Assembly: GCF_946902045.1 (NCBI RefSeq)
Contig: NZ_OX336253.1
Coordinates: 1,798,001-1,862,000 of the forward strand
Reading direction: 5' to 3'
Source: Neisseria sp. Marseille-Q5346
Lineage (GTDB): Bacteria; Pseudomonadota; Gammaproteobacteria; Burkholderiales; Neisseriaceae
Length of the DNA stretch: 64,000 nucleotides
The notes beneath the pieces were generated by a model, which saw only the letters and a list, made by a program, of their open reading frames with translations, was not told the origin of the DNA and searched no databases. A program made the position numbers and the translations under genes. Of the stretch, positions 1 through 64,000 are shown piece after piece; positions within the stretch are counted from its first letter, which is position 1, and each line of letters opens with the position of its first letter.

Positions 1-1
1 C

Positions 2-1351
2 GTTCAAGGCGATAACATTGTTGTTACTCAGGATGTCGGCGCCAATGGCCAAACCATTTATAAAGTAGCTACTGATAAAAACCTGAAAGTCGACAGCGTT
101 ACCGCAGGCGATACTGTTATGAATAATGACGGTGTGAAAGTTGGCGATGATGTTGCATTGAACAAAGACGGCTTGAAAGCAGGTGATGTGAACCTGACCA
201 AAGCTGGCTTGAACAACGGCGGCAATAAGATTACCAACGTTGCGGCCGGTACAGATGACACCGATGCAGTCAATGTTTCCCAACTGAAACAAGCTGCTGC
301 TGCGTCTAAGACTGAAGTTGTTCAAGGTAAGAATATCGTTGTGACTCAGAAAACAGGCGACAAGGGTCAAACTGTTTACGAGGTGGCAACCGATAAAGAC
401 TTGGACGTTGACAGCGTGAAAGCCGGCGATACTGCAGTGAACACTGACGGTGTGAAAGTGGGTGACGATGTTGCATTGAACAAAGACGGCTTGAAAGCAG
501 GCAAGGTAAACCTGACTAAAGACGGCTTGGACAATGCAGGCAATAAAGTAACCAACGTAGCTGATGGCGACGTCAACGCCAACAGCAAAGATACCGTCAA
601 CGGCAGCCAGTTGTACGCAACCAATCAAAACGTAGCCAACAACGCTGCGACTATCGCCAAAGGCATCAACTTCGGCGGTACGACCGGCAGCAACAACTAC
701 GCGTTGGGCGACACCATCAACGTTAAAGGCGACAGCAACATCATCAGCGAAACCGTAGCCGGTGGCGCTCAACTGAAGTTGGCTGACGAGATTAGCGTGA
801 AGACAGTGAATGCCGATACCTTCAAAGCAGGCGATACTGTGATGAATAACGACGGCGTGAAAGTCGGCGATAAAGTTGCGTTGAACAAAGACGGTCTGAC
901 CGCAGGCAATACCGTGGTCAACAACGATGGCGTAACCATCGCTGCACCGACTGAAAGCAATCCGAACAACCAAGTCAAACTGTCTCCTGTCGGTCTGAAC
1001 AACGGCGGCCAACGCATTACCAATGTGGCTCCGGGTAAAGACGGTACAGACGCGGCAAACGTGAACCAGTTGATTGGCTTGGGCAACGAATTGCAAAACA
1101 ACATCAACCAAGTAGGTAAGAAAGCCTACGCAGGTGTGGCCGGTGCGATTGCCCAAGGCTCGATTCCGCAAGTAACCCGTCCGGGTGCGACCGGTATCGG
1201 CGTCGGCAGCGGCTACTACGGTGGTCAGTCTGCCATGGCCATCGGCGTATCTGCGATGAGCGACGGCGGCAACTGGATTGTCAAAGGCAACTTCTCGGCC
1301 AATACCGACGGGCATGTCGGTGTCGGTGCCGGTGCGCTGTATCAGTGGTAA
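2..1351 (+). CDS. Trimeric autotransporter adhesin (YadA/Hia-like), C-terminal part; 5' end outside window
   Basis: The reading frame is open from base 2, so the start lies upstream of the window. About 449 residues are visible. They carry repeated stalk modules (VKVGDDVALNKDGLKAG and NKITNVAAGT-DAVNVSQL, the latter a head/neck-type motif of trimeric adhesins), then a coiled stretch and the YadA-type membrane anchor near residues 385-449 (GVAGAIAQGSIPQ, GVGSGYYGGQSAMAIGVS, final aromatic LYQW). Family knowledge: three chains form a 12-strand beta-barrel in the outer membrane and display a fibrous adhesin on the surface. Three near-identical DNA copies of one stalk module lie at about 128-183, 446-501 and 850-906. 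It ends at TAA and is followed by an inverted-DUS terminator. Ligand and total length cannot be judged. Confidence 0.93.
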   Translation, partial: VQGDNIVVTQDVGANGQTIYKVATDKNLKVDSVTAGDTVMNNDGVKVGDDVALNKDGLKAGDVNLTKAGLNNGGNKITNVAAGTDDTDAVNVSQLKQAAAASKTEVVQGKNIVVTQKTGDKGQTVYEVATDKDLDVDSVKAGDTAVNTDGVKVGDDVALNKDGLKAGKVNLTKDGLDNAGNKVTNVADGDVNANSKDTVNGSQLYATNQNVANNAATIAKGINFGGTTGSNNYALGDTINVKGDSNIISETVAGGAQLKLADEISVKTVNADTFKAGDTVMNNDGVKVGDKVALNKDGLTAGNTVVNNDGVTIAAPTESNPNNQVKLSPVGLNNGGQRITNVAPGKDGTDAANVNQLIGLGNELQNNINQVGKKAYAGVAGAIAQGSIPQVTRPGATGIGVGSGYYGGQSAMAIGVSAMSDGGNWIVKGNFSANTDGHVGVGAGALYQW

Positions 1352-1392
1352 GTTGGCAATGACAGGCAACTAGATTTGCTGCCTGAATAGGG

Positions 1393-1431
1393 AGGCCGTC
1401 TGAAATTTTAGGTTTCAGACGGCCTTTTTTT
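1393..1431 (+). terminator. Inverted DUS terminator after the adhesin
   Basis: AGGCCGTCTGAAA and its reverse complement form a 13-bp stem around a 7-base loop and are followed by a run of T. This gives both a Rho-independent terminator and two uptake sequences. Confidence 0.85.
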
Positions 1432-1506
1432 CTGAAAACACTTGAATTTAGGCTATCTGAAACGATATGCTTCATCTATTTACCGCATGACTCTGAAAGA
1501 GAACAA

Positions 1507-4128
1507 ATGAGCAAAACCATCCATTATTTGAAAGACTACGCCGCGCCAGCGTACCGTATTCTGAAAACCGACCTGCATTTCGATATTTTAGAACCGCAAA
1601 CCATCGTCAAATCCAGTCTGACCGTTCAACCTGAAAGAGCAGGGGAGCCATTGGTATTGGATGGTTCGGCAAAACTGCTGTCAGTGAAAGTAAACGGCCG
1701 GGCCGTAGATTATGTGCTGGAAGACGAAAAACTGACGATTGCCAGCGTGCCGTCTGAAAACTTCACATTGGAAGTGGAAACCGAAATTTTGCCAGCTGAA
1801 AACAAATCGCTGATGGGTCTGTATGCTTCCGGCGGCAACCTGTTTACCCAATGCGAACCTGAAGGTTTCCGCAAAATTACCTTCTACATCGACCGTCCGG
1901 ATGTCATGTCTAAATTTACCACCACCATCGTTGCAGACAAAAAACACTATCCGGTGTTGCTGTCTAACGGCAATAAAATCGATGGCGGTGAGTTTTCAGA
2001 CGGCCGTCATTGGGTGAAATGGGAAGACCCGTTTGCCAAACCGAGCTATCTCTTTGCTTTGGTAGCAGGCGATTTGGCGGTAACGGAAGATTATTTTACG
2101 ACCATGAGCGGCCGTAAGGTCAAAATCGAGTTCTACACCACTGAGACAGACAAACCTAAAGTCGGTTTTGCAGTTGAATCGTTGAAAAATGCGATGAAAT
2201 GGGACGAGACACGCTTCGGTTTGGAATACGACTTGGATATTTTCATGGTCGTTGCCGTGGGCGATTTCAATATGGGCGCGATGGAAAACAAAGGTTTGAA
2301 TATTTTCAACACCAAGTTTGTGCTGGCTAACAGCCGTACCGCGACCGATACCGACTTTGAAGGCATCGAATCTGTTGTCGGCCACGAATATTTCCACAAC
2401 TGGACGGGCAACCGCGTGACCTGCCGCGATTGGTTCCAATTGTCGCTGAAAGAAGGCTTGACCGTATTCCGTGATCAAGAGTTTTCCGGCGATCGAGCCA
2501 GCCGCGTGGTGCGCCGTATCGACAATGTCCGCATGCTGCGCTTGTTCCAATTCCCTGAAGATGCGGGTCCGACTGCGCATCCTGTCCGCCCGGCCAGCTA
2601 TGAAGAGATGAACAACTTCTACACCATGACCGTCTATGAAAAAGGGGCGGAAGTCGTGCGCATGTATCACACCTTGCTCGGAGAAGAGGGCTTCCAAAAA
2701 GGCATGAAGCTGTATTTCCAACGCCACGACGGTCAGGCGGTAACCTGTGATGATTTCCGTGCCGCAATGGCAGACGCAAACGGCATCAATCTTGATCAGT
2801 TTGCTTTGTGGTACAGCCAAGCCGGTACGCCGGTTTTAGATGCTCAAGGCCGTCTGAAAGATGGTGCATTTGAATTGACCATCAAACAAACCATTCCTGC
2901 CACGCCCGATATGGCGGACAAACAGCCGATGATGATTCCGGTCAAAACCGGTTTGCTAAATGAAAAAGGCAAGGCGGTTGAGTTTGAATATCAAGGCAAA
3001 CGGGTGAAAGAGGCGGTTTTGGTATTGACTGAAGCCGAGCAGACTTTTGTATTGGGCGGCGTCAATGAGCCGGTTATCCCGTCTCTGCTGCGTGATTTCT
3101 CTGCACCGGTTACCCTGAACTATCCATACAGCGAGCAAGAATTGGCCACTTTGCTGGCGGCAGATGAAAATGAGTTTGCACGCTGGGAAGCTGCTCAAAC
3201 CTTGTACCATCGCGCCATTAACGCCAATCGTCAGGCATTGGCAGAAGGCCGTCCTTTGCCTGAACACAAAGCATTGATGGACGCTTTGGCTTTGGTGGTC
3301 TCCGGTGATTTCGACCCGGCATTCCGCGCCATTTTGCTGCAAATGCCGTCTGAAACCGATGTATGGGCGGAAGAAGAAAATATTGACCCAATTCAAGTTC
3401 ATCAGGCGCGTGAAGCCTTACTCAATGCCGTTGCTGTCAAGTTCCTGCCTCAATGGCGCGAGCTGAACCGTCAAGCTACCGAGCAAGAAAACCAAGCCGA
3501 TGCCGCTGTTCGTTATGAATACAGTCCGGAACTGGCCGGCTGGCGTACTTTGCGTAATGCTTGCAGGGCATTTATCCTTCGTGCTGACGCTGCGCATATC
3601 GAACACGTTGCGGAGAATTACGCAGCAATGGCGCAAAACATGACCCACGAATGGGGTATCTTATCCGCAATCAACAGCAATGAAAGCGAAATCCGCGATC
3701 GTTTGTTGACGCAATTTGCTGATAAGTTTGCCGATGATGCTTTGGTAATGGACAAATACTTTGCCCTGATTGCCTCAAGTCGCCGCAAAGATACTTTACA
3801 GCAAGTTCAGACGGCCTTGAGTCATCCTAAGTTCAGTATTGAAAATCCAAATAAAGCCCGTTCTTTATTGATGAGCTTCAGCCGCAATATTCCGCACTTC
3901 CATGCAGAAGACGGCAGCGGCTACCGCTTTGTAGCCGATAAAGTGATGGAGATCGACCGCTTTAACCCGCAGGTTGCCGCCCGACTGGTGCAGGCTTTCA
4001 ACATCTGCAACAAATTGGAAGCCAACCGCAAAGCCGTCATGATCAAAGAATTACAACGCATTAATGCACAAGAAGGTTTGTCCAAAGATGTGGGCGAGAT
4101 TGTCGGTAAGATTTTGAATGAAAAATAA
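1507..4128 (+). CDS. pepN: Aminopeptidase N (M1 family)
   Basis: This 873-residue protein has the full length of the bacterial PepN type. It is a cytoplasmic zinc aminopeptidase that removes N-terminal residues from peptides in late protein turnover. The exopeptidase motif GAMEN lies at residues 257-261. The zinc site HEYFH is at 293-297, with the third ligand Glu316 in [13 protein letters not shown]; spacing and positions match E. coli PepN closely. The N-terminal beta domain ([15 protein letters not shown]) and the long helical C-terminal domain are both present. The ATG follows AAAGAGAACAA, a weak ribosome site. The gene is monocistronic, between two inverted-DUS terminators. A DUS core also lies inside the coding sequence near 1751. 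Confidence 0.97.
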
Positions 4129-4178
4129 AGCTTGTCTGTTGACCTTATTGTCATTTGGCAATAAGGATAGATAGACTC

Positions 4179-4217
4179 AAGGCCGTCTGAAACCAATTGG
4201 TTTCAGACGGCCTTTTT
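4179..4217 (+). terminator. Inverted DUS terminator after pepN
   Basis: This is a perfect palindrome, AAGGCCGTCTGAAACC / GGTTTCAGACGGCCTT, with a 4-base loop followed by T residues. Confidence 0.85.
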
Positions 4218-4264
4218 ATATATCAACGCTTAAATCAATTTTCGTTGAGGGTAGGGAATAAGAA

Positions 4265-4301
4265 TAAAAAAAGAGCCTGCATAAAACAGGCTCTTTTTTA
4301 T
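4265..4301 (-). terminator. Terminator of the porin gene
   Basis: AAAAAAGAGCCTG and CAGGCTCTTTTTT flank a short ATAAAA loop just beyond the porin stop. It contains no DUS and would work in both directions. Confidence 0.85.
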
Positions 4302-4314
4302 ACTAATCCGAAGA

Positions 4315-5484
4315 TTAGAATTTGTGACGCAGGCCAACCAAACCAGAGATGGTTTCAACTTTGTGAGGGCCAGACTCAGCACCACGCAACCAGCCGGCAG
4401 AAACCAGAGCAGTAGTGCGTTTAGAGAAGTCGTAGTCAGCACCAACGATAACTTGGTCGTATTGAGTGCCTTTCAGTTTTTCGCCGTCAACTTTAGCTTT
4501 GAAGCCGTGAGCGTAAGAAACGCGAGGAGTTACGTTACCAGCGCGGTAAGCGGCAGTAGCAGCAACTTCAACAGTTTCAACACCTTTGTCATTTAAATCA
4601 GCATCAGTACCAAATACGGTATTCAGTTGTTTTGTTGCACCTGTAGGAGTTACAGAAGTATATGCCATATGAGCAGCATCTACTACGCCGTTAGATTGGG
4701 CTTTGGCGTAGTCACCCAAAGTTTCCCAGTTTTTAGCGTATTGACCGGCTACAGATACGAACAGGTTGTTAGCATCATAACCAGCTACCAAACGTTGTAC
4801 GTGACCGTCTTTATAACCATTTTTAGTATTTGCAGAGTTTTTACGGAAACCACCGGCGTATTGACCGAAGAAACCAGAGTTTTCGTAGTTCAGGCCAGCG
4901 TAGTAAGTGTCATGAGAAGGTTCTTTATGTGTATATTTGTCGAGGTTAGCTTTAGAATCATAGTTGTCGCGTGGAGTGTATTGTACGCTTGCGCTGAAAC
5001 CTGAGAATACAGGGCTGTCGTAGCGTACAGAAACTGCACGTTTGTCAACACGGGTAAATACAGACATATTCAAAGCGCCGTTGCTGCTTTCCCATTGGTC
5101 AACATTGTCGCTAGAGTCTTTAACAGTAGAGTTCAGTTTACCGGCACGAATTTTACCGAAACCACCTTCCAAACCGATGAAAGATTCGCGAGAAGCCCAC
5201 TCTTTGTCGCCACCGGCGATAGAAGTGTCTTGTTCAACTTGCCAAATAGCATTCAGGTTGTTACCCAAATGTTCGTGGCCTTTGAAGCCGATGCGTGAAC
5301 CGAAGTCAGCGATTTCAGTAGCAGTTTTAGAGCTGCGTGTTGCCTTTAATCCTTTGGCAGTTTGTTCACCCAATTTTACTTTGGATACTTCAACGCCAGC
5401 TTTAATTTGACCGTACAGAGTTACGTCAGCCATAGCTGCAACAGGCAGAGCCGCCAGAGTCAGGGCAATCAGAGATTTTTTCAT
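4315..5484 (-). CDS. porB: Major outer membrane porin (PorB-like)
   Basis: This 389-residue general porin forms trimeric 16-strand barrels for passive diffusion of small hydrophilic solutes (family knowledge). The signal peptide [19 protein letters not shown] is followed by [13 protein letters not shown], the typical mature start of neisserial PorB. Barrel signatures follow ([45 protein letters not shown]), and the end is GLVGLRHKF with the terminal Phe needed for outer membrane assembly. It is monocistronic with its own strong promoter and terminator. The length exceeds that of meningococcal PorB, which suggests longer surface loops. No homopolymer tract lies in the promoter, so phase variation of the PorA type is not indicated. 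Confidence 0.95.
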
Positions 5485-5570
5485 TGCTGTTTTCCTTTTT
5501 TAAGTGTGAAGAAGCGAGCATTCGTTCTTCTTATTACGATATCGTTCTATTTCAACGATTCCATGACCAT

Positions 5571-5599
5571 AATATAAAGGTTATGGCCTAGGAAAACAA
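5571..5599 (-). promoter_or_regulatory. Sigma-70 promoter of the porin gene
   Basis: On the minus strand -35 TTGTTT (5599-5594) and -10 TATATT (5576-5571) are separated by 17 bases. This predicts a leader of about 80 nt. A GGAAAA/TTTTCC inverted repeat overlaps the -35 box. The ribosome site is AAAAAGGAAAACAGC before the ATG. Confidence 0.65.
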
Positions 5600-5824
5600 A
5601 TTTTCCTCTTGTTTTGAGTGATTTTTGCAGGGAAACGTTGTTTTTTACAGACAGGGTGGAAGCATAAGACGGTCTTTTATTTTGTAATGTGTTTTTCTAA
5701 AAGGGAATTTCGGGATGGCTATAAAATATGGGGTATATAAAATTGGGTTGTGAATATTGTTTATCGTGTTTTCAGACGGCCTTGATAATTGGAATTTATA
5801 GTGTATTGGGTTTGCAAATATATA
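5600..5824. other. AT-rich intergenic stretch between porin promoter and ilvC terminator
   Basis: No gene is supported here. The stretch holds a single DUS (TTTTCAGACGGCC at about 5769-5781) and otherwise AT-rich sequence. Confidence 0.6.
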
Positions 5825-5857
5825 AAAAACCTGCCTGATTGCTCGGGCAGGTTTTAT
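5825..5857 (-). terminator. Terminator of the ilv operon
   Basis: AAACCTGCC and GGGCAGGTTTT pair around a 9-base loop just downstream of the ilvC stop codon. The T run is on the minus strand. Confidence 0.85.
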
Positions 5858-5873
5858 TTGATTGAAAGACAGG

Positions 5874-6896
<1,023 letters not shown>

Positions 6897-6947
6897 TTAG
6901 TGTAAGAGGGTTCCGGATAATCCGGGTTGAGTTAAAAGTAATAGAGG

Positions 6948-7241
6948 TTAAGCGGGGACTTGGTTCATCAAGACGATTTCCAATGCTTCGGTTTTTCCTT
7001 CGATGGATTTGACGAAGTTTTGGAAATGTTCGCTGGCATTGTGTTCGTCAATAGCTGCTTGGGATTTCCAATTTTCTACGAATACGAAACGGTTGGGTTT
7101 TCCGATTTCTTGGTGCAGGTCGTAGCTGATGTTGCCTTCTTCTGCACGGCTGGCTTTGACCAATTCTTTAAACTGGGCAGCCAGAGCCTCGGTGTATTCG
7201 GGTTTGACGGTAACTAATGCAACGATTTGGATGCTTGACAT
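6948..7241 (-). CDS. Antibiotic biosynthesis monooxygenase (ABM)-fold protein
   Basis: This 97-residue protein has the ABM/quinol monooxygenase pattern: an N-terminal beta strand IQIVALVTVKPEYTEAL, then EEGNISYDLHQE, FVFVENWKSQAAIDEHNASEHFQNF and a closing strand. Members such as YgiN are small dimeric ferredoxin-like proteins, some oxidising quinols without a cofactor; the substrate here is unknown. It sits between ilvH and ilvC in the same direction (66 bases from ilvH, 60 from ilvC), so it is probably co-transcribed. A DUS copy lies in the ilvH-side gap. A role in branched-chain synthesis is not known and would be inference. Confidence 0.85.
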   Translation of the reverse strand: MSSIQIVALVTVKPEYTEALAAQFKELVKASRAEEGNISYDLHQEIGKPNRFVFVENWKSQAAIDEHNASEHFQNFVKSIEGKTEALEIVLMNQVPA

Positions 7242-7307
7242 GTTTGTCTCCTGCTGTTTTTCAGACGGCCTTGGTTGAAAGTAACAAGCCGTCTGAACGA
7301 TACAGCG

Positions 7308-7799
7308 TTAAATTTTCAAAATACGCTCGCCACGACCGATACCGGCTGCGCCTGTGCGTACGGTTTCCAAAATTTGGGCGCGACCGACTGTTTCGAGGAA
7401 AGAGTCGAGTTTTTCGGTGGAACCTGTGATTTCGATGGTGTAGCTGCGGTCTGTTACATCAATAACGCTGCCGCGGTAGATTTCGGTCAATCGCAGGAAT
7501 TCGTCGCGGTCTTTGCCGACGGCGCGGACTTTTACCAACATCAGTTCGCGTTCGACAAAACGGCTTTCGTTCAAATCGACCACTTTGATAACTTCAATCA
7601 GTTTGTTGAGTTGTTTGGTGATTTGCTCGATAACGTGTTCGTCGCCATGAGTAACGATGGTCATGCGAGACAAGGTTTTGTCTTCGGTTGGTGCAACAGC
7701 TAAGGAGTCGATGTTGTAATCGCGTGCGGAGAACAAACCTACCACACGGCTCATCGCACCTGATTCGTTTTCCATCAGAATAGATAAGATATGTCGCAT
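7308..7799 (-). CDS. ilvH: Acetolactate synthase small (regulatory) subunit
   Basis: This 163-residue regulatory subunit activates the catalytic subunit and confers valine feedback inhibition (family knowledge). The N-terminal ACT domain runs from about residue 4 to 78 (LSILMENESGAMSRVVGLFSARDYNIDSL, with the Gly/Asn residues that bind valine). The C-terminal small-subunit domain has ELMLVKVRAVGKDRDEFLRL. The start is 10 bases beyond the stop of ilvI, which indicates co-translation. It is also called ilvN in some annotations. Confidence 0.97.
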   Translation of the reverse strand: MRHILSILMENESGAMSRVVGLFSARDYNIDSLAVAPTEDKTLSRMTIVTHGDEHVIEQITKQLNKLIEVIKVVDLNESRFVERELMLVKVRAVGKDRDEFLRLTEIYRGSVIDVTDRSYTIEITGSTEKLDSFLETVGRAQILETVRTGAAGIGRGERILKI

Positions 7800-7809
7800 T
7801 TTTCTCTCC

Positions 7810-9537
7810 TTACGCTGACAATGTTTCGCGCATATGCGGCGGCAGAACCATCTCGTCCAAGCCTTTGCCGTTGCCGACCATAGGCAGTACGTTTTGTTTC
7901 TTGTCGGTCAAGAAATCAAGGAATACCAGGCGGTCTTTTTGGTTTAATGCTTCCAGCAACGCGCCTTCGACATCGGATTTCTTGTCCACACGGATGCCGA
8001 TATGGCCGTAGGCTTCGGCCAGTTTGACAAAATCAGGCAATGAGTCGAAATAGGTTTCTGATTCACGGTTGCCGTAATAAAGTTCTTGCCATTGGCGGAC
8101 CATGCCGAGGTAGCCGTTGTTCAGGGTAACGACGTTAACCGGAACGCGGTATTGGAAGCAGGTCGACAGCTCTTGGATGTTCATCTGAATCGAGCCTTCG
8201 CCGGTGATACAGAATACATCTTGATCAGGAGCGGCCAGTTTTGCACCGATGGCATATGGCAGGCCGACGCCCATTGTGCCTAAACCGCCGGAATTGAGCC
8301 ATTGGCGCGGACGCTCGAATGGGTAATATTGAGCGGTAAACATTTGGTGCTGACCGACGTCGGAAGTAATGATGGCAGAATTATTGGTGATTTCGGCCAG
8401 TTTTTGAATGACGTATTGCGGTTTGATGATTTCGCTTTCATTATCAAACCACAGGCAGTTGCGCGAACGCCATTCTTCAATGCTTTTCCACCATTTATCC
8501 AATGAGTCGGCAGCAGGTGCAGATTCTTGCTTGCCCCACAATTGAATCATTTCGGACAATACGTTTTTCACGTCGCCGACAATCGGGATATCCACTTTGA
8601 CGCGTTTGGCAATGCTGGACGGGTCAACGTCGATATGAATAATTTTTTTGGCTTTTTCAAAGAATTTGGACGGTACGGAAATCACGCGGTCATCGAAGCG
8701 CGCACCGATTGCCAGTACAACGTCTGCATTCTGCATGGCGAGGTTGGCTTCGTAAGTACCGTGCATACCCAGCATGCCCAAGAATTGGCGGTCACTGGAA
8801 GGGTATGCACCCAAGCCCATCAATGTACCGGTACAAGGAGCGCCGATCATGCGGACGAATTTGGTCATTTCCTCAGAGGCATTGCCCAAAACCACGCCGC
8901 CGCCGAAATAAACGATGGGGCGTTTGGCAGAAGCCAGCATTTGTACGGCTTTTTTGATTTGACCGATGTGGCCTTGTACAACCGGTTGGTAAGAGCGGAT
9001 GAAGATGTCTTCTTGCGGATAGCTGAATTTAGCCATTGCTTGGGTGACATCTTTAGGAACATCGACAACAACGGGACCCGGACGGCCGCTTGCGGCAATT
9101 TGGAAAGCTTTTTTGATGGTGTCTGCCAACTCAGCAATATTGGTTACCAAGAAATTGTGTTTGACACAAGGGCGGGTAATGCCGACTGTGTCCACTTCTT
9201 GGAATGCGTCTGTCCCGATAAGGGAGTTGCCCACCTGGCCGCTGATGACTACCAACGGAATGGAGTCGCTGTAAGCGGTGGCGATGCCGGTCAGTGCATT
9301 GGTTACGCCTGGGCCGGAAGTTACCAAGGCAACGCCGACTTTGCCACTGACACGGGCATAGGCATCTGCCGCATGTACGGCTGCCTGCTCGTGGCGAACC
9401 AGGATGTGCTTGAATTTATTGAGTTGGAAAAGGGCATCGTAGATTTCGATAACCGCGCCGCCCGGATAGCCGAATACATACTCGACACCTTCGGCTTTGA
9501 GACTTTGCACGATGATTTGTGCGCCAGATAATTGCAT
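7810..9537 (-). CDS. ilvI: Acetolactate synthase large (catalytic) subunit
   Basis: This 575-residue ThDP enzyme condenses pyruvate with pyruvate or 2-oxobutyrate, the committed step of Val/Leu/Ile synthesis. The N-terminal Pyr domain has GVEYVFGYPGGAVIEIYD and the activating Glu in RHEQAAVHAADAYAR. The middle domain has IGARFDDRV. The PP domain has the ThDP/Mg motif starting GEGSIQMNIQEL and ending TLNNGYLG. The first residues of that motif are GEG instead of the usual GDG, a conservative change. It is the first gene of the operon. The ATG lies about 167 bases downstream of a candidate promoter. Confidence 0.97.
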   Translation of the reverse strand: MQLSGAQIIVQSLKAEGVEYVFGYPGGAVIEIYDALFQLNKFKHILVRHEQAAVHAADAYARVSGKVGVALVTSGPGVTNALTGIATAYSDSIPLVVISGQVGNSLIGTDAFQEVDTVGITRPCVKHNFLVTNIAELADTIKKAFQIAASGRPGPVVVDVPKDVTQAMAKFSYPQEDIFIRSYQPVVQGHIGQIKKAVQMLASAKRPIVYFGGGVVLGNASEEMTKFVRMIGAPCTGTLMGLGAYPSSDRQFLGMLGMHGTYEANLAMQNADVVLAIGARFDDRVISVPSKFFEKAKKIIHIDVDPSSIAKRVKVDIPIVGDVKNVLSEMIQLWGKQESAPAADSLDKWWKSIEEWRSRNCLWFDNESEIIKPQYVIQKLAEITNNSAIITSDVGQHQMFTAQYYPFERPRQWLNSGGLGTMGVGLPYAIGAKLAAPDQDVFCITGEGSIQMNIQELSTCFQYRVPVNVVTLNNGYLGMVRQWQELYYGNRESETYFDSLPDFVKLAEAYGHIGIRVDKKSDVEGALLEALNQKDRLVFLDFLTDKKQNVLPMVGNGKGLDEMVLPPHMRETLSA

Positions 9538-9651
9538 ATTGACCTCTTTTATATGGTCTCAAACCAATAGGAACAATCCGCCTCACCACAGCACCTGTAA
9601 TGCAATTCCACCAAGCAGCGATTTAGGGTACGCGCATTGAGGGAATACGGC

Positions 9652-9666
9652 GACAGTCAGACTGTC
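9652..9666. repeat. Palindrome in the ilvI leader
   Basis: GACAGTC-A-GACTGTC is a perfect 7-bp inverted repeat about 120 bases before the ilvI start. It lies about 40 bases downstream of the candidate start of transcription. It could be an operator or a short RNA hairpin. Confidence 0.4.
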
Positions 9667-9710
9667 CAAACAATTGGAAAGGAACACAGAGTTTGTGAAA
9701 AAGAGTAGAA

Positions 9711-9739
9711 ACGATAACGCAAACCGACTGTTCAATCAA
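9711..9739 (-). promoter_or_regulatory. Candidate promoter of the ilv operon
   Basis: On the minus strand -35 TTGATT (9739-9734) and -10 TATCGT (9716-9711) are 17 bases apart. The -10 box matches consensus weakly. Confidence 0.4.
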
Positions 9740-9888
9740 GATAAAATCTTTCATCTTTTAATATTTGAGACGGGGAAATAGATTAAAGGTTGATTTTAAA
9801 GAAATAAAAAAACAGTTTTATTGATCTTAGTGTGGATGGATTGTTGACAGTTTGAGTAAGGAGAAGGTTTTTGCAAAGGATAAATAGC

Positions 9889-9922
9889 AAAAAACCTCTT
9901 GACTGAATCAAGAGGTTTTTTA
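9889..9922 (-). terminator. Terminator after tRNA-Leu
   Basis: AAAAAACCTCTT and AAGAGGTTTTTT are perfect 12-bp arms around a 10-base loop, directly beyond the tRNA 3' end. Confidence 0.85.
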
Positions 9923-9926
9923 AATT

Positions 9927-10011
9927 TGGTGCCCAGGGTCGGACTCGAACCGACACACCTTGCGGCGGGGGATTTTGAGTCCCCTGCGTCTACCAATTTC
10001 GCCACCTGGGC
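9927..10011 (-). tRNA. tRNA-Leu (CAA)
   Basis: The 85-nt class II tRNA has acceptor GCCCAGG, D arm with TTGGTAGACGC, anticodon stem GGGGA/TCCCC around loop CTCAAAA (anticodon CAA), a variable arm, T arm GGTTCGAGTCC and an encoded CCA. It has its own promoter and terminator. Confidence 0.95.
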
Positions 10012-10027
10012 TAGCGAAGAAGTCGTC

Positions 10028-10055
10028 ATTATAGCGAGTTCTCGAATCTTGTAAA
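10028..10055 (-). promoter_or_regulatory. Promoter of tRNA-Leu
   Basis: On the minus strand -35 TTTACA (10055-10050) and a consensus -10 TATAAT (10033-10028) are separated by 16 bases, about 20 bases before the tRNA. Confidence 0.7.
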
Positions 10056-10294
10056 GCGGTATTTGAAAAAAAATTGAATTATTTTTATATTTATTTGATT
10101 TTTAATGAATTAAACTTTTTACGTTTGATGGCTATCTAAATGGAAGGCAGATTTTTAAAACAAAAAAGCAGTATTTATCTGCAAAAAGGGCTACTTTTAA
10201 TGTGTCAAACGCGTTAATATGAAGATGTTTTGTTTTTATACTGGCCGGGTGGTTGTTTGGCCTTATTTATTTGAAACGGTTTTGGAGAAAATTT

Positions 10295-10957
10295 ATGCTT
10301 TCCGTTACACGAACTTTCTTACTCAGTGCTATTGCGTTGGCCACCCTGGCTGCTTGTCAGCCTAAAGAGGAAGCCAAAGAGGTTTCTTCGGCGCCTGCCG
10401 CTTCTGCCGCACCGGCTGCTTCCGGTGAATCTACTGCCAAAGCGCAAGCGCGTGGTACCGATATGCGCAAAGAAGATATTGGCGGCGATTTCACATTGAC
10501 CGATGGCGAGGGCAAACCTTTCAGCCTGAGCGACTTGAAAGGCAAAGTGGTTATCCTGTCTTTCGGTTATACCCACTGTCCTGACGTATGTCCAACTGAG
10601 TTGTTAACTTACAGCGATACTTTGAAACAATTGGGCGATCAGGCTAAAGACGTGAAAGTAGTATTTGTCAGCATCGACCCTGAGCGCGATACGCCTGAAG
10701 TAATCGGCAAATACGCCAAACAGTTCAACCCTGATTTTATCGGCCTAACGGCTACCGGCGATCAAAGCCTGCCTGTCATCAAACAGCAATACCGTGTGGT
10801 ATCGGCTAAAGTAAACCAAAAAGAAGACAGCGAAAACTATTTGGTCGACCACTCTTCAGGTGCATATTTGATTGATAAAAACGGCGAAGTGGCGATTTTC
10901 TCGCCTTATGGCAGCGAGCCGGAAACGATTGCGGCTGATGTGAAAACTTTATTGTAA
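10295..10957 (+). CDS. Sco1/SenC/PrrC-family copper chaperone lipoprotein
   Basis: This 220-residue lipoprotein delivers copper to the CuA site of cytochrome oxidase or acts as a thiol-disulfide protein (family knowledge); in Neisseria, Sco has also been linked to oxidative stress defence. The signal peptide ends in a lipobox, LATLAAC, with Cys21 acylated. An Ala/Ser/Pro-rich linker runs to about residue 45. The thioredoxin fold carries CPDVC (Cys95, Cys99) and the third copper ligand His186 (VDHSSG). The ATG at 10295 was chosen because GGAG lies 8 bases upstream and the protein then starts with a clean signal peptide; an in-frame upstream start at 10253 gives no sensible N-terminus. Monocistronic. 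Confidence 0.93.
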   Translation: MLSVTRTFLLSAIALATLAACQPKEEAKEVSSAPAASAAPAASGESTAKAQARGTDMRKEDIGGDFTLTDGEGKPFSLSDLKGKVVILSFGYTHCPDVCPTELLTYSDTLKQLGDQAKDVKVVFVSIDPERDTPEVIGKYAKQFNPDFIGLTATGDQSLPVIKQQYRVVSAKVNQKEDSENYLVDHSSGAYLIDKNGEVAIFSPYGSEPETIAADVKTLL

Positions 10958-10968
10958 AACCGTAGTTG

Positions 10969-11005
10969 AGGCCGTCTGAAATGGGTTGTGGATTTCAGAC
11001 GGCCT
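10969..11005 (+). terminator. Inverted DUS between sco and hisG
   Basis: AGGCCGTCTGAAAT and ATTTCAGACGGCCT flank a 9-base loop. The T run is weak (TTCTTGC), so termination may be partial. Confidence 0.65.
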
Positions 11006-11039
11006 TCTTGCTTTTGATACGGCAAAGGAGAAGAAAAAA

Positions 11040-11693
11040 ATGACCGATACACTTTTAACGATTGCTTTATCCAAGGGGCGAATTTTTGAGGAAACCCTGC
11101 CGCTGTTGGCCGCCGCCGGTATTGTGCCTGCGGAAGAGCCGGAAAAATCGCGCAAGCTGATTATTGGTACCAATCATGACAACATCCGTTTGGTGATTGT
11201 GCGCGCGACCGACGTGCCGACTTATGTGCAATATGGTGCGGCGGATTTTGGTATTGCCGGTAAGGATGTGCTGATTGAGCATGGCGGAGATGGCCTGTAT
11301 CAACCTTTAGATTTACACATCGCCTCATGCCGCATGATGGTTGCGGTTAAAAAAGGTTTTGATTACGCCGCTGCGTCCAAACCCGGCAGCCGCTTGCGGA
11401 TTGCCACCAAATATCCCGACATCGCCGCCGAACACTTTGCCGACAAGGGTGTGCATGTGGACATCATCAAACTGTACGGATCGATGGAGCTTGCGCCTTT
11501 GGTCGGTTTGAGCGACGCGATTGTCGATTTGGTTTCCAGTGGTAATACATTGAAGGCCAATGGTTTGGAAGCTGTGGAACATGTGGCTGATATTTCCAGC
11601 CGCTTGGTGGTCAACAAAGCGGCGTTAAAAACCAAATATGCGCTGTTGAATCCGATTATTCAGGCATTTGAAAATGCCGCTAAGGCCATCTGA
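11040..11693 (+). CDS. hisG: ATP phosphoribosyltransferase, short catalytic form
   Basis: This 217-residue enzyme joins ATP and PRPP in the first step of histidine synthesis. The length and the start [23 protein letters not shown] identify the short HisG form. That form lacks the C-terminal regulatory domain and needs the partner HisZ, which is not in this window. The conserved blocks [14 protein letters not shown], the PRPP-binding segment ([14 protein letters not shown]) and ATKYPDIA are present. The ATG at 11040 follows AAAGGAGAAGAAAAAA, a strong ribosome site; an in-frame TTG upstream lies inside the DUS hairpin and was discarded. hisD lies 0.85 kb downstream. Confidence 0.96.
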
Positions 11694-11741
11694 AAAGTTT
11701 TTGGCAAAAATTGTCTGCCAAGCCAGTTTGAAAGCCCCGTC

Positions 11742-12467
11742 ATGATGCAAAGCAAACCGACACTCGATACGATTCTTTCCCATCGTTCCATCCGCAGGTT
11801 TACTTCCGAACCGATTGCCGATGAAATCCTCAATACGCTGGTTCGCGCCGGGCAGCAGGCTTCGACTTCCAACAACCTGCAATGCGTTTCTATCATCCGC
11901 GTATCCGACCTTGCGCTGAGGCAGGGGATACATGAAGCGGCAGGAAGTGCACCTTATATTGTGCATTGTGCGGAATTTTTATTGTTTTGCATCGATTTTT
12001 CCAAACACAAGGCGATGTTTCCCGATGCGCAAATTGATTGGGCGGAGGTAACCCTGATTGGCGCGGTCGATGCAGGCATTATGGCGCAAAACGTATTGCT
12101 TGCCGCCGAATCGCTTGGGCTGGGCGGCGTGTATATCGGTGCGTTGCGTAATGATGCACAAAAAGTGTCGGACGTATTGAACCTGCCGGATTATTGCGTG
12201 CCTTTGGTGGGGCTGTGCCTCGGTTATCCCGATCAAGACCCGCCGCTCAAACCGCGCCTGCCTAAGGAAATGGTCTATGCCGAAAACGCCTGTCCGAGCC
12301 TGAATGCCGAGGCGGTTGAAGCTTATAATCAGGCAGTAGCGGATTATTATGAGTTACGCAAGGGTAGCCCGATACCTTGGAAAGAATCGCTGGCCAAAAC
12401 CTTGGGCAATCCTGTGCGGCCGCATATGTTGGCGTTTTTGCAGAAAAAAGGTTTTTTGAAAAAATAA
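11742..12467 (+). CDS. NADPH-dependent flavin nitroreductase (NfsA-like)
   Basis: This 241-residue FMN oxidoreductase is of the oxygen-insensitive NfsA/FRP group. FMN-phosphate contacts are seen in SHRSIRRFTSEPI near residue 14. QQASTSNNLQC and AAESLGLGGVYIGALRN follow, then the NfsA-type GYPDQDPPLKPRLPKEMV. Such enzymes reduce nitroaromatics and quinones by two electrons; the physiological substrate is unknown. It lies between hisG (48-base gap) and hisD in the same direction, so co-transcription is likely although no role in histidine synthesis is known. The start may be the second ATG (11745). Confidence 0.9.
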   Translation: MMQSKPTLDTILSHRSIRRFTSEPIADEILNTLVRAGQQASTSNNLQCVSIIRVSDLALRQGIHEAAGSAPYIVHCAEFLLFCIDFSKHKAMFPDAQIDWAEVTLIGAVDAGIMAQNVLLAAESLGLGGVYIGALRNDAQKVSDVLNLPDYCVPLVGLCLGYPDQDPPLKPRLPKEMVYAENACPSLNAEAVEAYNQAVADYYELRKGSPIPWKESLAKTLGNPVRPHMLAFLQKKGFLKK

Positions 12468-12469
12468 TG

Positions 12470-12504
12470 TTCAGACGGCCTATGTGTGGCTGAGGCCGTC
12501 TGAA
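12470..12504 (+). terminator. Inverted DUS pair upstream of hisD
   Basis: TTCAGACGGCCT and AGGCCGTCTGAA flank an 11-base loop. No T run follows, so it may be an uptake site rather than an efficient terminator. Confidence 0.5.
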
Positions 12505-12538
12505 AACAATAGGAACGAAACAAGGAAGAGAACAAACC

Positions 12539-13831
12539 ATGAAGAAACTCGACACCCAATCCCCTGGTTTTCAAGCTGAACTCAAAGCACTGCTTGCTTT
12601 TGAAACCGCGCAAAACCCTGAAATCGACCGTATTGTTGCTGACATCTGTGCCGATGTTCAAAAACGCGGCGATGCGGCGCTGATTGAATACACCAACCGC
12701 TTTGACGGCACATCCGCTCAAACCATCGACGATTTAATTCTGACGCAAGACGATTTGCAGTCTGCGTTTGAGCGTTTGCCTGAAAACATTCAGATGGCCT
12801 TGAAAACGGCCGCGAGACGGGTAGAAAGCTACCATAAACACCAAAAAATGGAGTCGTGGACTTACGAAGACGAAGATGGCACGCTTTTGGGTCAACAGAT
12901 TACGCCGCTTGACCGTGTCGGTATTTATGTTCCGGGCGGTAAAGCCGCTTATCCGAGTTCCGTCATCATGAACGCCATGCCTGCCCACGTTGCCGGCGTG
13001 AAAGAAATCATCATGGTCGTTCCCACTCCGAAAGGCGAACGCAACGATATTGTGTTGGCGGCTGCTTTTGTGGCCGGTGTAACCAAAGTGTTTACGGTCG
13101 GAGGCGCGCAGGCGGTTGCGGCTTTGGCTTATGGTACGAAATCTGTGCCTCAAGTCGATAAGATTACCGGCCCGGGCAATGCCTTTGTCGCTGCGGCTAA
13201 ACGTCGCGTGTTCGGCGTGGTCGGTATTGATATGGTGGCAGGGCCGTCTGAAATTTTGGTGATTGCCGATGGTACGACGCCTGCCGATTGGGTGGCCATG
13301 GATTTGTTCAGTCAGGCAGAACACGATGAAATTGCACAAGCGATTTTGATCGGTACTTCTCAAGCGTATTTGGACGAAGTTCAGACGGCCATGAACCGCT
13401 TGATTGAAACCATGCCGCGCCGTGCGATTATTGAAGCTTCATTGGGCAACCGCGGTGCAATGATTTTGGCTAAAGATTTAGATGAAGCCTGCGAAATCGC
13501 CAACTATATTTCTCCCGAACACTTGGAGCTGTCGGTTGAGAATCCGCAAGAGTGGGCGAAAAAAATCCGCCATGCCGGTGCGATTTTCATGGGACGCTAT
13601 ACCAGTGAAAGCCTTGGCGACTATTGTGCAGGCCCCAACCACGTTTTGCCGACCAGCCGCACGGCGCGTTTCTCTTCTCCTTTGGGAACATATGATTTCC
13701 AAAAACGCTCCAGTCTGATTCAGGTTTCAGAACAAGGCGCTCAGAAGTTGGGTAAAACCGCCAGCGTGTTGGCACATGGCGAAAGCTTGACCGCGCACGC
13801 CAGAGCGGCTGAGTTCCGTTTGAAAGACTGA
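12539..13831 (+). CDS. hisD: Histidinol dehydrogenase
   Basis: This 430-residue zinc enzyme oxidises L-histidinol to L-histidine in two NAD-dependent steps, the end of the pathway. The family blocks [77 protein letters not shown] (zinc/substrate Gln-His) and [10 protein letters not shown] are all intact. The length is normal. Ribosome site AAGGAAGAG precedes the ATG by 12 bases. Two DUS cores lie inside the gene (about 13243 and 13380). A convergent terminator follows. Confidence 0.98.
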
Positions 13832-13856
13832 GTGAAACGTTGAAGTCGTAAGAAAT

Positions 13857-13890
13857 CAAAAAAGGGCATCTAAACAGATGCCCTTTTTAT
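13857..13890. terminator. Convergent terminator between hisD and tyrA
   Basis: AAAAAAGGGCATCT and AGATGCCCTTTTT form a strong stem with T runs for both strands. A single DUS at 13921-13932 follows. Confidence 0.85.
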
Positions 13891-13939
13891 TGTGATGAAA
13901 ATTTTAGCTGGGAAGGCGTCAGGCCGTCTGAAAACAGAT

Positions 13940-14821
13940 TTAACGGTTTTTCAGCCAGTCATTACGCATTTTTGCGGCTTCTTCAAAATAGCGGTAAAGC
14001 TCGGTTTTGTTGCCGTCTGAAAGGAGCTGTTCCAATTTGGATAATTGTTCTTTCAAATCGCTGGTCAGTTTGAGCAGGGCGGGGTGGTTAGCCAGGCAGA
14101 TGTCTGTCCAAACGGCAGGATGACTGGAAGCGATGCGGGTAAAGTCGCGAAAGCCGGTGGCGGCATAAGGGAGATAGTCTTTGCCATGCGGATGGTCGAA
14201 CAAAGCGTGGACATAGGCAAAGGCGGTCAAGTGCGGCAAGTGGGAAACAGCGGCAAAAATATTGTCGTGTTCTTCGGCACTCATGGTCGAAATTTGCGAA
14301 CCAACCGCCTGCCACAGGCTTTTCAGCCGTCTCAGGCCATCTGAAGCCTCTTGGCCGTGTAGCGTAATAATCAGGCGGCTGTTTTGAAACAAACCGCAAC
14401 GCGCGGATTTTGCCCCGCTTTGATCCGAGCCGGCAATCGGGTGGGCGGCAAAACATTGCGGCAGGCGCTCGGACAAGTGGGTACGGAAGGCATCGAGTGC
14501 CGATTGTTTAGTGCTGCCGACATCAGAAACGCAGGCAGTGTCTTTTAAGAAAGGTTTGATGTCGCGGCATACGTCAGGTAGGACGGAGACAGGCGTGGCG
14601 ATTAAAACCAAATCGGCGTTGCCGATGCTTTCGGCGCAAATATTAGGATAGGCATGGTCAATGATGCCGCAGTCAAGCGCGTAATTGAGGTTGTCTGCAT
14701 TGGTGTCGATGCCGGTAACGGTTTGAACCAGTCCCAAGCGTTTGAGGTCGAGCATGAACGAACCGCCGATTAAACCGACGCCGATAAGGGTAATGTGGGG
14801 AAAAAAGGCGGAAGTGTTCAT
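13940..14821 (-). CDS. tyrA: Prephenate dehydrogenase
   Basis: The 293-residue NAD-dependent enzyme decarboxylates prephenate to 4-hydroxyphenylpyruvate for tyrosine synthesis. The Rossmann motif GVGLIG lies at residues 14-19 of MNTSAFFPHITLIG. Family blocks follow: VLIATPVSVLPDV, VSDVGSTK, CFAAHPIAGSDQSG and AVSHLPHLTAFAYV (catalytic His). There is no fused chorismate mutase domain. The ATG at 14821 is preferred over an in-frame TTG six codons earlier. The gene is monocistronic and convergent with hisD. Confidence 0.95.
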   Translation of the reverse strand: MNTSAFFPHITLIGVGLIGGSFMLDLKRLGLVQTVTGIDTNADNLNYALDCGIIDHAYPNICAESIGNADLVLIATPVSVLPDVCRDIKPFLKDTACVSDVGSTKQSALDAFRTHLSERLPQCFAAHPIAGSDQSGAKSARCGLFQNSRLIITLHGQEASDGLRRLKSLWQAVGSQISTMSAEEHDNIFAAVSHLPHLTAFAYVHALFDHPHGKDYLPYAATGFRDFTRIASSHPAVWTDICLANHPALLKLTSDLKEQLSKLEQLLSDGNKTELYRYFEEAAKMRNDWLKNR

Positions 14822-14869
14822 GGTTTGAATCCGGTACAAGTGAAAAAAACTTATTTTAATCCGTTATGG

Positions 14870-14913
14870 AGGCCGTCTGAAAGTTGTCATCAAGGTTTCA
14901 GACGGCTTTTTTT
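14870..14913. terminator. Inverted DUS with T run
   Basis: AGGCCGTCTGAAA and TTTCAGACGGCT pair around a 14-base loop, followed by TTTTTTT on the plus strand. It lies between the tyrA start and the marR-like gene, where no plus-strand gene ends. Confidence 0.6.
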
Positions 14914-15020
14914 ATGGTCGAATTTTCATGATTTAGGCATAGAAAACTCCGTTTAGTAGGAGCATGTAACCGATTATCAGATTTTCATACACTAAAATAA
15001 TCATCTGAATTAGTATAACG

Positions 15021-15052
15021 TCTTAAAGTAAGTAATTGGTATCTTAAAGTAA
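15021..15052. promoter_or_regulatory. Two direct repeats upstream of the MarR gene (operator candidate)
   Basis: TCTTAAAGTAA occurs at 15021-15031 and again at 15042-15052, exactly 21 bases (two helical turns) apart, in a very AT-rich region before the regulator. This is a plausible autoregulatory site. Confidence 0.4.
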
Positions 15053-15118
15053 ATTATTACATCATATTTTATTTTGATTGATATCGAATAAAATAATTCA
15101 CTCAGAAAGAAGGAATTT

Positions 15119-15613
15119 ATGAGTTTTTCACAAACCGAATTAGTCAACGCAATGCGTTTGCTTTCTACCCGTCTGCCGCAGTTTCCGGAGCAGCAAAACC
15201 AAGTATCCCGCATGTTGCGCATCGTAACCGAACGTTTGAGCAGCCATTTGAACGAAAACCTGAAAGCGTTCGGCATCAATGAGAACCTGTGGTTTTCCCT
15301 GATGGCGGTTTACGTCAGCCCAAACAGCGAAATCCTGCCTTCGCGCTTGAGCGACCTGATGGACTTGACGCGCACCAGTGCAACACGCCTGTCGGACGAT
15401 ATGGTTGAGCGCGGCTGGGTAGAGCGTTATATCAATCAGAAAGACCGTCGTCAGATTGTGCTAAAATTGACCCCTTCAGGTGAGACCTTCATCCACGAAG
15501 TATGGCCGCAAATTGCCCGTCAGAGCGGCCAGGCGTGGGAAGATTTCACGAAAGAGGATTATGATACGCTGCAACACCTATTAGGTAAACTGTTGAACCG
15601 TTTGGGCAATTAA
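15119..15613 (+). CDS. MarR-family transcriptional regulator of the efflux cluster (EmrR-like)
   Basis: This 164-residue protein has the MarR winged-helix layout: N-terminal dimerisation helices, then EILPSRLSDLMDLTRTSATRLSDDMVERGWVERYINQKDRRQIVLKLTPSGE, which contains the recognition helix and the wing with the conserved DRR. Family members repress drug-efflux genes and release DNA on binding phenolic compounds. It lies directly before an outer membrane factor, an EmrA-like and an EmrB-like gene, so it is very likely their regulator. It differs from neisserial FarR in length and sequence as far as I can recall. Ribosome site AGAAGGAA; downstream gene 49 bases away. Confidence 0.92.
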   Translation: MSFSQTELVNAMRLLSTRLPQFPEQQNQVSRMLRIVTERLSSHLNENLKAFGINENLWFSLMAVYVSPNSEILPSRLSDLMDLTRTSATRLSDDMVERGWVERYINQKDRRQIVLKLTPSGETFIHEVWPQIARQSGQAWEDFTKEDYDTLQHLLGKLLNRLGN

Positions 15614-15662
15614 CAACAGACGGCCTGAAGGTCTGCGGCAGACACACATAAACGGAGTCTGT

Positions 15663-17069
15663 ATGAAATTAGGTTTGGTCAAATCAAGCGTATGCGTTGC
15701 CGCTGTTTCGCTGTTGGCGGCGTGTGCGCCGTTCGGCAAACAGTCGCCTTTGGATGAGACAACAGCCTATCCGCTGCCGCAAGGCCAATCTGCCGCTACT
15801 GCCCAAGACGGCTGGTGGATGAAGCTGAAAGATAAAAAATTAAACAATTTGATTGCTTCCGCCATTCAGACGTCTACCAATCTGCGTGTCGTCAAGGCAA
15901 GGTTTGAGCAGGCTCAGGCGCAGCTGGGAGTTGTAGGAGCCGCAAACAAACCGCAAGTCGGCTTGGGCGTTACAGGTCTGGGTGCTTATGTTTCACCCAA
16001 ACCTCAAGCCGGTATGGTTGATACCGACCATACATTGGTTTTGGCGAACGCAGCCTTGCAAGGCAGTTTGGTTTTCGACTTTTGGGGTAAAAACCGAGAG
16101 CAGATTCAAGCCGTTTTGGGAAAAAGCCGGGCAGCGGTGTATGAAGCGCATCATATCCGCACTGAGTTGGCTCATGCCGTTGCTACTCAATATTTTGCGT
16201 GGCAGATGGCGACAGAACAACTGGCTTTGCTGGATACGCGCATAGAGCTGGCGGATAAAGCATTGAAACTGATGCAACAACGCGTTAAGGCGCAGCTGGC
16301 TCCTGCCGATGCCTTGCACGCTCTGGAAATGGCGCAACAGCAATTACAGCTTGAAAAATCGGCATGGACTCAGAAAAATGAGAAAATCCGCAACAGTCTG
16401 GCAGTGTTGACCGGCCGAGTGCCGGGTGCATTGAATGGACAGGTTCCGGAAAAAATGGCAGCTGTGCCGTCATTGCCGGTTAGCCGTATTGAAGCGGACT
16501 TGTTGGCGGCCCGTCCCGATATCGCGGCACAAAAAGCCTTGCTTGAAGAGAAATGGCATATCGTCAAATCGACCGAGGCAGAGTTTTACCCGAATATCGA
16601 GTTGAAAGTTTTGGCAGGTATGACGCACATTGATGCGTTCAATCTGATTCGTGGACGGACTTCCGGTATGTTGGGTATCGTTCCGGCTTTGAATCTGCCA
16701 TTGTTTACTTCCGGTGCGCTGCAATCCAAATTGGCGGGTAAACGTGCCCAATATAACGAGCAGGTTGCCGTGTATGACCAAACTGTTTTAAACGCCATGC
16801 GTGCGGCGGCAGACGCAGTAGTCGACTATCAAAGCCTGAAAAGCCGACAAGATACTTGGAACAAGATGGTCAATATCGCCGATAAATCTGTGCAAAATGC
16901 GAAAGGACGTGTTCGTGCTGGCTTGGATAACGGCTTGACCGCTTTGCAAAAACAAGACGAAGCTGCGCGTACGAAAATGTCGGCGGTTCAATACCATGCA
17001 GAATATCTGACAGCTTGGAGTAACCTCAATGCCCAGTTGGGCGGAGGCTTTAAATTAAATAAGGAATAA
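15663..17069 (+). CDS. Outer membrane efflux lipoprotein (NodT/TolC superfamily)
   Basis: This 468-residue lipoprotein has its lipobox LLAAC at residues 17-21. Two repeated outer-membrane efflux (OEP) domains follow: LRVVKARFEQAQAQLGVV and, in the second half, ILAARPD-type VSRIEADLLAARPDIAAQ, then FYPNIELKVLAG and LPLFTSGALQSKL. Three copies form the trans-periplasmic exit duct of tripartite pumps (family knowledge). It follows the MarR gene and precedes EmrA/EmrB homologues. Neisseria usually relies on one shared channel, MtrE, so a dedicated second channel in this cluster is notable. An inverted-DUS terminator separates it from emrA. Confidence 0.94.
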   Translation: MKLGLVKSSVCVAAVSLLAACAPFGKQSPLDETTAYPLPQGQSAATAQDGWWMKLKDKKLNNLIASAIQTSTNLRVVKARFEQAQAQLGVVGAANKPQVGLGVTGLGAYVSPKPQAGMVDTDHTLVLANAALQGSLVFDFWGKNREQIQAVLGKSRAAVYEAHHIRTELAHAVATQYFAWQMATEQLALLDTRIELADKALKLMQQRVKAQLAPADALHALEMAQQQLQLEKSAWTQKNEKIRNSLAVLTGRVPGALNGQVPEKMAAVPSLPVSRIEADLLAARPDIAAQKALLEEKWHIVKSTEAEFYPNIELKVLAGMTHIDAFNLIRGRTSGMLGIVPALNLPLFTSGALQSKLAGKRAQYNEQVAVYDQTVLNAMRAAADAVVDYQSLKSRQDTWNKMVNIADKSVQNAKGRVRAGLDNGLTALQKQDEAARTKMSAVQYHAEYLTAWSNLNAQLGGGFKLNKE

Positions 17070-17086
17070 ACGTTTTATTAAAACGT

Positions 17087-17119
17087 AGGCCGTCTGAAAG
17101 TAATTTCAGACGGCCTTTT
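17087..17119 (+). terminator. Inverted DUS terminator after the efflux lipoprotein gene
   Basis: AGGCCGTCTGAAA and TTTCAGACGGCCT form a tight hairpin (4-base loop) followed by TTTT. Confidence 0.8.
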
Positions 17120-17155
17120 GCTTACCTTATTTACATTTGCTACCGGAAGAAATTA

Positions 17156-17184
17156 TTGTAATGAATAGAGTGTAACTATAAAAT
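17156..17184 (+). promoter_or_regulatory. Promoter of the emrA-like gene
   Basis: -35 TTGTAA (17156-17161) and -10 TAAAAT (17179-17184) are separated by 17 bases. Transcription would start near 17191, just before the palindrome at 17196. Confidence 0.6.
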
Positions 17185-17195
17185 ATGACCCTTTA

Positions 17196-17210
17196 GCGCG
17201 TTAAACGCGC
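17196..17210. promoter_or_regulatory. Palindromic operator candidate before emrA
   Basis: GCGCGTT-A-AACGCGC is a perfect 7-bp inverted repeat placed right after the predicted start of transcription, a classic repressor position. Confidence 0.5.
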
Positions 17211-17292
17211 GTATTGGGGACTGATGGTATAAGTCAGCGCCCAGCAAGACAATAATATCGTTATCACATGTGCAAAATTAAAGTTGGGACTT

Positions 17293-18483
17293 ATGGATAC
17301 TCAATCAGAAAAAAATAATGTCCAAAATGAAACGGAAGTAGCCGCTTCCGGCGCTAAAACGCATCGCAAACGTAATTTGGTTATCGTTACACTCCTATTT
17401 CTTATTACGGCGGCCGTGGTTGCTTTGGCGTATTTTCTGTTTTGGCAGCATGAAGAAGAAACAGAAGATGCTTATGTGGCCGGTCATTTGGTGATGATCA
17501 CGCCGCAGGTAAACGGCACGGTGCGCAAAGTCATGTATGACGATACGGATGTCGTGAAAAAAGGCGATGTTTTGGTGGCTTTGGACGATAGCGATTTTCA
17601 GCTGGCATACGATCGTGCGCAAAATGAATTGATTCAGGCCATCCGTCAAAACAAACAGCAAACTGCGGTCAATTCAAAAGCTAAAGCGCAAGTGTTGTTG
17701 CGCAAAGCCGATTTGGCCCGTGCGCAAGCCGATTTGCGTCGCCGCGAATCTTTAGCGGGTACGGAAGCGGTTTCCGGTGAAGAACTCAGCCATGCCCGCG
17801 CCGCTGTGGTTCAGGCTCAGGCTGCATTGAAAGCGGTTGAGGCAGAAGAAGTTTCTGCTCAGGCAGCGTTGGGCAGTAATATTCCTCTGCGCCAACAACC
17901 GGCAGTTCAGACGGCCATCAGCCACATTAAAGACGCTTGGCTGAATCTGCAACGTACGCAAATCCGTTCTCCGATCAGCGGCCAAATTGCCAAACGAAAT
18001 GTCCAAGTCGGCCAACGTATCGTGCAAGGTACGCCGATGATGGCTGTTGTGCCTCTATCTGAATTGTGGGTGGATGCCAACTTTAAAGAGTCGCAACTGC
18101 GCAAAATGAAAATCGGCCAGCCTGTTGAAATGACAGCCGATTTGTACGGCAGCAAAGTGGTTTACCATGGCAAGGTAATGGGCTTGTCGGCAGGTACGGG
18201 CAGTGCGTTCTCATTACTGCCGGCGCAAAATGCAACGGGCAACTGGATTAAAGTCGTTCAACGTGTGCCGGTGCGTATCAGCTTGGATGCTAAAGAATTG
18301 CAACAAAATCCGCTCCGTGTCGGTTTGTCGATGACTGTTAAAGTCGATATTGCCGAGAAGGGTAGCGGTAAAGCCATGACTGCCGAAGCGGAACAGAATA
18401 CTGCCTTGCCGGAAACGGAAAGTGTGGATTGGAAAGCCGCCGATGCTTTAGTCGATAAAATCTTCGAGCAATATGCAAAATAA
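17293..18483 (+). CDS. emrA: EmrA/HlyD-type membrane fusion protein
   Basis: This 396-residue periplasmic adaptor links the inner membrane MFS pump to the outer membrane channel. One membrane segment is seen at about residues 29-50 after a charged cytoplasmic tail. The lipoyl half-motif EDAYVAGHLVMITPQVNGTVRKVMYDDTDVVKKGDVLVALDDSD, a coiled hairpin rich in Ala/Gln/Arg, and the second half-motif RSPISGQIAKRNVQVGQRIVQGTPMMAVVPLSELWVDANFKESQL follow, as in EmrA. The ATG at 17293 follows TTGGGACTT. It pairs with the EmrB-like gene 101 bases downstream. The symbol reflects homology; FarA is the neisserial relative. Confidence 0.93.
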   Translation: MDTQSEKNNVQNETEVAASGAKTHRKRNLVIVTLLFLITAAVVALAYFLFWQHEEETEDAYVAGHLVMITPQVNGTVRKVMYDDTDVVKKGDVLVALDDSDFQLAYDRAQNELIQAIRQNKQQTAVNSKAKAQVLLRKADLARAQADLRRRESLAGTEAVSGEELSHARAAVVQAQAALKAVEAEEVSAQAALGSNIPLRQQPAVQTAISHIKDAWLNLQRTQIRSPISGQIAKRNVQVGQRIVQGTPMMAVVPLSELWVDANFKESQLRKMKIGQPVEMTADLYGSKVVYHGKVMGLSAGTGSAFSLLPAQNATGNWIKVVQRVPVRISLDAKELQQNPLRVGLSMTVKVDIAEKGSGKAMTAEAEQNTALPETESVDWKAADALVDKIFEQYAK

Positions 18484-18486
18484 TCT

Positions 18487-18532
18487 TTTCAGACGGCCTG
18501 AGTCTTTTATTGAAGGCTCAGGCCGTCTGAAA
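18487..18532. terminator. Long inverted DUS between emrA and emrB
   Basis: Perfect 16-bp arms TTTCAGACGGCCTGAG / CTCAGGCCGTCTGAAA flank a 14-base loop. No T run follows, so it probably attenuates rather than separates the two genes. Confidence 0.55.
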
Positions 18533-18584
18533 TATTGATTCTCTTCAATCGACCGCTTTGGCGGTTGTCTTATAGTTTAAAAAT

Positions 18585-20111
18585 ATGAATTATCCGCCGT
18601 TACAAGGGTTTAAGCTGGTGTTGGCAACGTTGGCGCTCAGCTTGGCCGTATTTATGGAAGTCTTGGACAGCACCATCGCCAACGTCGCCGTGCCCGTTAT
18701 CGCAGGGGATTTGGGTGCGGCGACCACGCAGGGCACTTGGGTGATTACCTCATTTGCCGTAGCCAATGCCATTTCCGTCCCCCTGACCGGCTTTTTGGCC
18801 AAGCGGTTTGGCGAGGTTAAAATCTTTATTGCTGCCGTGATTGGTTTTGTCGTAACGTCATGGCTGTGCGGTATGGCGCATAATCTTCAAGCCTTGGTTT
18901 TTTTCCGAGTGTTGCAAGGCTTTATCGCCGGGCCTTTGATTCCCTTGTCTCAAAGTCTTCTGATGGCTTCCTATCCGCCCGAAAAACGAACATTGGCATT
19001 GGCTTTATGGGCGATGACTGTCGTTGTTGCCCCTGTATTGGGACCGATTTTGGGCGGTTGGATTTCGGACAACTGGCATTGGGGATGGATTTTCTTTATC
19101 AATATCCCAATCGGGGTTTTATCCGCCTCCATTGCTTGGAAACAGCTTAGACACAGGGAAACCGAAATTATTAGGGCGCCGATTGATTACGTCGGGCTGG
19201 TGTTGATGATTGTCGGTATCGGTGCATTGCAAATGATGCTTGATAGGGGCAAAGAGTTGGATTGGTTTGCCTCGGGAGAGATTATCGTTTTGGGCGTTAC
19301 TGCTTTGGTGTTCCTTACATATTTTATTGTTTGGGAGCTGGGCGAGAAATACCCGATTGTCGATTTGTCATTGTTTAAAAATAGAAACTTCACAATAGGC
19401 GTTGTTGCTACATCGTTGGGCTTTATGGTCTATATGGGTACATTGACCTTGCTGCCTTTGGTGTTGCAATCAAATCTCGGCTATACCGCAACTTGGGCAG
19501 GTTTGGCTGCTGCACCGGTGGGCTTCCTGCCGATTATTCTGTCGCCGATTATTGGTAAGTTTGGCAATCGCGTCGATATGCGTCTGTTTGTCAGCGCCAG
19601 CTTCTTGGTGTTTGCTTACACATTCCATTGGCGAACCGATTTCTATGCCGGTATGGATATGAGCAATGTCGTTTGGCCGCAGTTTTGGCAGGGTTTAGGC
19701 GTAGCCATGTTCTTCCTGCCTTTGACCAGTATTACCTTGTCGCATATGAAAGGCAATCAAATTGCCTCGGCCAGTAGCCTGTCTAACTTCTTGCGTGTTT
19801 TTATGGGCGGTGTCGGAGTATCTGTTGTCAGCACCATGTGGGAACGACGCGAAGCTTTGCACCATACTCAACTGACCGAACATATTAATTCATTGTCCTC
19901 AATCAGCAACCAATCTATTCAAGGCATGATGGCCAATGGTTTAAGCAAGGAGCAGGCTTTGGTGGCGATAAATAGCACCATTTCCCAACAAGGCTTTATT
20001 ATTGGCTCAAATGAAATTTTCTTGGCAGGCAGTATCATATTCATCAGCATGATCCCCATTATTTGGCTGGCAAGGCCGCCATTTAACGGCTCTAGTGGGG
20101 GAGGACATTAA
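18585..20111 (+). CDS. emrB: EmrB/QacA-type drug:proton antiporter (MFS, DHA2, 14 TM)
   Basis: This 508-residue inner membrane pump has the DHA2 signature LAVFMEVLDSTIANVAVPVIAGDLG in the first helix. QGTWVITSFAVANAISVPLTGFLAKRFGEVK (motif A region) and APVLGPILGGWISDNWHWGWIFFINIPIG (motif C) follow. Hydrophobic segments are consistent with 14 helices. It acts with the adaptor and outer membrane lipoprotein encoded just upstream. Homologues export fatty acids, uncouplers and hydrophobic antibiotics; the substrate here is unknown. No strong ribosome site is seen before the ATG. An inverted-DUS terminator follows. Confidence 0.94.
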   Translation: MNYPPLQGFKLVLATLALSLAVFMEVLDSTIANVAVPVIAGDLGAATTQGTWVITSFAVANAISVPLTGFLAKRFGEVKIFIAAVIGFVVTSWLCGMAHNLQALVFFRVLQGFIAGPLIPLSQSLLMASYPPEKRTLALALWAMTVVVAPVLGPILGGWISDNWHWGWIFFINIPIGVLSASIAWKQLRHRETEIIRAPIDYVGLVLMIVGIGALQMMLDRGKELDWFASGEIIVLGVTALVFLTYFIVWELGEKYPIVDLSLFKNRNFTIGVVATSLGFMVYMGTLTLLPLVLQSNLGYTATWAGLAAAPVGFLPIILSPIIGKFGNRVDMRLFVSASFLVFAYTFHWRTDFYAGMDMSNVVWPQFWQGLGVAMFFLPLTSITLSHMKGNQIASASSLSNFLRVFMGGVGVSVVSTMWERREALHHTQLTEHINSLSSISNQSIQGMMANGLSKEQALVAINSTISQQGFIIGSNEIFLAGSIIFISMIPIIWLARPPFNGSSGGGH

Positions 20112-20113
20112 AT

Positions 20114-20144
20114 AAAAGGCCGTCTGAATTTCAGACGGCCTTTT
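20114..20144. terminator. Convergent inverted-DUS terminator (emrB / thrB)
   Basis: AAAAGGCCGTCTGAA followed at once by TTTCAGACGGCCTTTT; it has T runs on both strands. Confidence 0.85.
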
Positions 20145-20153
20145 ATCTATATA

Positions 20154-21071
20154 TTATTTAAGACTCAATAACAGATCTCTAAATGCATTCGGATCTTTAA
20201 TAAATGTCATTTCACCTGATTGAGGAAAATGGAAATCCAGTAGGCGGGATACCCAGAAACGGATACATCCGGCTCTTTGTGCAGTAGGGAGATATGCACG
20301 TTCTTCATCAGATAAAGGACGCACGCTTTCATAGCCATGGATAAAAGCATCATAAAGAGCAGGGTCTAATTTATTATCGGCTGTCCGCGCCCAGTCGTTA
20401 ACTGCAATGGCCAAGTCGTACATGAAATTACCATTGCACGCATAATAAAAATCGATAAAGCCGGAAACTTCATCTCCATTAAGCAGTACATTGTCTTTAA
20501 ATAAATCGGCATGGATAATACCAGAAGGCAAATGTTCTCCAAGATTTTCATCTAAAGCAGCAATTTCAGCTTGAAGCAGTTTGGCATCTTTGCTATCTAA
20601 AACCGGGAGTAACTGGGTGCAGGCATCATGCCACCAGCCATCATAACGGGGATTTTTCATTTTTAAAGGAAAATCTTGGCCGGCTAAATGCATTTTGGCC
20701 AGCATAGCACCGGTATGAAAACATTGAGCTTCAGTTGGCCAGCCCGTATCTGAACCATTCAAACAAGTAACCAAACAAGCCGGTTTCCCGGCCAAAATAG
20801 AATGCAGTCCTTCATCTTTACGAGCAATCGGAGCTGCGCAGGCAACACCATTCAGACTCAAATGCTGGTTGAGTTCTAAAAAGAAAGGCAGTTCATCTGA
20901 TTTTAAAACCTCAAAAACAGTCAATACATAACGACCGATTGAAGTAGTCAAAAAATAATTACTATTAGTAATTCCTTGAGCAATCCCCTGCAAAGAAACA
21001 AAATCTCCCAAATCATATTGCAGTAGGAAATCACGCATTTGAGCGTCGGAAACGCTGGTATAGACAGACAT
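20154..21071 (-). CDS. thrB: Homoserine kinase, type II (APH-like fold)
   Basis: This 305-residue enzyme phosphorylates homoserine on the way to threonine. It belongs to the choline/aminoglycoside kinase fold rather than the GHMP family. The start [41 protein letters not shown], the catalytic loop [10 protein letters not shown] and the Mg motif [10 protein letters not shown] are present. It is monocistronic and convergent with emrB. The A+T content looks higher than that of neighbouring genes. The stretch upstream (21072-21250) has one imperfect inverted DUS and no gene. Confidence 0.93.
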
Positions 21072-21254
21072 AGCAAACTCGAGGCTAATATAAAAGAATC
21101 AAAGGAACATCATACCAAAAAACAAGAGACAACAATATAAATTAAAGCGAGGGTCAAATTCAAAAGGCTATCTGAAAGAGCATTTCAGACGGCCTTAGTA
21201 TTGAATAGGGTTGGATTTGGAAAGAGAATAGGGAAGATCTGAGGTGTTTTTAGA

Positions 21255-21281
21255 AAAATAAAAACCCTGTTAAAACAGGGT
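21255..21281 (-). terminator. Minus-strand terminator upstream of the rRNA operon
   Basis: ACCCTGTT and AACAGGGT form a hairpin; on the minus strand it is followed by a T-rich run (TTTTTATTTTT). No minus-strand gene ends here. Confidence 0.6.
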
Positions 21282-21318
21282 GGTGGTTAAATTTCTAGAA
21301 ATAATTTTGCGAAAGGTG

Positions 21319-21347
21319 TTGACTGGTTTTATTTGGGGGCGTATAGT
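21319..21347 (+). promoter_or_regulatory. rRNA operon promoter P1
   Basis: -35 TTGACT (21319-21324) and -10 TATAGT (21342-21347) are 17 bases apart. Confidence 0.7.
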
Positions 21348-21427
21348 TCGGTTCTTCGCTGCTGACGCGGTGAAGAAAACGAAGCAGACAGTATAACACA
21401 GTTAGTTAGAATTTTCGATAATTTTAG

Positions 21428-21455
21428 TTGACATTTGCTAAATGTACTGTATAAT
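21428..21455 (+). promoter_or_regulatory. rRNA operon promoter P2
   Basis: Consensus -35 TTGACA (21428-21433) and -10 TATAAT (21450-21455) are 16 bases apart, with an AT-rich upstream element. A boxA-like GCTCTTTAAAAAA follows at about 21463-21475, as expected for rRNA antitermination. Confidence 0.85.
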
Positions 21456-21479
21456 TCGATTCGCTCTTTAAAAAACAGA

Positions 21480-21501
21480 TTACCGATAAGTGTGAGTGCA
21501 T
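21480..21501 (+). other. 5' half of the 16S processing stem
   Basis: This 22-base segment is complementary to 23159-23180 apart from one G:U pair. The two would form the long double-stranded stem that RNase III cuts to release pre-16S rRNA. Confidence 0.8.
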
Positions 21502-21597
21502 TAGGCCTCACACTGTTTGAAAGACAGACAAGATGATGTTTTAGACATTGTCCTGTCGGTTTCTTTGAAGCAGACCAGAAGTTATAAGTTAGAGATT

Positions 21598-23141
<1,544 letters not shown>

Positions 23142-23158
23142 GAGAAAGAAGAGGTCTG

Positions 23159-23180
23159 ATGCATTCACACTTATCGGTAA
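23159..23180 (+). other. 3' half of the 16S processing stem
   Basis: Complementary to 21480-21501 with one wobble; see the 5' half. Confidence 0.8.
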
Positions 23181-23244
23181 ACTGTATAAAGATGCGGAAG
23201 AGAAAAGCTTGAGTGAAGACAAGATTCGCTTAAGAAGAGAATCC

Positions 23245-23321
<77 letters not shown>

Positions 23322-23326
23322 AGAAC

Positions 23327-23402
23327 GGGGGCATAGCTCAGTTGGTAGAGCACCTGCTTTGCAAGCAGGGGGTCATCGGTTCGATCCCGTTTGCCTCCAC
23401 CA
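23327..23402 (+). tRNA. tRNA-Ala (TGC)
   Basis: The 76-nt cloverleaf lies 5 bases after tRNA-Ile. It has acceptor GGGGGCA/TGCCTCC, anticodon loop TTTGCAA (TGC), T arm GGTTCGATCCC and an encoded CCA. Confidence 0.98.
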
Positions 23403-23734
23403 AGAACTTTACAAATCAAAGGAAGCCTGCTATACTTAGCAGCTTATTTTGATTTGCGAAGTGAAATATCGACGCATCGATCTTTAACAAATTGGAAAGC
23501 CGAAATCAACAAACAAAGACAATGAGTTTGTTTTGATTTTTTGTTCTTTGCAAAGGATAAAAAATCTCTCGCAAGAGAAAAGAAAACAAACACAGTATTT
23601 GGGTGATGATTGTATCGACTTAATCCTGAAACACAAAAGGCAGGATTAAGACACAACAAAGCAGTAAGCTTTATCAAAGTAGGAATTTCAAGTTTGCTTC
23701 CCTAGTCAACGGGTAGGTAAACGAAGTCAAAGAG
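23403..23734 (+). other. 16S-23S spacer, distal part
   Basis: No gene. It contains a boxA-like antitermination element (GATCTTTAACAAATTGG at about 23479-23495) and AT-rich sequence leading to the 23S processing stem. Confidence 0.7.
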
Positions 23735-23750
23735 GTTCTTGAAATGATAG

Positions 23751-23757
<7 letters not shown>
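23735..23757 (+). other. 5' half of the 23S processing stem
   Basis: This 23-base segment pairs with 26631-26653 with a single mismatch. It reaches into the mature 23S 5' end. Confidence 0.8.
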
Positions 23758-26639
<2,882 letters not shown>

Positions 26640-26733
26640 ATCATTTGAAGAACTTCAAAAGATAAAAGCTTACTGACTGATTCAGTCATCACCGAATATA
26701 TTGATTAAGGCTTTACCGATTTGTAACAGTTTA

Positions 26734-26851
26734 AGTTTGGCGGCCATAGCGAGTTGGTCCCACGCCTTCCCATCCCGAACAGGACCGTGAAACGACTCAG
26801 CGCCGATGATAGTGTGGTTCTTCCATGTGAAAGTAGGTCACCGCCAAACAC
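26734..26851 (+). rRNA. 5S ribosomal RNA
   Basis: About 118 nt. The terminal helix is GTTTGGCGG with CCGCCAAAC, and the loops CCCATCCCGAACAGG and GAAAGTAGGTCA are conserved. It ends the operon, 94 bases after 23S. Ends are approximate. Confidence 0.95.
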
Positions 26852-26860
26852 CCATTCCGA

Positions 26861-26888
26861 AGCCCCCGACTGATGTCGGGGGCTTTTT
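26861..26888 (+). terminator. rRNA operon terminator
   Basis: AGCCCCCGAC-TGAT-GTCGGGGGCT followed by TTTTT; a very GC-rich, strong hairpin. Confidence 0.9.
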
Positions 26889-26983
26889 ATATGCCTGTCG
26901 GTTTGGCGATAGGGGGATTATGATTACCCTGTTGTGATTCTTGAACAAACGTACCGAAAGTTACGGTTAACCGTTTGAAATAT

Positions 26984-27012
26984 TTGAAATCAAACGATAT
27001 TTGCGTTAATAT
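26984..27012 (+). promoter_or_regulatory. Candidate promoter of comEA
   Basis: -35 TTGAAA (26984-26989) and -10 TAATAT (27007-27012) are 17 bases apart, giving a leader of about 120 nt. Confidence 0.55.
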
Positions 27013-27140
27013 GTCGTAAGCATTTATATGGGCATGGGCTGTTGCCCTATCTGCGTATGTGACAGTGTTTACAGAGTGGAATAAAACCATTCGGTAGACT
27101 TCCTGACTGATTCAATCCGACACGTTATAGGAAAACCCTG

Positions 27141-27428
27141 ATGAAGAAATTTTTATTTGGTGTAGTTGCCGCCGTTTGTACGGCGTTCTCTTTGGCTGCC
27201 GTGAACGTCAATACCGCATCTTCTGCCGAACTGGAGGCATTGCCGGGTATCGGCCCGGCTAAGGCGAAATCGATTGTAGAATACCGCCAGAAGAACGGTG
27301 CGTTCAAATCGGTGGAGGAGCTGAAAAACGTGAAGGGCATCGGTGATGCGGTACTGAACAAGTTGAAGGCGGAGGCGACGGTTTCTTCTGCCGCGCCTAA
27401 GGCCGCGCAGCCTGCCGTGAAAAAATAA
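27141..27428 (+). CDS. comEA: ComE/ComEA-type periplasmic DNA-binding competence protein
   Basis: This 95-residue secreted protein has a signal peptide of about 20 residues. Two helix-hairpin-helix motifs follow: LPGIGPAKAKSIVEYRQ near residues 34-50 and VKGIGDAVLNKL near 64-75. A short Ala/Lys/Pro tail ends it. Family knowledge: it binds incoming DNA in the periplasm without sequence preference and ratchets uptake; in Neisseria several copies of comE lie downstream of rRNA operons, exactly as here. The gene uses its own candidate promoter. The ATG is preceded by AGGAAAACCCTG. No DUS lies in or near it. Confidence 0.95.
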   Translation: MKKFLFGVVAAVCTAFSLAAVNVNTASSAELEALPGIGPAKAKSIVEYRQKNGAFKSVEELKNVKGIGDAVLNKLKAEATVSSAAPKAAQPAVKK

Positions 27429-27529
27429 CCTGACGGACGATCGTGCCGTATACGCCGCCCCGAGGCCGAACTGCTTGCCGGTTCCGGTTGACGGGCGGCT
27501 TTGTTTGGGGCCGGGAATGAAGACTTGGA

Positions 27530-27546
27530 CCAATGGGGGCCATTGG
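27530..27546. repeat. Inverted repeat between comEA and the pilin gene
   Basis: CCAATGG-GGG-CCATTGG, a perfect 7-bp repeat, lies in the 182-base gap. It has no T run and its role is unknown. Confidence 0.35.
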
Positions 27547-27610
27547 GTAAAGGGATAAACGGATAGCCTCTTGTTGGATAGGGGATATAAAAGATAAAGG
27601 GAAGAAAGAT

Positions 27611-28105
27611 ATGTACTTAAAAGCATTTGACGGAAAACGGAATAGGGCAACTGTGCAGAGGGGGTATTCTTTGATACAGCTGTTGGTGGTGATGCTGTTG
27701 GTTTCGATATTGGCGACGGCGGCATTGACTGCCTATCGGGAATCGGTCCGCTCGGCGAACCTGCGTGCGGCGCATGCCGCCCTGCTGGAAAATGCGCGCT
27801 TTATGGAGCAGTTCTACACAAAAAAGGGCAGCTTTAAGCTGACGTCGACGAAGTGGCCGGAATTGCCGGTGAAGGAGGCGGGCGGTTTCTGTATCAGGAT
27901 GAGCGGTCAGGCTAAGGGCATCCTGGAGGGTAAGTTTACCTTGAAGGCGGTGGCGCTGGACAGGGAGGCGGAGCCGAGGGTGCTGCGCTTGAACGAGTCG
28001 TTGACGGCGGTGGTGTGCGGGAAGATGAAGGGGAAGGGCAGTTGTACGGACGGTGAGGAGATATTTAAGGGCAATGATGCGGAGTGTCGGCCTTTTATGG
28101 GGTAA
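27611..28105 (+). CDS. comP: Type IV minor pilin, ComP-like (DUS receptor)
   Basis: This 164-residue prepilin has an 18-residue leader ending QRG, then YSLIQLLVVMLLVSILATAAL, a pilin N-terminal helix. The globular part has AALLENARFMEQFY, TSTKWPELPVKEAGGFCIR and a C-terminal DGEEIFKGNDAEC. Four cysteines (94, 136, 145, 159) fit the two disulfides of ComP. ComP binds the DUS at the cell surface and makes transformation sequence-specific (family knowledge). Two oddities: Gln instead of Glu at mature position +5, and a long leader. The assignment to ComP rather than another minor pilin rests on this pattern and on the neighbouring comEA. Ribosome site AAGGGAAGAAAG. Confidence 0.82.
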   Translation: MYLKAFDGKRNRATVQRGYSLIQLLVVMLLVSILATAALTAYRESVRSANLRAAHAALLENARFMEQFYTKKGSFKLTSTKWPELPVKEAGGFCIRMSGQAKGILEGKFTLKAVALDREAEPRVLRLNESLTAVVCGKMKGKGSCTDGEEIFKGNDAECRPFMG

Positions 28106-28138
28106 CAATCGGGTGGAAAGGGAGAAGCGGATAAAGAA

Positions 28139-28164
28139 AAAGGACGTGCACAGGCACGTCCTTT
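28139..28164. terminator. Convergent terminator between comP and uppP
   Basis: AAAGGACGTGC-ACAG-GCACGTCCTTT; no DUS. Confidence 0.8.
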
Positions 28165-28180
28165 GGTGAATGAAGATGGA

Positions 28181-29005
28181 TTACTCGCTCCAGCTAACCC
28201 AGCCCAGCATCCAAGTAAGGAGAATCAGACCGCCAAATACAATACGGTAGTAGGCAAAAGGAACATAGTTTTTACTGGAAACAAATTTCAGCAAAGCTTT
28301 TACTGCTAATAAACCGGCGATAAATGCTGCGATAAAACCGATGGCAATTTGTCCGATATCCTGCAAGGTAAAGAGTTTGTAGTTTTTTAAGATGTCGTAA
28401 CCTGTGGCCGCAATCATCATTGGTACAGCAAGGAAGAATGAAAATTCGGTAGCCGTTTTACGTTCTAATCCCCACAGCATACCGCCCATGATGGTACTGC
28501 CTGAACGTGATGTCCCAGGGATAAGGGCACAAATTTGGGCGCATCCTACAACAAATGCGTCGATTGGGCGCATATCATCTACATGATTGACTTTAGGTTT
28601 GGCTGTTGTTTGGCGTTTTTCAACCCATAAAATGAAGAAGCCACCCAGCACCAGCATGGTAGCAACAGTAATTGGGTTGAAAAGGTGTAATTTGATTTGT
28701 TTGCTGAACAAGAGACCCACAACCGCAGCCGGTATGAAGGCAATAAATAAATTCAGTACAAAGCGATTGGCTGTTCGTTCTTTACCCAGCCCTTTTATGA
28801 TATGGGTAAATCGTTGGCGATATTCGAATACGACGGCTAATACGGCACCGAGTTGGATAGCAATTTCAAATACTTTTCCGTTGCTTTGAAAGTTCATTAA
28901 GTCACCGAATACAATTAAGTGACCGGTACTGGAAATAGGGAGAAACTCGGTTAAACCTTCGATAATACCGAGAATAAGTGCTTTGAATAAAATCAGAATG
29001 TCCAT
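28181..29005 (-). CDS. uppP: Undecaprenyl-diphosphatase
   Basis: This 274-residue integral membrane enzyme (BacA/UppP) dephosphorylates undecaprenyl diphosphate to recycle the lipid carrier for peptidoglycan and surface glycans; overexpression gives bacitracin resistance. The first active-site motif [15 protein letters not shown] lies at residues 16-30, and the second, [15 protein letters not shown], mid-protein. Several hydrophobic helices follow. It is separated from dsbA by a 44-base gap with a back-to-back DUS pair. Confidence 0.96.
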
Positions 29006-29049
29006 AAGTTTTCAGACGGCCTTGAGGCCGTCTTTCTTTTGTTGAATAG

Positions 29050-29703
29050 TTAAAGTGGTTTTGAGGATTGTTCGCGACGGACTTTGACGATGAGGTCATC
29101 TATGGTTTTCATACCGACTTTCCAGTCGCTACCATTGAAATTGACTTTGTATTTACCACCGACAATGACAGTTGGTGTGTTTTCAATTCGATAAGTTTCC
29201 GTCAATTGCTGCATTTTTGCAGCAGCCGATGCGGCAGCAGGACTGTTGTAGGCTTGAAGCAGTTTTTTACTTTCAAAACTCGTTTGTTTACCCACCCATG
29301 AGCGGAATACATTGGTATCGGCCAGGTTGATTTTTTGTTCGTAAACTGCTTTGAAGATGACTGGATTGGCTTGATATTTCAAACCTGAAAGATTAACGGC
29401 TGCGGCAACCTTGGCCAAACCCAACATTTCAGGCATCCAAACGACGTGCTCTGTCCGTAAGGAAACATCTTTAGCGAAGGTTTTGCTGTGTTGCAACAAA
29501 ACCGGATCGAGATGGTAACAATGAACGCAGAAGTAGCCGAAAAACTCAAGCACTTCAATTTTGCCGGCTTGTTGCTGCGGGATAGGGCGACTGAGGACAG
29601 TATAGTCCACGCCTTCGGTAGCAGCCTGTGCACTCAGACTGAGCAGGCTCAGGCTGAGTGCGGCAATAGTTTGTTTCATACGCTGCTTCATCAGTGATTC
29701 CAT
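29050..29703 (-). CDS. dsbA: Periplasmic thiol:disulfide oxidoreductase DsbA
   Basis: This 217-residue protein introduces disulfides into exported proteins. The signal peptide ends SLSAQA|ATEG without a lipobox cysteine, so it is the soluble periplasmic type (like the third neisserial DsbA) rather than a lipoprotein. The active site FFGYFCVHC has Cys59 and Cys62, and the cis-Pro loop is ENTPTVIVGG. The start overlaps the stop of the upstream SPOR gene (TAATG), indicating translational coupling; ATGs at codons 5 and 9 are alternatives. DsbA proteins are needed for pilus biogenesis, which fits the nearby four-cysteine pilin. Confidence 0.94.
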   Translation of the reverse strand: MESLMKQRMKQTIAALSLSLLSLSAQAATEGVDYTVLSRPIPQQQAGKIEVLEFFGYFCVHCYHLDPVLLQHSKTFAKDVSLRTEHVVWMPEMLGLAKVAAAVNLSGLKYQANPVIFKAVYEQKINLADTNVFRSWVGKQTSFESKKLLQAYNSPAAASAAAKMQQLTETYRIENTPTVIVGGKYKVNFNGSDWKVGMKTIDDLIVKVRREQSSKPL

Positions 29704-30770
29704 TATTTGGTAGAACGAATCAAGCTGTTGATATTATGGCCTTGCAGGTTTTTTTGCAGTTTTACAGCGGCTTCCTGAGGCATGGTGTTACTTTGAACTC
29801 GGTAAATGGTTTTGTCGCCGTTTTGCGATTCAACCACTTTGGAAGAAACACCTAAAATAGCCAATTTCGCACGTTGTGAATCTGCGCTGGAACGGTCTGC
29901 ATATGAACCAAGTTGCAGGAAGGCTTTTTTACCGCTGTTGGCAGTTGCTTCGGCTTTTTCTGACGATTGTTTGCCAGCGGCGTTGCTGCTTTCTTTTGTT
30001 GCAGAGGCATTTGCGGCTTTACGTGCTTTTTCGATGCTGCCGCTGTTGAGGATTTGCTCAGGTGTCGGCTTGTTTTGTTTTTTGGCTTCGGCGGCTTTTT
30101 TCTCAGCCAATTTGCGCTCGGCACGCTCTTTTTGTTTGTCGGTCAGTTGGTCGGCCGCTTTTTTATCTTTTGCAGTTTTATCAGCAGCTTCTTTTTCAGC
30201 TTTGGCTTTTTCTGCGCGTTTTTTTTCTAATTCGGCTTTTTTCTCGGCCAGTTTTTTCTTAGCGGCTTCTTTTTCTGCTTCCGCTTTTGCGGCTTTTTCT
30301 TTGGCTTCACGTTCGGCTTTGTCGGCGGCAGTTTTGTCTGCTCTTTCTTTGGCTTCGCGTTCGACTTTTTCTGCTTCAGCTTTATCCGCTTTTTCTTTGG
30401 CTTCACGTTCTGCTTGTTCGGCTTTTTCCTGAGCTTCTTTTTCCGTTTGAGCTTTTTCTTCAGCTTCTTTGGCAGCCTTTTCAGCCTCTTCTTTAGCTTT
30501 GGCTTCTTTCTCAGCAGCTTCTTTTTCTGCTTTGGCTTTTTCTTCATCTGCTTGGGTAGATGAAGTGTCGGTGGTTGGGCGTTTCTCTGCTTTGTCCTGA
30601 GGTTTCAGGATTTCAGGTTCTTCGCTTTGTTTAGGCTGAGTCAGCTCTTTGAAAACGTTTTGGTTGCCTTGGTTCAAGAAGAACAAAATACCGGCAATAA
30701 TACCTGTCGCCAGTATCAGGCCGAAAAAGAAACCGGCCAAGCCTTTGCCATATTGTGTAGATTTTTTCAT
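29703..30770 (-). CDS. SPOR-domain membrane protein with long charged coiled coil (FtsN/TolA-like layout)
   Basis: This 355-residue protein has a short cytoplasmic tail and one membrane helix (about residues 11-32). A very long Lys/Glu/Ala segment (about 70-250) is built of degenerate repeats such as EREAKEKADKAEAEK. A C-terminal SPOR domain (from about 283: KAFLQLGSYADRSSADSQRAKLAILG) ends it. SPOR domains bind denuded septal peptidoglycan, so a role in cell division is likely (inference). The gene ends inside the start of dsbA. The repeat region may vary in length between strains. Confidence 0.9.
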   Translation of the reverse strand: MKKSTQYGKGLAGFFFGLILATGIIAGILFFLNQGNQNVFKELTQPKQSEEPEILKPQDKAEKRPTTDTSSTQADEEKAKAEKEAAEKEAKAKEEAEKAAKEAEEKAQTEKEAQEKAEQAEREAKEKADKAEAEKVEREAKERADKTAADKAEREAKEKAAKAEAEKEAAKKKLAEKKAELEKKRAEKAKAEKEAADKTAKDKKAADQLTDKQKERAERKLAEKKAAEAKKQNKPTPEQILNSGSIEKARKAANASATKESSNAAGKQSSEKAEATANSGKKAFLQLGSYADRSSADSQRAKLAILGVSSKVVESQNGDKTIYRVQSNTMPQEAAVKLQKNLQGHNINSLIRSTK

Positions 30771-30924
30771 GACTTACCTTGTAATAATGTGTTCAGACGG
30801 TCTGAAGGGAGACTGTCTGAGTTTGGATTCGATATTTTATCAATAACCGTTATGGACGGCAAAATCCTGATGCTTTGTTTACTCTAGTTTTACTTAAACA
30901 TAAAGATTCAGGCCGTCTGACAAG

Positions 30925-32421
30925 TTAAAGGGCGCGACGGAAGCCGATGGCCTTCATCACATGGGTTTTGCTGACTTCTTCATCGCCTGCCAAATCGGCC
31001 AGCGTACGGGCGACGCGCATGATACGGTGGAAACTTCGGGCGGAAAGGGACAGTTTTTCAAGCATGGTTCCCAAGGCTTCTTGCGCTTCTTTTTGGATGC
31101 GGGCTTTGCAATCGAGCTCGCTGACACTCAATTCGGCATTAACTTTGCCTTGTCGGCCGTATTGGATTTTGCGCGCTGCGGTAACTCGTTCCAATACGGT
31201 GGCACTGGATTCGCCTGCTTCTTGTTGCATTAACTCGGCAGCGGAAAGGCTGGGTACTTCGATGGTTAAATCAATACGGTCGAGCAATGGCCCTGAAATT
31301 TTGTTGCGGTAGCGGGCAACGCTTTCAGGCGTGCAGCGGCAAGGTTTGGACGGATGGCCAAGATAGCCACAAGGGCAGGGGTTCATGGCGGCGACAAGTT
31401 GGAACTTGGCCGGATAAACTGCTTGGCGTGCGGCGCGGGAAATATGGATTTCGCCGTTTTCCAAAGGTTCGCGCAATACTTCTAATACTTTACGGTCAAA
31501 CTCGGGTAATTCGTCTAAAAACAACACACCGTGATGCGCCAATGAAATTTCGCCCGGACGCGGGTCTGAACCGCCACCTACCATGGCAGCCGAGCTGGCG
31601 CTGTGATGAGGGCTGCGGAAAGGACGGTTGCTGTCGAGTTGCTGTTGATGGTTGGGCAGGAGCGAACGCAATGCCCATACTTCGACTAATTCGTCTTCGG
31701 TCAAAGGCGGAAGGATGCCGGGCAAACGTTGCGAAAGCATGGATTTGCCCGTACCCGGAGGACCCATCATCAGCAGGCTGTGTCCGCCTGCCGCTGCGAT
31801 TTCCAAAGCAAGGCGAGCGGTATGTTGGCCTTTGACATCGGCTAAATCAGGTATTTTACTTTGTTCAGACGGCCTGTGTGTCAGTTTGCATTCAGTTTGT
31901 GTCAACGGTTCGATACCGTTTAAATGTGCGGCCACTTCGCCTAAAGAACGCGCACCATAAACCGCGATACCGCGCATAACGGCAGCCTGTTCGGCATTTT
32001 CTTGCGGCAATACGAACGAACGGCCAGCCTGCATTCCCTGCCATGCCATAGCCAGCGCGCCGCGTACGGGACGCAGCAGGCCGGACAGTGCCAATTCTCC
32101 GGCAAACTCATATTGCGCGAGTTTTTCAGGATTGATTTGTCCCGATGCGGCAAGAATGCCTAAGGCAATCGGCAAATCGAAACGGCCGGATTCTTTTGGG
32201 AGGTCGGCCGGTGCGAGGTTAACGGTAATTTTCTTGGCGGGAAAGTCGAAGCCGCTTTGGATGATGGCGGCACGCACACGGTCGCGGCTTTCTTTGACTT
32301 CAGTATCGGGCAAACCGACAATATTGAAATGTGGCAAGCCGTTGGCAAGGTGGGCTTCCACTTCGACCAACGGCGCATTCATGCCGCTTAAGGCGCGGCT
32401 GTAAACCAAAGCAAGCGACAT
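30925..32421 (-). CDS. comM: YifB/ComM family AAA+ ATPase
   Basis: This 498-residue protein has an N-terminal Lon-protease-like domain (MSLALVYSRALSGMNAPLVEVEAHLANGLPHFNIVGLPD). The magnesium chelatase-type AAA+ core carries Walker A GPPGTGKSM and Walker B GVLFLDELPEF, with CPCGYLGHPSKPCRC (probable zinc motif). A C-terminal helical domain ends it. ComM is a hexameric helicase that promotes branch migration of incoming single-stranded DNA during natural transformation. Its place a few genes from comEA and comP is suggestive. A 13-base gap to ubiK contains a DUS. Confidence 0.95.
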   Translation of the reverse strand: MSLALVYSRALSGMNAPLVEVEAHLANGLPHFNIVGLPDTEVKESRDRVRAAIIQSGFDFPAKKITVNLAPADLPKESGRFDLPIALGILAASGQINPEKLAQYEFAGELALSGLLRPVRGALAMAWQGMQAGRSFVLPQENAEQAAVMRGIAVYGARSLGEVAAHLNGIEPLTQTECKLTHRPSEQSKIPDLADVKGQHTARLALEIAAAGGHSLLMMGPPGTGKSMLSQRLPGILPPLTEDELVEVWALRSLLPNHQQQLDSNRPFRSPHHSASSAAMVGGGSDPRPGEISLAHHGVLFLDELPEFDRKVLEVLREPLENGEIHISRAARQAVYPAKFQLVAAMNPCPCGYLGHPSKPCRCTPESVARYRNKISGPLLDRIDLTIEVPSLSAAELMQQEAGESSATVLERVTAARKIQYGRQGKVNAELSVSELDCKARIQKEAQEALGTMLEKLSLSARSFHRIMRVARTLADLAGDEEVSKTHVMKAIGFRRAL

Positions 32422-32434
32422 GTTTCAGACGGCC

Positions 32435-32755
32435 TTATTCGGCAGCTTCGGTTTGTTGTTTGATTTCGGCAACAGCTTCTTCCGCAGCGGCTTCGGCAGC
32501 TTTCAAAGCAGCTTCTTCAGGCTCTTGAGCGGCTTCGAGTTTGGCCAAACGGGCTTCCAATTCGGCAAGTTTGGTACGGGTTTTAATCAAAACCTGTTGT
32601 TGGATGTCGAATTCTTCGCGGGTCACCAAATCCATGCGGTTGAACGCGCTGCCGAGCATGGCTTTAACGTTTTTCTCCATGTCTTTGGCAGGGCTGTTGG
32701 CGATGGTTTCGCTTATTTTGGAGCTGACTTCTTCGAAAAGTTGTTTGCCGAACAT
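32435..32755 (-). CDS. ubiK: Ubiquinone biosynthesis accessory factor UbiK (BMFP)
   Basis: This 106-residue protein has an N-terminal amphipathic helix (MFGKQLFEEVSSKISETIANSPAKDMEKNVKAML), then the conserved FNRMDLVTREEFDIQQQVLIKTRTKLAELEARLAKLE coiled coil. An Ala/Glu-rich tail ends it. UbiK trimerises and helps UbiJ organise the ubiquinone biosynthetic complex at the membrane. It is probably transcribed with comM downstream. Confidence 0.92.
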   Translation of the reverse strand: MFGKQLFEEVSSKISETIANSPAKDMEKNVKAMLGSAFNRMDLVTREEFDIQQQVLIKTRTKLAELEARLAKLEAAQEPEEAALKAAEAAAEEAVAEIKQQTEAAE

Positions 32756-32812
32756 AATCCGTATCCTTTATTCAGAATGTATATAGAAATTCAAGTGGCT
32801 ATTGTATAAGGA

Positions 32813-32851
32813 AAAAGGCCGTCTGAAAACGTTTTGCTTTTCAGACGGCCT
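32813..32851 (-). terminator. Inverted-DUS terminator of metK
   Basis: AGGCCGTCTGAAAA and TTTTCAGACGGCCT around an 8-base loop; the T run is on the minus strand. Confidence 0.8.
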
Positions 32852-32864
32852 CAAATGCGGAAGT

Positions 32865-34034
32865 TTACACGCCTGCGGCTGCTTTCAATGCGGCTGCTTT
32901 GTCGGTGCGCTCCCAAGTAAATTCAGGTTCTTCGCGACCGAAGTGGCCGTAGGCGGCGGATTTTCCGTAAATCGGGCGCAGCAGGTCGAGCATTTGGACG
33001 ATGCCTTTAGGACGCAGGTCGAAATGTTCGCGAACCAGGGCAATCAGTTTTTCTTCGCTGATTTTGCCTGTGCCGAAAGTATCGATGGAAATCGAAGTCG
33101 GTTCGGCAACGCCGATGGCGTAGGAAACTTGGATTTGGCATTGGGTTGCCAAACCGGCGGCGACGATGTTTTTCGCAACGTAGCGGCAGGCGTAAGCGGC
33201 GGAACGGTCCACTTTGGACGGGTCTTTGCCGGAGAATGCGCCGCCGCCGTGCGGAGCTGCGCCGCCGTAGGTATCGACGATGATTTTGCGGCCGGTCAGA
33301 CCACAGTCGCCTTGCGGGCCGCCGATAACGAAGCGGCCGGTCGGGTTGATCAGGTATTTGGTTTCGTCGGTCAGCAGTTCAGACGGCAGAACCGGTTTGA
33401 TGATGTGTTCGATCACGGCGTTTTTCAGCTCTTCGTAACCGATAGACGGATCGTGCTGGGTAGACAGGACGACGGTGTCGATGCGTTTTACTTTGCCGGT
33501 TTCGCTGTCGTAAACCACGGTCAGTTGGGCTTTGGCATCAGGGCGCAGCCAAGGCAGGCGGCCGTCTTTGCGCAATTCGCTTTGGCGTTGCATTAGGCGG
33601 TGGCTGTAATAGATGGCAAACGGCATCAGGGTAGGGGTTTCGTCGCAGGCATAGCCGAACATCAAACCTTGGTCGCCCGCGCCTTGGTTCAGGTCGATGC
33701 CTTCGCCTTCGTTTACGCCTTGGGCGATGTCCGGAGATTGTTGGTCGTAGTACACGCCGACTGCGCAGCCGTTGGCGTCAAAGCCCAGCTCGGAGGAGTT
33801 GTAGCCGATGCGTTTGATGGTTTCGCGGGCGACTTTGATGTAGTCCACTTGGGCGGTAGTAGTGATTTCGCCTGCCAATACGCACAAGCCTGTATTGACC
33901 AAGGTTTCTGCGGCGACACGCGCTTTTGGGTCTTGCGCCAAGATGGCATCCAAAATCGCATCGGATACTTGGTCGGCAACTTTATCCGGATGGCCTTCTG
34001 ATACCGATTCGGAAGTAAACAGATATTCGCTCAT
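32865..34034 (-). CDS. metK: S-adenosylmethionine synthase
   Basis: This 389-residue enzyme makes SAM from methionine and ATP. The N-terminal [21 protein letters not shown], the loop [16 protein letters not shown] and the phosphate-binding block [23 protein letters not shown] are all intact. Length is typical. It is monocistronic, between a terminator and a leader of about 150 bases that contains a DUS. No SAM riboswitch was recognised upstream. The methionine genes metE and metF are also in this window. Confidence 0.98.
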
Positions 34035-34189
34035 TGCTATTCTTTCATTAAAAACAGGCTGCTGTGTTTTCAGACGGCCTTTTATTTCGGACAGCGGAAA
34101 TCATAACAAAAACTCCGCTTTTTCTCTATACAAGTGAGAAATATTCGCACTTGCCTGCTGTTTCGGAATCCTGTTGCACGTTTCTTATA

Positions 34190-34314
34190 GGCAAAAAAAT
34201 TCCCGCATTAAGCGGGTTTGGATTGCTCTAGCGAGCCACATCGGTTTTTCAACCGTCCACCTTACCTTTCCGTTTGAAAAGCAGGTTGGCATGGAATTCC
34301 CAACTCTTAATGCA
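34190..34314 (-). ncRNA. Putative structured small RNA between metK and lpxL
   Basis: A promoter (-35 TTGCGG, 17 bases, -10 TACTAT) predicts a start near 34314. The transcript would end at a perfect terminator CCCGC-TTAAT-GCGGG followed by TTTTTTT near 34192. In between, hairpins GTTGG/CCAAC, CGGTT-GAAA-AACCG (GNRA tetraloop) and GCTC-GCTA-GAGC can form. No open reading frame with a ribosome site is present. It could be a trans-acting sRNA, or a leader terminated before metK, which starts about 155 bases further on. I do not recognise the family. Confidence 0.55.
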
Positions 34315-34320
34315 GCGCGG

Positions 34321-34349
34321 ATAGTAGCAGAAAAGCAGGTGTGCCGCAA
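34321..34349 (-). promoter_or_regulatory. Promoter of the putative small RNA
   Basis: On the minus strand -35 TTGCGG (34349-34344) and -10 TACTAT (34326-34321) with 17-base spacing. Confidence 0.55.
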
Positions 34350-34370
34350 TATATTTGCCCGAAGTCTGTT

Positions 34371-34399
34371 TTGTTCAGACGGCCTGTTTCGTTTACAAT
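34371..34399 (+). promoter_or_regulatory. Promoter of lpxL with a DUS in its spacer
   Basis: -35 TTGTTC (34371-34376) and -10 TACAAT (34394-34399) are 17 bases apart. The DUS TTCAGACGGCCT overlaps the -35 and fills the spacer. It diverges from the small RNA promoter 22 bases away. Confidence 0.55.
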
Positions 34400-34426
34400 C
34401 TGTCCACTTCATTTTGGTAAAACCTT

Positions 34427-35305
34427 ATGCAAACGCTTGTTACCTTTGTTTTTAAATTTTTGGCCGCGCTGCCTTTGGCTTGGTTGCACAAATTAGGCAA
34501 CTTGCTGGGCAGTTTGGGTTTCTGCGTGCTGTCGAAAGATCGCCGGCGTGTTTTCGAAAACATGACACTTGCCGGCTTGAACCCGACAGATGAGGCGGTG
34601 AAAAAAGTTTTCTGTGAAACGGCAAAAGGCGGCTTGGAATTGCCGGTAGCGTTTTTCAGACGGCCAGAGGAAATTGAAAACCTGTTTGTCAGTGTCAACG
34701 GTTGGGAACATGTTCAGACAGCCTTGAGCGCGGGTGAGGGTTTGCTGTTTATCACGCCGCACATCGGCAGCTATGATTTGGCGGGCCGCTACATCAGCCA
34801 GCAGCTGCCGTTTCCGCTGACGGCGATGTACAAACCGCCGAAAATCAAGGCTTTTGATGCGGTAATGCAGGCGGGGCGCGTGCGCGGTAAAGGCAAGACT
34901 GCGCCGACCAGTATTCAGGGCGTCAAACAAATCATCAAAGCGCTGCGCGGCGGCGAAGCGACCATTGTGTTGCCGGACCATGTACCGTCTCCGGAAGAAG
35001 GGGGTGACGGCGTGTGGGTGGACTTTTTCGGCAAACCTGCCTACACCATGACGTTGGCAGGCAAGCTGGCGCAAGTCAAAGGCGTGAAGGCTTTGTTTTT
35101 CTGCGGCGAGCGTTTGCCCGACGGTAAAGGCTTTGTCTTGCATATAGAGCCTTTGCGCGGCGAGTTGAACGGCGATAAGGAGAACGACGCGCGCGTGATC
35201 AATGAAAATACCGAATATTGGATACGCCGTTTTCCGGAACAATATTTGTTTATGTACAACCGCTACAAACATCCCGAAGGCGCGCCTTTCCCGCCGGAAG
35301 TATAG
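34427..35305 (+). CDS. lpxL: Lipid A late acyltransferase (LpxL/HtrB family)
   Basis: This 292-residue inner membrane protein transfers a secondary acyl chain to the lipid A precursor. An N-terminal hydrophobic anchor ([16 protein letters not shown]), the catalytic HX4D motif HIGSYD (His112, Asp117) and the blocks AMYKPPK and [22 protein letters not shown] are present. Neisseria has two such enzymes, LpxL1 and LpxL2; which one this is cannot be decided here. An internal DUS is read through as FFRRP near residue 78. The start follows a weak ribosome site. Confidence 0.93.
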
Positions 35306-35320
35306 GCTTGCCGAATGTAA

Positions 35321-35348
35321 AAAACCTGCTTGGACTCAAGCAGGTTTT
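35321..35348. terminator. Bidirectional terminator between lpxL and tRNA-Pro
   Basis: AAAACCTGCTTG and CAAGCAGGTTTT are perfect 12-bp arms around a 4-base loop. They serve lpxL (plus) and the tRNA (minus). Confidence 0.85.
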
Positions 35349-35353
35349 GTATT

Positions 35354-35430
<77 letters not shown>

Positions 35431-35440
35431 AATGTGGGAA

Positions 35441-35470
35441 ATTATAGGATAGGAGAAGCCGGTTTGTACA
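35441..35470 (-). promoter_or_regulatory. Promoter of tRNA-Pro
   Basis: On the minus strand -10 TATAAT (35446-35441), with -35 TGTACA (35470-35465) 18 bases upstream. Confidence 0.6.
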
Positions 35471-35634
35471 GAGGTCGATAAATAATTAATAATTGGCTGC
35501 CGATGGGTTTGTTTTGTTTTGGGCCGTCTGAAGCGATGTGTTTCAGACGGCCTGTGTTTTTGTTTGCCGCTTCTGCTGAAGCATTTGTCCTAATGGCATT
35601 ATAATGTGGGCAATTGTTTTTTAGATTGTCTGCT

Positions 35635-38600
35635 ATGTTTTATCTTTATCAGTCCGACCGTTTGGAAGCGCTTGCCGAAATGTGCGCGCATATTCATCAG
35701 ACCTTGCCCTTGGATTCTGTATTGGCGCAGGAAGAAGTGGTGGTGCAGAGCCAGGGGATGCGGCGGTATCTGAATGTGTTTTTTGCGCGCAAACTCGGCG
35801 TGGCGGCGAATTTGAAGTTCAGCCTGCCGGCCGGTTTGGCGTGGCAGCTGATGCGTAAATTGGTTCCCGATGTGCCGCCGCTCAGCCCGTTTTCGCCTGA
35901 GGTCATGCGTTGGCGTTTGCTGGATTTGTTCCGCAGCGAAGCGTTTCAGACGGCCCCGGAATACGAAAACGTGCGCTTGAAGCTGGAAAGTTATTTGCAT
36001 AGCTCGGCCTCGGCGGATTATCAGCTTGCCGGACAGATGGCGGATATTTTCGACCAATATTTGGTGTACCGCCCGGATTGGATTGATGCGTGGCAGGCTG
36101 GGAAGCTGCTGGGTTTGGGCGATGATGAGGATTGGCAGGCGCGGCTGTGGCGTTATTTGGATGATGGCAGCCAATCTGCGCCGCACCGCGTGGCCTTGTG
36201 GGAAAAGCTGTTGGCGCAGTTGGATAAATCGGTCTTGCCGCAAAGGTTGTTTGTATTCGGCATTTCGACAATGGCGCCGATGTATCTGCAACTGCTGCAT
36301 CAAATTTCCAAGCATTGCGATGTGTTTGTGTTTGCACTCAATCCGAGCAGCCAATATTGGGGCGAGGTCATCGACGAGGCGCAGATTTTGAAAAGGGGCG
36401 ATGAGGCGGATTTGTCGCAGGCAGGGCATCCGCTGTTGGCTTCTTTGGGCAAGCAGGGGCGCGATTTCTTTGATTTTCTGTCGGAAGTGGAAACCGAGCA
36501 GGATATTCAGGTTTATGAAGAAGGAAAAGACGATACCTTGTTGCATTGCCTGCAAAACGATATCCAAAACTTAATCATGCCGTCTGAACGCTTATATCAA
36601 CAGGAAGAAGGCGAAGCAGGCGCGCAGCCGGCTTTGGTTCAGGTTCACGATGCGGACGGCAATCCAGTGTGTGTCGAGCCGGACAAGCTGTTGAATGACG
36701 GCTCCGTCAAAATCGTTGCGGCACACAGCCCTTTGCGCGAATTGCAGATTTTGAAAGAAGAGCTGTCGCTGGTGTTGCAAAATAATCCCGATTGGCAACC
36801 GCACGATATTGCCGTGTTAACACCGAACATCGAGCCGTACAGTCCGTTTATCGAAGCCGTTTTTGGACAGGAGCATGCAGGCAGTCAGGCTTTGCCGTAT
36901 TCGATTTCGGATGTGAAGCTCAGCCGCCGTCAGCCGTTGCTGTATGCTTTGGCTCAAACTTTGGACTTGCTGGAGAGCCGGTTTGAAGTGGACAAGGTTT
37001 TGCCTTTGCTGGAAAGCCGGTTGGTGCTGCAACGCTTCGGTTTGAGCGAGGAAGATGTGCCGCTGCTGCATGAGACTGTTGCAGGATTGAATGTGCATTG
37101 GGGTTTGGATCAAACCATGCGCGAGGGCAAAGACAACCTCTTTACTTGGCAGCAGGCGATAGAGCGTTTGACCTTGGGCTGGATGCTGCCTGAAGGCAGC
37201 AACGGCATGTGGCAGGGCGTGAGTGCGTGGCATAGCAACGTCAACCAGTTGGACGTGTTCAGCGGTTTTGCCGAATTTATCCGTACTTTGGCCGATATGG
37301 CGGCGCAATGGCAAGAGCCTGCCGATGTGGAAAGTTGGGTGCAGCGTTGCCGTGATTTACTGGAGAAACTGTTTGCTCCGGATATGGACGACCAATACGC
37401 CAAGCAGCAGTTCGAGCAGTCTTTGGCGAAATGGCAGGAAGAGGCGCAGTTGGCCGAATTTGACGGATTGTTGCCGTGTGAAACCGTTATCCGCCATATC
37501 CGCCGCTTCTTGGACAGCGAAAGCCAAGCCGGATTTTTGAGCGGCGGCATCACTTTTTGCAGTATGGTGCCGATGCGCAGCCTGCCGTTTAAAATGGTTT
37601 GCCTGTTGGGTTTGAATGACGGCGATTTTCCACGCAATACCAAAGCGGCGGTGTTCGACCTGATTGCCAAACATCCGAAAAAAGGCGACCGTGCCCGCCG
37701 CGACGACGACCGTTATCTCTTCCTCGAAGCCTTAATTAGCGCACGCGAAATGCTGTATTTGTCTTATATCGGCCGCGATATACGCAATGATGCCGAGTTT
37801 GCGCCGTCTTCGTTAATCAGCGAGCTGCTGGATACCATTGCCGCCATGACAGGGAAAAGCGGGCGCGAGTTGACGGAGAAATGGGTGAAATATCATCCGT
37901 TGCAGGCCTTTTCACGCCGTTATTTCCAAAAGGACGCGCTTTCAGACGGCCTCTTCAGTACGCGCCAAGATTACGCTGATGCGTTGAACCAACCGCAAGC
38001 GGAAGCGCAGCCGTTTTTCCTTGAGGTATTAAGTCAGGAAGAGCCGGACAAGACCATTCATCAAGACGAGCTCATCAGTTTTTGGCGCAACCCTGTCAAA
38101 GTTTGGCTGAAGAAAAATTTAAGCTGGGATCAGCCGTATCTGGACGGCGCATGGGAGTCTGCCGAACCGTTTGAGCCGCAACATGGAGGTCGGATTGCCG
38201 ATGCCTATTTGGATGCGCGGCGCAAAGGGGAAGATTTTGAAGATACGGCCATTCGGCTGAATGTAGAAAGTCTGATGCCGGTAGGCGAGTTGGGCGGTTT
38301 GTGGCAGAAGCAGTATCAGATATCTGCGAAAAACGTGGATGCCGAGTTGATACGCAGCAACAAAAGGCCGTCTGAACCTTATGAAGAATCCTTTGACGAC
38401 TTGGTGTTACAAGGCACCATCGGCAATCTTTACGAATGCGGCCGCATTGTGTTCCTAAACCAAAAAGACAATGCACCCAACCGCATTGCTCGTTTATTGG
38501 AGCATTTGATTTTTTGCGCCATTGCCCCTAAATCCGTTGCAAACCGACAAACCTATATGGTCAGCTTGGGGCAGACCGAAACCTATGCCGCCATCGAGCA

Positions 38601-38934
38601 ACAAACAGCAAAAGAACTTTTGAAAGAATGGCTGGTATATTTCCGAATCGGACAAAATACCCCCTTGTCATTTTTTGCCAAAACCAGTCTTGCCGCTGCG
38701 GAGGAGTACAACAAGAAAGAGGATTGGGATACTGCCTTGAGAAAAGCCTATGATGTTTTTAACGGCAATAAAATGAGCAAAGCGCAGAAAGAATATACCG
38801 AAGTGAAGCTGGTGTTTGGTCATTCGGAAGAATCGCCTCTTGATGAGCCGTTATTTGAAAACCTTGTCGTCAATCTGCTTGTGCCGCTTTTGACTGGCGT
38901 GGCAGGGAAAACCGATACAACAGAACAGGAGTGA
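35635..38934 (+). CDS. recC: Exodeoxyribonuclease V gamma subunit
   Basis: This 1099-residue subunit of RecBCD recognises Chi and splits the duplex during double-strand break repair and transformation. The start MFYLYQSDRLEALAEMCAHI and the blocks VVVQSQGMRRYLNVFFARKLGVAANLKFSLPA, RLFVFGISTMAPMYLQLLHQI and SLPFKMVCLLGLNDGDFPR match RecC. The ATG at 35635 is preferred over an in-frame TTG 21 bases earlier. Several DUS copies lie inside. recB and recD are not in the window. The next gene starts 3 bases after its stop. Confidence 0.96.
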   Translation: MFYLYQSDRLEALAEMCAHIHQTLPLDSVLAQEEVVVQSQGMRRYLNVFFARKLGVAANLKFSLPAGLAWQLMRKLVPDVPPLSPFSPEVMRWRLLDLFRSEAFQTAPEYENVRLKLESYLHSSASADYQLAGQMADIFDQYLVYRPDWIDAWQAGKLLGLGDDEDWQARLWRYLDDGSQSAPHRVALWEKLLAQLDKSVLPQRLFVFGISTMAPMYLQLLHQISKHCDVFVFALNPSSQYWGEVIDEAQILKRGDEADLSQAGHPLLASLGKQGRDFFDFLSEVETEQDIQVYEEGKDDTLLHCLQNDIQNLIMPSERLYQQEEGEAGAQPALVQVHDADGNPVCVEPDKLLNDGSVKIVAAHSPLRELQILKEELSLVLQNNPDWQPHDIAVLTPNIEPYSPFIEAVFGQEHAGSQALPYSISDVKLSRRQPLLYALAQTLDLLESRFEVDKVLPLLESRLVLQRFGLSEEDVPLLHETVAGLNVHWGLDQTMREGKDNLFTWQQAIERLTLGWMLPEGSNGMWQGVSAWHSNVNQLDVFSGFAEFIRTLADMAAQWQEPADVESWVQRCRDLLEKLFAPDMDDQYAKQQFEQSLAKWQEEAQLAEFDGLLPCETVIRHIRRFLDSESQAGFLSGGITFCSMVPMRSLPFKMVCLLGLNDGDFPRNTKAAVFDLIAKHPKKGDRARRDDDRYLFLEALISAREMLYLSYIGRDIRNDAEFAPSSLISELLDTIAAMTGKSGRELTEKWVKYHPLQAFSRRYFQKDALSDGLFSTRQDYADALNQPQAEAQPFFLEVLSQEEPDKTIHQDELISFWRNPVKVWLKKNLSWDQPYLDGAWESAEPFEPQHGGRIADAYLDARRKGEDFEDTAIRLNVESLMPVGELGGLWQKQYQISAKNVDAELIRSNKRPSEPYEESFDDLVLQGTIGNLYECGRIVFLNQKDNAPNRIARLLEHLIFCAIAPKSVANRQTYMVSLGQTETYAAIEQQTAKELLKEWLVYFRIGQNTPLSFFAKTSLAAAEEYNKKEDWDTALRKAYDVFNGNKMSKAQKEYTEVKLVFGHSEESPLDEPLFENLVVNLLVPLLTGVAGKTDTTEQE

Positions 38935-38937
38935 AGC

Positions 38938-39444
38938 ATGGCCAATTATGCAGAATATTTGGATTTTGATACTGAAGAAGACAAATTGAAACAGCAGCAA
39001 CTCTATCAGGCAACCGAGCTGTCGGCGCAAACGGTAGCGGCGGTTGAAAAGATCAGCCGTCCGCAAAACTGGCTGCTTGCCGCTGCGCCATATTGCCCTG
39101 ATTGCCGCGTGTTTGTGCCATTTATTCAAAAAATGGCGGAGTTGAACCCCAATATCCGCGTCAACTATATTGCCCGAAACGATTTTGACGACAGCAGTCG
39201 TTTTGAGAATCCGCGCCAACAGGAAATCGTCCGCGCCAATCAAAAAATTCCTGCGCTGTTTTTGATGGGTCGTGAAGAGGAAGGGCCTGTGTTTAACGAG
39301 TTTCCGCAAGTGGTGTTAAACCAAATTGCGGCAGATGAAACCCGTCGCACAGAATTGCGCGATGCGTACCGTGCAGGCGAGTTTAATGCCGATATTGAGG
39401 CTCAGATTGTAGCGGCGTTGGCATGGGCAGAGCAGCGTTGTTGA
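38938..39444 (+). CDS. Thioredoxin-family protein with CPDC active site
   Basis: This 168-residue cytoplasmic protein has no signal peptide. A helical N-terminus (about 40 residues) precedes a thioredoxin-like fold: WLLAAAPYCPDCRVFVPFIQ with Cys53/Cys56, and IPALFLMG with the cis-Pro. The substrate is unknown; it may be a thiol reductase. It starts 3 bases after recC, so the two are co-transcribed and translationally coupled. A functional link to recombination is not established. Confidence 0.88.
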   Translation: MANYAEYLDFDTEEDKLKQQQLYQATELSAQTVAAVEKISRPQNWLLAAAPYCPDCRVFVPFIQKMAELNPNIRVNYIARNDFDDSSRFENPRQQEIVRANQKIPALFLMGREEEGPVFNEFPQVVLNQIAADETRRTELRDAYRAGEFNADIEAQIVAALAWAEQRC

Positions 39445-39503
39445 CAGATATTGCTGGTGTGTACAGCCATGTTTTGAACCGCTTTGATATTTTGTTTCGT
39501 AAT

Positions 39504-39543
39504 AAAAAGGCCGTCTGAAAAGATTTCAGACGGCCTTTTTTTA
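39504..39543. terminator. Convergent inverted-DUS terminator
   Basis: AAAAAGGCCGTCTGAAA and TTTCAGACGGCCTTTTT around a 3-base loop, with T runs on both strands. Confidence 0.85.
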
Positions 39544-39558
39544 ATGCTTAACGCTTTA

Positions 39559-40728
39559 TCAAATCTCGATTTTATTCGGCGTAAAGGTTTGCCATTTATT
39601 GCAGGCTGGGCAGTGCCAGAAGAAGACTTGGGATTTGAAGTGGCAGTTGCGGCAGCGGTACATAACGCTTTTTTGCAGCTGGCGGCCGATAATGGAACGA
39701 ATCATATCGGTATCGGCTTTCCACTCCGGATTCATACTGCTGAGTTTCAAGCCAAGCAGGCGGTACACGCCGTTGAGATCAGGTTTTTGACGGACGAGTT
39801 CGACAGCGATTTGCGCCGCTTCGGTTTCGCCTTTGAGCAGTAGGGCCTTCTCGTAGATGACGTTGATCAGGTCAAGATCGGGGAAGGTTTGCATATAGCC
39901 GATAAGGCGGTTGAGGCCTTCTTCCTGCTTGCCTTGCGCGGCATAGGCTTCATAGAGTTTCTCGCCGACCATGCTCAGATAGGCGTGGTTTTGCTGCTCG
40001 ATGGCGGAATACGCTTCCACTGCGGCAGGGAAATTGCCCTGACGGTATTCGATGTCGCCAAGAATGATGTTGGCACGCGTACATTTTTTGTTGGCTTCGA
40101 GTGCTTTGCCGATGTTGTATCGGGCGGTGTCGAAGTTGGATTTAAACAGCGCGGCTTGGGCGATTTCGCAATAGAACTGGGCGATTTCAAACTGGTAGGT
40201 CTGTTCGTCATGGCTCAAGAGTTGCGCCATTTCGATGGCTTTTTCCCAGTCGCGGTCTTGTTGGTAGATGCTCAAAAGGTGTTGGCGGGCTTCGCGTGCC
40301 ATATCGCCTTCCTGCAAACCGAGGAAGATTTGTTCGGCACGGTCCACCAAGCCTGCGCTTTGGTAGTTTTGCGCCAATTCAAAAAGCACGCGCGCGCGTT
40401 TTTCGTTGACGGTGTCAGGCGAATCGAGCAGGGCGCGGTGCATATTGATGGCTTTGTCGTTTTCGCCGCGTTGGCGGTAGAGCTTGCCTAAGGTCAGGTT
40501 CAAGTCGTATGACTGCGGCTGCTGGTCGATGACTTCTGCCAATTCGCGTGCGGCGCGGCCGCTGTTGCGGTCAACGAGGGCGTCAAGGCTTTTGTAAAAC
40601 CCTGCCGGTATGCTTTTGGCCTGTTTTAGGACGGTCTTCATATCGACACGCGCGGCAAACCAGCCCATAGCGAAGAAAACGGGGAGGAGGACGATGGGTA
40701 GTAAGATGACCCACAATTCGTTGTCCAT
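39559..40728 (-). CDS. lapB: Lipopolysaccharide assembly protein LapB (YciM)
   Basis: This 389-residue inner membrane protein has an N-terminal membrane helix (about 5-22). A row of TPR repeats follows (LGKLYRQRGENDKAINMHRALL, LLSIYQQDRDWEKAIEMAQLL, GDIEYRQGNFPAAVEAYSAI). A rubredoxin-like zinc domain at the C-terminus has Cys359, Cys362, Cys373 and Cys376. LapB controls LpxC turnover with FtsH and links lipid A synthesis to export. It follows lapA with a 25-base gap. Confidence 0.95.
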   Translation of the reverse strand: MDNELWVILLPIVLLPVFFAMGWFAARVDMKTVLKQAKSIPAGFYKSLDALVDRNSGRAARELAEVIDQQPQSYDLNLTLGKLYRQRGENDKAINMHRALLDSPDTVNEKRARVLFELAQNYQSAGLVDRAEQIFLGLQEGDMAREARQHLLSIYQQDRDWEKAIEMAQLLSHDEQTYQFEIAQFYCEIAQAALFKSNFDTARYNIGKALEANKKCTRANIILGDIEYRQGNFPAAVEAYSAIEQQNHAYLSMVGEKLYEAYAAQGKQEEGLNRLIGYMQTFPDLDLINVIYEKALLLKGETEAAQIAVELVRQKPDLNGVYRLLGLKLSSMNPEWKADTDMIRSIIGRQLQKSVMYRCRNCHFKSQVFFWHCPACNKWQTFTPNKIEI

Positions 40729-40753
40729 GGTATTCCTTTATTGATTGGTGGCG

Positions 40754-41077
40754 TTACGCTTTGGGAGCGGTGTCGGAAGCCGTTGCCGGTGTTTCGGTTT
40801 TGACCGGAGTCAGGTCTTTTTCGGAAATGTGGGCGTATTTTTTCACTTCGGCACGCAGGCGGTTGTTTTCGCTGCGCAGGGTCAGCAGACGGCCGAAGAG
40901 GGCAAACATACCGAACACGATGCCGATAATAAAGGCACCGAAAAGCACGACAATCAGCGGCAGATTGACGTTTTGGCCGGGCAGGTAGAAGAAGGATACG
41001 GTGTGGGTATTGGTGATGGCCAGCAGGAGGAAAACAAGAAGAATCAGGATTTTGATGATGGTATAGATGAGTTTCAT
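40754..41077 (-). CDS. lapA: LapA family membrane protein
   Basis: This 107-residue protein starts MKLIYTIIKILILLVFLLLAI. It has two membrane helices joined by the conserved NTHTVSFFYLPGQNVNLPLIVVLFGAFIIGIVFGM, then a charged coiled tail ending in a Thr/Ala/Pro-rich stretch. The ATG at 41077 was chosen because CCGGAG lies just upstream and the family begins here; an in-frame extension to 41167 is not plausible. LapA acts with LapB in lipopolysaccharide assembly. Confidence 0.92.
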   Translation of the reverse strand: MKLIYTIIKILILLVFLLLAITNTHTVSFFYLPGQNVNLPLIVVLFGAFIIGIVFGMFALFGRLLTLRSENNRLRAEVKKYAHISEKDLTPVKTETPATASDTAPKA

Positions 41078-41290
41078 GGGTTGCTCCGGGTGGGCCGCGG
41101 TTGGGGCAGGCCGTCTGAAAAATGGTATCAGTTTAAACGATTTGCCGGATTTCGGATAGGACGGCATGTTTCAGACGGCATGGGAAGAGTGCCTTTAATG
41201 CTGACGGGTACTTGTCAAACCCATATTGAAAGGCGTATTGTTCAGTCTTTAGTTATTATCTTACAAATCAGAATAAGAAAGGCAATCATC

Positions 41291-42289
41291 ATGAGCAGAC
41301 CAGTCCCAGCCGTATTCGGCAGCGTTTTCCACGCTGAAATGCCCGTTATCGCTTATCGTGAAGGTAAATGGCAACCGGTAGAATGGCAATCTTCCAAAGA
41401 CCTGACACTCGCCCCGGGCGCACACGCCCTGCATTACGGCAGCGAATGTTTTGAAGGTTTGAAGGCATTCCGTCAGGCAAACGGCAAAATCGTGATGTTC
41501 CGCCCGACCGCCAATATCGCGCGCATGCAGCAAAGCGCAGATATTCTGCACCTGCCGCGTCCTGAAACGGAAGCTTATTTGAATGCTTTGATCGAATTGG
41601 TCAAACGCTCCGCCGAGGAAATCCCTGATGCGCCAGCCGCTTTGTACCTGCGTCCGACTTTGATCGGTACCGACCCTGTGATCGGTAAGGCCGGTTCTCC
41701 TTCCGAAACTGCTTTGCTGTACATTCTGGCTTCTCCTGTCGGCGACTATTTCAAAGCCGGTTCGCCCGTTAAAATCTTGGTGGAAACCGAACACATCCGT
41801 TGCGCCCCGCACATGGGCCGCGTGAAATGCGGCGGCAACTACGCTTCCGCCATGCCTTGGGTATTGAAAGCCAAAGCAGAGCACGGTGCAAACCAAGTAT
41901 TGTTCTGCCCGAATGGCGACGTTCAGGAAACCGGCGCGTCCAACTTTATCCTGATTAACGGCGATGAAATCATTACCAAACCGTTGACCGACGAATTCTT
42001 GCACGGCGTTACCCGCGATTCCGTACTGACTGTTGCCAAAGATTTGGGCTACACCGTTACCGAACGCAACTTTACCGTTGATGAGCTGAAAGCAGCTGTG
42101 GAAAATGGCGCAGAGGCGATTCTGACCGGTACGGCTGCTGTCATTTCTCCGGTAACTTCTTTCGTGATTGATGGCAAAGAAATCGAAGTGAAGAGCCAAG
42201 AGCGCGGTTACGCAATCCGTAAGGCGATTACCGACATTCAATACGGTTTGACAGAAGACAAACACGGCTGGTTGGTCGAAGTTTGTTGA
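41291..42289 (+). CDS. ilvE: Branched-chain amino acid aminotransferase
   Basis: This 332-residue PLP enzyme performs the last step of Ile, Val and Leu synthesis. MSRPVPAVFGSVFHAEMPVIAYREGKW begins the protein. Conserved blocks are ALHYGSECFEGLKAFR, RPTLIGTD, MGRVKCGGNYASAM with the PLP lysine, VQETGASNFILI and ILTGTAAVISPV. The ATG at 41291 is chosen because similarity starts here; the open frame continues upstream to 40745 only through DNA antisense to lapA. It is unlinked from the ilv operon at 6-9.5 kb. Confidence 0.96.
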   Translation: MSRPVPAVFGSVFHAEMPVIAYREGKWQPVEWQSSKDLTLAPGAHALHYGSECFEGLKAFRQANGKIVMFRPTANIARMQQSADILHLPRPETEAYLNALIELVKRSAEEIPDAPAALYLRPTLIGTDPVIGKAGSPSETALLYILASPVGDYFKAGSPVKILVETEHIRCAPHMGRVKCGGNYASAMPWVLKAKAEHGANQVLFCPNGDVQETGASNFILINGDEIITKPLTDEFLHGVTRDSVLTVAKDLGYTVTERNFTVDELKAAVENGAEAILTGTAAVISPVTSFVIDGKEIEVKSQERGYAIRKAITDIQYGLTEDKHGWLVEVC

Positions 42290-42305
42290 ATAGAACGCAT
42301 TTAAT

Positions 42306-42350
42306 AAAAAAAAAGGCCGTCTGAAATATTTTTTCAGACGGCCTTTTTTT
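42306..42350 (+). terminator. Inverted-DUS terminator of ilvE
   Basis: A run of nine A, AGGCCGTCTGAAA, a 5-base loop, TTTCAGACGGCCT and seven T. Confidence 0.85.
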
Positions 42351-43002
42351 ATTGGTTTTTAGATGGTGAAAGCAATAATAAAATACTAAATTTTGCAAAT
42401 AAACGGTAGTATTTTAAGATAATCGGTATATAATGAATAGTCATGTTGTAAAAATACATATTGGAAATATCGAATTTTATTGATTTTTCGATGAAGTTAA
42501 AAACAGTTATAGATATTTATTCTGTATATTTTGTAAATTTAGTTAAATAGGGAATGCTAAAAACATATCGTGTTAGAATTTCCCTCCTTTTTGGCTTCGC
42601 GGGATTCACTCTGTCAAGTCAAAAAGGAAAAAGATGCAAGATAAAACCATTTTTATTTTGCTATAAAAATCAAAAATAACTTAACTTTGGATGAACTAAT
42701 CAATTAAAAAGGGACTCTGATACATTTCCGTCAAAAATAACCGGATACATGGTGCGCGGACAGATTGCCTATAAAAGTCATCCAAGGGTTCTGTCTAAAC
42801 ACCATTACCGTTTCCAATTAGAAAACCGGCAGAAGGGGAAACGCTGCCGAGTTTCTCAAAGTGGCCAGCTTCAGTTTGGCCTTTATACAGGCAATTGCTG
42901 TTACGACAGAATCCGTCTTACCTCTTTATTCAATCGAACTTTTTTGTTGCACGCTTGTGCGGTGGGAAAGAACGATATTTGATACAAGGAAATACGCTGA
43001 TT
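42351..43002 (+). other. Long AT-rich leader region of the beta-helix gene
   Basis: About 650 bases without a supported gene. A TATAAT at 42429-42434 lacks a good -35. A 12-bp stem with one G:U (CCTTTTTGGCTT at 42586-42597 with AAGTCAAAAAGG at 42616-42627) could form a hairpin. Short open frames near 42749-42982 have no ribosome site or recognisable product. Confidence 0.5.
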
Positions 43003-45624
43003 ATGTCACATAAACTTGCTCCTCTTGGCCGTACCCATATCCGTCACGGCTCCTCAACTCCTGAAACCACTTCCAAATCATCTTCTCCGCTAAAAGAATG
43101 GATACACACTCAAAATTGGGGGGATAGTCCGTCGGTTTTTCCAGAACCCAAGCAATTAAGCGGTAAAAATACTGTAACGAGAGAGGCGGTTCATGTAGCT
43201 GAGGCAGAAAGATTGGACAGCACTTCATCATCTTCAGACGGTCTTGTGACAAAAATGCATGTCGCACGAGCCAGCGTTGCTTCTGTAAGCAGCGTTTCCA
43301 GTAAAAACACCATTGCGCCTAAAGTAACAAATAAACCTGCCGCTACCGATAAAGCAACGGCAGCCAAACCAGTCAATAAATCGATGGAAAAAGTCCTGGC
43401 TGAAAGGCAAAAAATTTACGAAGAGGCTAAAGCAAAAAAAATAGCCGAAGCCGCCGCAGCTAAAGCAAAGGCGGTTGAGCGCGCAAAAGAAGCGCATAAA
43501 GCGGCAGTCGAAAAAGCGATTGAAGAGCGTAAAGCCAAACAAGAAGCCGCCCGCAAAGAGAAAGAGGCAGAAGACAGAATTGCCGAAGGAAAAGAAACAG
43601 TTGAAATTGCGCATAAAAAGAATCTGAAGGATTCAGACGGCCATGACAAAATAGCGGGCGTTTCTTCCGGCAAAAAAGCAATCAATAGTCACGACGGACA
43701 CCTCAGTTCGGGTAAAGCAAACAAAATTGACGATCATGCCGAAGGCAGGGTAAGTCTATCTGGAAAATACCGCGTGTATGAATCCAAAGAGTACGGTAAT
43801 TACATCCGCGTGAATGATTTTGGTGCCGATGCACAGGGTAAGAAAGACAGCCTTCAGGCATTTAAAGCAGCTTTAGAGGCGGCGCACAAAGAAAAAGCCA
43901 TGGTTTTCTTGGATGGTACTTACTATATTTCCAATCAGATTGTGATGGATAAAACCGTCTCCGGCGCGCGTGGCTTGTTTGGTTCGGGGATGGGCAAAAC
44001 CAAGGTAACGTTTGATAAGGCGCAGACGGGTGTGTTCAATCCGGACACCAACCATGATGACATTCGCCAATTTGCCGGTATCTTGATTGATGGGCAAAAC
44101 AATAAAACCATTGCCGACTTGTCGGTTCAATATACCAACCCTGATTTTTACCGCAAAGGCTTAAGCTATTTTGGCAAGGTAAACGGCATTTTAGTGAACG
44201 ATGCGGACAATACTTTAATCAGCAAAGTAGAGGTTTCCGGTGCCAATCGTGCTGGTGTGATGTTTACGTCAACCGCTTCTTTGGAAACGGAAAAAGGTCA
44301 AAAACTGACCTTTAAAGCGCGCGTACAAAGCGGCGAAATTGATGAAAAATACGAAGCGCTGCCTTTGGGTGAAAACAACCGTATTGTTGATTCGTATCTA
44401 CACCACAACCGCGTTGCCGGTGCGCTGATCGGTTTCCAACAAAACTTTATCGGCGAGGGCAACCGTTTGGATTGGAACGGCCACGAAGCGGATGGCGGGA
44501 CAGGGTACGGTATGGCCGTGGCTGCCGGTAGCTACAATTACGGCATCACATACCGTAAAAACACGACCGACCATAACTACCGCAAGGGTTTGGATGTGCA
44601 CGATGGTACAGGCATTGTCATTGAAAACAATGTGTTAACGGGTGACCGGCTATATGGTATTGTTGCCTACAACCGCCAGTTTTCTATGGATAAAGTCAAA
44701 ATTACCGGCAATACCATTATTCAAGATCCGAGCTTCCGTTTGAATGTTGATGATGACTTGGGCAAGTACTACCACATGTATTCAGGTATTCAGGTGCAAA
44801 CCAATACCCAATACAGAGATTTGCACTCGGCTGACAAAGGCTATTTTGATATAAGCGATAATGTCATTAAAAATCTGACGGTTTATCAAAACAATATTCA
44901 GACCTACGCGATTGAGTTCCGTAACCATGAAAGCAAAATGGATTACACGCTCAATATGGCAAACAACAAGATCAGCGGCGAATCCACCAAATATCTGATT
45001 GCCGTCATCAACGATACCTATGACCGCGTTTTATCTAAAAACGGCATGGGCAGCGGTACCATTACCATCAGCGGCAATGACGCCGATATCGGCAAGATCA
45101 TGAAAGGCGCAGTACCGGTTTATGTGGAAGAACACCATGGTAATGTCGCTATGCATGGGGCGGTAACGATTCACAACAACAAAATTTCCGTGCGTGAAGA
45201 ATCTGCCGGCTATGTCGAATTTGCTTATTTAAAGAGCAATGCTAAAGAGTACAACATCACCAATAATACATTGAAACTTGGCGGTAATTTGAATGATGCT
45301 TTGATAGACGTACACAGTACCAACCCTAAGGGTAAGGCATCTTTAAATGTGGCCAACAACAAAATCCTGACGGACATTAAAGGCAAGTTGTATGATTCAT
45401 GGCTGCGCTTTGAAAATGACATCAACACGTATTCTGAAGGCAATAGCCATAACGGCGCAGCACTGAAAAAAGTGAATACGACCGACAGTAAAGTGGCATT
45501 GAGCGATATTTTGTCAGAAGCCAACCATATTGTTGAAACGACTAAAGAGACTGTGTATCACCATACTCAGAACGTGTATACATCAGGAGTGGAAGAACAT
45601 CATACAACGACAGGGATTTTGTAA
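43003..45624 (+). CDS. Large coiled-coil plus right-handed beta-helix protein (pectin-lyase-like), function unknown
   Basis: This 873-residue protein has no visible signal peptide. Residues 1-125 are Ser/Thr/Lys-rich and disordered. Residues 127-205 are an Ala/Lys/Glu coiled coil (SMEKVLAERQKIYEEAKAKK). From about 265 a parallel beta-helix begins with the family motif NDFGADAQGKKDSLQAFKAAL (Asp272) and GLFGSGMGKTKVTF. Many N-N-x-I/V turns (VIENNVLTG, ITGNTIIQD, DISDNVIKN) follow. KGLDVHDG (Asp531, His533, Asp534) resembles the DPHE catalytic loop of alginate C5-epimerases; this is inference. The C-terminus is His/Thr-rich. The ATG follows AAGGAAATACG. Two DUS-like sites near its 5' end suggest long residence in Neisseria. 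Export route and substrate are unknown. Confidence 0.85.
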   Translation: MSHKLAPLGRTHIRHGSSTPETTSKSSSPLKEWIHTQNWGDSPSVFPEPKQLSGKNTVTREAVHVAEAERLDSTSSSSDGLVTKMHVARASVASVSSVSSKNTIAPKVTNKPAATDKATAAKPVNKSMEKVLAERQKIYEEAKAKKIAEAAAAKAKAVERAKEAHKAAVEKAIEERKAKQEAARKEKEAEDRIAEGKETVEIAHKKNLKDSDGHDKIAGVSSGKKAINSHDGHLSSGKANKIDDHAEGRVSLSGKYRVYESKEYGNYIRVNDFGADAQGKKDSLQAFKAALEAAHKEKAMVFLDGTYYISNQIVMDKTVSGARGLFGSGMGKTKVTFDKAQTGVFNPDTNHDDIRQFAGILIDGQNNKTIADLSVQYTNPDFYRKGLSYFGKVNGILVNDADNTLISKVEVSGANRAGVMFTSTASLETEKGQKLTFKARVQSGEIDEKYEALPLGENNRIVDSYLHHNRVAGALIGFQQNFIGEGNRLDWNGHEADGGTGYGMAVAAGSYNYGITYRKNTTDHNYRKGLDVHDGTGIVIENNVLTGDRLYGIVAYNRQFSMDKVKITGNTIIQDPSFRLNVDDDLGKYYHMYSGIQVQTNTQYRDLHSADKGYFDISDNVIKNLTVYQNNIQTYAIEFRNHESKMDYTLNMANNKISGESTKYLIAVINDTYDRVLSKNGMGSGTITISGNDADIGKIMKGAVPVYVEEHHGNVAMHGAVTIHNNKISVREESAGYVEFAYLKSNAKEYNITNNTLKLGGNLNDALIDVHSTNPKGKASLNVANNKILTDIKGKLYDSWLRFENDINTYSEGNSHNGAALKKVNTTDSKVALSDILSEANHIVETTKETVYHHTQNVYTSGVEEHHTTTGIL

Positions 45625-45666
45625 GTTGTTGAAGTCGTAATCTTTATGTTTTAAATATTGATAAAT

Positions 45667-45703
45667 AAAAAAAGGCCGTCTGAAAATTTTCAGACGGCCT
45701 TTT
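45667..45703. terminator. Convergent inverted-DUS terminator
   Basis: AAAAAAAGGCCGTCTGAAAA abuts TTTTCAGACGGCCTTTT between the beta-helix gene and metE. Confidence 0.85.
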
Positions 45704-45716
45704 CATCTAACTCACA

Positions 45717-47993
45717 TTATTTAGCCAGTTCGGCACGCAATTTGTGGGTTACGTTCATCATCACTTGGAGTTGTTCCAGAGTTTCTTTCCAGCCACGTGT
45801 TTTCAGGCCGCAGTCTGGGTTTACCCACAGACGTTCAACCGGTACAACCTCGATGGCTTTGCGCAACAGGTGCTCAACTTCAGCTTCAGTCGGTACGCGT
45901 GGGCTGTGGATGTCGTAAACGCCCGGGCCGATGTCGTTCGGGTATTTGAACTCGCCGAATGCAGTCAAGAGCTCCATGTCGGAACGTGAAGTTTCGATGG
46001 TGATGACGTCAGCATCCATAGCGGCGATGGCAGGCAGGATGTCGTTGAACTCAGAGTAGCACATATGAGTGTGGATTTGGGTGCTGTCTTCGCAACCGGT
46101 AGAGGACAGGCGGAACGATTCGCCGGCCCAGTTCAGGTAGGCATCCCAATCGGCACGTTTCAAAGGCAGACCTTCGCGGATGGCAGGTTCGTCGATTTGG
46201 ATGACTTTGATGCCTGCTTTTTCCAGATCCAATACTTCGTCGTTCAGGGCCAGTGCGATTTGTTTGCACACGGTAGAGCGAGGAATATCGTTGCGGACGA
46301 AAGACCATTGCAGAATGGTGACAGGGCCGGTCAACATACCTTTCATCGGGCGTTTGGTCAGGCTTTGCGCGTAAGTAGACCAAGCGACAGTCATGGCTTC
46401 AGGACGGCTTACGTCACCGAAGATGATAGGTGGTTTCACGCAGCGTGAGCCGTAGCTTTGTACCCAGCCGTATTGGGTGAATGCAAAACCGCTCAACAAT
46501 TCGCCGAAGTATTCGACCATGTCGTTACGCTCGGCTTCGCCGTGTACCAGTACGTCCAAGTCCAGTTTTTCTTGTTCTTCAACCACCAAGGCGATTTCTT
46601 TTTTCATCGCGGCTTCGTAATCAGCGGCAGACAGTTCGCCTTTTTTGAAGGCTGCGCGTGCTTGGCGGATTTCGGTAGTTTGTGGGAAAGAACCGATGTT
46701 GGTAGTCGGTAGCAGAGGCAGGTTCAACCATGCTTGTTGCGCTTTGATACGGTCGGCAAATGGAGATTTGCGTTGGTCCGCGTTGGCAGGCAAATCGGCC
46801 AGGCGTTTGGCAACGTCTGCACGGTTGATTTCGCTGCTGTTGGCACGGGAGTCGGCAGCAGCTTGGCTGGCGGCGAGTTCTTCGGCAACGGAATCACGGC
46901 CTTCGTTCAATGCGGCTTTCAGAACGCGCAATTCTTGGGTTTTTTGCAGGGTGAATGCCAACCAAGAGTACAGGTCAGGTTTGTTGGCTTTCAGTTTTTC
47001 TTCAACTGACAAGTCAAATGGAGTGTGCAGCAGAGAGCAAGAGCTAGAAATCCACAAACGGTCGCCCAGTTTGGCTTGCAGAGGCTCGACAGTTTCCAAA
47101 ACTTTGTTCAGGTTGGCACGCCAAATATTGCGGCCGTCGATAACGCCGGCAGACAGAACTTTGTCGTAGTCGGCAAATGCGTCCAGTTGTTCAGGAGCGC
47201 GTACCAAGTCGATGTGCAGGCCGTCAACAGGCAGGGATTTCAGCAAAGCAGCGTGTTCGGCAACAGAACCGAAGTAAGTGCTCAACAGGATTTTGGCGTT
47301 TACTTTGCTCAAAGTGGCGTAAACGTCTTTGTAGGCTTCTACCCATTCTTTAGGCAGGTCAACAGCCAAAGCTGGCTCGTCGATTTGAATCCATTCGGCA
47401 CCGGCTTCAACCAAAGCGTTCAGGATTTCAACGTAAACAGGCAACAGTTTAGGCAACAGGCTCAGACGGTCGAATTCGACAGCGCCTTTTTCTTTACCTA
47501 CCCACAGGAAAGTCAATGGGCCGACGATGGTCGGTTTGGCTTTCAGGCCCAAAGCTTGGGCTTCTTGCAGTTGTTGAACGTAGTGTTTGGCGTTGGCTTT
47601 GAATTCGGTATCGGCGTGGAATTCAGGCACCAAGTAGTGGTAGTTGGTGTCGAACCATTTGGTCATTTCGATAGCGAATTGGTCTTTGTTACCACGGGCC
47701 AGTTGGAAGAATTGTTCCAAAGACAGGTTTTGGCTGTCGAAGCCGAAACGGGCAGGGATGGCACCGGTGGCAACTTGCAGGTCGAGGATGTGATCGTAGA
47801 AAGTGAAATCGCCTACGGCAACGTAATCAGCGTTGGCAGCAGCTTGGTGTTTCCAGTTTTTCTCGCGCAAGTCTTTAGCAACAGCCAGCAATTCTTGCTC
47901 GCTGATTTCTTTGCGCCAGTATTTTTCTTGTGCGAATTTCAATTCGCGGAAGGCACCGACGCGCGGGAAGCCTGAAAAATGTAATGTTGTCAT
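45717..47993 (-). CDS. metE: Cobalamin-independent methionine synthase
   Basis: This 758-residue zinc enzyme transfers the methyl group of 5-methyltetrahydrofolate (polyglutamate) to homocysteine. It shows the two-domain MetE layout: N-terminal [27 protein letters not shown], and a C-terminal catalytic domain with [31 protein letters not shown] and the zinc ligands in HTHMCYSEF and [12 protein letters not shown]. It lies downstream of metF, which makes its methyl donor. The 89-base gap has a hairpin. Ribosome site TAGGAGAGTT. Confidence 0.98.
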
Positions 47994-48020
47994 GTTAACT
48001 CTCCTAGTTGGAATTTTGAA

Positions 48021-48039
48021 TCAGGCCGGTATGGCCTGA
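48021..48039 (-). repeat. Hairpin in the metE leader
   Basis: TCAGGCC-GGTAT-GGCCTGA is a 7-bp inverted repeat 28 bases before the metE start. A regulatory role is possible. Confidence 0.4.
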
Positions 48040-48082
48040 ATGTTCGATATTGTAAATCAGAATGGTGAGGCCGTCTGTTTTA

Positions 48083-48988
<906 letters not shown>

Positions 48989-49007
48989 TTATTTGTTGTC
49001 AGGCTGC

Positions 49008-49036
49008 ATAATAAATTTGAGGTTGGTATGAGTCAA
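49008..49036 (-). promoter_or_regulatory. Promoter of metF-metE
   Basis: On the minus strand -35 TTGACT (49036-49031) and -10 TATTAT (49013-49008) are 17 bases apart, 43 bases before metF. Confidence 0.7.
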
Positions 49037-49057
49037 TTTCGAAATTTTCCGAAATTG
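49034..49057. promoter_or_regulatory. Inverted repeat overlapping the metF -35 box (operator candidate)
   Basis: CAATTTCG-N8-CGAAATTG is a perfect 8-bp inverted repeat with half-sites 16 bases apart, overlapping the upstream edge of the promoter. It could bind an activator or a repressor of methionine genes. Confidence 0.5.
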
Positions 49058-49135
49058 TATGAATAGATTTAATAAAGACCTCAGGCCGTCTGAAAAACAG
49101 CCTGAGGTCTTGTTTGATAGGGAAGGGAGGAAAGA

Positions 49136-49333
49136 TTATTCTGTTTCATCTATCCATGCTTGTTGCACGGCTTCGAGAATACGCTCGCCGCAACGCGCCG
49201 GATCATCGTCAAATTCAGGCAGAGCCATAATCAAATCACGCAGTTGGGTAAAACGCACGGTTTTCGGGTCGATGCTGTCGCCGTGTAAGTCGTAGAGTTC
49301 TTCGGCGATGCGTTGGGTATCTGTCCATTTCAT
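49136..49333 (-). CDS. iscX: Iron-sulfur assembly protein IscX (YfhJ)
   Basis: This 65-residue acidic protein, MKWTDTQRIAEELYDLHGDSIDPKTVRF, matches IscX, which binds IscS and iron and tunes Fe-S cluster assembly. The ATG at 49333 follows AAAGGAACACATC. It is separated from fdx and hscA, with which it is usually grouped, by a plus-strand gene. A DUS lies just downstream of its stop. Confidence 0.93.
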   Translation of the reverse strand: MKWTDTQRIAEELYDLHGDSIDPKTVRFTQLRDLIMALPEFDDDPARCGERILEAVQQAWIDETE

Positions 49334-49644
49334 GATGTGTTCCTTTATTGGGTTTCGACTATTGCCAATTATTTTAATCAAGAAGAAGTCGGACTGCCAG
49401 ATTGTTTTACGGAAGATAGGCAGGTAAATGATGACGCTATTTTTTAACAAAATAGCATAGTTGCGTTAAAATACGGCAAGACACTTAAAATTCACGGCAT
49501 ATTCCCTTTGAATCTGCCGTTTTATACTTTCTATTCCGTTTTGAATGATTTGGTTTCCATGCAAAATTTACATTTCGCTATGCAACCAAATTTTTTGGAA
49601 CGGCTCTTAAGACAATCCATCGCTTAAAAATAAAAGGAAAAAAG
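49334..49644. other. Divergent intergenic region between iscX and the 206-residue gene
   Basis: It holds a plus-strand promoter (-35 TTAACA at 49444-49449, 17 bases, -10 TAAAAT at 49467-49472) that predicts a leader of about 165 nt. No gene or DUS was seen. Confidence 0.5.
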
Positions 49645-50265
49645 ATGAATAACGCGCTCAACGCCAAGCTGTCCAAACTGATTTACGCGCTCGCTTCCGA
49701 TGATTCGGAGTATCTGTCCAAAGCAGGTGCATTCGACCGTTTGCTGTTGTTGGTTCGCGAGTTTTATCGGATGCTGGACGAAACAGAAGGTTTGAAGCAG
49801 CTGGTGTTCCGTCTGTATTACGGCAAACACTATGGCTTGATTAAACTGGATGCTGCTTCACCCAACGACGATGCAGGCGCATTGAGGTTGAAACGTTGGA
49901 TGGTTTATTCGCGCATCGCAGAGCGTATCGAAAATTGCGGCAAGCATTTGTCGGTCGTGCTTGAAGATGCGGTGTTGGAAAATGGCGCGGACAAATCGCG
50001 TTATATAGATGAAGCCAATGCCATTATCGAGCGTTTCGGTTTGGTAAGGGATGAGGCTGCACTTTCAGCTATCGAGGCAGAGGAAGCGTTGAAGGCAGAG
50101 GCTGAACTGCCGACAGTAAACAAATCTCAGAACGCTGCTCCCCGTTATAACGGCAATCTGCATCAAATCAGAATGCAAGAAAAAATTGAAAATTACTCCG
50201 CTACGCAGAAAGTGGCCTCCATGCAAATTTCGCGTATGCGTTTTATTTTCCCTCATATCAAATAG
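49645..50265 (+). CDS. Conserved hypothetical protein, cytoplasmic
   Basis: I do not recognise this 206-residue protein. It lacks a signal peptide and membrane helices. It is mainly helical, with FDRLLLLVREFYRMLDETEGLKQLVFRLYYGKHYGLIKLD and RWMVYSRIAERIENCGKHLSVVLEDAV. An Ala/Glu-rich stretch near residues 140-155 leads to a basic, Gln-rich tail with HQIRMQEKIENYSATQKVASMQISRMRF. The ribosome site AAAAGGAAAAAAG is good and codon use is like that of neighbours, so it is a real gene. It stands alone between iscX and fdx on the opposite strand and ends at an inverted-DUS terminator. Confidence 0.8.
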   Translation: MNNALNAKLSKLIYALASDDSEYLSKAGAFDRLLLLVREFYRMLDETEGLKQLVFRLYYGKHYGLIKLDAASPNDDAGALRLKRWMVYSRIAERIENCGKHLSVVLEDAVLENGADKSRYIDEANAIIERFGLVRDEAALSAIEAEEALKAEAELPTVNKSQNAAPRYNGNLHQIRMQEKIENYSATQKVASMQISRMRFIFPHIK

Positions 50266-50282
50266 TTTGCCGCATAAGCAAC

Positions 50283-50329
50283 AGGCCGTCTGAAAACCAT
50301 GAATTTGTGGTTTCAGACGGCCTTTTTTT
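50283..50329. terminator. Convergent inverted-DUS terminator
   Basis: AGGCCGTCTGAAAACCA and TGGTTTCAGACGGCCT around an 8-9 base loop, with seven T on the plus strand. Confidence 0.85.
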
Positions 50330-50339
50330 CAACTTTGTT

Positions 50340-50681
50340 TTAATGGTCTTCACGTGCATGGTTGATCGTATATTTGGGAATTTCTACGACCAAATCTTCA
50401 TCGGCAACAACTGCCTGACAGCTCAAGCGTGAATCGGCTTCCAAGCCCCATGCCTGGTCGAGCAGGTCTTCTTCCAGTTCACTCGGCTCTTCCAAGCTGT
50501 CAAAACCTTTGCGGATAATCACGTGGCAGGTAGTGCAGGCGCAGGATTTTTCGCAAGCATGATCGACTTCGATGTCGTGGTCGAGCAGTACGTCAAGGAC
50601 GGTTTGGCCTTCCGGTGCATCTTCGATAACCGCGCCTTCAGGGCATAATGTCGCGTGTGGGAGTACGGTAATTTTTGGCAT
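50340..50681 (-). CDS. fdx: ISC-type [2Fe-2S] ferredoxin
   Basis: This 113-residue adrenodoxin-like ferredoxin supplies electrons to Fe-S cluster assembly. The cluster ligands are Cys43, Cys49, Cys52 and Cys88 (HACEKSCACTTCHVI and RLSCQAVV), plus the extra Cys47 typical of the ISC form. It lies downstream of hscA on the same strand with one small gene between. Confidence 0.96.
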   Translation of the reverse strand: MPKITVLPHATLCPEGAVIEDAPEGQTVLDVLLDHDIEVDHACEKSCACTTCHVIIRKGFDSLEEPSELEEDLLDQAWGLEADSRLSCQAVVADEDLVVEIPKYTINHAREDH

Positions 50682-50773
50682 TTTTATTGTCTCGGTTGTT
50701 TAAGAGTGGTTGTGGTTAAAGTGGTTTCAGACGGCCTTGGATATTCAATATTCAGGCTGTCTGAAAAATGGGT

Positions 50774-51136
50774 TTATAACATGATGCCTTTACTTCTTAA
50801 ATTTTCCAAACACTCGTCCAGATAAGCATCATCATGTTCGGCATAAATCGGCAAAGTGGATGCTTCAATCACGTGCGAATGGTATGGGGCAGCGGCTTTG
50901 CCGCGATATAGTGGGTCTTTCCATAAAACATCCGGTTTGTAACCGCGCTTTTCCATCTCTTCCATAATCAATACGTGATACAGGTAGAGTTTGTAGGGTG
51001 AGTGGGTAAAAACGTAATTAACCGTCGCATGCGGTCTGCCCCAGCCCGCTCCGCGTAAAGCAGCGCATTCACGGTGTTGCCCCAAAAGCTGGGCGCGGGG
51101 GAGTAGGGGGATAAGGGTTTGGTGCCAGAGTCGCAT
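50774..51136 (-). CDS. Small conserved protein, pyrimidine-dimer-glycosylase-like family (TIGR02328 type)
   Basis: This 120-residue protein begins MRLWHQTLIPLLPRAQLLGQHRECAALRGAGWGRPHATVNYVF and has YKLYLYHVLIMEEMEKRGYKPD. This pattern recalls a small conserved family related to T4-type pyrimidine dimer DNA glycosylases (recalled, not searched). The N-terminal Arg-Leu-Trp-His and Gly-Gln-His-Arg-Glu motifs fit that view. Enzymatic activity is unproven. It lies between hscA (79-base gap) and fdx, so it may be in the same transcript although the role seems unrelated. Confidence 0.75.
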   Translation of the reverse strand: MRLWHQTLIPLLPRAQLLGQHRECAALRGAGWGRPHATVNYVFTHSPYKLYLYHVLIMEEMEKRGYKPDVLWKDPLYRGKAAAPYHSHVIEASTLPIYAEHDDAYLDECLENLRSKGIML

Positions 51137-51215
51137 AAAAGAAATCGTTTCAGTTTTTGGATATTTAGATAGACGACCTTTGTATCTTCCGAGGCCGTCT
51201 GAAACTGTTTAGGCA

Positions 51216-53075
51216 TCAAATATTATCAACGCTTTGCCCTGTTAACGCGCGTTGGATGTTGCGGTTCATGCGCTTGGCGGCGAAGTTGTCGGTGCTGTGG
51301 CTGAGTTTGGCAACGGCGGCACGGATGTCTTCGGCTTTGCCGTCTTTCAGATGGCCTTGCAAGTTGGCGATGTCTTGTTGAATCTGTTGCAATTCTTCAG
51401 CTTCCAATAAATCGCTATCCAATTCAAGAGCAGCGTTGACGGCGTCGGTCAGGCTTTCGGCTTCGACTACGGCTTCGGCTCGGGCGCGGGCTGCCATGTC
51501 TTCGGCAGCGTTGCTCATGCTGTCTTTGAGCATTTGGGTGATGGTGCTGTCGTCCAAACCGTAGGAAGGTTTAACTTCGATTTGCGCCTGTGCGCCGGTG
51601 CTTTGCTCTTGTGCAGAAACGGACAGCAAGCCGTCGGCGTCAACTTGGAAGGTTACGCGGATACGCGCTGCGCCTGCAGCCATGGGCGGAATGCCGCGCA
51701 GGGTGAATTTGGCAAGGCTGCGGCAGTCGGAAACGAGTTCGCGCTCGCCTTGTACGACGTGTATCGTCATGGCAGTCTGACCGTCTTTGAAGGTGGTGAA
51801 GTCCTGCGCGCGCGCGGTGGGGATGGTAGAGTTGCGCGGGATGATTTTTTCGGCAAGACCGCCGTATGTTTCTAATCCGAGTGACAAAGGTGTAACGTCA
51901 AGTAGCAGCCATTCGCCGTCGGTTTTGTTACCCGCAAGGACGTTTGCTTGTATGGCGGCGCCGAGTGCAACCACTTCGTCTGGGTTGAGGTTGTTCAACG
52001 GAGTTTGTCCAAAGAAGGTGGCGACCGCTTGTTGAACATGCAACATGCGGGTCGAACCGCCGACCATAATCACGCCTTTAATGTCGGCTTTGGTCACGCC
52101 TGCGTCTTTCAGTGCTTGTTTGACCGGCTCTATGGTTTTTTGCACCAGATTTTGGGTCAGATTGTGAAACTCTTGGCGGGTAATGACGGTATGAACTTTA
52201 TGGCCGTCTGAAAGTGTGGTCTCGATGACGGCTTCGGTTTGAGTGGTCAGTTTTTCTTTGGCAGTGCGGACAAGGGAAAGTAGAAGTTGACTGTCTTGTT
52301 CGTTGAGTTTGGAAAGGTCGTTTTGTTCGAGCAGGTGGCAGAATAAACGATGGTCGAAGTCGTCGCCGCCCAATGCGCTGTTGCCACCGGTGGCTTTTAC
52401 TTCAAACAGGCCTTTGGTTAGTTGCAATACGGATACGTCGAATGTACCGCCGCCCAAGTCGTAAACGACAAACGTGCCTTCTGATGCGTTATCCAGTCCG
52501 TAGGCGATTGCGGCGGCTGTTGGCTCATTGAGGAGGCGCAATACATTCAAGCCTGCCAAGCGTGCGGCATCTTTGGTGGCTTGACGTTGAGCATCGTCGA
52601 AATAGGCAGGAACGGTAATGACGGCGCCAACCAAATCGCCGCCCAATGTTTCTTCGGCGCGCAATTTGAGGGCTTTGAGGATTTCTGCCGATACTTCGAT
52701 AGGCGTTTTCGCACCTTGACGGGTGTTTAATTCGACCACGCGCTCATTGGGGGTAAATTGATAGGGCAGGTATTGCGCATCTTGTGTAAGGTCAGTAAGG
52801 GTGCGGCCGATCAGGCGTTTGGCGGAGCTGACCGTATTCAGAGGATCAGTTTTTTGTGCGGAAAGGGCGTTTTTGCCGACTTCGACTCCGCCATCCAAAT
52901 AACGGACAACTGAAGGTAGGGTGGTGCGGCCGTCTGAATCGGGCAGGCAGACTGCGCTGCCGCTGCGTACGGTGGCTACCAAGCTGTTGGTTGTGCCTAA
53001 ATCAATGCCTACGGCGAGGCGGTGTTGATGGGGGGCGGCGGACATGCCGGGTTCGGAAATCTGCAAAAGAGCCAT
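51216..53075 (-). CDS. hscA: Hsp70-type Fe-S assembly chaperone HscA
   Basis: This 619-residue specialised Hsp70 uses ATP, with HscB, to release clusters from IscU. The N-terminal ATPase domain has [18 protein letters not shown], the phosphate-2 motif [18 protein letters not shown] and [18 protein letters not shown]. The peptide-binding domain ([16 protein letters not shown]) and helical lid follow. The length and an extension before the ATPase domain ([14 protein letters not shown]) fit HscA rather than DnaK. It is first in an hscA-(small gene)-fdx set; the other isc genes lie elsewhere. Confidence 0.96.
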
Positions 53076-53221
53076 GATTGTGTGCCTTCTGATGCTGTAT
53101 TTATTAGGATGGGGCAGATTTTAGCAGATTTTTGGCAGATAGTTGAGTGGATTGCTAGGAAATAACCATAAGGCCTAATGTTGTTTTTTGATTGAAAAGA
53201 AAGTGGATTTTGAATCCGGAC

Positions 53222-53250
53222 TTGTATTTTTTAAGAAATGCGGATAAAAT
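53222..53250 (+). promoter_or_regulatory. Promoter of the rpsF operon
   Basis: -35 TTGTAT (53222-53227) and -10 TAAAAT (53245-53250) are 17 bases apart, 71 bases before the rpsF start. Confidence 0.6.
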
Positions 53251-53320
53251 TCAGCCTCTTTGCCTTGCCTTTTACTTCGCATGGTGAAAGGCTGTTTTTA
53301 ATCATCCATAAGGAGATAAC

Positions 53321-53692
53321 ATGCGTCATTACGAGATCGTGTTTATCGTTCATCCTGATCAAAGCGAGCAAGTGCCTGCTATGGTTGAGCGTTACAAAAC
53401 CATGATTACTGAAGCCAACGGTAAAATCCACCGTTTGGAAGACTGGGGCCGTCGTCAATTGGCTTACCCCATCAACAAAATCCACAAAGCACACTATGTT
53501 TTGATGAATATCGAAACTACTCCCGAAGTGGTTGAAGAGTTGGAAACTGCTTTCCGCTTCAATGATGCCGTACTGCGTCACCTGACCATCAAAACAAAAC
53601 ACGCTGTAACTGAAGCTTCCCCAATGCTGGGCGGCGAAAAAGCAAAAAACTTGCTGAACGGTGCAGCTGAAGAAGTTGCAGCAGCTGAATAA
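53321..53692 (+). CDS. rpsF: 30S ribosomal protein S6
   Basis: This 123-residue protein ([48 protein letters not shown]) binds S18 on the 30S platform. Its Ala/Glu-rich tail is normal. It is first in the rpsF-priB-rpsR-rplI operon. Ribosome site AAGGAGAT. Confidence 0.98.
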
Positions 53693-53694
53693 GA

Positions 53695-53991
53695 TTGAAC
53701 AATCTGATTAAGCTTACCGCCCGTATCTTGCAGGTTCAGCCTTTGAGATATACGCCGGCAGGAATCCCTGTTTTAGATGTTGTGTTACAACATGAATCTT
53801 GGCAGGAAGAAAACGGACAAAAATGTCTGGTCAAATTTGAAATTCCTGCGCGGATTTTAGGTAAGCAGGCTGAGGAATGGCAGTATCGGCAAGATGCCGT
53901 CATCGAGTCGGAAGGTTTTTTGGCGCAACGCAGCCAACGCTTCCCAAAGCCGGTACTACGCATACAGAACATTAAAGAATATAAAGGTTAA
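53695..53991 (+). CDS. priB: Primosomal replication protein N
   Basis: This 98-residue OB-fold protein helps PriA reload the replicative helicase at stalled forks. The match is strong from [40 protein letters not shown] to [10 protein letters not shown]. The start appears to be a TTG just 2 bases after the rpsF stop, giving [13 protein letters not shown]; no ATG gives a complete OB fold. Rare start and close spacing suggest translation coupled to rpsF at a lower rate. Confidence 0.93.
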
Positions 53992-53997
53992 ACGACA

Positions 53998-54228
53998 ATG
54001 GCTCGTCAATCATTCAAACGTAGAAAATTCTGCCGCTTTACGGCTGAAAAAATCCAAGAAGTTGATTACAAACAAGTTGATTTGTTGAAAGACTTCATCT
54101 CTGAAAACGGCAAAATTATCCCTGCCCGCATTACTGGTACTAAAGCACACTACCAACGTCAGTTGGCTACTGCTGTGAAACGTGCCCGTTTCCTGGCTCT
54201 GTTGCCTTACACCGATCAACACAAATAA
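53998..54228 (+). CDS. rpsR: 30S ribosomal protein S18
   Basis: This 76-residue protein ([50 protein letters not shown]) pairs with S6. It starts 6 bases after priB. Confidence 0.98.
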
Positions 54229-54244
54229 TTTTGGAGTTTAAATC

Positions 54245-54697
54245 ATGCAAATTATTCTGTTAGAAAAAATCGGCGGTCTGGGTAACTTGGGTGACATCGT
54301 TACCGTTAAAAACGGTTACGCACGCAACTTCCTGATCCCTGCCGGTAAAGCAAAACGTGCAACCGAAGCCAACATGAAAGAATTCGAAGCACGCCGCGCT
54401 GAATTGGAAGCCAAACAAGCTGAAATCTTGGCTGATGCTAAAGCACGTCAAGAAAAACTGGAAGGCCAAACCATTACTGTTGCTCAAAAAGCCGGTGTTG
54501 ATGGTCGTCTGTTCGGTTCTGTTACCAATGCTGACATCGCTGAAGCGATTGTTGCTGCCGGTATCCAAGCTGCTAAAGCAAACGTACGTCTGCCTAATGG
54601 CCCATTGAAAGCTGTTGGCGAATACGAAGTTGAAGTGGCTCTGCACACTGACGCTGTTGCTAAAATTACCGTTGCTGTTGTTGCAGCCGCTGAGTAA
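54245..54697 (+). CDS. rplI: 50S ribosomal protein L9
   Basis: This 150-residue protein has the N-terminal rRNA-binding domain [32 protein letters not shown], a long connecting helix and the C-terminal domain [17 protein letters not shown]. It is last in the operon, followed by an inverted-DUS terminator. Confidence 0.98.
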
Positions 54698-54707
54698 TTG
54701 ATTCATT

Positions 54708-54758
54708 CAAGGCCGTCTGAAAATCAAGGGTTTCCTTGGATTTCAGACGGCCTTGTTT
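54708..54758 (+). terminator. Inverted-DUS terminator after rplI
   Basis: CAAGGCCGTCTGAAA and TTTCAGACGGCCTTG around an 18-base loop, followed by TTT. Confidence 0.75.
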
Positions 54759-54905
54759 ATGTGCTTGAGCCGAAGCAAATAGGTGTCGAGTTGTCTATAT
54801 TTTTGGCTGATTAAAAAGTATGGCGGTTGGCATAGAGAGATGATGTGTTAGACGAATATTCTTTCGTATTCGGATTTATCATAGTATTTAATAAAGAGAT
54901 TATTT

Positions 54906-55985
54906 ATGAATAAAATCAAAATCTTTGGGATGGGTCTGGCTGCTTTGGCTCTGGCTTCATGCGGCACTCCGCAAAAGCCTGCTGTTGATACGGCAAAACC
55001 GGTTGAGCCTGTTTCCTCTGCAAAACGACCTGTATTTGATGCTGCGGCTGAATCTGTTGCCAGCAGCGGTTTTAATGAAAACGTCAATGTTCAGCAGTTT
55101 ATCCAATATGAAGTGAAAAACCGCCGTTTCAGTGCGGAAGAGTTGCGTAACTTCTTCAATGGCGTGGTGTATAAAGGCAACATTATTACCATTATGTACC
55201 GCCCAAGCACTTCGCGTCCTTGGTATGAGTTCCGTACCGGTAACTCCGGTGCGACCAAATTTAATGGTGGCAGACAATTCTATGCGGCAAACCGTGCTGT
55301 AATTGATGATGTGGCACGCAAATACGGCGTACCTGCGGAATTGATTGTGGCGATTCTTGGTATTGAAACCAATTATGGCAAAAATACGGGTAGCTTCCGC
55401 GTTGCCGATGCTTTGAGTACATTGGCCTTTGATTACCCCCGCCGTGCCGAATTTTTCCAAAACGAATTGAGCGAACTTTTGCTGATGGCAAAAGAAGAAA
55501 AAGAAAATATCTTTGACTTCAAAGGCAGCTATGCCGGCGCGATGGGCATGCCGCAATTTATGCCTTCAAGCTACCGTAAATGGGCGGTGGACTATGATGG
55601 TGATGGTCATCGCGATATTTGGAATAATGTCGGCGATGTGGCGGCTTCTGTCGCCAATTATATGAAACAGCATGGCTGGCAGCTCGGCGGTAAGATGGTT
55701 GTGCCGGTAAGTCTGTCGATTACTCCGCACTTGCAGGCGATTATCGATGAGAAAACTGCCTTGACGCGCACTGTCGCAGATTTCAAAGCTTTGGGTGTCG
55801 TGCCTCAAGCTGCTGTTGCGGATAATGAAAAGGCTGTATTGTATGCTTTGGAAACCAGCCCGGGCGTATTTGAATACTATTTGGGCCTGAATAACTTCTA
55901 CACGGTATGGCAATATAACCACAGCCGCATGTATGTAACAGCGGTACGCGATATTGCGAATGCAATCAATAACAATGGTCTGTAA
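54906..55985 (+). CDS. mltB: Membrane-bound lytic murein transglycosylase B
   Basis: This 359-residue lipoprotein has its lipobox LALASC with Cys19. It cleaves glycan strands to anhydromuropeptides. The catalytic Glu154 lies in VAILGIETNYGKNTG. The family blocks YRPSTSRPWYEFR, GSYAGAMGMPQFMPSSYRKWAVDYDGDGHRDIWNNVGDV and the C-terminal NNFYTVWQYNHSRMY are intact. It is monocistronic, with a plain hairpin terminator. Confidence 0.96.
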   Translation: MNKIKIFGMGLAALALASCGTPQKPAVDTAKPVEPVSSAKRPVFDAAAESVASSGFNENVNVQQFIQYEVKNRRFSAEELRNFFNGVVYKGNIITIMYRPSTSRPWYEFRTGNSGATKFNGGRQFYAANRAVIDDVARKYGVPAELIVAILGIETNYGKNTGSFRVADALSTLAFDYPRRAEFFQNELSELLLMAKEEKENIFDFKGSYAGAMGMPQFMPSSYRKWAVDYDGDGHRDIWNNVGDVAASVANYMKQHGWQLGGKMVVPVSLSITPHLQAIIDEKTALTRTVADFKALGVVPQAAVADNEKAVLYALETSPGVFEYYLGLNNFYTVWQYNHSRMYVTAVRDIANAINNNGL

Positions 55986-55995
55986 GCCATAAGAG

Positions 55996-56017
55996 AACCA
56001 CCCTTCGGGGTGGTTTT
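55996..56017 (+). terminator. Terminator of mltB
   Basis: AACCACC-CTTCGG-GGTGGTT followed by TTT. Confidence 0.8.
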
Positions 56018-56042
56018 TGGATATTGAGGATTTGTAAGGGGA

Positions 56043-56756
56043 TTAAGCCATCAGTCTGATTTTCATGGCGTAACGTTTTTTACTGTGCCCTGAAACAAAT
56101 TGTCCGCCTCGGGCAGGGGATAAAAACGCATTGCCTTCTGCGGTTGGTTCTGCACAAGTATATTGGCCGTTTCGATCGCTCCAGAGTGCGTACACAGGCA
56201 GATTGTGGGTGCGGATATCTAGTTTCAAGCCGTCAAATGCAACGTGTGCATCCTGGTCGGAGGAAACAAATTCGGTATGGGAGATATAGTCGGCATCGTA
56301 TGGTGCGCCGTTGAAATCAAATTGTGTGCCGGCAGCGGTAAAGTAGGGGTGGAATCCTGGGGACGTGCGGACGGGCGATTCGCCGTAATTGCAGACGGTC
56401 AGGATGGCAATGGCTTCATTTTCGTTAGGTAGGCTGTAATCGAGCAACCATTCGACGTGTTCATAGCCTTTTTCTGTGCTGATTAATTTCAAGCCGATAT
56501 CCGATTCATTTTGATGACGGATTTCCCAGTCTGAAGTTCTGCCGAAACCATGTTGGGCCAGATGATTTTTGCTGTCCGGTCCGAATTGGGGTAAGCAAAC
56601 GTGCATGCCGCCGCGTAATTTTGTATCATCGCCCACGTGGACGCTGGTTTTCGGAAATAAGACTTCCCGTCCTTTTAGAATCAGGGAGTCAATATATCCG
56701 CCTATTGTATTGACTTGCATAGTGGCTGATTTGTTGTGTAGTATGATTTCAGTCAT
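56043..56756 (-). CDS. Aldose 1-epimerase-like protein (D-hexose-6-phosphate epimerase, YeaD type)
   Basis: This 237-residue beta-sandwich protein of the galactose mutarotase superfamily has GGYIDSLILKGREVLFPK, RGGMHVCLPQFGPDSKNHLAQHGFGRTSDWEI and the catalytic-type His in SPGFHPYF. Members interconvert anomers of sugars or hexose-6-phosphates; the exact substrate is uncertain. It is monocistronic, divergent from dnaX and convergent with mltB. Confidence 0.88.
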   Translation of the reverse strand: MTEIILHNKSATMQVNTIGGYIDSLILKGREVLFPKTSVHVGDDTKLRGGMHVCLPQFGPDSKNHLAQHGFGRTSDWEIRHQNESDIGLKLISTEKGYEHVEWLLDYSLPNENEAIAILTVCNYGESPVRTSPGFHPYFTAAGTQFDFNGAPYDADYISHTEFVSSDQDAHVAFDGLKLDIRTHNLPVYALWSDRNGQYTCAEPTAEGNAFLSPARGGQFVSGHSKKRYAMKIRLMA

Positions 56757-56886
56757 AATGATTTAAGTTTCAAATTGTTTATCATTTATGTAGTATTATA
56801 ACATTACGATGACATGCTGTCGCTGTCGGCTTGATAGAAAATCCTTAATAAAAATCAAAAAAATGCTAGAATATATGCCATTTTCT

Positions 56887-56927
56887 GAGGCCGTCTGAAA
56901 AGCGGATAATTCTTTTCAGACGGCCTT
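56887..56927. terminator. Inverted DUS upstream of dnaX
   Basis: GAGGCCGTCTGAAAAG and CTTTTCAGACGGCCTTC around a 9-base loop. It lies in a divergent region, so it is more likely an uptake site than a needed terminator. Confidence 0.5.
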
Positions 56928-56954
56928 CCGATTTATTTCCCGTAGAGAAACAAC

Positions 56955-58958
56955 ATGGCTTATCAAGTTCTTGCACGAAAATGGCGCCCGAAAACCTTTG
57001 CCGATTTGGTCGGTCAGGAACACGTCGTCAAAGCCCTGCGCAACGCGCTGGACGAAGGCCGTCTGCACCATGCCTATCTGCTGACAGGGACGCGCGGTGT
57101 GGGTAAAACCACGATTGCCAGGATTTTGGCCAAGAGTTTGAACTGCGAAAATGCCGTGCATGGCGAACCATGCGGTCAGTGTGAAAGCTGTACGCAAATC
57201 GACAGCGGCCGTTATGTGGATTTATTGGAAATCGACGCGGCATCGAATACCGGTATCGATAATATCCGCGAAGTGTTGGAAAACGCCCAATACGCGCCGA
57301 CAGCGGGTAAATACAAAGTCTATATCATCGACGAAGTGCATATGCTTTCCAAAAGCGCGTTCAATGCCATGCTGAAGACTTTGGAAGAACCGCCTGAACA
57401 CGTTAAATTTATTTTGGCGACCACCGATCCGCATAAAGTCCCCATTACCGTATTGAGCCGCTGTTTGCAGTTTGTTTTGCGCAACATGACAACCCAGCAG
57501 GTTGCCGAGCATTTGGCACATGTCTTGGATCGTGAAAACGTTCCTTATCAGCCACAGGCTTTGCAACTTTTAGGCCGTGCCGCCGCCGGCTCGATGCGCG
57601 ATGCGTTGAGCCTTTTGGATCAGGCGATTGCCATGGGGTCGGGTAAAGTGGCCGAACAAGATGTCCGCCAAATGATCGGAGCAGTCGATAAACAATACTT
57701 GTTTGAATTGCTTGAAGGAATCATCAATCAAAACGGTGAGGCCTTGCTGGAAAAAGCTCAGGAAATGTCCGCCAGAGCGATTGGTTTTGACAGCGCATTG
57801 GCAGAATTGGCCATGTTGTTGCAACGTTTGGCTTTAATTCAAACCATTCCTTCCGCCTTGGCAAATGATGACCCTGAACGTGAAACTTTGCTGCGATTAA
57901 GTCAGGCTTTGAGTGGAGAGCAGATTCAGCTTTATTATCAATGTGCTATTCATGGCAAACAGGATTTGCCGCTGGCTCCGGACGAGTATGCCGGTTTTGT
58001 CATGACGCTTTTGCGCATGCTTGCATTTGCGCCGTTGGCCGCTTCGGGTTGTGATACGCAAAGTCAGATTGAACACACGGATTTGCATTCCGATCATCAG
58101 AAAGCTGAGGCCGAAAAAAAGCCTTTTCAGCTGCCGAAATCTGAGCCGATAGCAGCACCGGCGGTTGAGAAAGAGGCTGTTCCGACTAAACGGGATATCG
58201 TTGAAAGGCCGTCTGAAGAAACCGTTCAGCCTGTTCAGCAACAACAGGCGGATGTACCGCCTTGGGAAGACATGCTGAGCCAAGTATCGGCTGAGCCGCC
58301 TCAAACTCAAGCGGTGCAGATGCAAGAAACTGCGGAGTCATTGCCTGTTGCAAAAGTTCAGATGGCCTCTGAGCCGGAAGAATATCCGCACATGGATGAG
58401 GAAATTCCGCCTCCGTTTTTTGATGAAGCATATACATATGAAGATTCACATCATGCTAATGTGATGGAAGTACCACAGCCGGTTGCATCTGCTGAGTCTG
58501 AAGAAGAGGAGGGGGATGATGAAGAGCTTCAGTTCACTCCTTTGCCTGAGTTTAAAACAGAGAATTGGCACAGCATTATCGAACGCTTTGCCCGTAAATT
58601 AGGCGCAGCGCAGATGTTGGCGCAAAATGCGGCATGGACGAGTTATGATGCGGAAGCAGGTTTAATCATGCTGTCGTTGACGGATGAAGCCAAAGCCACT
58701 GCCAATAAAGAGCGCTTGGACAAAATCTGCCAGACGTTGAGCGAGGCATACCATCTTGGCAATTTAAGGCTGCAAACCGAGCCTTGGCAAGATGATAAAG
58801 GCTGGGAAACGCCGGTGATGCGCCGCAAACGTATTCAAGAAGAAGGGCGGCAGCAGGCGCAAGATTTTCTGGAAGCGGATACAACGGCGCAGAAAATCTT
58901 GCAAACCTTTGAAGCACAATGGCTGCCGGATTCTTTAGAGTTGGCAGGGCATTCTTAA
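56955..58958 (+). CDS. dnaX: DNA polymerase III subunit gamma/tau
   Basis: This 667-residue clamp-loader subunit loads the sliding clamp and, as tau, couples polymerases to DnaB. The Walker A GTRGVGKTTIAR, the zinc cysteines (NCENAVHGEPCGQCESC), the DEVHML box and the sensor region are in the first 370 residues. A Gln/Glu/Pro-rich linker follows, then a C-terminal polymerase-binding domain from about 530. Codons 387-389 are GAA AAA AAG, which contain an in-phase A AAA AAG slippery heptamer; a -1 shift would end after 7 more codons and give a 396-residue gamma-like form. ybaB follows. Confidence 0.97.
   Translation: MAYQVLARKWRPKTFADLVGQEHVVKALRNALDEGRLHHAYLLTGTRGVGKTTIARILAKSLNCENAVHGEPCGQCESCTQIDSGRYVDLLEIDAASNTGIDNIREVLENAQYAPTAGKYKVYIIDEVHMLSKSAFNAMLKTLEEPPEHVKFILATTDPHKVPITVLSRCLQFVLRNMTTQQVAEHLAHVLDRENVPYQPQALQLLGRAAAGSMRDALSLLDQAIAMGSGKVAEQDVRQMIGAVDKQYLFELLEGIINQNGEALLEKAQEMSARAIGFDSALAELAMLLQRLALIQTIPSALANDDPERETLLRLSQALSGEQIQLYYQCAIHGKQDLPLAPDEYAGFVMTLLRMLAFAPLAASGCDTQSQIEHTDLHSDHQKAEAEKKPFQLPKSEPIAAPAVEKEAVPTKRDIVERPSEETVQPVQQQQADVPPWEDMLSQVSAEPPQTQAVQMQETAESLPVAKVQMASEPEEYPHMDEEIPPPFFDEAYTYEDSHHANVMEVPQPVASAESEEEEGDDEELQFTPLPEFKTENWHSIIERFARKLGAAQMLAQNAAWTSYDAEAGLIMLSLTDEAKATANKERLDKICQTLSEAYHLGNLRLQTEPWQDDKGWETPVMRRKRIQEEGRQQAQDFLEADTTAQKILQTFEAQWLPDSLELAGHS
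58115..58121 (+). promoter_or_regulatory. Candidate programmed -1 frameshift site in dnaX
   Basis: The heptamer A AAA AAG is in the zero frame. GAGG at 58107-58110 lies just upstream. GCTGCCG (58130-58136) can pair with CGGCGGT (58159-58165) 8 bases downstream. The -1 frame stops at TGA 58142-58144. Confidence 0.55.
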
Positions 58959-58969
58959 AATACTGATAT

Positions 58970-59010
58970 ACAAGGCCGTCTGAAAGGCAATAGCGTTTTT
59001 CAGACGGCAT
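58970..59010 (+). repeat. Inverted DUS pair between dnaX and ybaB
   Basis: AAGGCCGTCTGAAA and TTTCAGACGGCAT, one half an AG-DUS and the other an AT-DUS. No T run follows, so dnaX and ybaB may still be co-transcribed. Confidence 0.55.
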
Positions 59011-59048
59011 GAGTGAAACCCATTTATTCAAACCCATAGGAGTAAAAT

Positions 59049-59384
59049 ATGTTCGGAAAAGCCGGATTAGGCGGCCTGATGAAACAGGCTCAACAAATGC
59101 AGGAAAATATGAAAAAGGCACAAGCCAAGCTGGCTGAAACCGAAGTTGAAGGCGAAGCAGGCAATGGTTTGGTAAAAGTTGTGATGACGTGTTCGCACGT
59201 TGTCCGCAAACTTGAAATCAGCCCTGATTTGATTCAAGAAGCCGCTGACGACAAAGAAATGTTGGAAGATTTGGTATTGGCCGCTATCAATGCCGCTTCT
59301 GAAAAAGCCGAAGAAACCACCAACAAAACCATGGGTGCGTTTACCCAAGGCCTGCCTGCAGGCATGGGCGACTTCTTCCGCTAA
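59049..59384 (+). CDS. ybaB: YbaB/EbfC nucleoid-associated protein
   Basis: This 111-residue dimeric DNA-binding protein ([48 protein letters not shown]) has the helix-strand-helix YbaB fold. It usually follows dnaX, as here (90-base gap). Ribosome site AGGAGTAAAAT. Confidence 0.95.
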
Positions 59385-59403
59385 ACCCGCGCCGCAAAGC
59401 AAA

Positions 59404-59448
59404 CAAAGGTCGTCTGAAACACTAAAAATCAGTTTCAGACGGCCTTTG
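59404..59448 (+). terminator. Inverted-DUS terminator after ybaB
   Basis: CAAAGGTCGTCTGAAAC and GTTTCAGACGGCCTTTG. One arm is the variant AGGTCGTCTGAA known from other commensal Neisseria. Confidence 0.65.
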
Positions 59449-59532
59449 GATTATCTGTTTTGCAGATTGAAAAGTTATTCCGCCGTAGGTATATTGAGTG
59501 TGCCACTGCATTCAAACCCGCTCAATCAATAT

Positions 59533-59639
59533 TATAGTGGATTAACTTTAAACCAGTACGGCGTTGCCTCGCCTTGCCGTACTATCTGTACTGTCTGCGG
59601 CTTCGTCGCCTTGTCCTGATTTAAATTTAATCCACTATA
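59533..59639. mobile_element. Correia repeat element (CREE), short form
   Basis: The 107-bp element is bounded by TATAGTGGATTAA and TTAATCCACTATA (imperfect terminal repeats of about 25 bp). It holds the typical core CCAGTACGGCGTTGCCTCGC and GGCTTCGTCGCCTTGTCCTG, with TA at both ends. Correia elements are non-autonomous neisserial MITEs that can supply promoters, IHF sites or RNase III sites. It ends 25 bases before the next gene. Confidence 0.88.
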
Positions 59640-59664
59640 AAAACCAACCGATACACTAAACAAA

Positions 59665-60231
59665 ATGAAACCGTCCCTTCCCATCCGCTCACTTCTTTTA
59701 AGTTGTATGTTCGCCGCAGCAAGCGTAAACAGCTTTGCCGCCGAAACCGTCATTACTTCTCCGGATAAGCAGTTCAGCGTCAAAAAAGTCTGCAACCACA
59801 AAACCCAAGAATGCTCTTTCTACGCAGGCAAAAAAGTCATCGAAAAAAATCTTCCCGAAGACAGGACAAGCTATGAATGGCTTGGCAATACCTTCGCATT
59901 AAGAACCAGCTTCGGGTCGTATGATTCCTACACCACCTTCGCCGACCGTACCCACAAGCCCCATACGCTTTCCTCCGTCATCGCCACTGACAGCAAAACG
60001 CAATGCGCCGTGACTGCAGATAATAAAGGCGTGTCTTTCTACTCGCTGTTCCATGAAAAACCGGTCAAATTCATTTCCGCAAAAGACAAAAAATTCAGCT
60101 TCATCCAAGATGTCGCCACGCTGGAATCCGTCATCGAAGCAGAATTCAAAGGCAAGAAAATACACATGACATATATGAACAAAGCCGAACGCAATGTCTC
60201 GGTCGTTTTAGATAATCCGTGTGTGAAATGA
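59665..60231 (+). CDS. Hypothetical exported protein
   Basis: This 188-residue protein has a clear signal peptide ([18 protein letters not shown]) and no membrane segment or lipobox. It is probably periplasmic. The mature part has cysteines in [21 protein letters not shown] and the final NPCVK, which could form disulfides. I do not recognise the family. A Correia element directly upstream probably replaces or alters its promoter. The ribosome site is weak (AAACAAA before ATG). Confidence 0.75.
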
Positions 60232-60288
60232 TGTGCTAAATTTGATGGACAAGGCCGTCTGAAAAGATGCCGTTTGTTCAAAAAAATG

Positions 60289-60330
60289 AAACAGCCCGAA
60301 ACCTGACTGAAAAAAGGTTACGGGCTGTTT
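60289..60330. other. Long stem-loop downstream of the exported protein gene
   Basis: AAACAGCCCGAAACCT pairs with AGGTTACGGGCTGTTT (16 bp, one mismatch) around a 10-base loop. On the minus strand it is followed by CATTTTTTT, so it could be a minus-strand terminator. Confidence 0.6.
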
Positions 60331-60339
60331 GCACCTGTT

Positions 60340-60405
60340 CGCCAAACTAAGCTGGTAGGGCGTAAGGTTGCCAGTTTGGCGGATAGAGACTTTTACAAAG
60401 GTCTC
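60340..60405. repeat. Two further hairpins
   Basis: CGCCAAACT (60340-60348) pairs with AGTTTGGCG (60373-60381). GAGACTTT and AAGGTCTC (60386-60405) pair around TACA. Together with the preceding stem they make a compact, structured, gene-free stretch. Confidence 0.45.
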
Positions 60406-60456
60406 ATGAGGATTCAGGGCTTTCTTTGAGAAAGAACAATCGTTCCTTATTGATGT

Positions 60457-60486
60457 AAAAAAGCCTGAACAGCAGTTCAGGCTTTT
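60457..60486 (-). terminator. Terminator of tRNA-Asn
   Basis: AAAAGCCTGAAC-AGCA-GTTCAGGCTTTT, directly beyond the tRNA 3' end on the minus strand. Confidence 0.85.
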
Positions 60487-60492
60487 GAAATT

Positions 60493-60568
60493 TGGCTCCC
60501 CGACCTGGGCTCGAACCAGGGACCTGCGGATTAACAGTCCGTCGCTCTACCGACTGAGCTATCGGGGA
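60493..60568 (-). tRNA. tRNA-Asn (GTT)
   Basis: The 76-nt cloverleaf has acceptor TCCCCGA/TCGGGGA, anticodon loop CTGTTAA (GTT), T arm GGTTCGAGCCC and an encoded CCA. Confidence 0.96.
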
Positions 60569-60577
60569 ATGGGGCGT

Positions 60578-60605
60578 ATTATAATGGCTGGAAAAAATGT
60601 GTCAA
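60578..60605 (-). promoter_or_regulatory. Promoter of tRNA-Asn
   Basis: On the minus strand consensus -35 TTGACA (60605-60600) and -10 TATAAT (60583-60578) are 16 bases apart. Confidence 0.8.
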
Positions 60606-60707
60606 TCCATATTTTCAAGAAAATGGTACAAAATATTTCAAATGTTTGAATGTTAAAAATATTTTGTAATCAAGTTTCACATGTTCCCCAGCCGTTTCAG
60701 ACGGCCT

Positions 60708-61199
60708 TTAGTATTTGGCGTTAACCAATTTGCCGTTTTGGAATACTTGTTGCTGCATTACCGTGCCGTTGTAGGCGTAAGTGGTCAGCGAGCCGTTGCT
60801 TGGCGTGGCGCGGAACTGCATCAGTTGGTTGCGGCTGAGGACGTAGGGGTCCGTGCGTTTTTGGCTGTTGTCGCTGTAAAAGTCTTGGACGACATATTCG
60901 TTGTTGCGTTTGCTGATCAGTTGGCGATGGAAGCCGCCTTTGACTGCGCTGTTGCTGGGTGTGCCGTGTGCATCAAAATAGGTCACGATTTGTTCTTCTG
61001 AGATACGGATGCCGTCTGAATCCGTGCCTTTGGTGGTTTTGGTTTTATCCAAGCCGACAGGGATGTTGATGGATGTACCCAAGCCGACGTGGCGGCCGAT
61101 GCTGGTGCCGACGCCTAAGCCGACGGAAACGCCGGGCGTGCCGACTGTACATGCGCTGAGTGAAGCTGCCAAAAGGGCTGGTAAGAGAACTTTTTTCAT
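60708..61199 (-). CDS. Hypothetical lipoprotein
   Basis: This 163-residue protein has a lipoprotein signal (MKKVLLPALLAASLSAC, Cys17). A Gly/Val-rich segment VGTPGVSVGLGVGTSIGRHVGLGTSINIPVG follows, and a globular C-terminal half with EEQIVTYFDAHGTPSNS and TTYAYNGTVMQQQVFQNGKLV. The Gly-rich part resembles that of small outer membrane lipoproteins. No function can be assigned. It is monocistronic and has a DUS inside and one at its 3' end. Confidence 0.8.
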   Translation of the reverse strand: MKKVLLPALLAASLSACTVGTPGVSVGLGVGTSIGRHVGLGTSINIPVGLDKTKTTKGTDSDGIRISEEQIVTYFDAHGTPSNSAVKGGFHRQLISKRNNEYVVQDFYSDNSQKRTDPYVLSRNQLMQFRATPSNGSLTTYAYNGTVMQQQVFQNGKLVNAKY

Positions 61200-61379
61200 A
61201 ATGTGTATCCTTGTAATAAAAAATGTTTGTAATGTGGGAAGTATAGTATTTTTGCGGGGTAGCTGGTGTTAGTATTGGTAAAAGGGCGCAAGGCCGTCTG
61301 AAAAACAAGATAGAAACGAATATATCATTCTAGTGTAGAATGTGCCGAAATAATGATTTAATAAGAATGTGAATGAATA

Positions 61380-62231
61380 ATGAAAACTTTGAAATTTACG
61401 AAGATGCACGGCTTGGGCAATGATTTTATGGTGGTCAATGCCATCGAGCAGGACTTTGATCCGTTGGCTGCGCCGCTTGCCCAATGGGCAGACCGCTATC
61501 GCGGCGTGGGTTTTGATCAGTTTTTGGTAGTGGAGAAGCCTTCTTCTGATGCGGTCGATTTTCGGTACCGCATTTTCAATGCCGATGGTCGGGAAGTAGA
61601 GCAGTGTGGCAATGGAGCGCGTTGTTTTGCGCGTTTTGTCGCGGATAAGGGTTTGACGAATAAAACGGAAATTTTAGTCGAAACGGCCAAAGGGATTATT
61701 GTGCCGAAGCTGTTGGATAACGGTTTGGTTACCGTCAATATGGGTAAACCGCGTTTCATGCCGTCTGAAATTCCGTTTGTGCCTGCACATGGTGAAAATG
61801 AAGATGCGTTGACACATATTGTCTTGGTCGGTTTGGAGTCTGTACCGGTAAGCTGTGTGAATATGGGTAATCCGCATGCGGTGATTTTGGTTGATAATGT
61901 TGAAACCGCACCGGTGGAGCATTGGGGCGGCGCTATTGAATCACACGAGCAGTTTCCTGAACGGGTAAATGTCGGCTTTTTGCAGGTTGAAGATGAGTTG
62001 TCAGTCCGCCTGCGTGTGTTTGAACGCGGGGTAGGGGAAACTCAGGCTTGCGGCACCGGAGCGTGTGCGGCGGTGGTGGCAGGCGTGCGCAATGGTTTGC
62101 TGAAAGCGGGTGCGCCTGTGCGTGTTACTCTGCCTGGCGGCGAATTGTTTATCAGTTGGGAAGAAGGTGGCGATGTGCAAATGACCGGCCCTGCTGAAAC
62201 CGTTTTCGAAGGCGAGTTGCAGTATTCATGA
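61380..62231 (+). CDS. dapF: Diaminopimelate epimerase
   Basis: This 283-residue enzyme converts LL- to meso-diaminopimelate for lysine and peptidoglycan. The two catalytic cysteines lie in [15 protein letters not shown] and [28 protein letters not shown] starts the first half, and NMGNPHAVI is conserved. The stop overlaps the start of the next gene by 4 bases (ATGA), so the two are translationally coupled. Confidence 0.97.
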
Positions 62232-62830
62232 TGGTTTCTTTGGATTTTTGGTTTGCCATTGCGTATGCTGCGGTATCGTTGGCGTTTATTTTTCGTGCGC
62301 AGCGGTTTCAATGGTTTTGGGCTGCGGTGCTGTTGTGGCTGGGGATTTCGGCACTGGGCGCGCGCCTGTTGCCCGGAATGTGGGGCTTTACGCATACAGG
62401 CCCTTTGTTCATCCCTCATTTTTACCTGACCGCCGCCAGTGTTTTCTTCTTTATTGACGATTGCAGTAAAACGGAAGACAGAAAGTTTTGGTCGGCAGGC
62501 GAATATGCCGGTTTGACCTTATTTGCCGTTTCCAATGTCGTCATGACTTTGGCTTTTGTTTTCCTGGCCTGCGCCGTTTATTTCATCTTGCCGCTGGCAG
62601 GCTCGGTTTTTGCATGGACGGCCTTGCTGAAAATTTATGCTTTGAAACCTATTTATTGGTTTGCATTGCAGGGCGTCCTGATGCTGGTGTTTTATCTGCA
62701 CAGAGTGGTTGTTTGCAAGCAGTCTGCCTCTCTTTTCAGTATGCGGCAGATGTGGGCAGGCTGGACGGTTGCCGTCGTGATGCAGGCTGTGGTTGCCGTT
62801 GCATTGATTTTTGAGCGCAGTGGATATTGA
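62228..62830 (+). CDS. Hypothetical integral membrane protein
   Basis: This 200-residue protein is very hydrophobic, with about six membrane segments ([108 protein letters not shown]). I do not recognise it. It overlaps dapF by 4 bases and is clearly co-expressed, yet a role in diaminopimelate metabolism is unproven. Confidence 0.82.
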
Positions 62831-62936
62831 CCGCGCTTGAACCAAAAGTTATAAAGAAAGAAATTTTCGATATTGGTTTTTCAGACGGCCTGAGTTTAAT
62901 ATGCAGGCTGTATTACATCTAAATCAGGAGCAGGAA

Positions 62937-63869
62937 ATGAAAATTGCAAATAATATTACCGAGCTGATCGGCAACACACCTCTGGTGAAACTGAACCGCC
63001 TGACCGAAGGTTTAAAAGCGCAAATCGCGGTTAAACTTGAATTCTTTAATCCGGGCAGCAGCGTGAAAGACCGTATTGCCGAATCTATGATTGAAGCGGC
63101 CGAGCAAGCCGGTAAAATCAATAAAGATACCGTTATCGTCGAGGCAACCAGTGGCAATACCGGTATCGGTTTGGCAATGGTGTGTGCGGCCCGTGGTTAT
63201 AAATTGGCGATTACTATGCCTGAAAGCATGAGTAAAGAACGCAAAATGCTGCTGCGTGCATTCGGTGCAGAGTTGATTTTGACCCCTGCTGCCGAAGGTA
63301 TGGCGGGCGCTATCGCTAAAGCCCAGTCTTTGGTGGACGAACATCCAGATACTTACTTTATGCCGCGCCAATTTGATAACGAGGCTAATCCTGAAGTTCA
63401 CCGCAAAACCACTGCCGAAGAAATTTGGCGCGATACAGATGGTAAAGTGGATATTTTCGTGGCCGGTGTGGGTACGGGCGGTACGATTACCGGCGTGGGC
63501 GAAGTATTGAAAAAACACAAACCCGAAGTTCAAATCGTGGCTGTCGAGCCTGAGGCTTCTCCGGTATTGAGTGGTGGTGAAAAAGGCCCGCATCCGATTC
63601 AAGGTTTGGGCGCAGGCTTTATCCCCAGCGTTTTGAATACGACTGTTTACGACAGTATTGTCAAAGTACCTAACGAAGCAGCATTTGAAACCGCGCGCGC
63701 TATGGCTGAGAAAGAGGGTATTTTGGTGGGTATTTCTTCCGGTGCTGCGGTATGGAGCGCATTGCAACTGGCTAAAAAACCTGAAAACGAAGGCAAGCTG
63801 ATCGTTGTCTTGTTGCCATCATATGGCGAACGCTATCTTTCTACACCTCTGTTTGCCGATTTGGCATAA
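62937..63869 (+). CDS. cysK: Cysteine synthase A (O-acetylserine sulfhydrylase)
   Basis: This 310-residue PLP enzyme makes cysteine from O-acetylserine and sulfide. The PLP lysine is Lys44 in [47 protein letters not shown] and [17 protein letters not shown] are the classic CysK blocks. The ATG at 62937 follows AGGAGCAGGAA; an in-frame ATG at 62901 lacks a ribosome site and adds a non-homologous extension. It is monocistronic. Confidence 0.97.
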
Positions 63870-63884
63870 TATAGGATTGTTGTT

Positions 63885-63912
63885 AAAAGGCCGTTTTCAG
63901 ACGGCCTTTTTT
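63885..63912 (+). terminator. Terminator of cysK
   Basis: AAAAGGCCGT-TTTCAG-ACGGCCTTTT followed by T. It carries one DUS half; the other half is truncated. Confidence 0.8.
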
Positions 63913-64000
63913 GCGTATGGGCTTGAGATATCGTATGAAATCTGTTGTAATTCAGTTAATCTGTTTTGAATACCGTTATTCAAAAGTTGGTTTCTTAACG

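Follow-up and report, generated by a model that had tools for sequence, protein, structure and literature searches.

The dnaX gene of the window, as we term the 64-kb stretch of DNA analysed in this study, very probably harbors a cassette for programmed −1 ribosomal frameshifting of the type found in Escherichia coli. This reading, which had been proposed in a first-pass annotation, is supported by the phase of its slippery heptamer, the conservation of the site, selection at the level of codons, the pairing of upstream regions with the ribosome in the genus and the proximity of stop codons in the −1 frame. The frameshift site is not new for Neisseria and already on record, as Recode-2 includes the dnaX of Neisseria and uses the genus in its dnaX logo (PMC3711429). 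According to this source, the earlier prediction by others concerns the same genus, gene and heptamer. No measured shift in a Neisseria dnaX was found in the literature searched.

Organization of dnaX and its probable slip site

On the forward strand, positions 56955–58958 encode in the zero frame the long product tau, a protein of 667 residues that is identified by NCBIfam DnaX models and Pfam. Its clamp-loader domains I–III (Pfam PF13177, PF22608 and PF12169; 56955–58037, forward strand), which extend to residue 361, are common to gamma and tau, and the tau domain V (PF12170; 58557–58922, forward strand), which spans residues 535–656, is missing from the predicted gamma, thus placing the slip site in the linker between both units. 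The first-pass annotation had predicted a short product of 396 residues that would keep the clamp-loader domains and lack those of tau; its length (with a computed mass of 43.6 kDa) and its domain content were borne out, the latter by Pfam domain borders that fit gamma, whereas the proposed mass of about 73 kDa for tau gave way to a computed value of 74.4 kDa. Tau is encoded in a single open frame, and the reversed layout, where tau would depend on a shift, is absent from the window. Downstream of dnaX follows a gene of the YbaB family (59049–59384), a gene order that is the same in E. coli.

Within the linker, codons 387–389 read GAA AAA AAG (58113–58121), which places the slippery heptamer A AAA AAG (58115–58121, forward strand) in the phase of a −1 shift. 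The position in the zero frame, which can be read directly from the sequence, is the one assigned initially, and the heptamer is also supported by its conservation and by codon statistics. Its slippery bases are part of a run of seven A (58114–58120), which is preceded by a Shine-Dalgarno (SD)-like GAGG (58107–58110) and followed by a predicted stem, whose 5′ arm comprises positions 58124–58136 (core 58128–58136) and its 3′ arm positions 58159–58171 (core 58159–58167), all on the forward strand. The −1 frame reads AAA AAA GCC TTT TCA GCT GCC GAA ATC TGA and would thus append the tail AFSAAEI (58121–58144 including the stop, forward strand) before terminating at TGA (58142–58144), in agreement with the annotated stop after seven codons when counted from behind the two lysines. 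If gamma is made, AFSAAEI would constitute a unique peptide that is searchable by mass spectrometry. The sequence AAAAAAG occurs 40 times on both strands of the window, and among its stop-to-stop frames longer than 238 residues it is found in shift phase in dnaX alone. Judging from these counts and from the conservation and codon choice described below, the heptamer is neither the result of chance nor of a mere requirement for two consecutive lysines in the protein.

The genome contains 59 tRNA genes identified with Rfam, among which ARAGORN assigns two to tRNA-Lys, both with the anticodon UUU and none with CUU. The shiftiness of A AAA AAG has been tied to a sole tRNA-Lys and its weak pairing with AAG (PMC5009743, excerpt), and in E. 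coli A_AA.A_AA.G ranks as one of the three heptamers of highest efficiency (PMC4066793, excerpt).

Conservation and codon choice in Neisseria

Our sample of the genus comprised 46 genomes, 45 of them with a match at the level of DnaX; the remaining genome (G019), although given as 100% complete, shows only a weak match (E = 6e-18) and perhaps misses a stretch. A AAA AAG is found in phase in 40 of the 45 genes at codons 381–395, in each case followed by a −1 stop within 1–13 codons. In these 40 genes, the second lysine is invariably encoded by AAG, compared to 5.5 cases expected for a codon that accounts for only 13.7% of lysines in these genes. The preceding codon encodes Ala (24), Glu (8), Pro (5), Val (2) or Leu (1), with at least 11 amino-acid changes on the tree, and nevertheless ends on A in 40/40 genes, where 11.6 would be expected from the codon usage of the same amino acids. 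Four codons upstream, a third-base G, which forms the GG of the SD-like site, is found in 30 of 40 genes across seven amino acids (7.6 expected). For further tests on SD pairing, folding and stops, 24 representatives were picked by hand from the 40 genes to thin out close kin. Within 12 codons on either side, full identity of the third base in this set is restricted to the three codons of the heptamer, and the early −1 stop, whose conservation had been put forward as a check, is located within nine codons in 23 of the 24 compared to 41.5% of control positions in the linker. The statistics on codons, SD pairing and stops ignore kinship, and only the count of changes allows for the tree. On this quick tree, in which 33 of 82 inner branches are weak and from which a gene cut by its contig (L147) was left out, the heptamer has changed at least six times over all rows and at least four times within Neisseria.

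The loss of the heptamer by synonymous changes in relatives, which had been named as an observation that would speak against frameshifting, was not encountered, as none of the 45 Neisseria genes retains both lysines at this place without the heptamer. Five of the 45 lack the site, which is thus dispensable in some Neisseria, and all five are devoid of Lys-Lys at the slip place. In four of them (L036, L040, L041 and L043), no in-frame heptamer of the form X XXY YYZ was found within codons 355–480, and these either make no gamma or reach it by another route. The fifth (L045) contains a run of ten A at codon 420, with Lys-Lys at 421 inside this run.

The A-rich character of the site brings to mind an alternative process, in which RNA polymerase would slip on the run of seven A and ordinary translation would end early on the altered transcripts. 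Such transcriptional slippage takes place in dnaX of Thermus thermophilus at a run of nine A (PMC5009743, excerpt), and runs of 9–11 A are present in several relatives (L141, L143, L045, L135 and L136). Like the Thermus gene, that of the window would provide gamma and tau at an A-run, but it differs by the shorter run, the fixed AAG and, in the genus, by the SD. The seven A in the window (58114–58120) fall short of the run of about nine in Thermus, slippage sites often being runs of eight or more (PMC3711429, excerpt), and in 32 of 40 Neisseria genes, where the preceding codon is not GAA, only six A remain. Since slippage of the polymerase would require neither an SD nor a fixed AAG, both of which are kept in Neisseria, we consider it very unlikely to account for the site. 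Even less can be said for the absence of any shift, where the linker would need Lys-Lys-Pro as part of the protein, for example for binding or for cleavage by a protease, and general codon use would account for the A-rich codons. A proline (CCN) after Lys-Lys in 38 of 40 genes does indicate some conservation at the level of the protein, but a need for this tripeptide explains neither the uniform choice of the rare AAG nor the third-base A that precedes it irrespective of the amino acid.

Sequences that may stimulate the shift

In the 24 representatives, the energy of pairing between the region upstream of the heptamer and the anti-SD sequence peaks at a gap of 8 nt with a mean of −4.6 kcal/mol. 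At this gap, 58% of the representatives reach values of −4.5 kcal/mol or lower compared to 3.6% of background octamers, and the best value at gaps of 4–14 averages −5.65 vs −1.85 in controls (p = 1.4e-11). In dnaX of E. coli K-12, which served as positive control, the peak is found at a gap of 9 (−6.9). The internal SD of the genus resides at a gap of 6–10, and its mode matches the spacing in E. coli. In contrast, the GAGG of the window, whose presence the first-pass annotation had correctly pointed out, is separated from the heptamer by only 4 nt instead of the 8–10 expected of such a cassette, below the mode of the genus and the value of E. coli, which makes its role doubtful. An alternative pairing of positions 58103–58108 with 58127–58132 could compete with both the SD and the stem. 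Together, the codon choice, the SD pairing in the genus and the proximity of the −1 stops suggest that a −1 shift has been selected for.

A stem downstream of the heptamer had also been anticipated. Its existence is retained in our prediction but not its length of 7 bp, as a fold of a 52-nt stretch pairs 13 bp (58124–58136 with 58159–58171), three of them G-U, at an energy of −19.9 kcal/mol (z −3.39). The z-value varies with the stretch chosen and amounts to only −1.47 for 61 nt. The core of the predicted stem starts 6 nt downstream of the heptamer, in line with the 5–6 nt of an E. coli-type cassette. Counted from the first base of the codon in the P site, the distance is 12 nt; the stem of E. 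coli dnaX is reported to pause the ribosome at 11–12 nt (PMC7282821, excerpt). Prediction also yields a similar stem for each of the five close genomes (L001–L005); in the sister gene L002, one pair of the core is interrupted (−13.6 kcal/mol). Across the genus, the downstream structure is uneven, with a mean z of −0.9 for 60 nt relative to windows of the same gene and 12 of 24 representatives below −1. A single hairpin conserved throughout the genus was considered and rejected, as the folds differ between genes. The verified stem of E. coli shows an energy of −19.4 kcal/mol and a z of +0.32, for a stretch that began 1 nt late, illustrating that z is no sharp test of a stem.

The neighborhood of dnaX also contains copies of GCCGTCTGAA, which we take to be the Neisseria DNA uptake sequence (DUS) and which occurs 76 times in the window compared to 0.17 expected copies. 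Inverted pairs of this sequence flank the gene on both sides (56890–56924 and 58975–59008), and a single copy is located in its linker (58208–58217). In two other Neisseria genes, the hairpin predicted beyond the slip site is built from such an inverted pair, which is perfect in L006 and carries a single mismatch in L008; the hairpin lies farther downstream than a classic stimulator. Uptake sequences may supply hairpins in the dnaX linker.

dnaX in other relatives

The family Neisseriaceae was represented by 83 genomes, 37 of them outside Neisseria, of which 34 contain a match at the level of DnaX; all of these were read, one being cut by its contig (L147). None of the 34 genes carries A AAA AAG at the slip site, and L157 contains it at codon 513 instead. 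Runs of nine A are found at codon 383 in L141 (genus g12) and L143 (g9) and runs of 11 A at codons 375–376 in both g6 genes (L135 and L136), where they constitute weak evidence due to the A-rich character of genes that hold several runs of eight. Runs of 8–9 A are located elsewhere in three g10 genes. The runs of 9–11 A in L141, L143, L135, L136 and the Neisseria gene L045 are positioned in or near the place of the linker that is occupied by the heptamer in Neisseria, and their length is of the kind at which RNA polymerase slips in dnaX of Thermus. C CCA AAG is found in phase in L140 (g11), with a −1 stop one codon on, and in L142 (g3), where this stop is farther away.

In other families of the order, 40 of 97 genomes were sampled by choice, 38 of them analysable. 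Runs of 8–10 A are present in 7/38 dnaX genes and A AAA AAG in two, both times inside such a run. In a broad named set of 79 loci (with L049 left aside), of which 59 were analysable by the ORF finder, A AAA AAG was detected in four. In two genomes of one genus from another family of the order (L222 and L223), dnaX encodes 441 and 459 residues in the zero frame and a tau-like end in the +1 frame, and both frames overlap over 81 and 136 codons, which could reflect +1 recoding or a restart. A split dnaX in one genome of the Neisseriaceae (L137, G076) was rejected as a programmed shift since its frame changes upstream of the linker; it looks like an indel or an assembly error.

A probable reversed layout in genus g8

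A distinct organization was found in the genus g8 (L129–L134), where in all six genes read the zero frame already ends at 377–381 residues. A seventh genome, which is 58% complete, contained no DnaX match. The zero frame closes with GAC CCA AAA followed by TAA, or by TCA TAA in L131, and the −1 frame is open for 214–383 codons from the heptamer C CCA AAA. In the three genes that were compared to tau domain V of the window, the end of the −1 frame matches this domain (L132, E = 2e-12; L129, 4e-11; L131, 2e-10; single comparisons). The Pfam model of tau domain V, applied to four g8 genes, gave three weak matches below the cut-off and none for L131. In L129, a −1 frame stop codon directly before CCC implies that the frame change must fall on the heptamer. 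The main stem-loop is predicted to start 4–6 nt after the heptamer in 6/6 genes, with z-values relative to shuffled sequences of −3.0 to −5.8 and with 0 to 12 of 287–333 windows of the same gene folding equally well, and four of the six show weak SD pairing upstream of the site. Among the database matches listed, at least nine proteins of 377–386 residues end at or within five residues after the corresponding Pro-Lys, one of them named MAG Neisseriaceae bacterium, and the short frame is thus not the error of one assembly. As judged from these features, it seems to be tau, rather than gamma, that needs a −1 shift in g8. The motif C_CC.A_AA.A belongs to 18 shift-prone, under-represented motifs that were followed up in a previous study (PMC4066793, excerpt).

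A reversed layout has been described for Chlorobium and others (PMC3711429 and PMC5009743, excerpts); it is shared by g8, whereas the window has the opposite organization. Poly-A stretches are present in 12 of the 17 genes of PMC3711429, compared to C CCA AAA and a stem-loop in g8. No mention of this layout in Neisseriaceae was found in the literature searched.

Discussion

The comparison with E. coli underlines the resemblance of both systems, which share the heptamer in phase, a slip between domain III and the tau domains, a stem of similar energy, an early −1 stop and tau encoded in the zero frame. Differences concern the position of the slip (codons 387–389 in the window vs 428–430 in E. 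coli), the stop after seven codons rather than one, and the sequence of the stem, which is unrelated. In the proposed mechanism, AAA (388) would occupy the P site and AAG (389) the A site at the moment of the slip, and two tRNA-Lys(UUU) would move back by one base and pair anew with AAA AAA. The downstream stem-loop would help this process and, in most of the genus, an upstream SD-like sequence would do so by pairing with the ribosome. Shifted ribosomes would add AFSAAEI and stop to release gamma, with its clamp-loader domains and without those of tau, and unshifted ribosomes would proceed to tau. The shifting of the ribosome, its frequency, the stimulation by the stem and the assembly of gamma into the clamp loader are in this scheme inferred from sequence. 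That the shift is real and its product waste, with the signal tuning the level of tau or the decay of mRNA and gamma being without a role, appears equally as improbable as a linker requirement for Lys-Lys-Pro: five of 45 Neisseria do without the site, which speaks for this reading, but the slip just after domain III leaves a complete clamp-loader module and a product of the length of gamma is what the zero frame encodes in g8.

The different lineages would thus arrive at both proteins by distinct routes. In Neisseria, tau would result from standard decoding and gamma from a −1 shift at A AAA AAG. In g8, gamma would result from standard decoding and tau only from a −1 shift at C CCA AAA, so that a gene that looks truncated would yet encode tau in its −1 frame. 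Other lineages hold either runs of 9–11 A that would be fit for slippage of RNA polymerase or no recognisable site. It is likely, if somewhat less assured than the assignment of the cassette in the window, that the Neisseriaceae have seen a reversal of what the dnaX shift yields together with a change of its site, with the pair of gamma and tau being kept while the decoding device turns over. The added interest lies in the combination, within one family, of genus-wide signs of selection at the level of bases with a turnover of the device up to its reversal. With the heptamer, its loss, A-runs and the reversed layout, the Neisseriaceae offer a natural series in which it can be asked whether selection maintains the gamma:tau pair.
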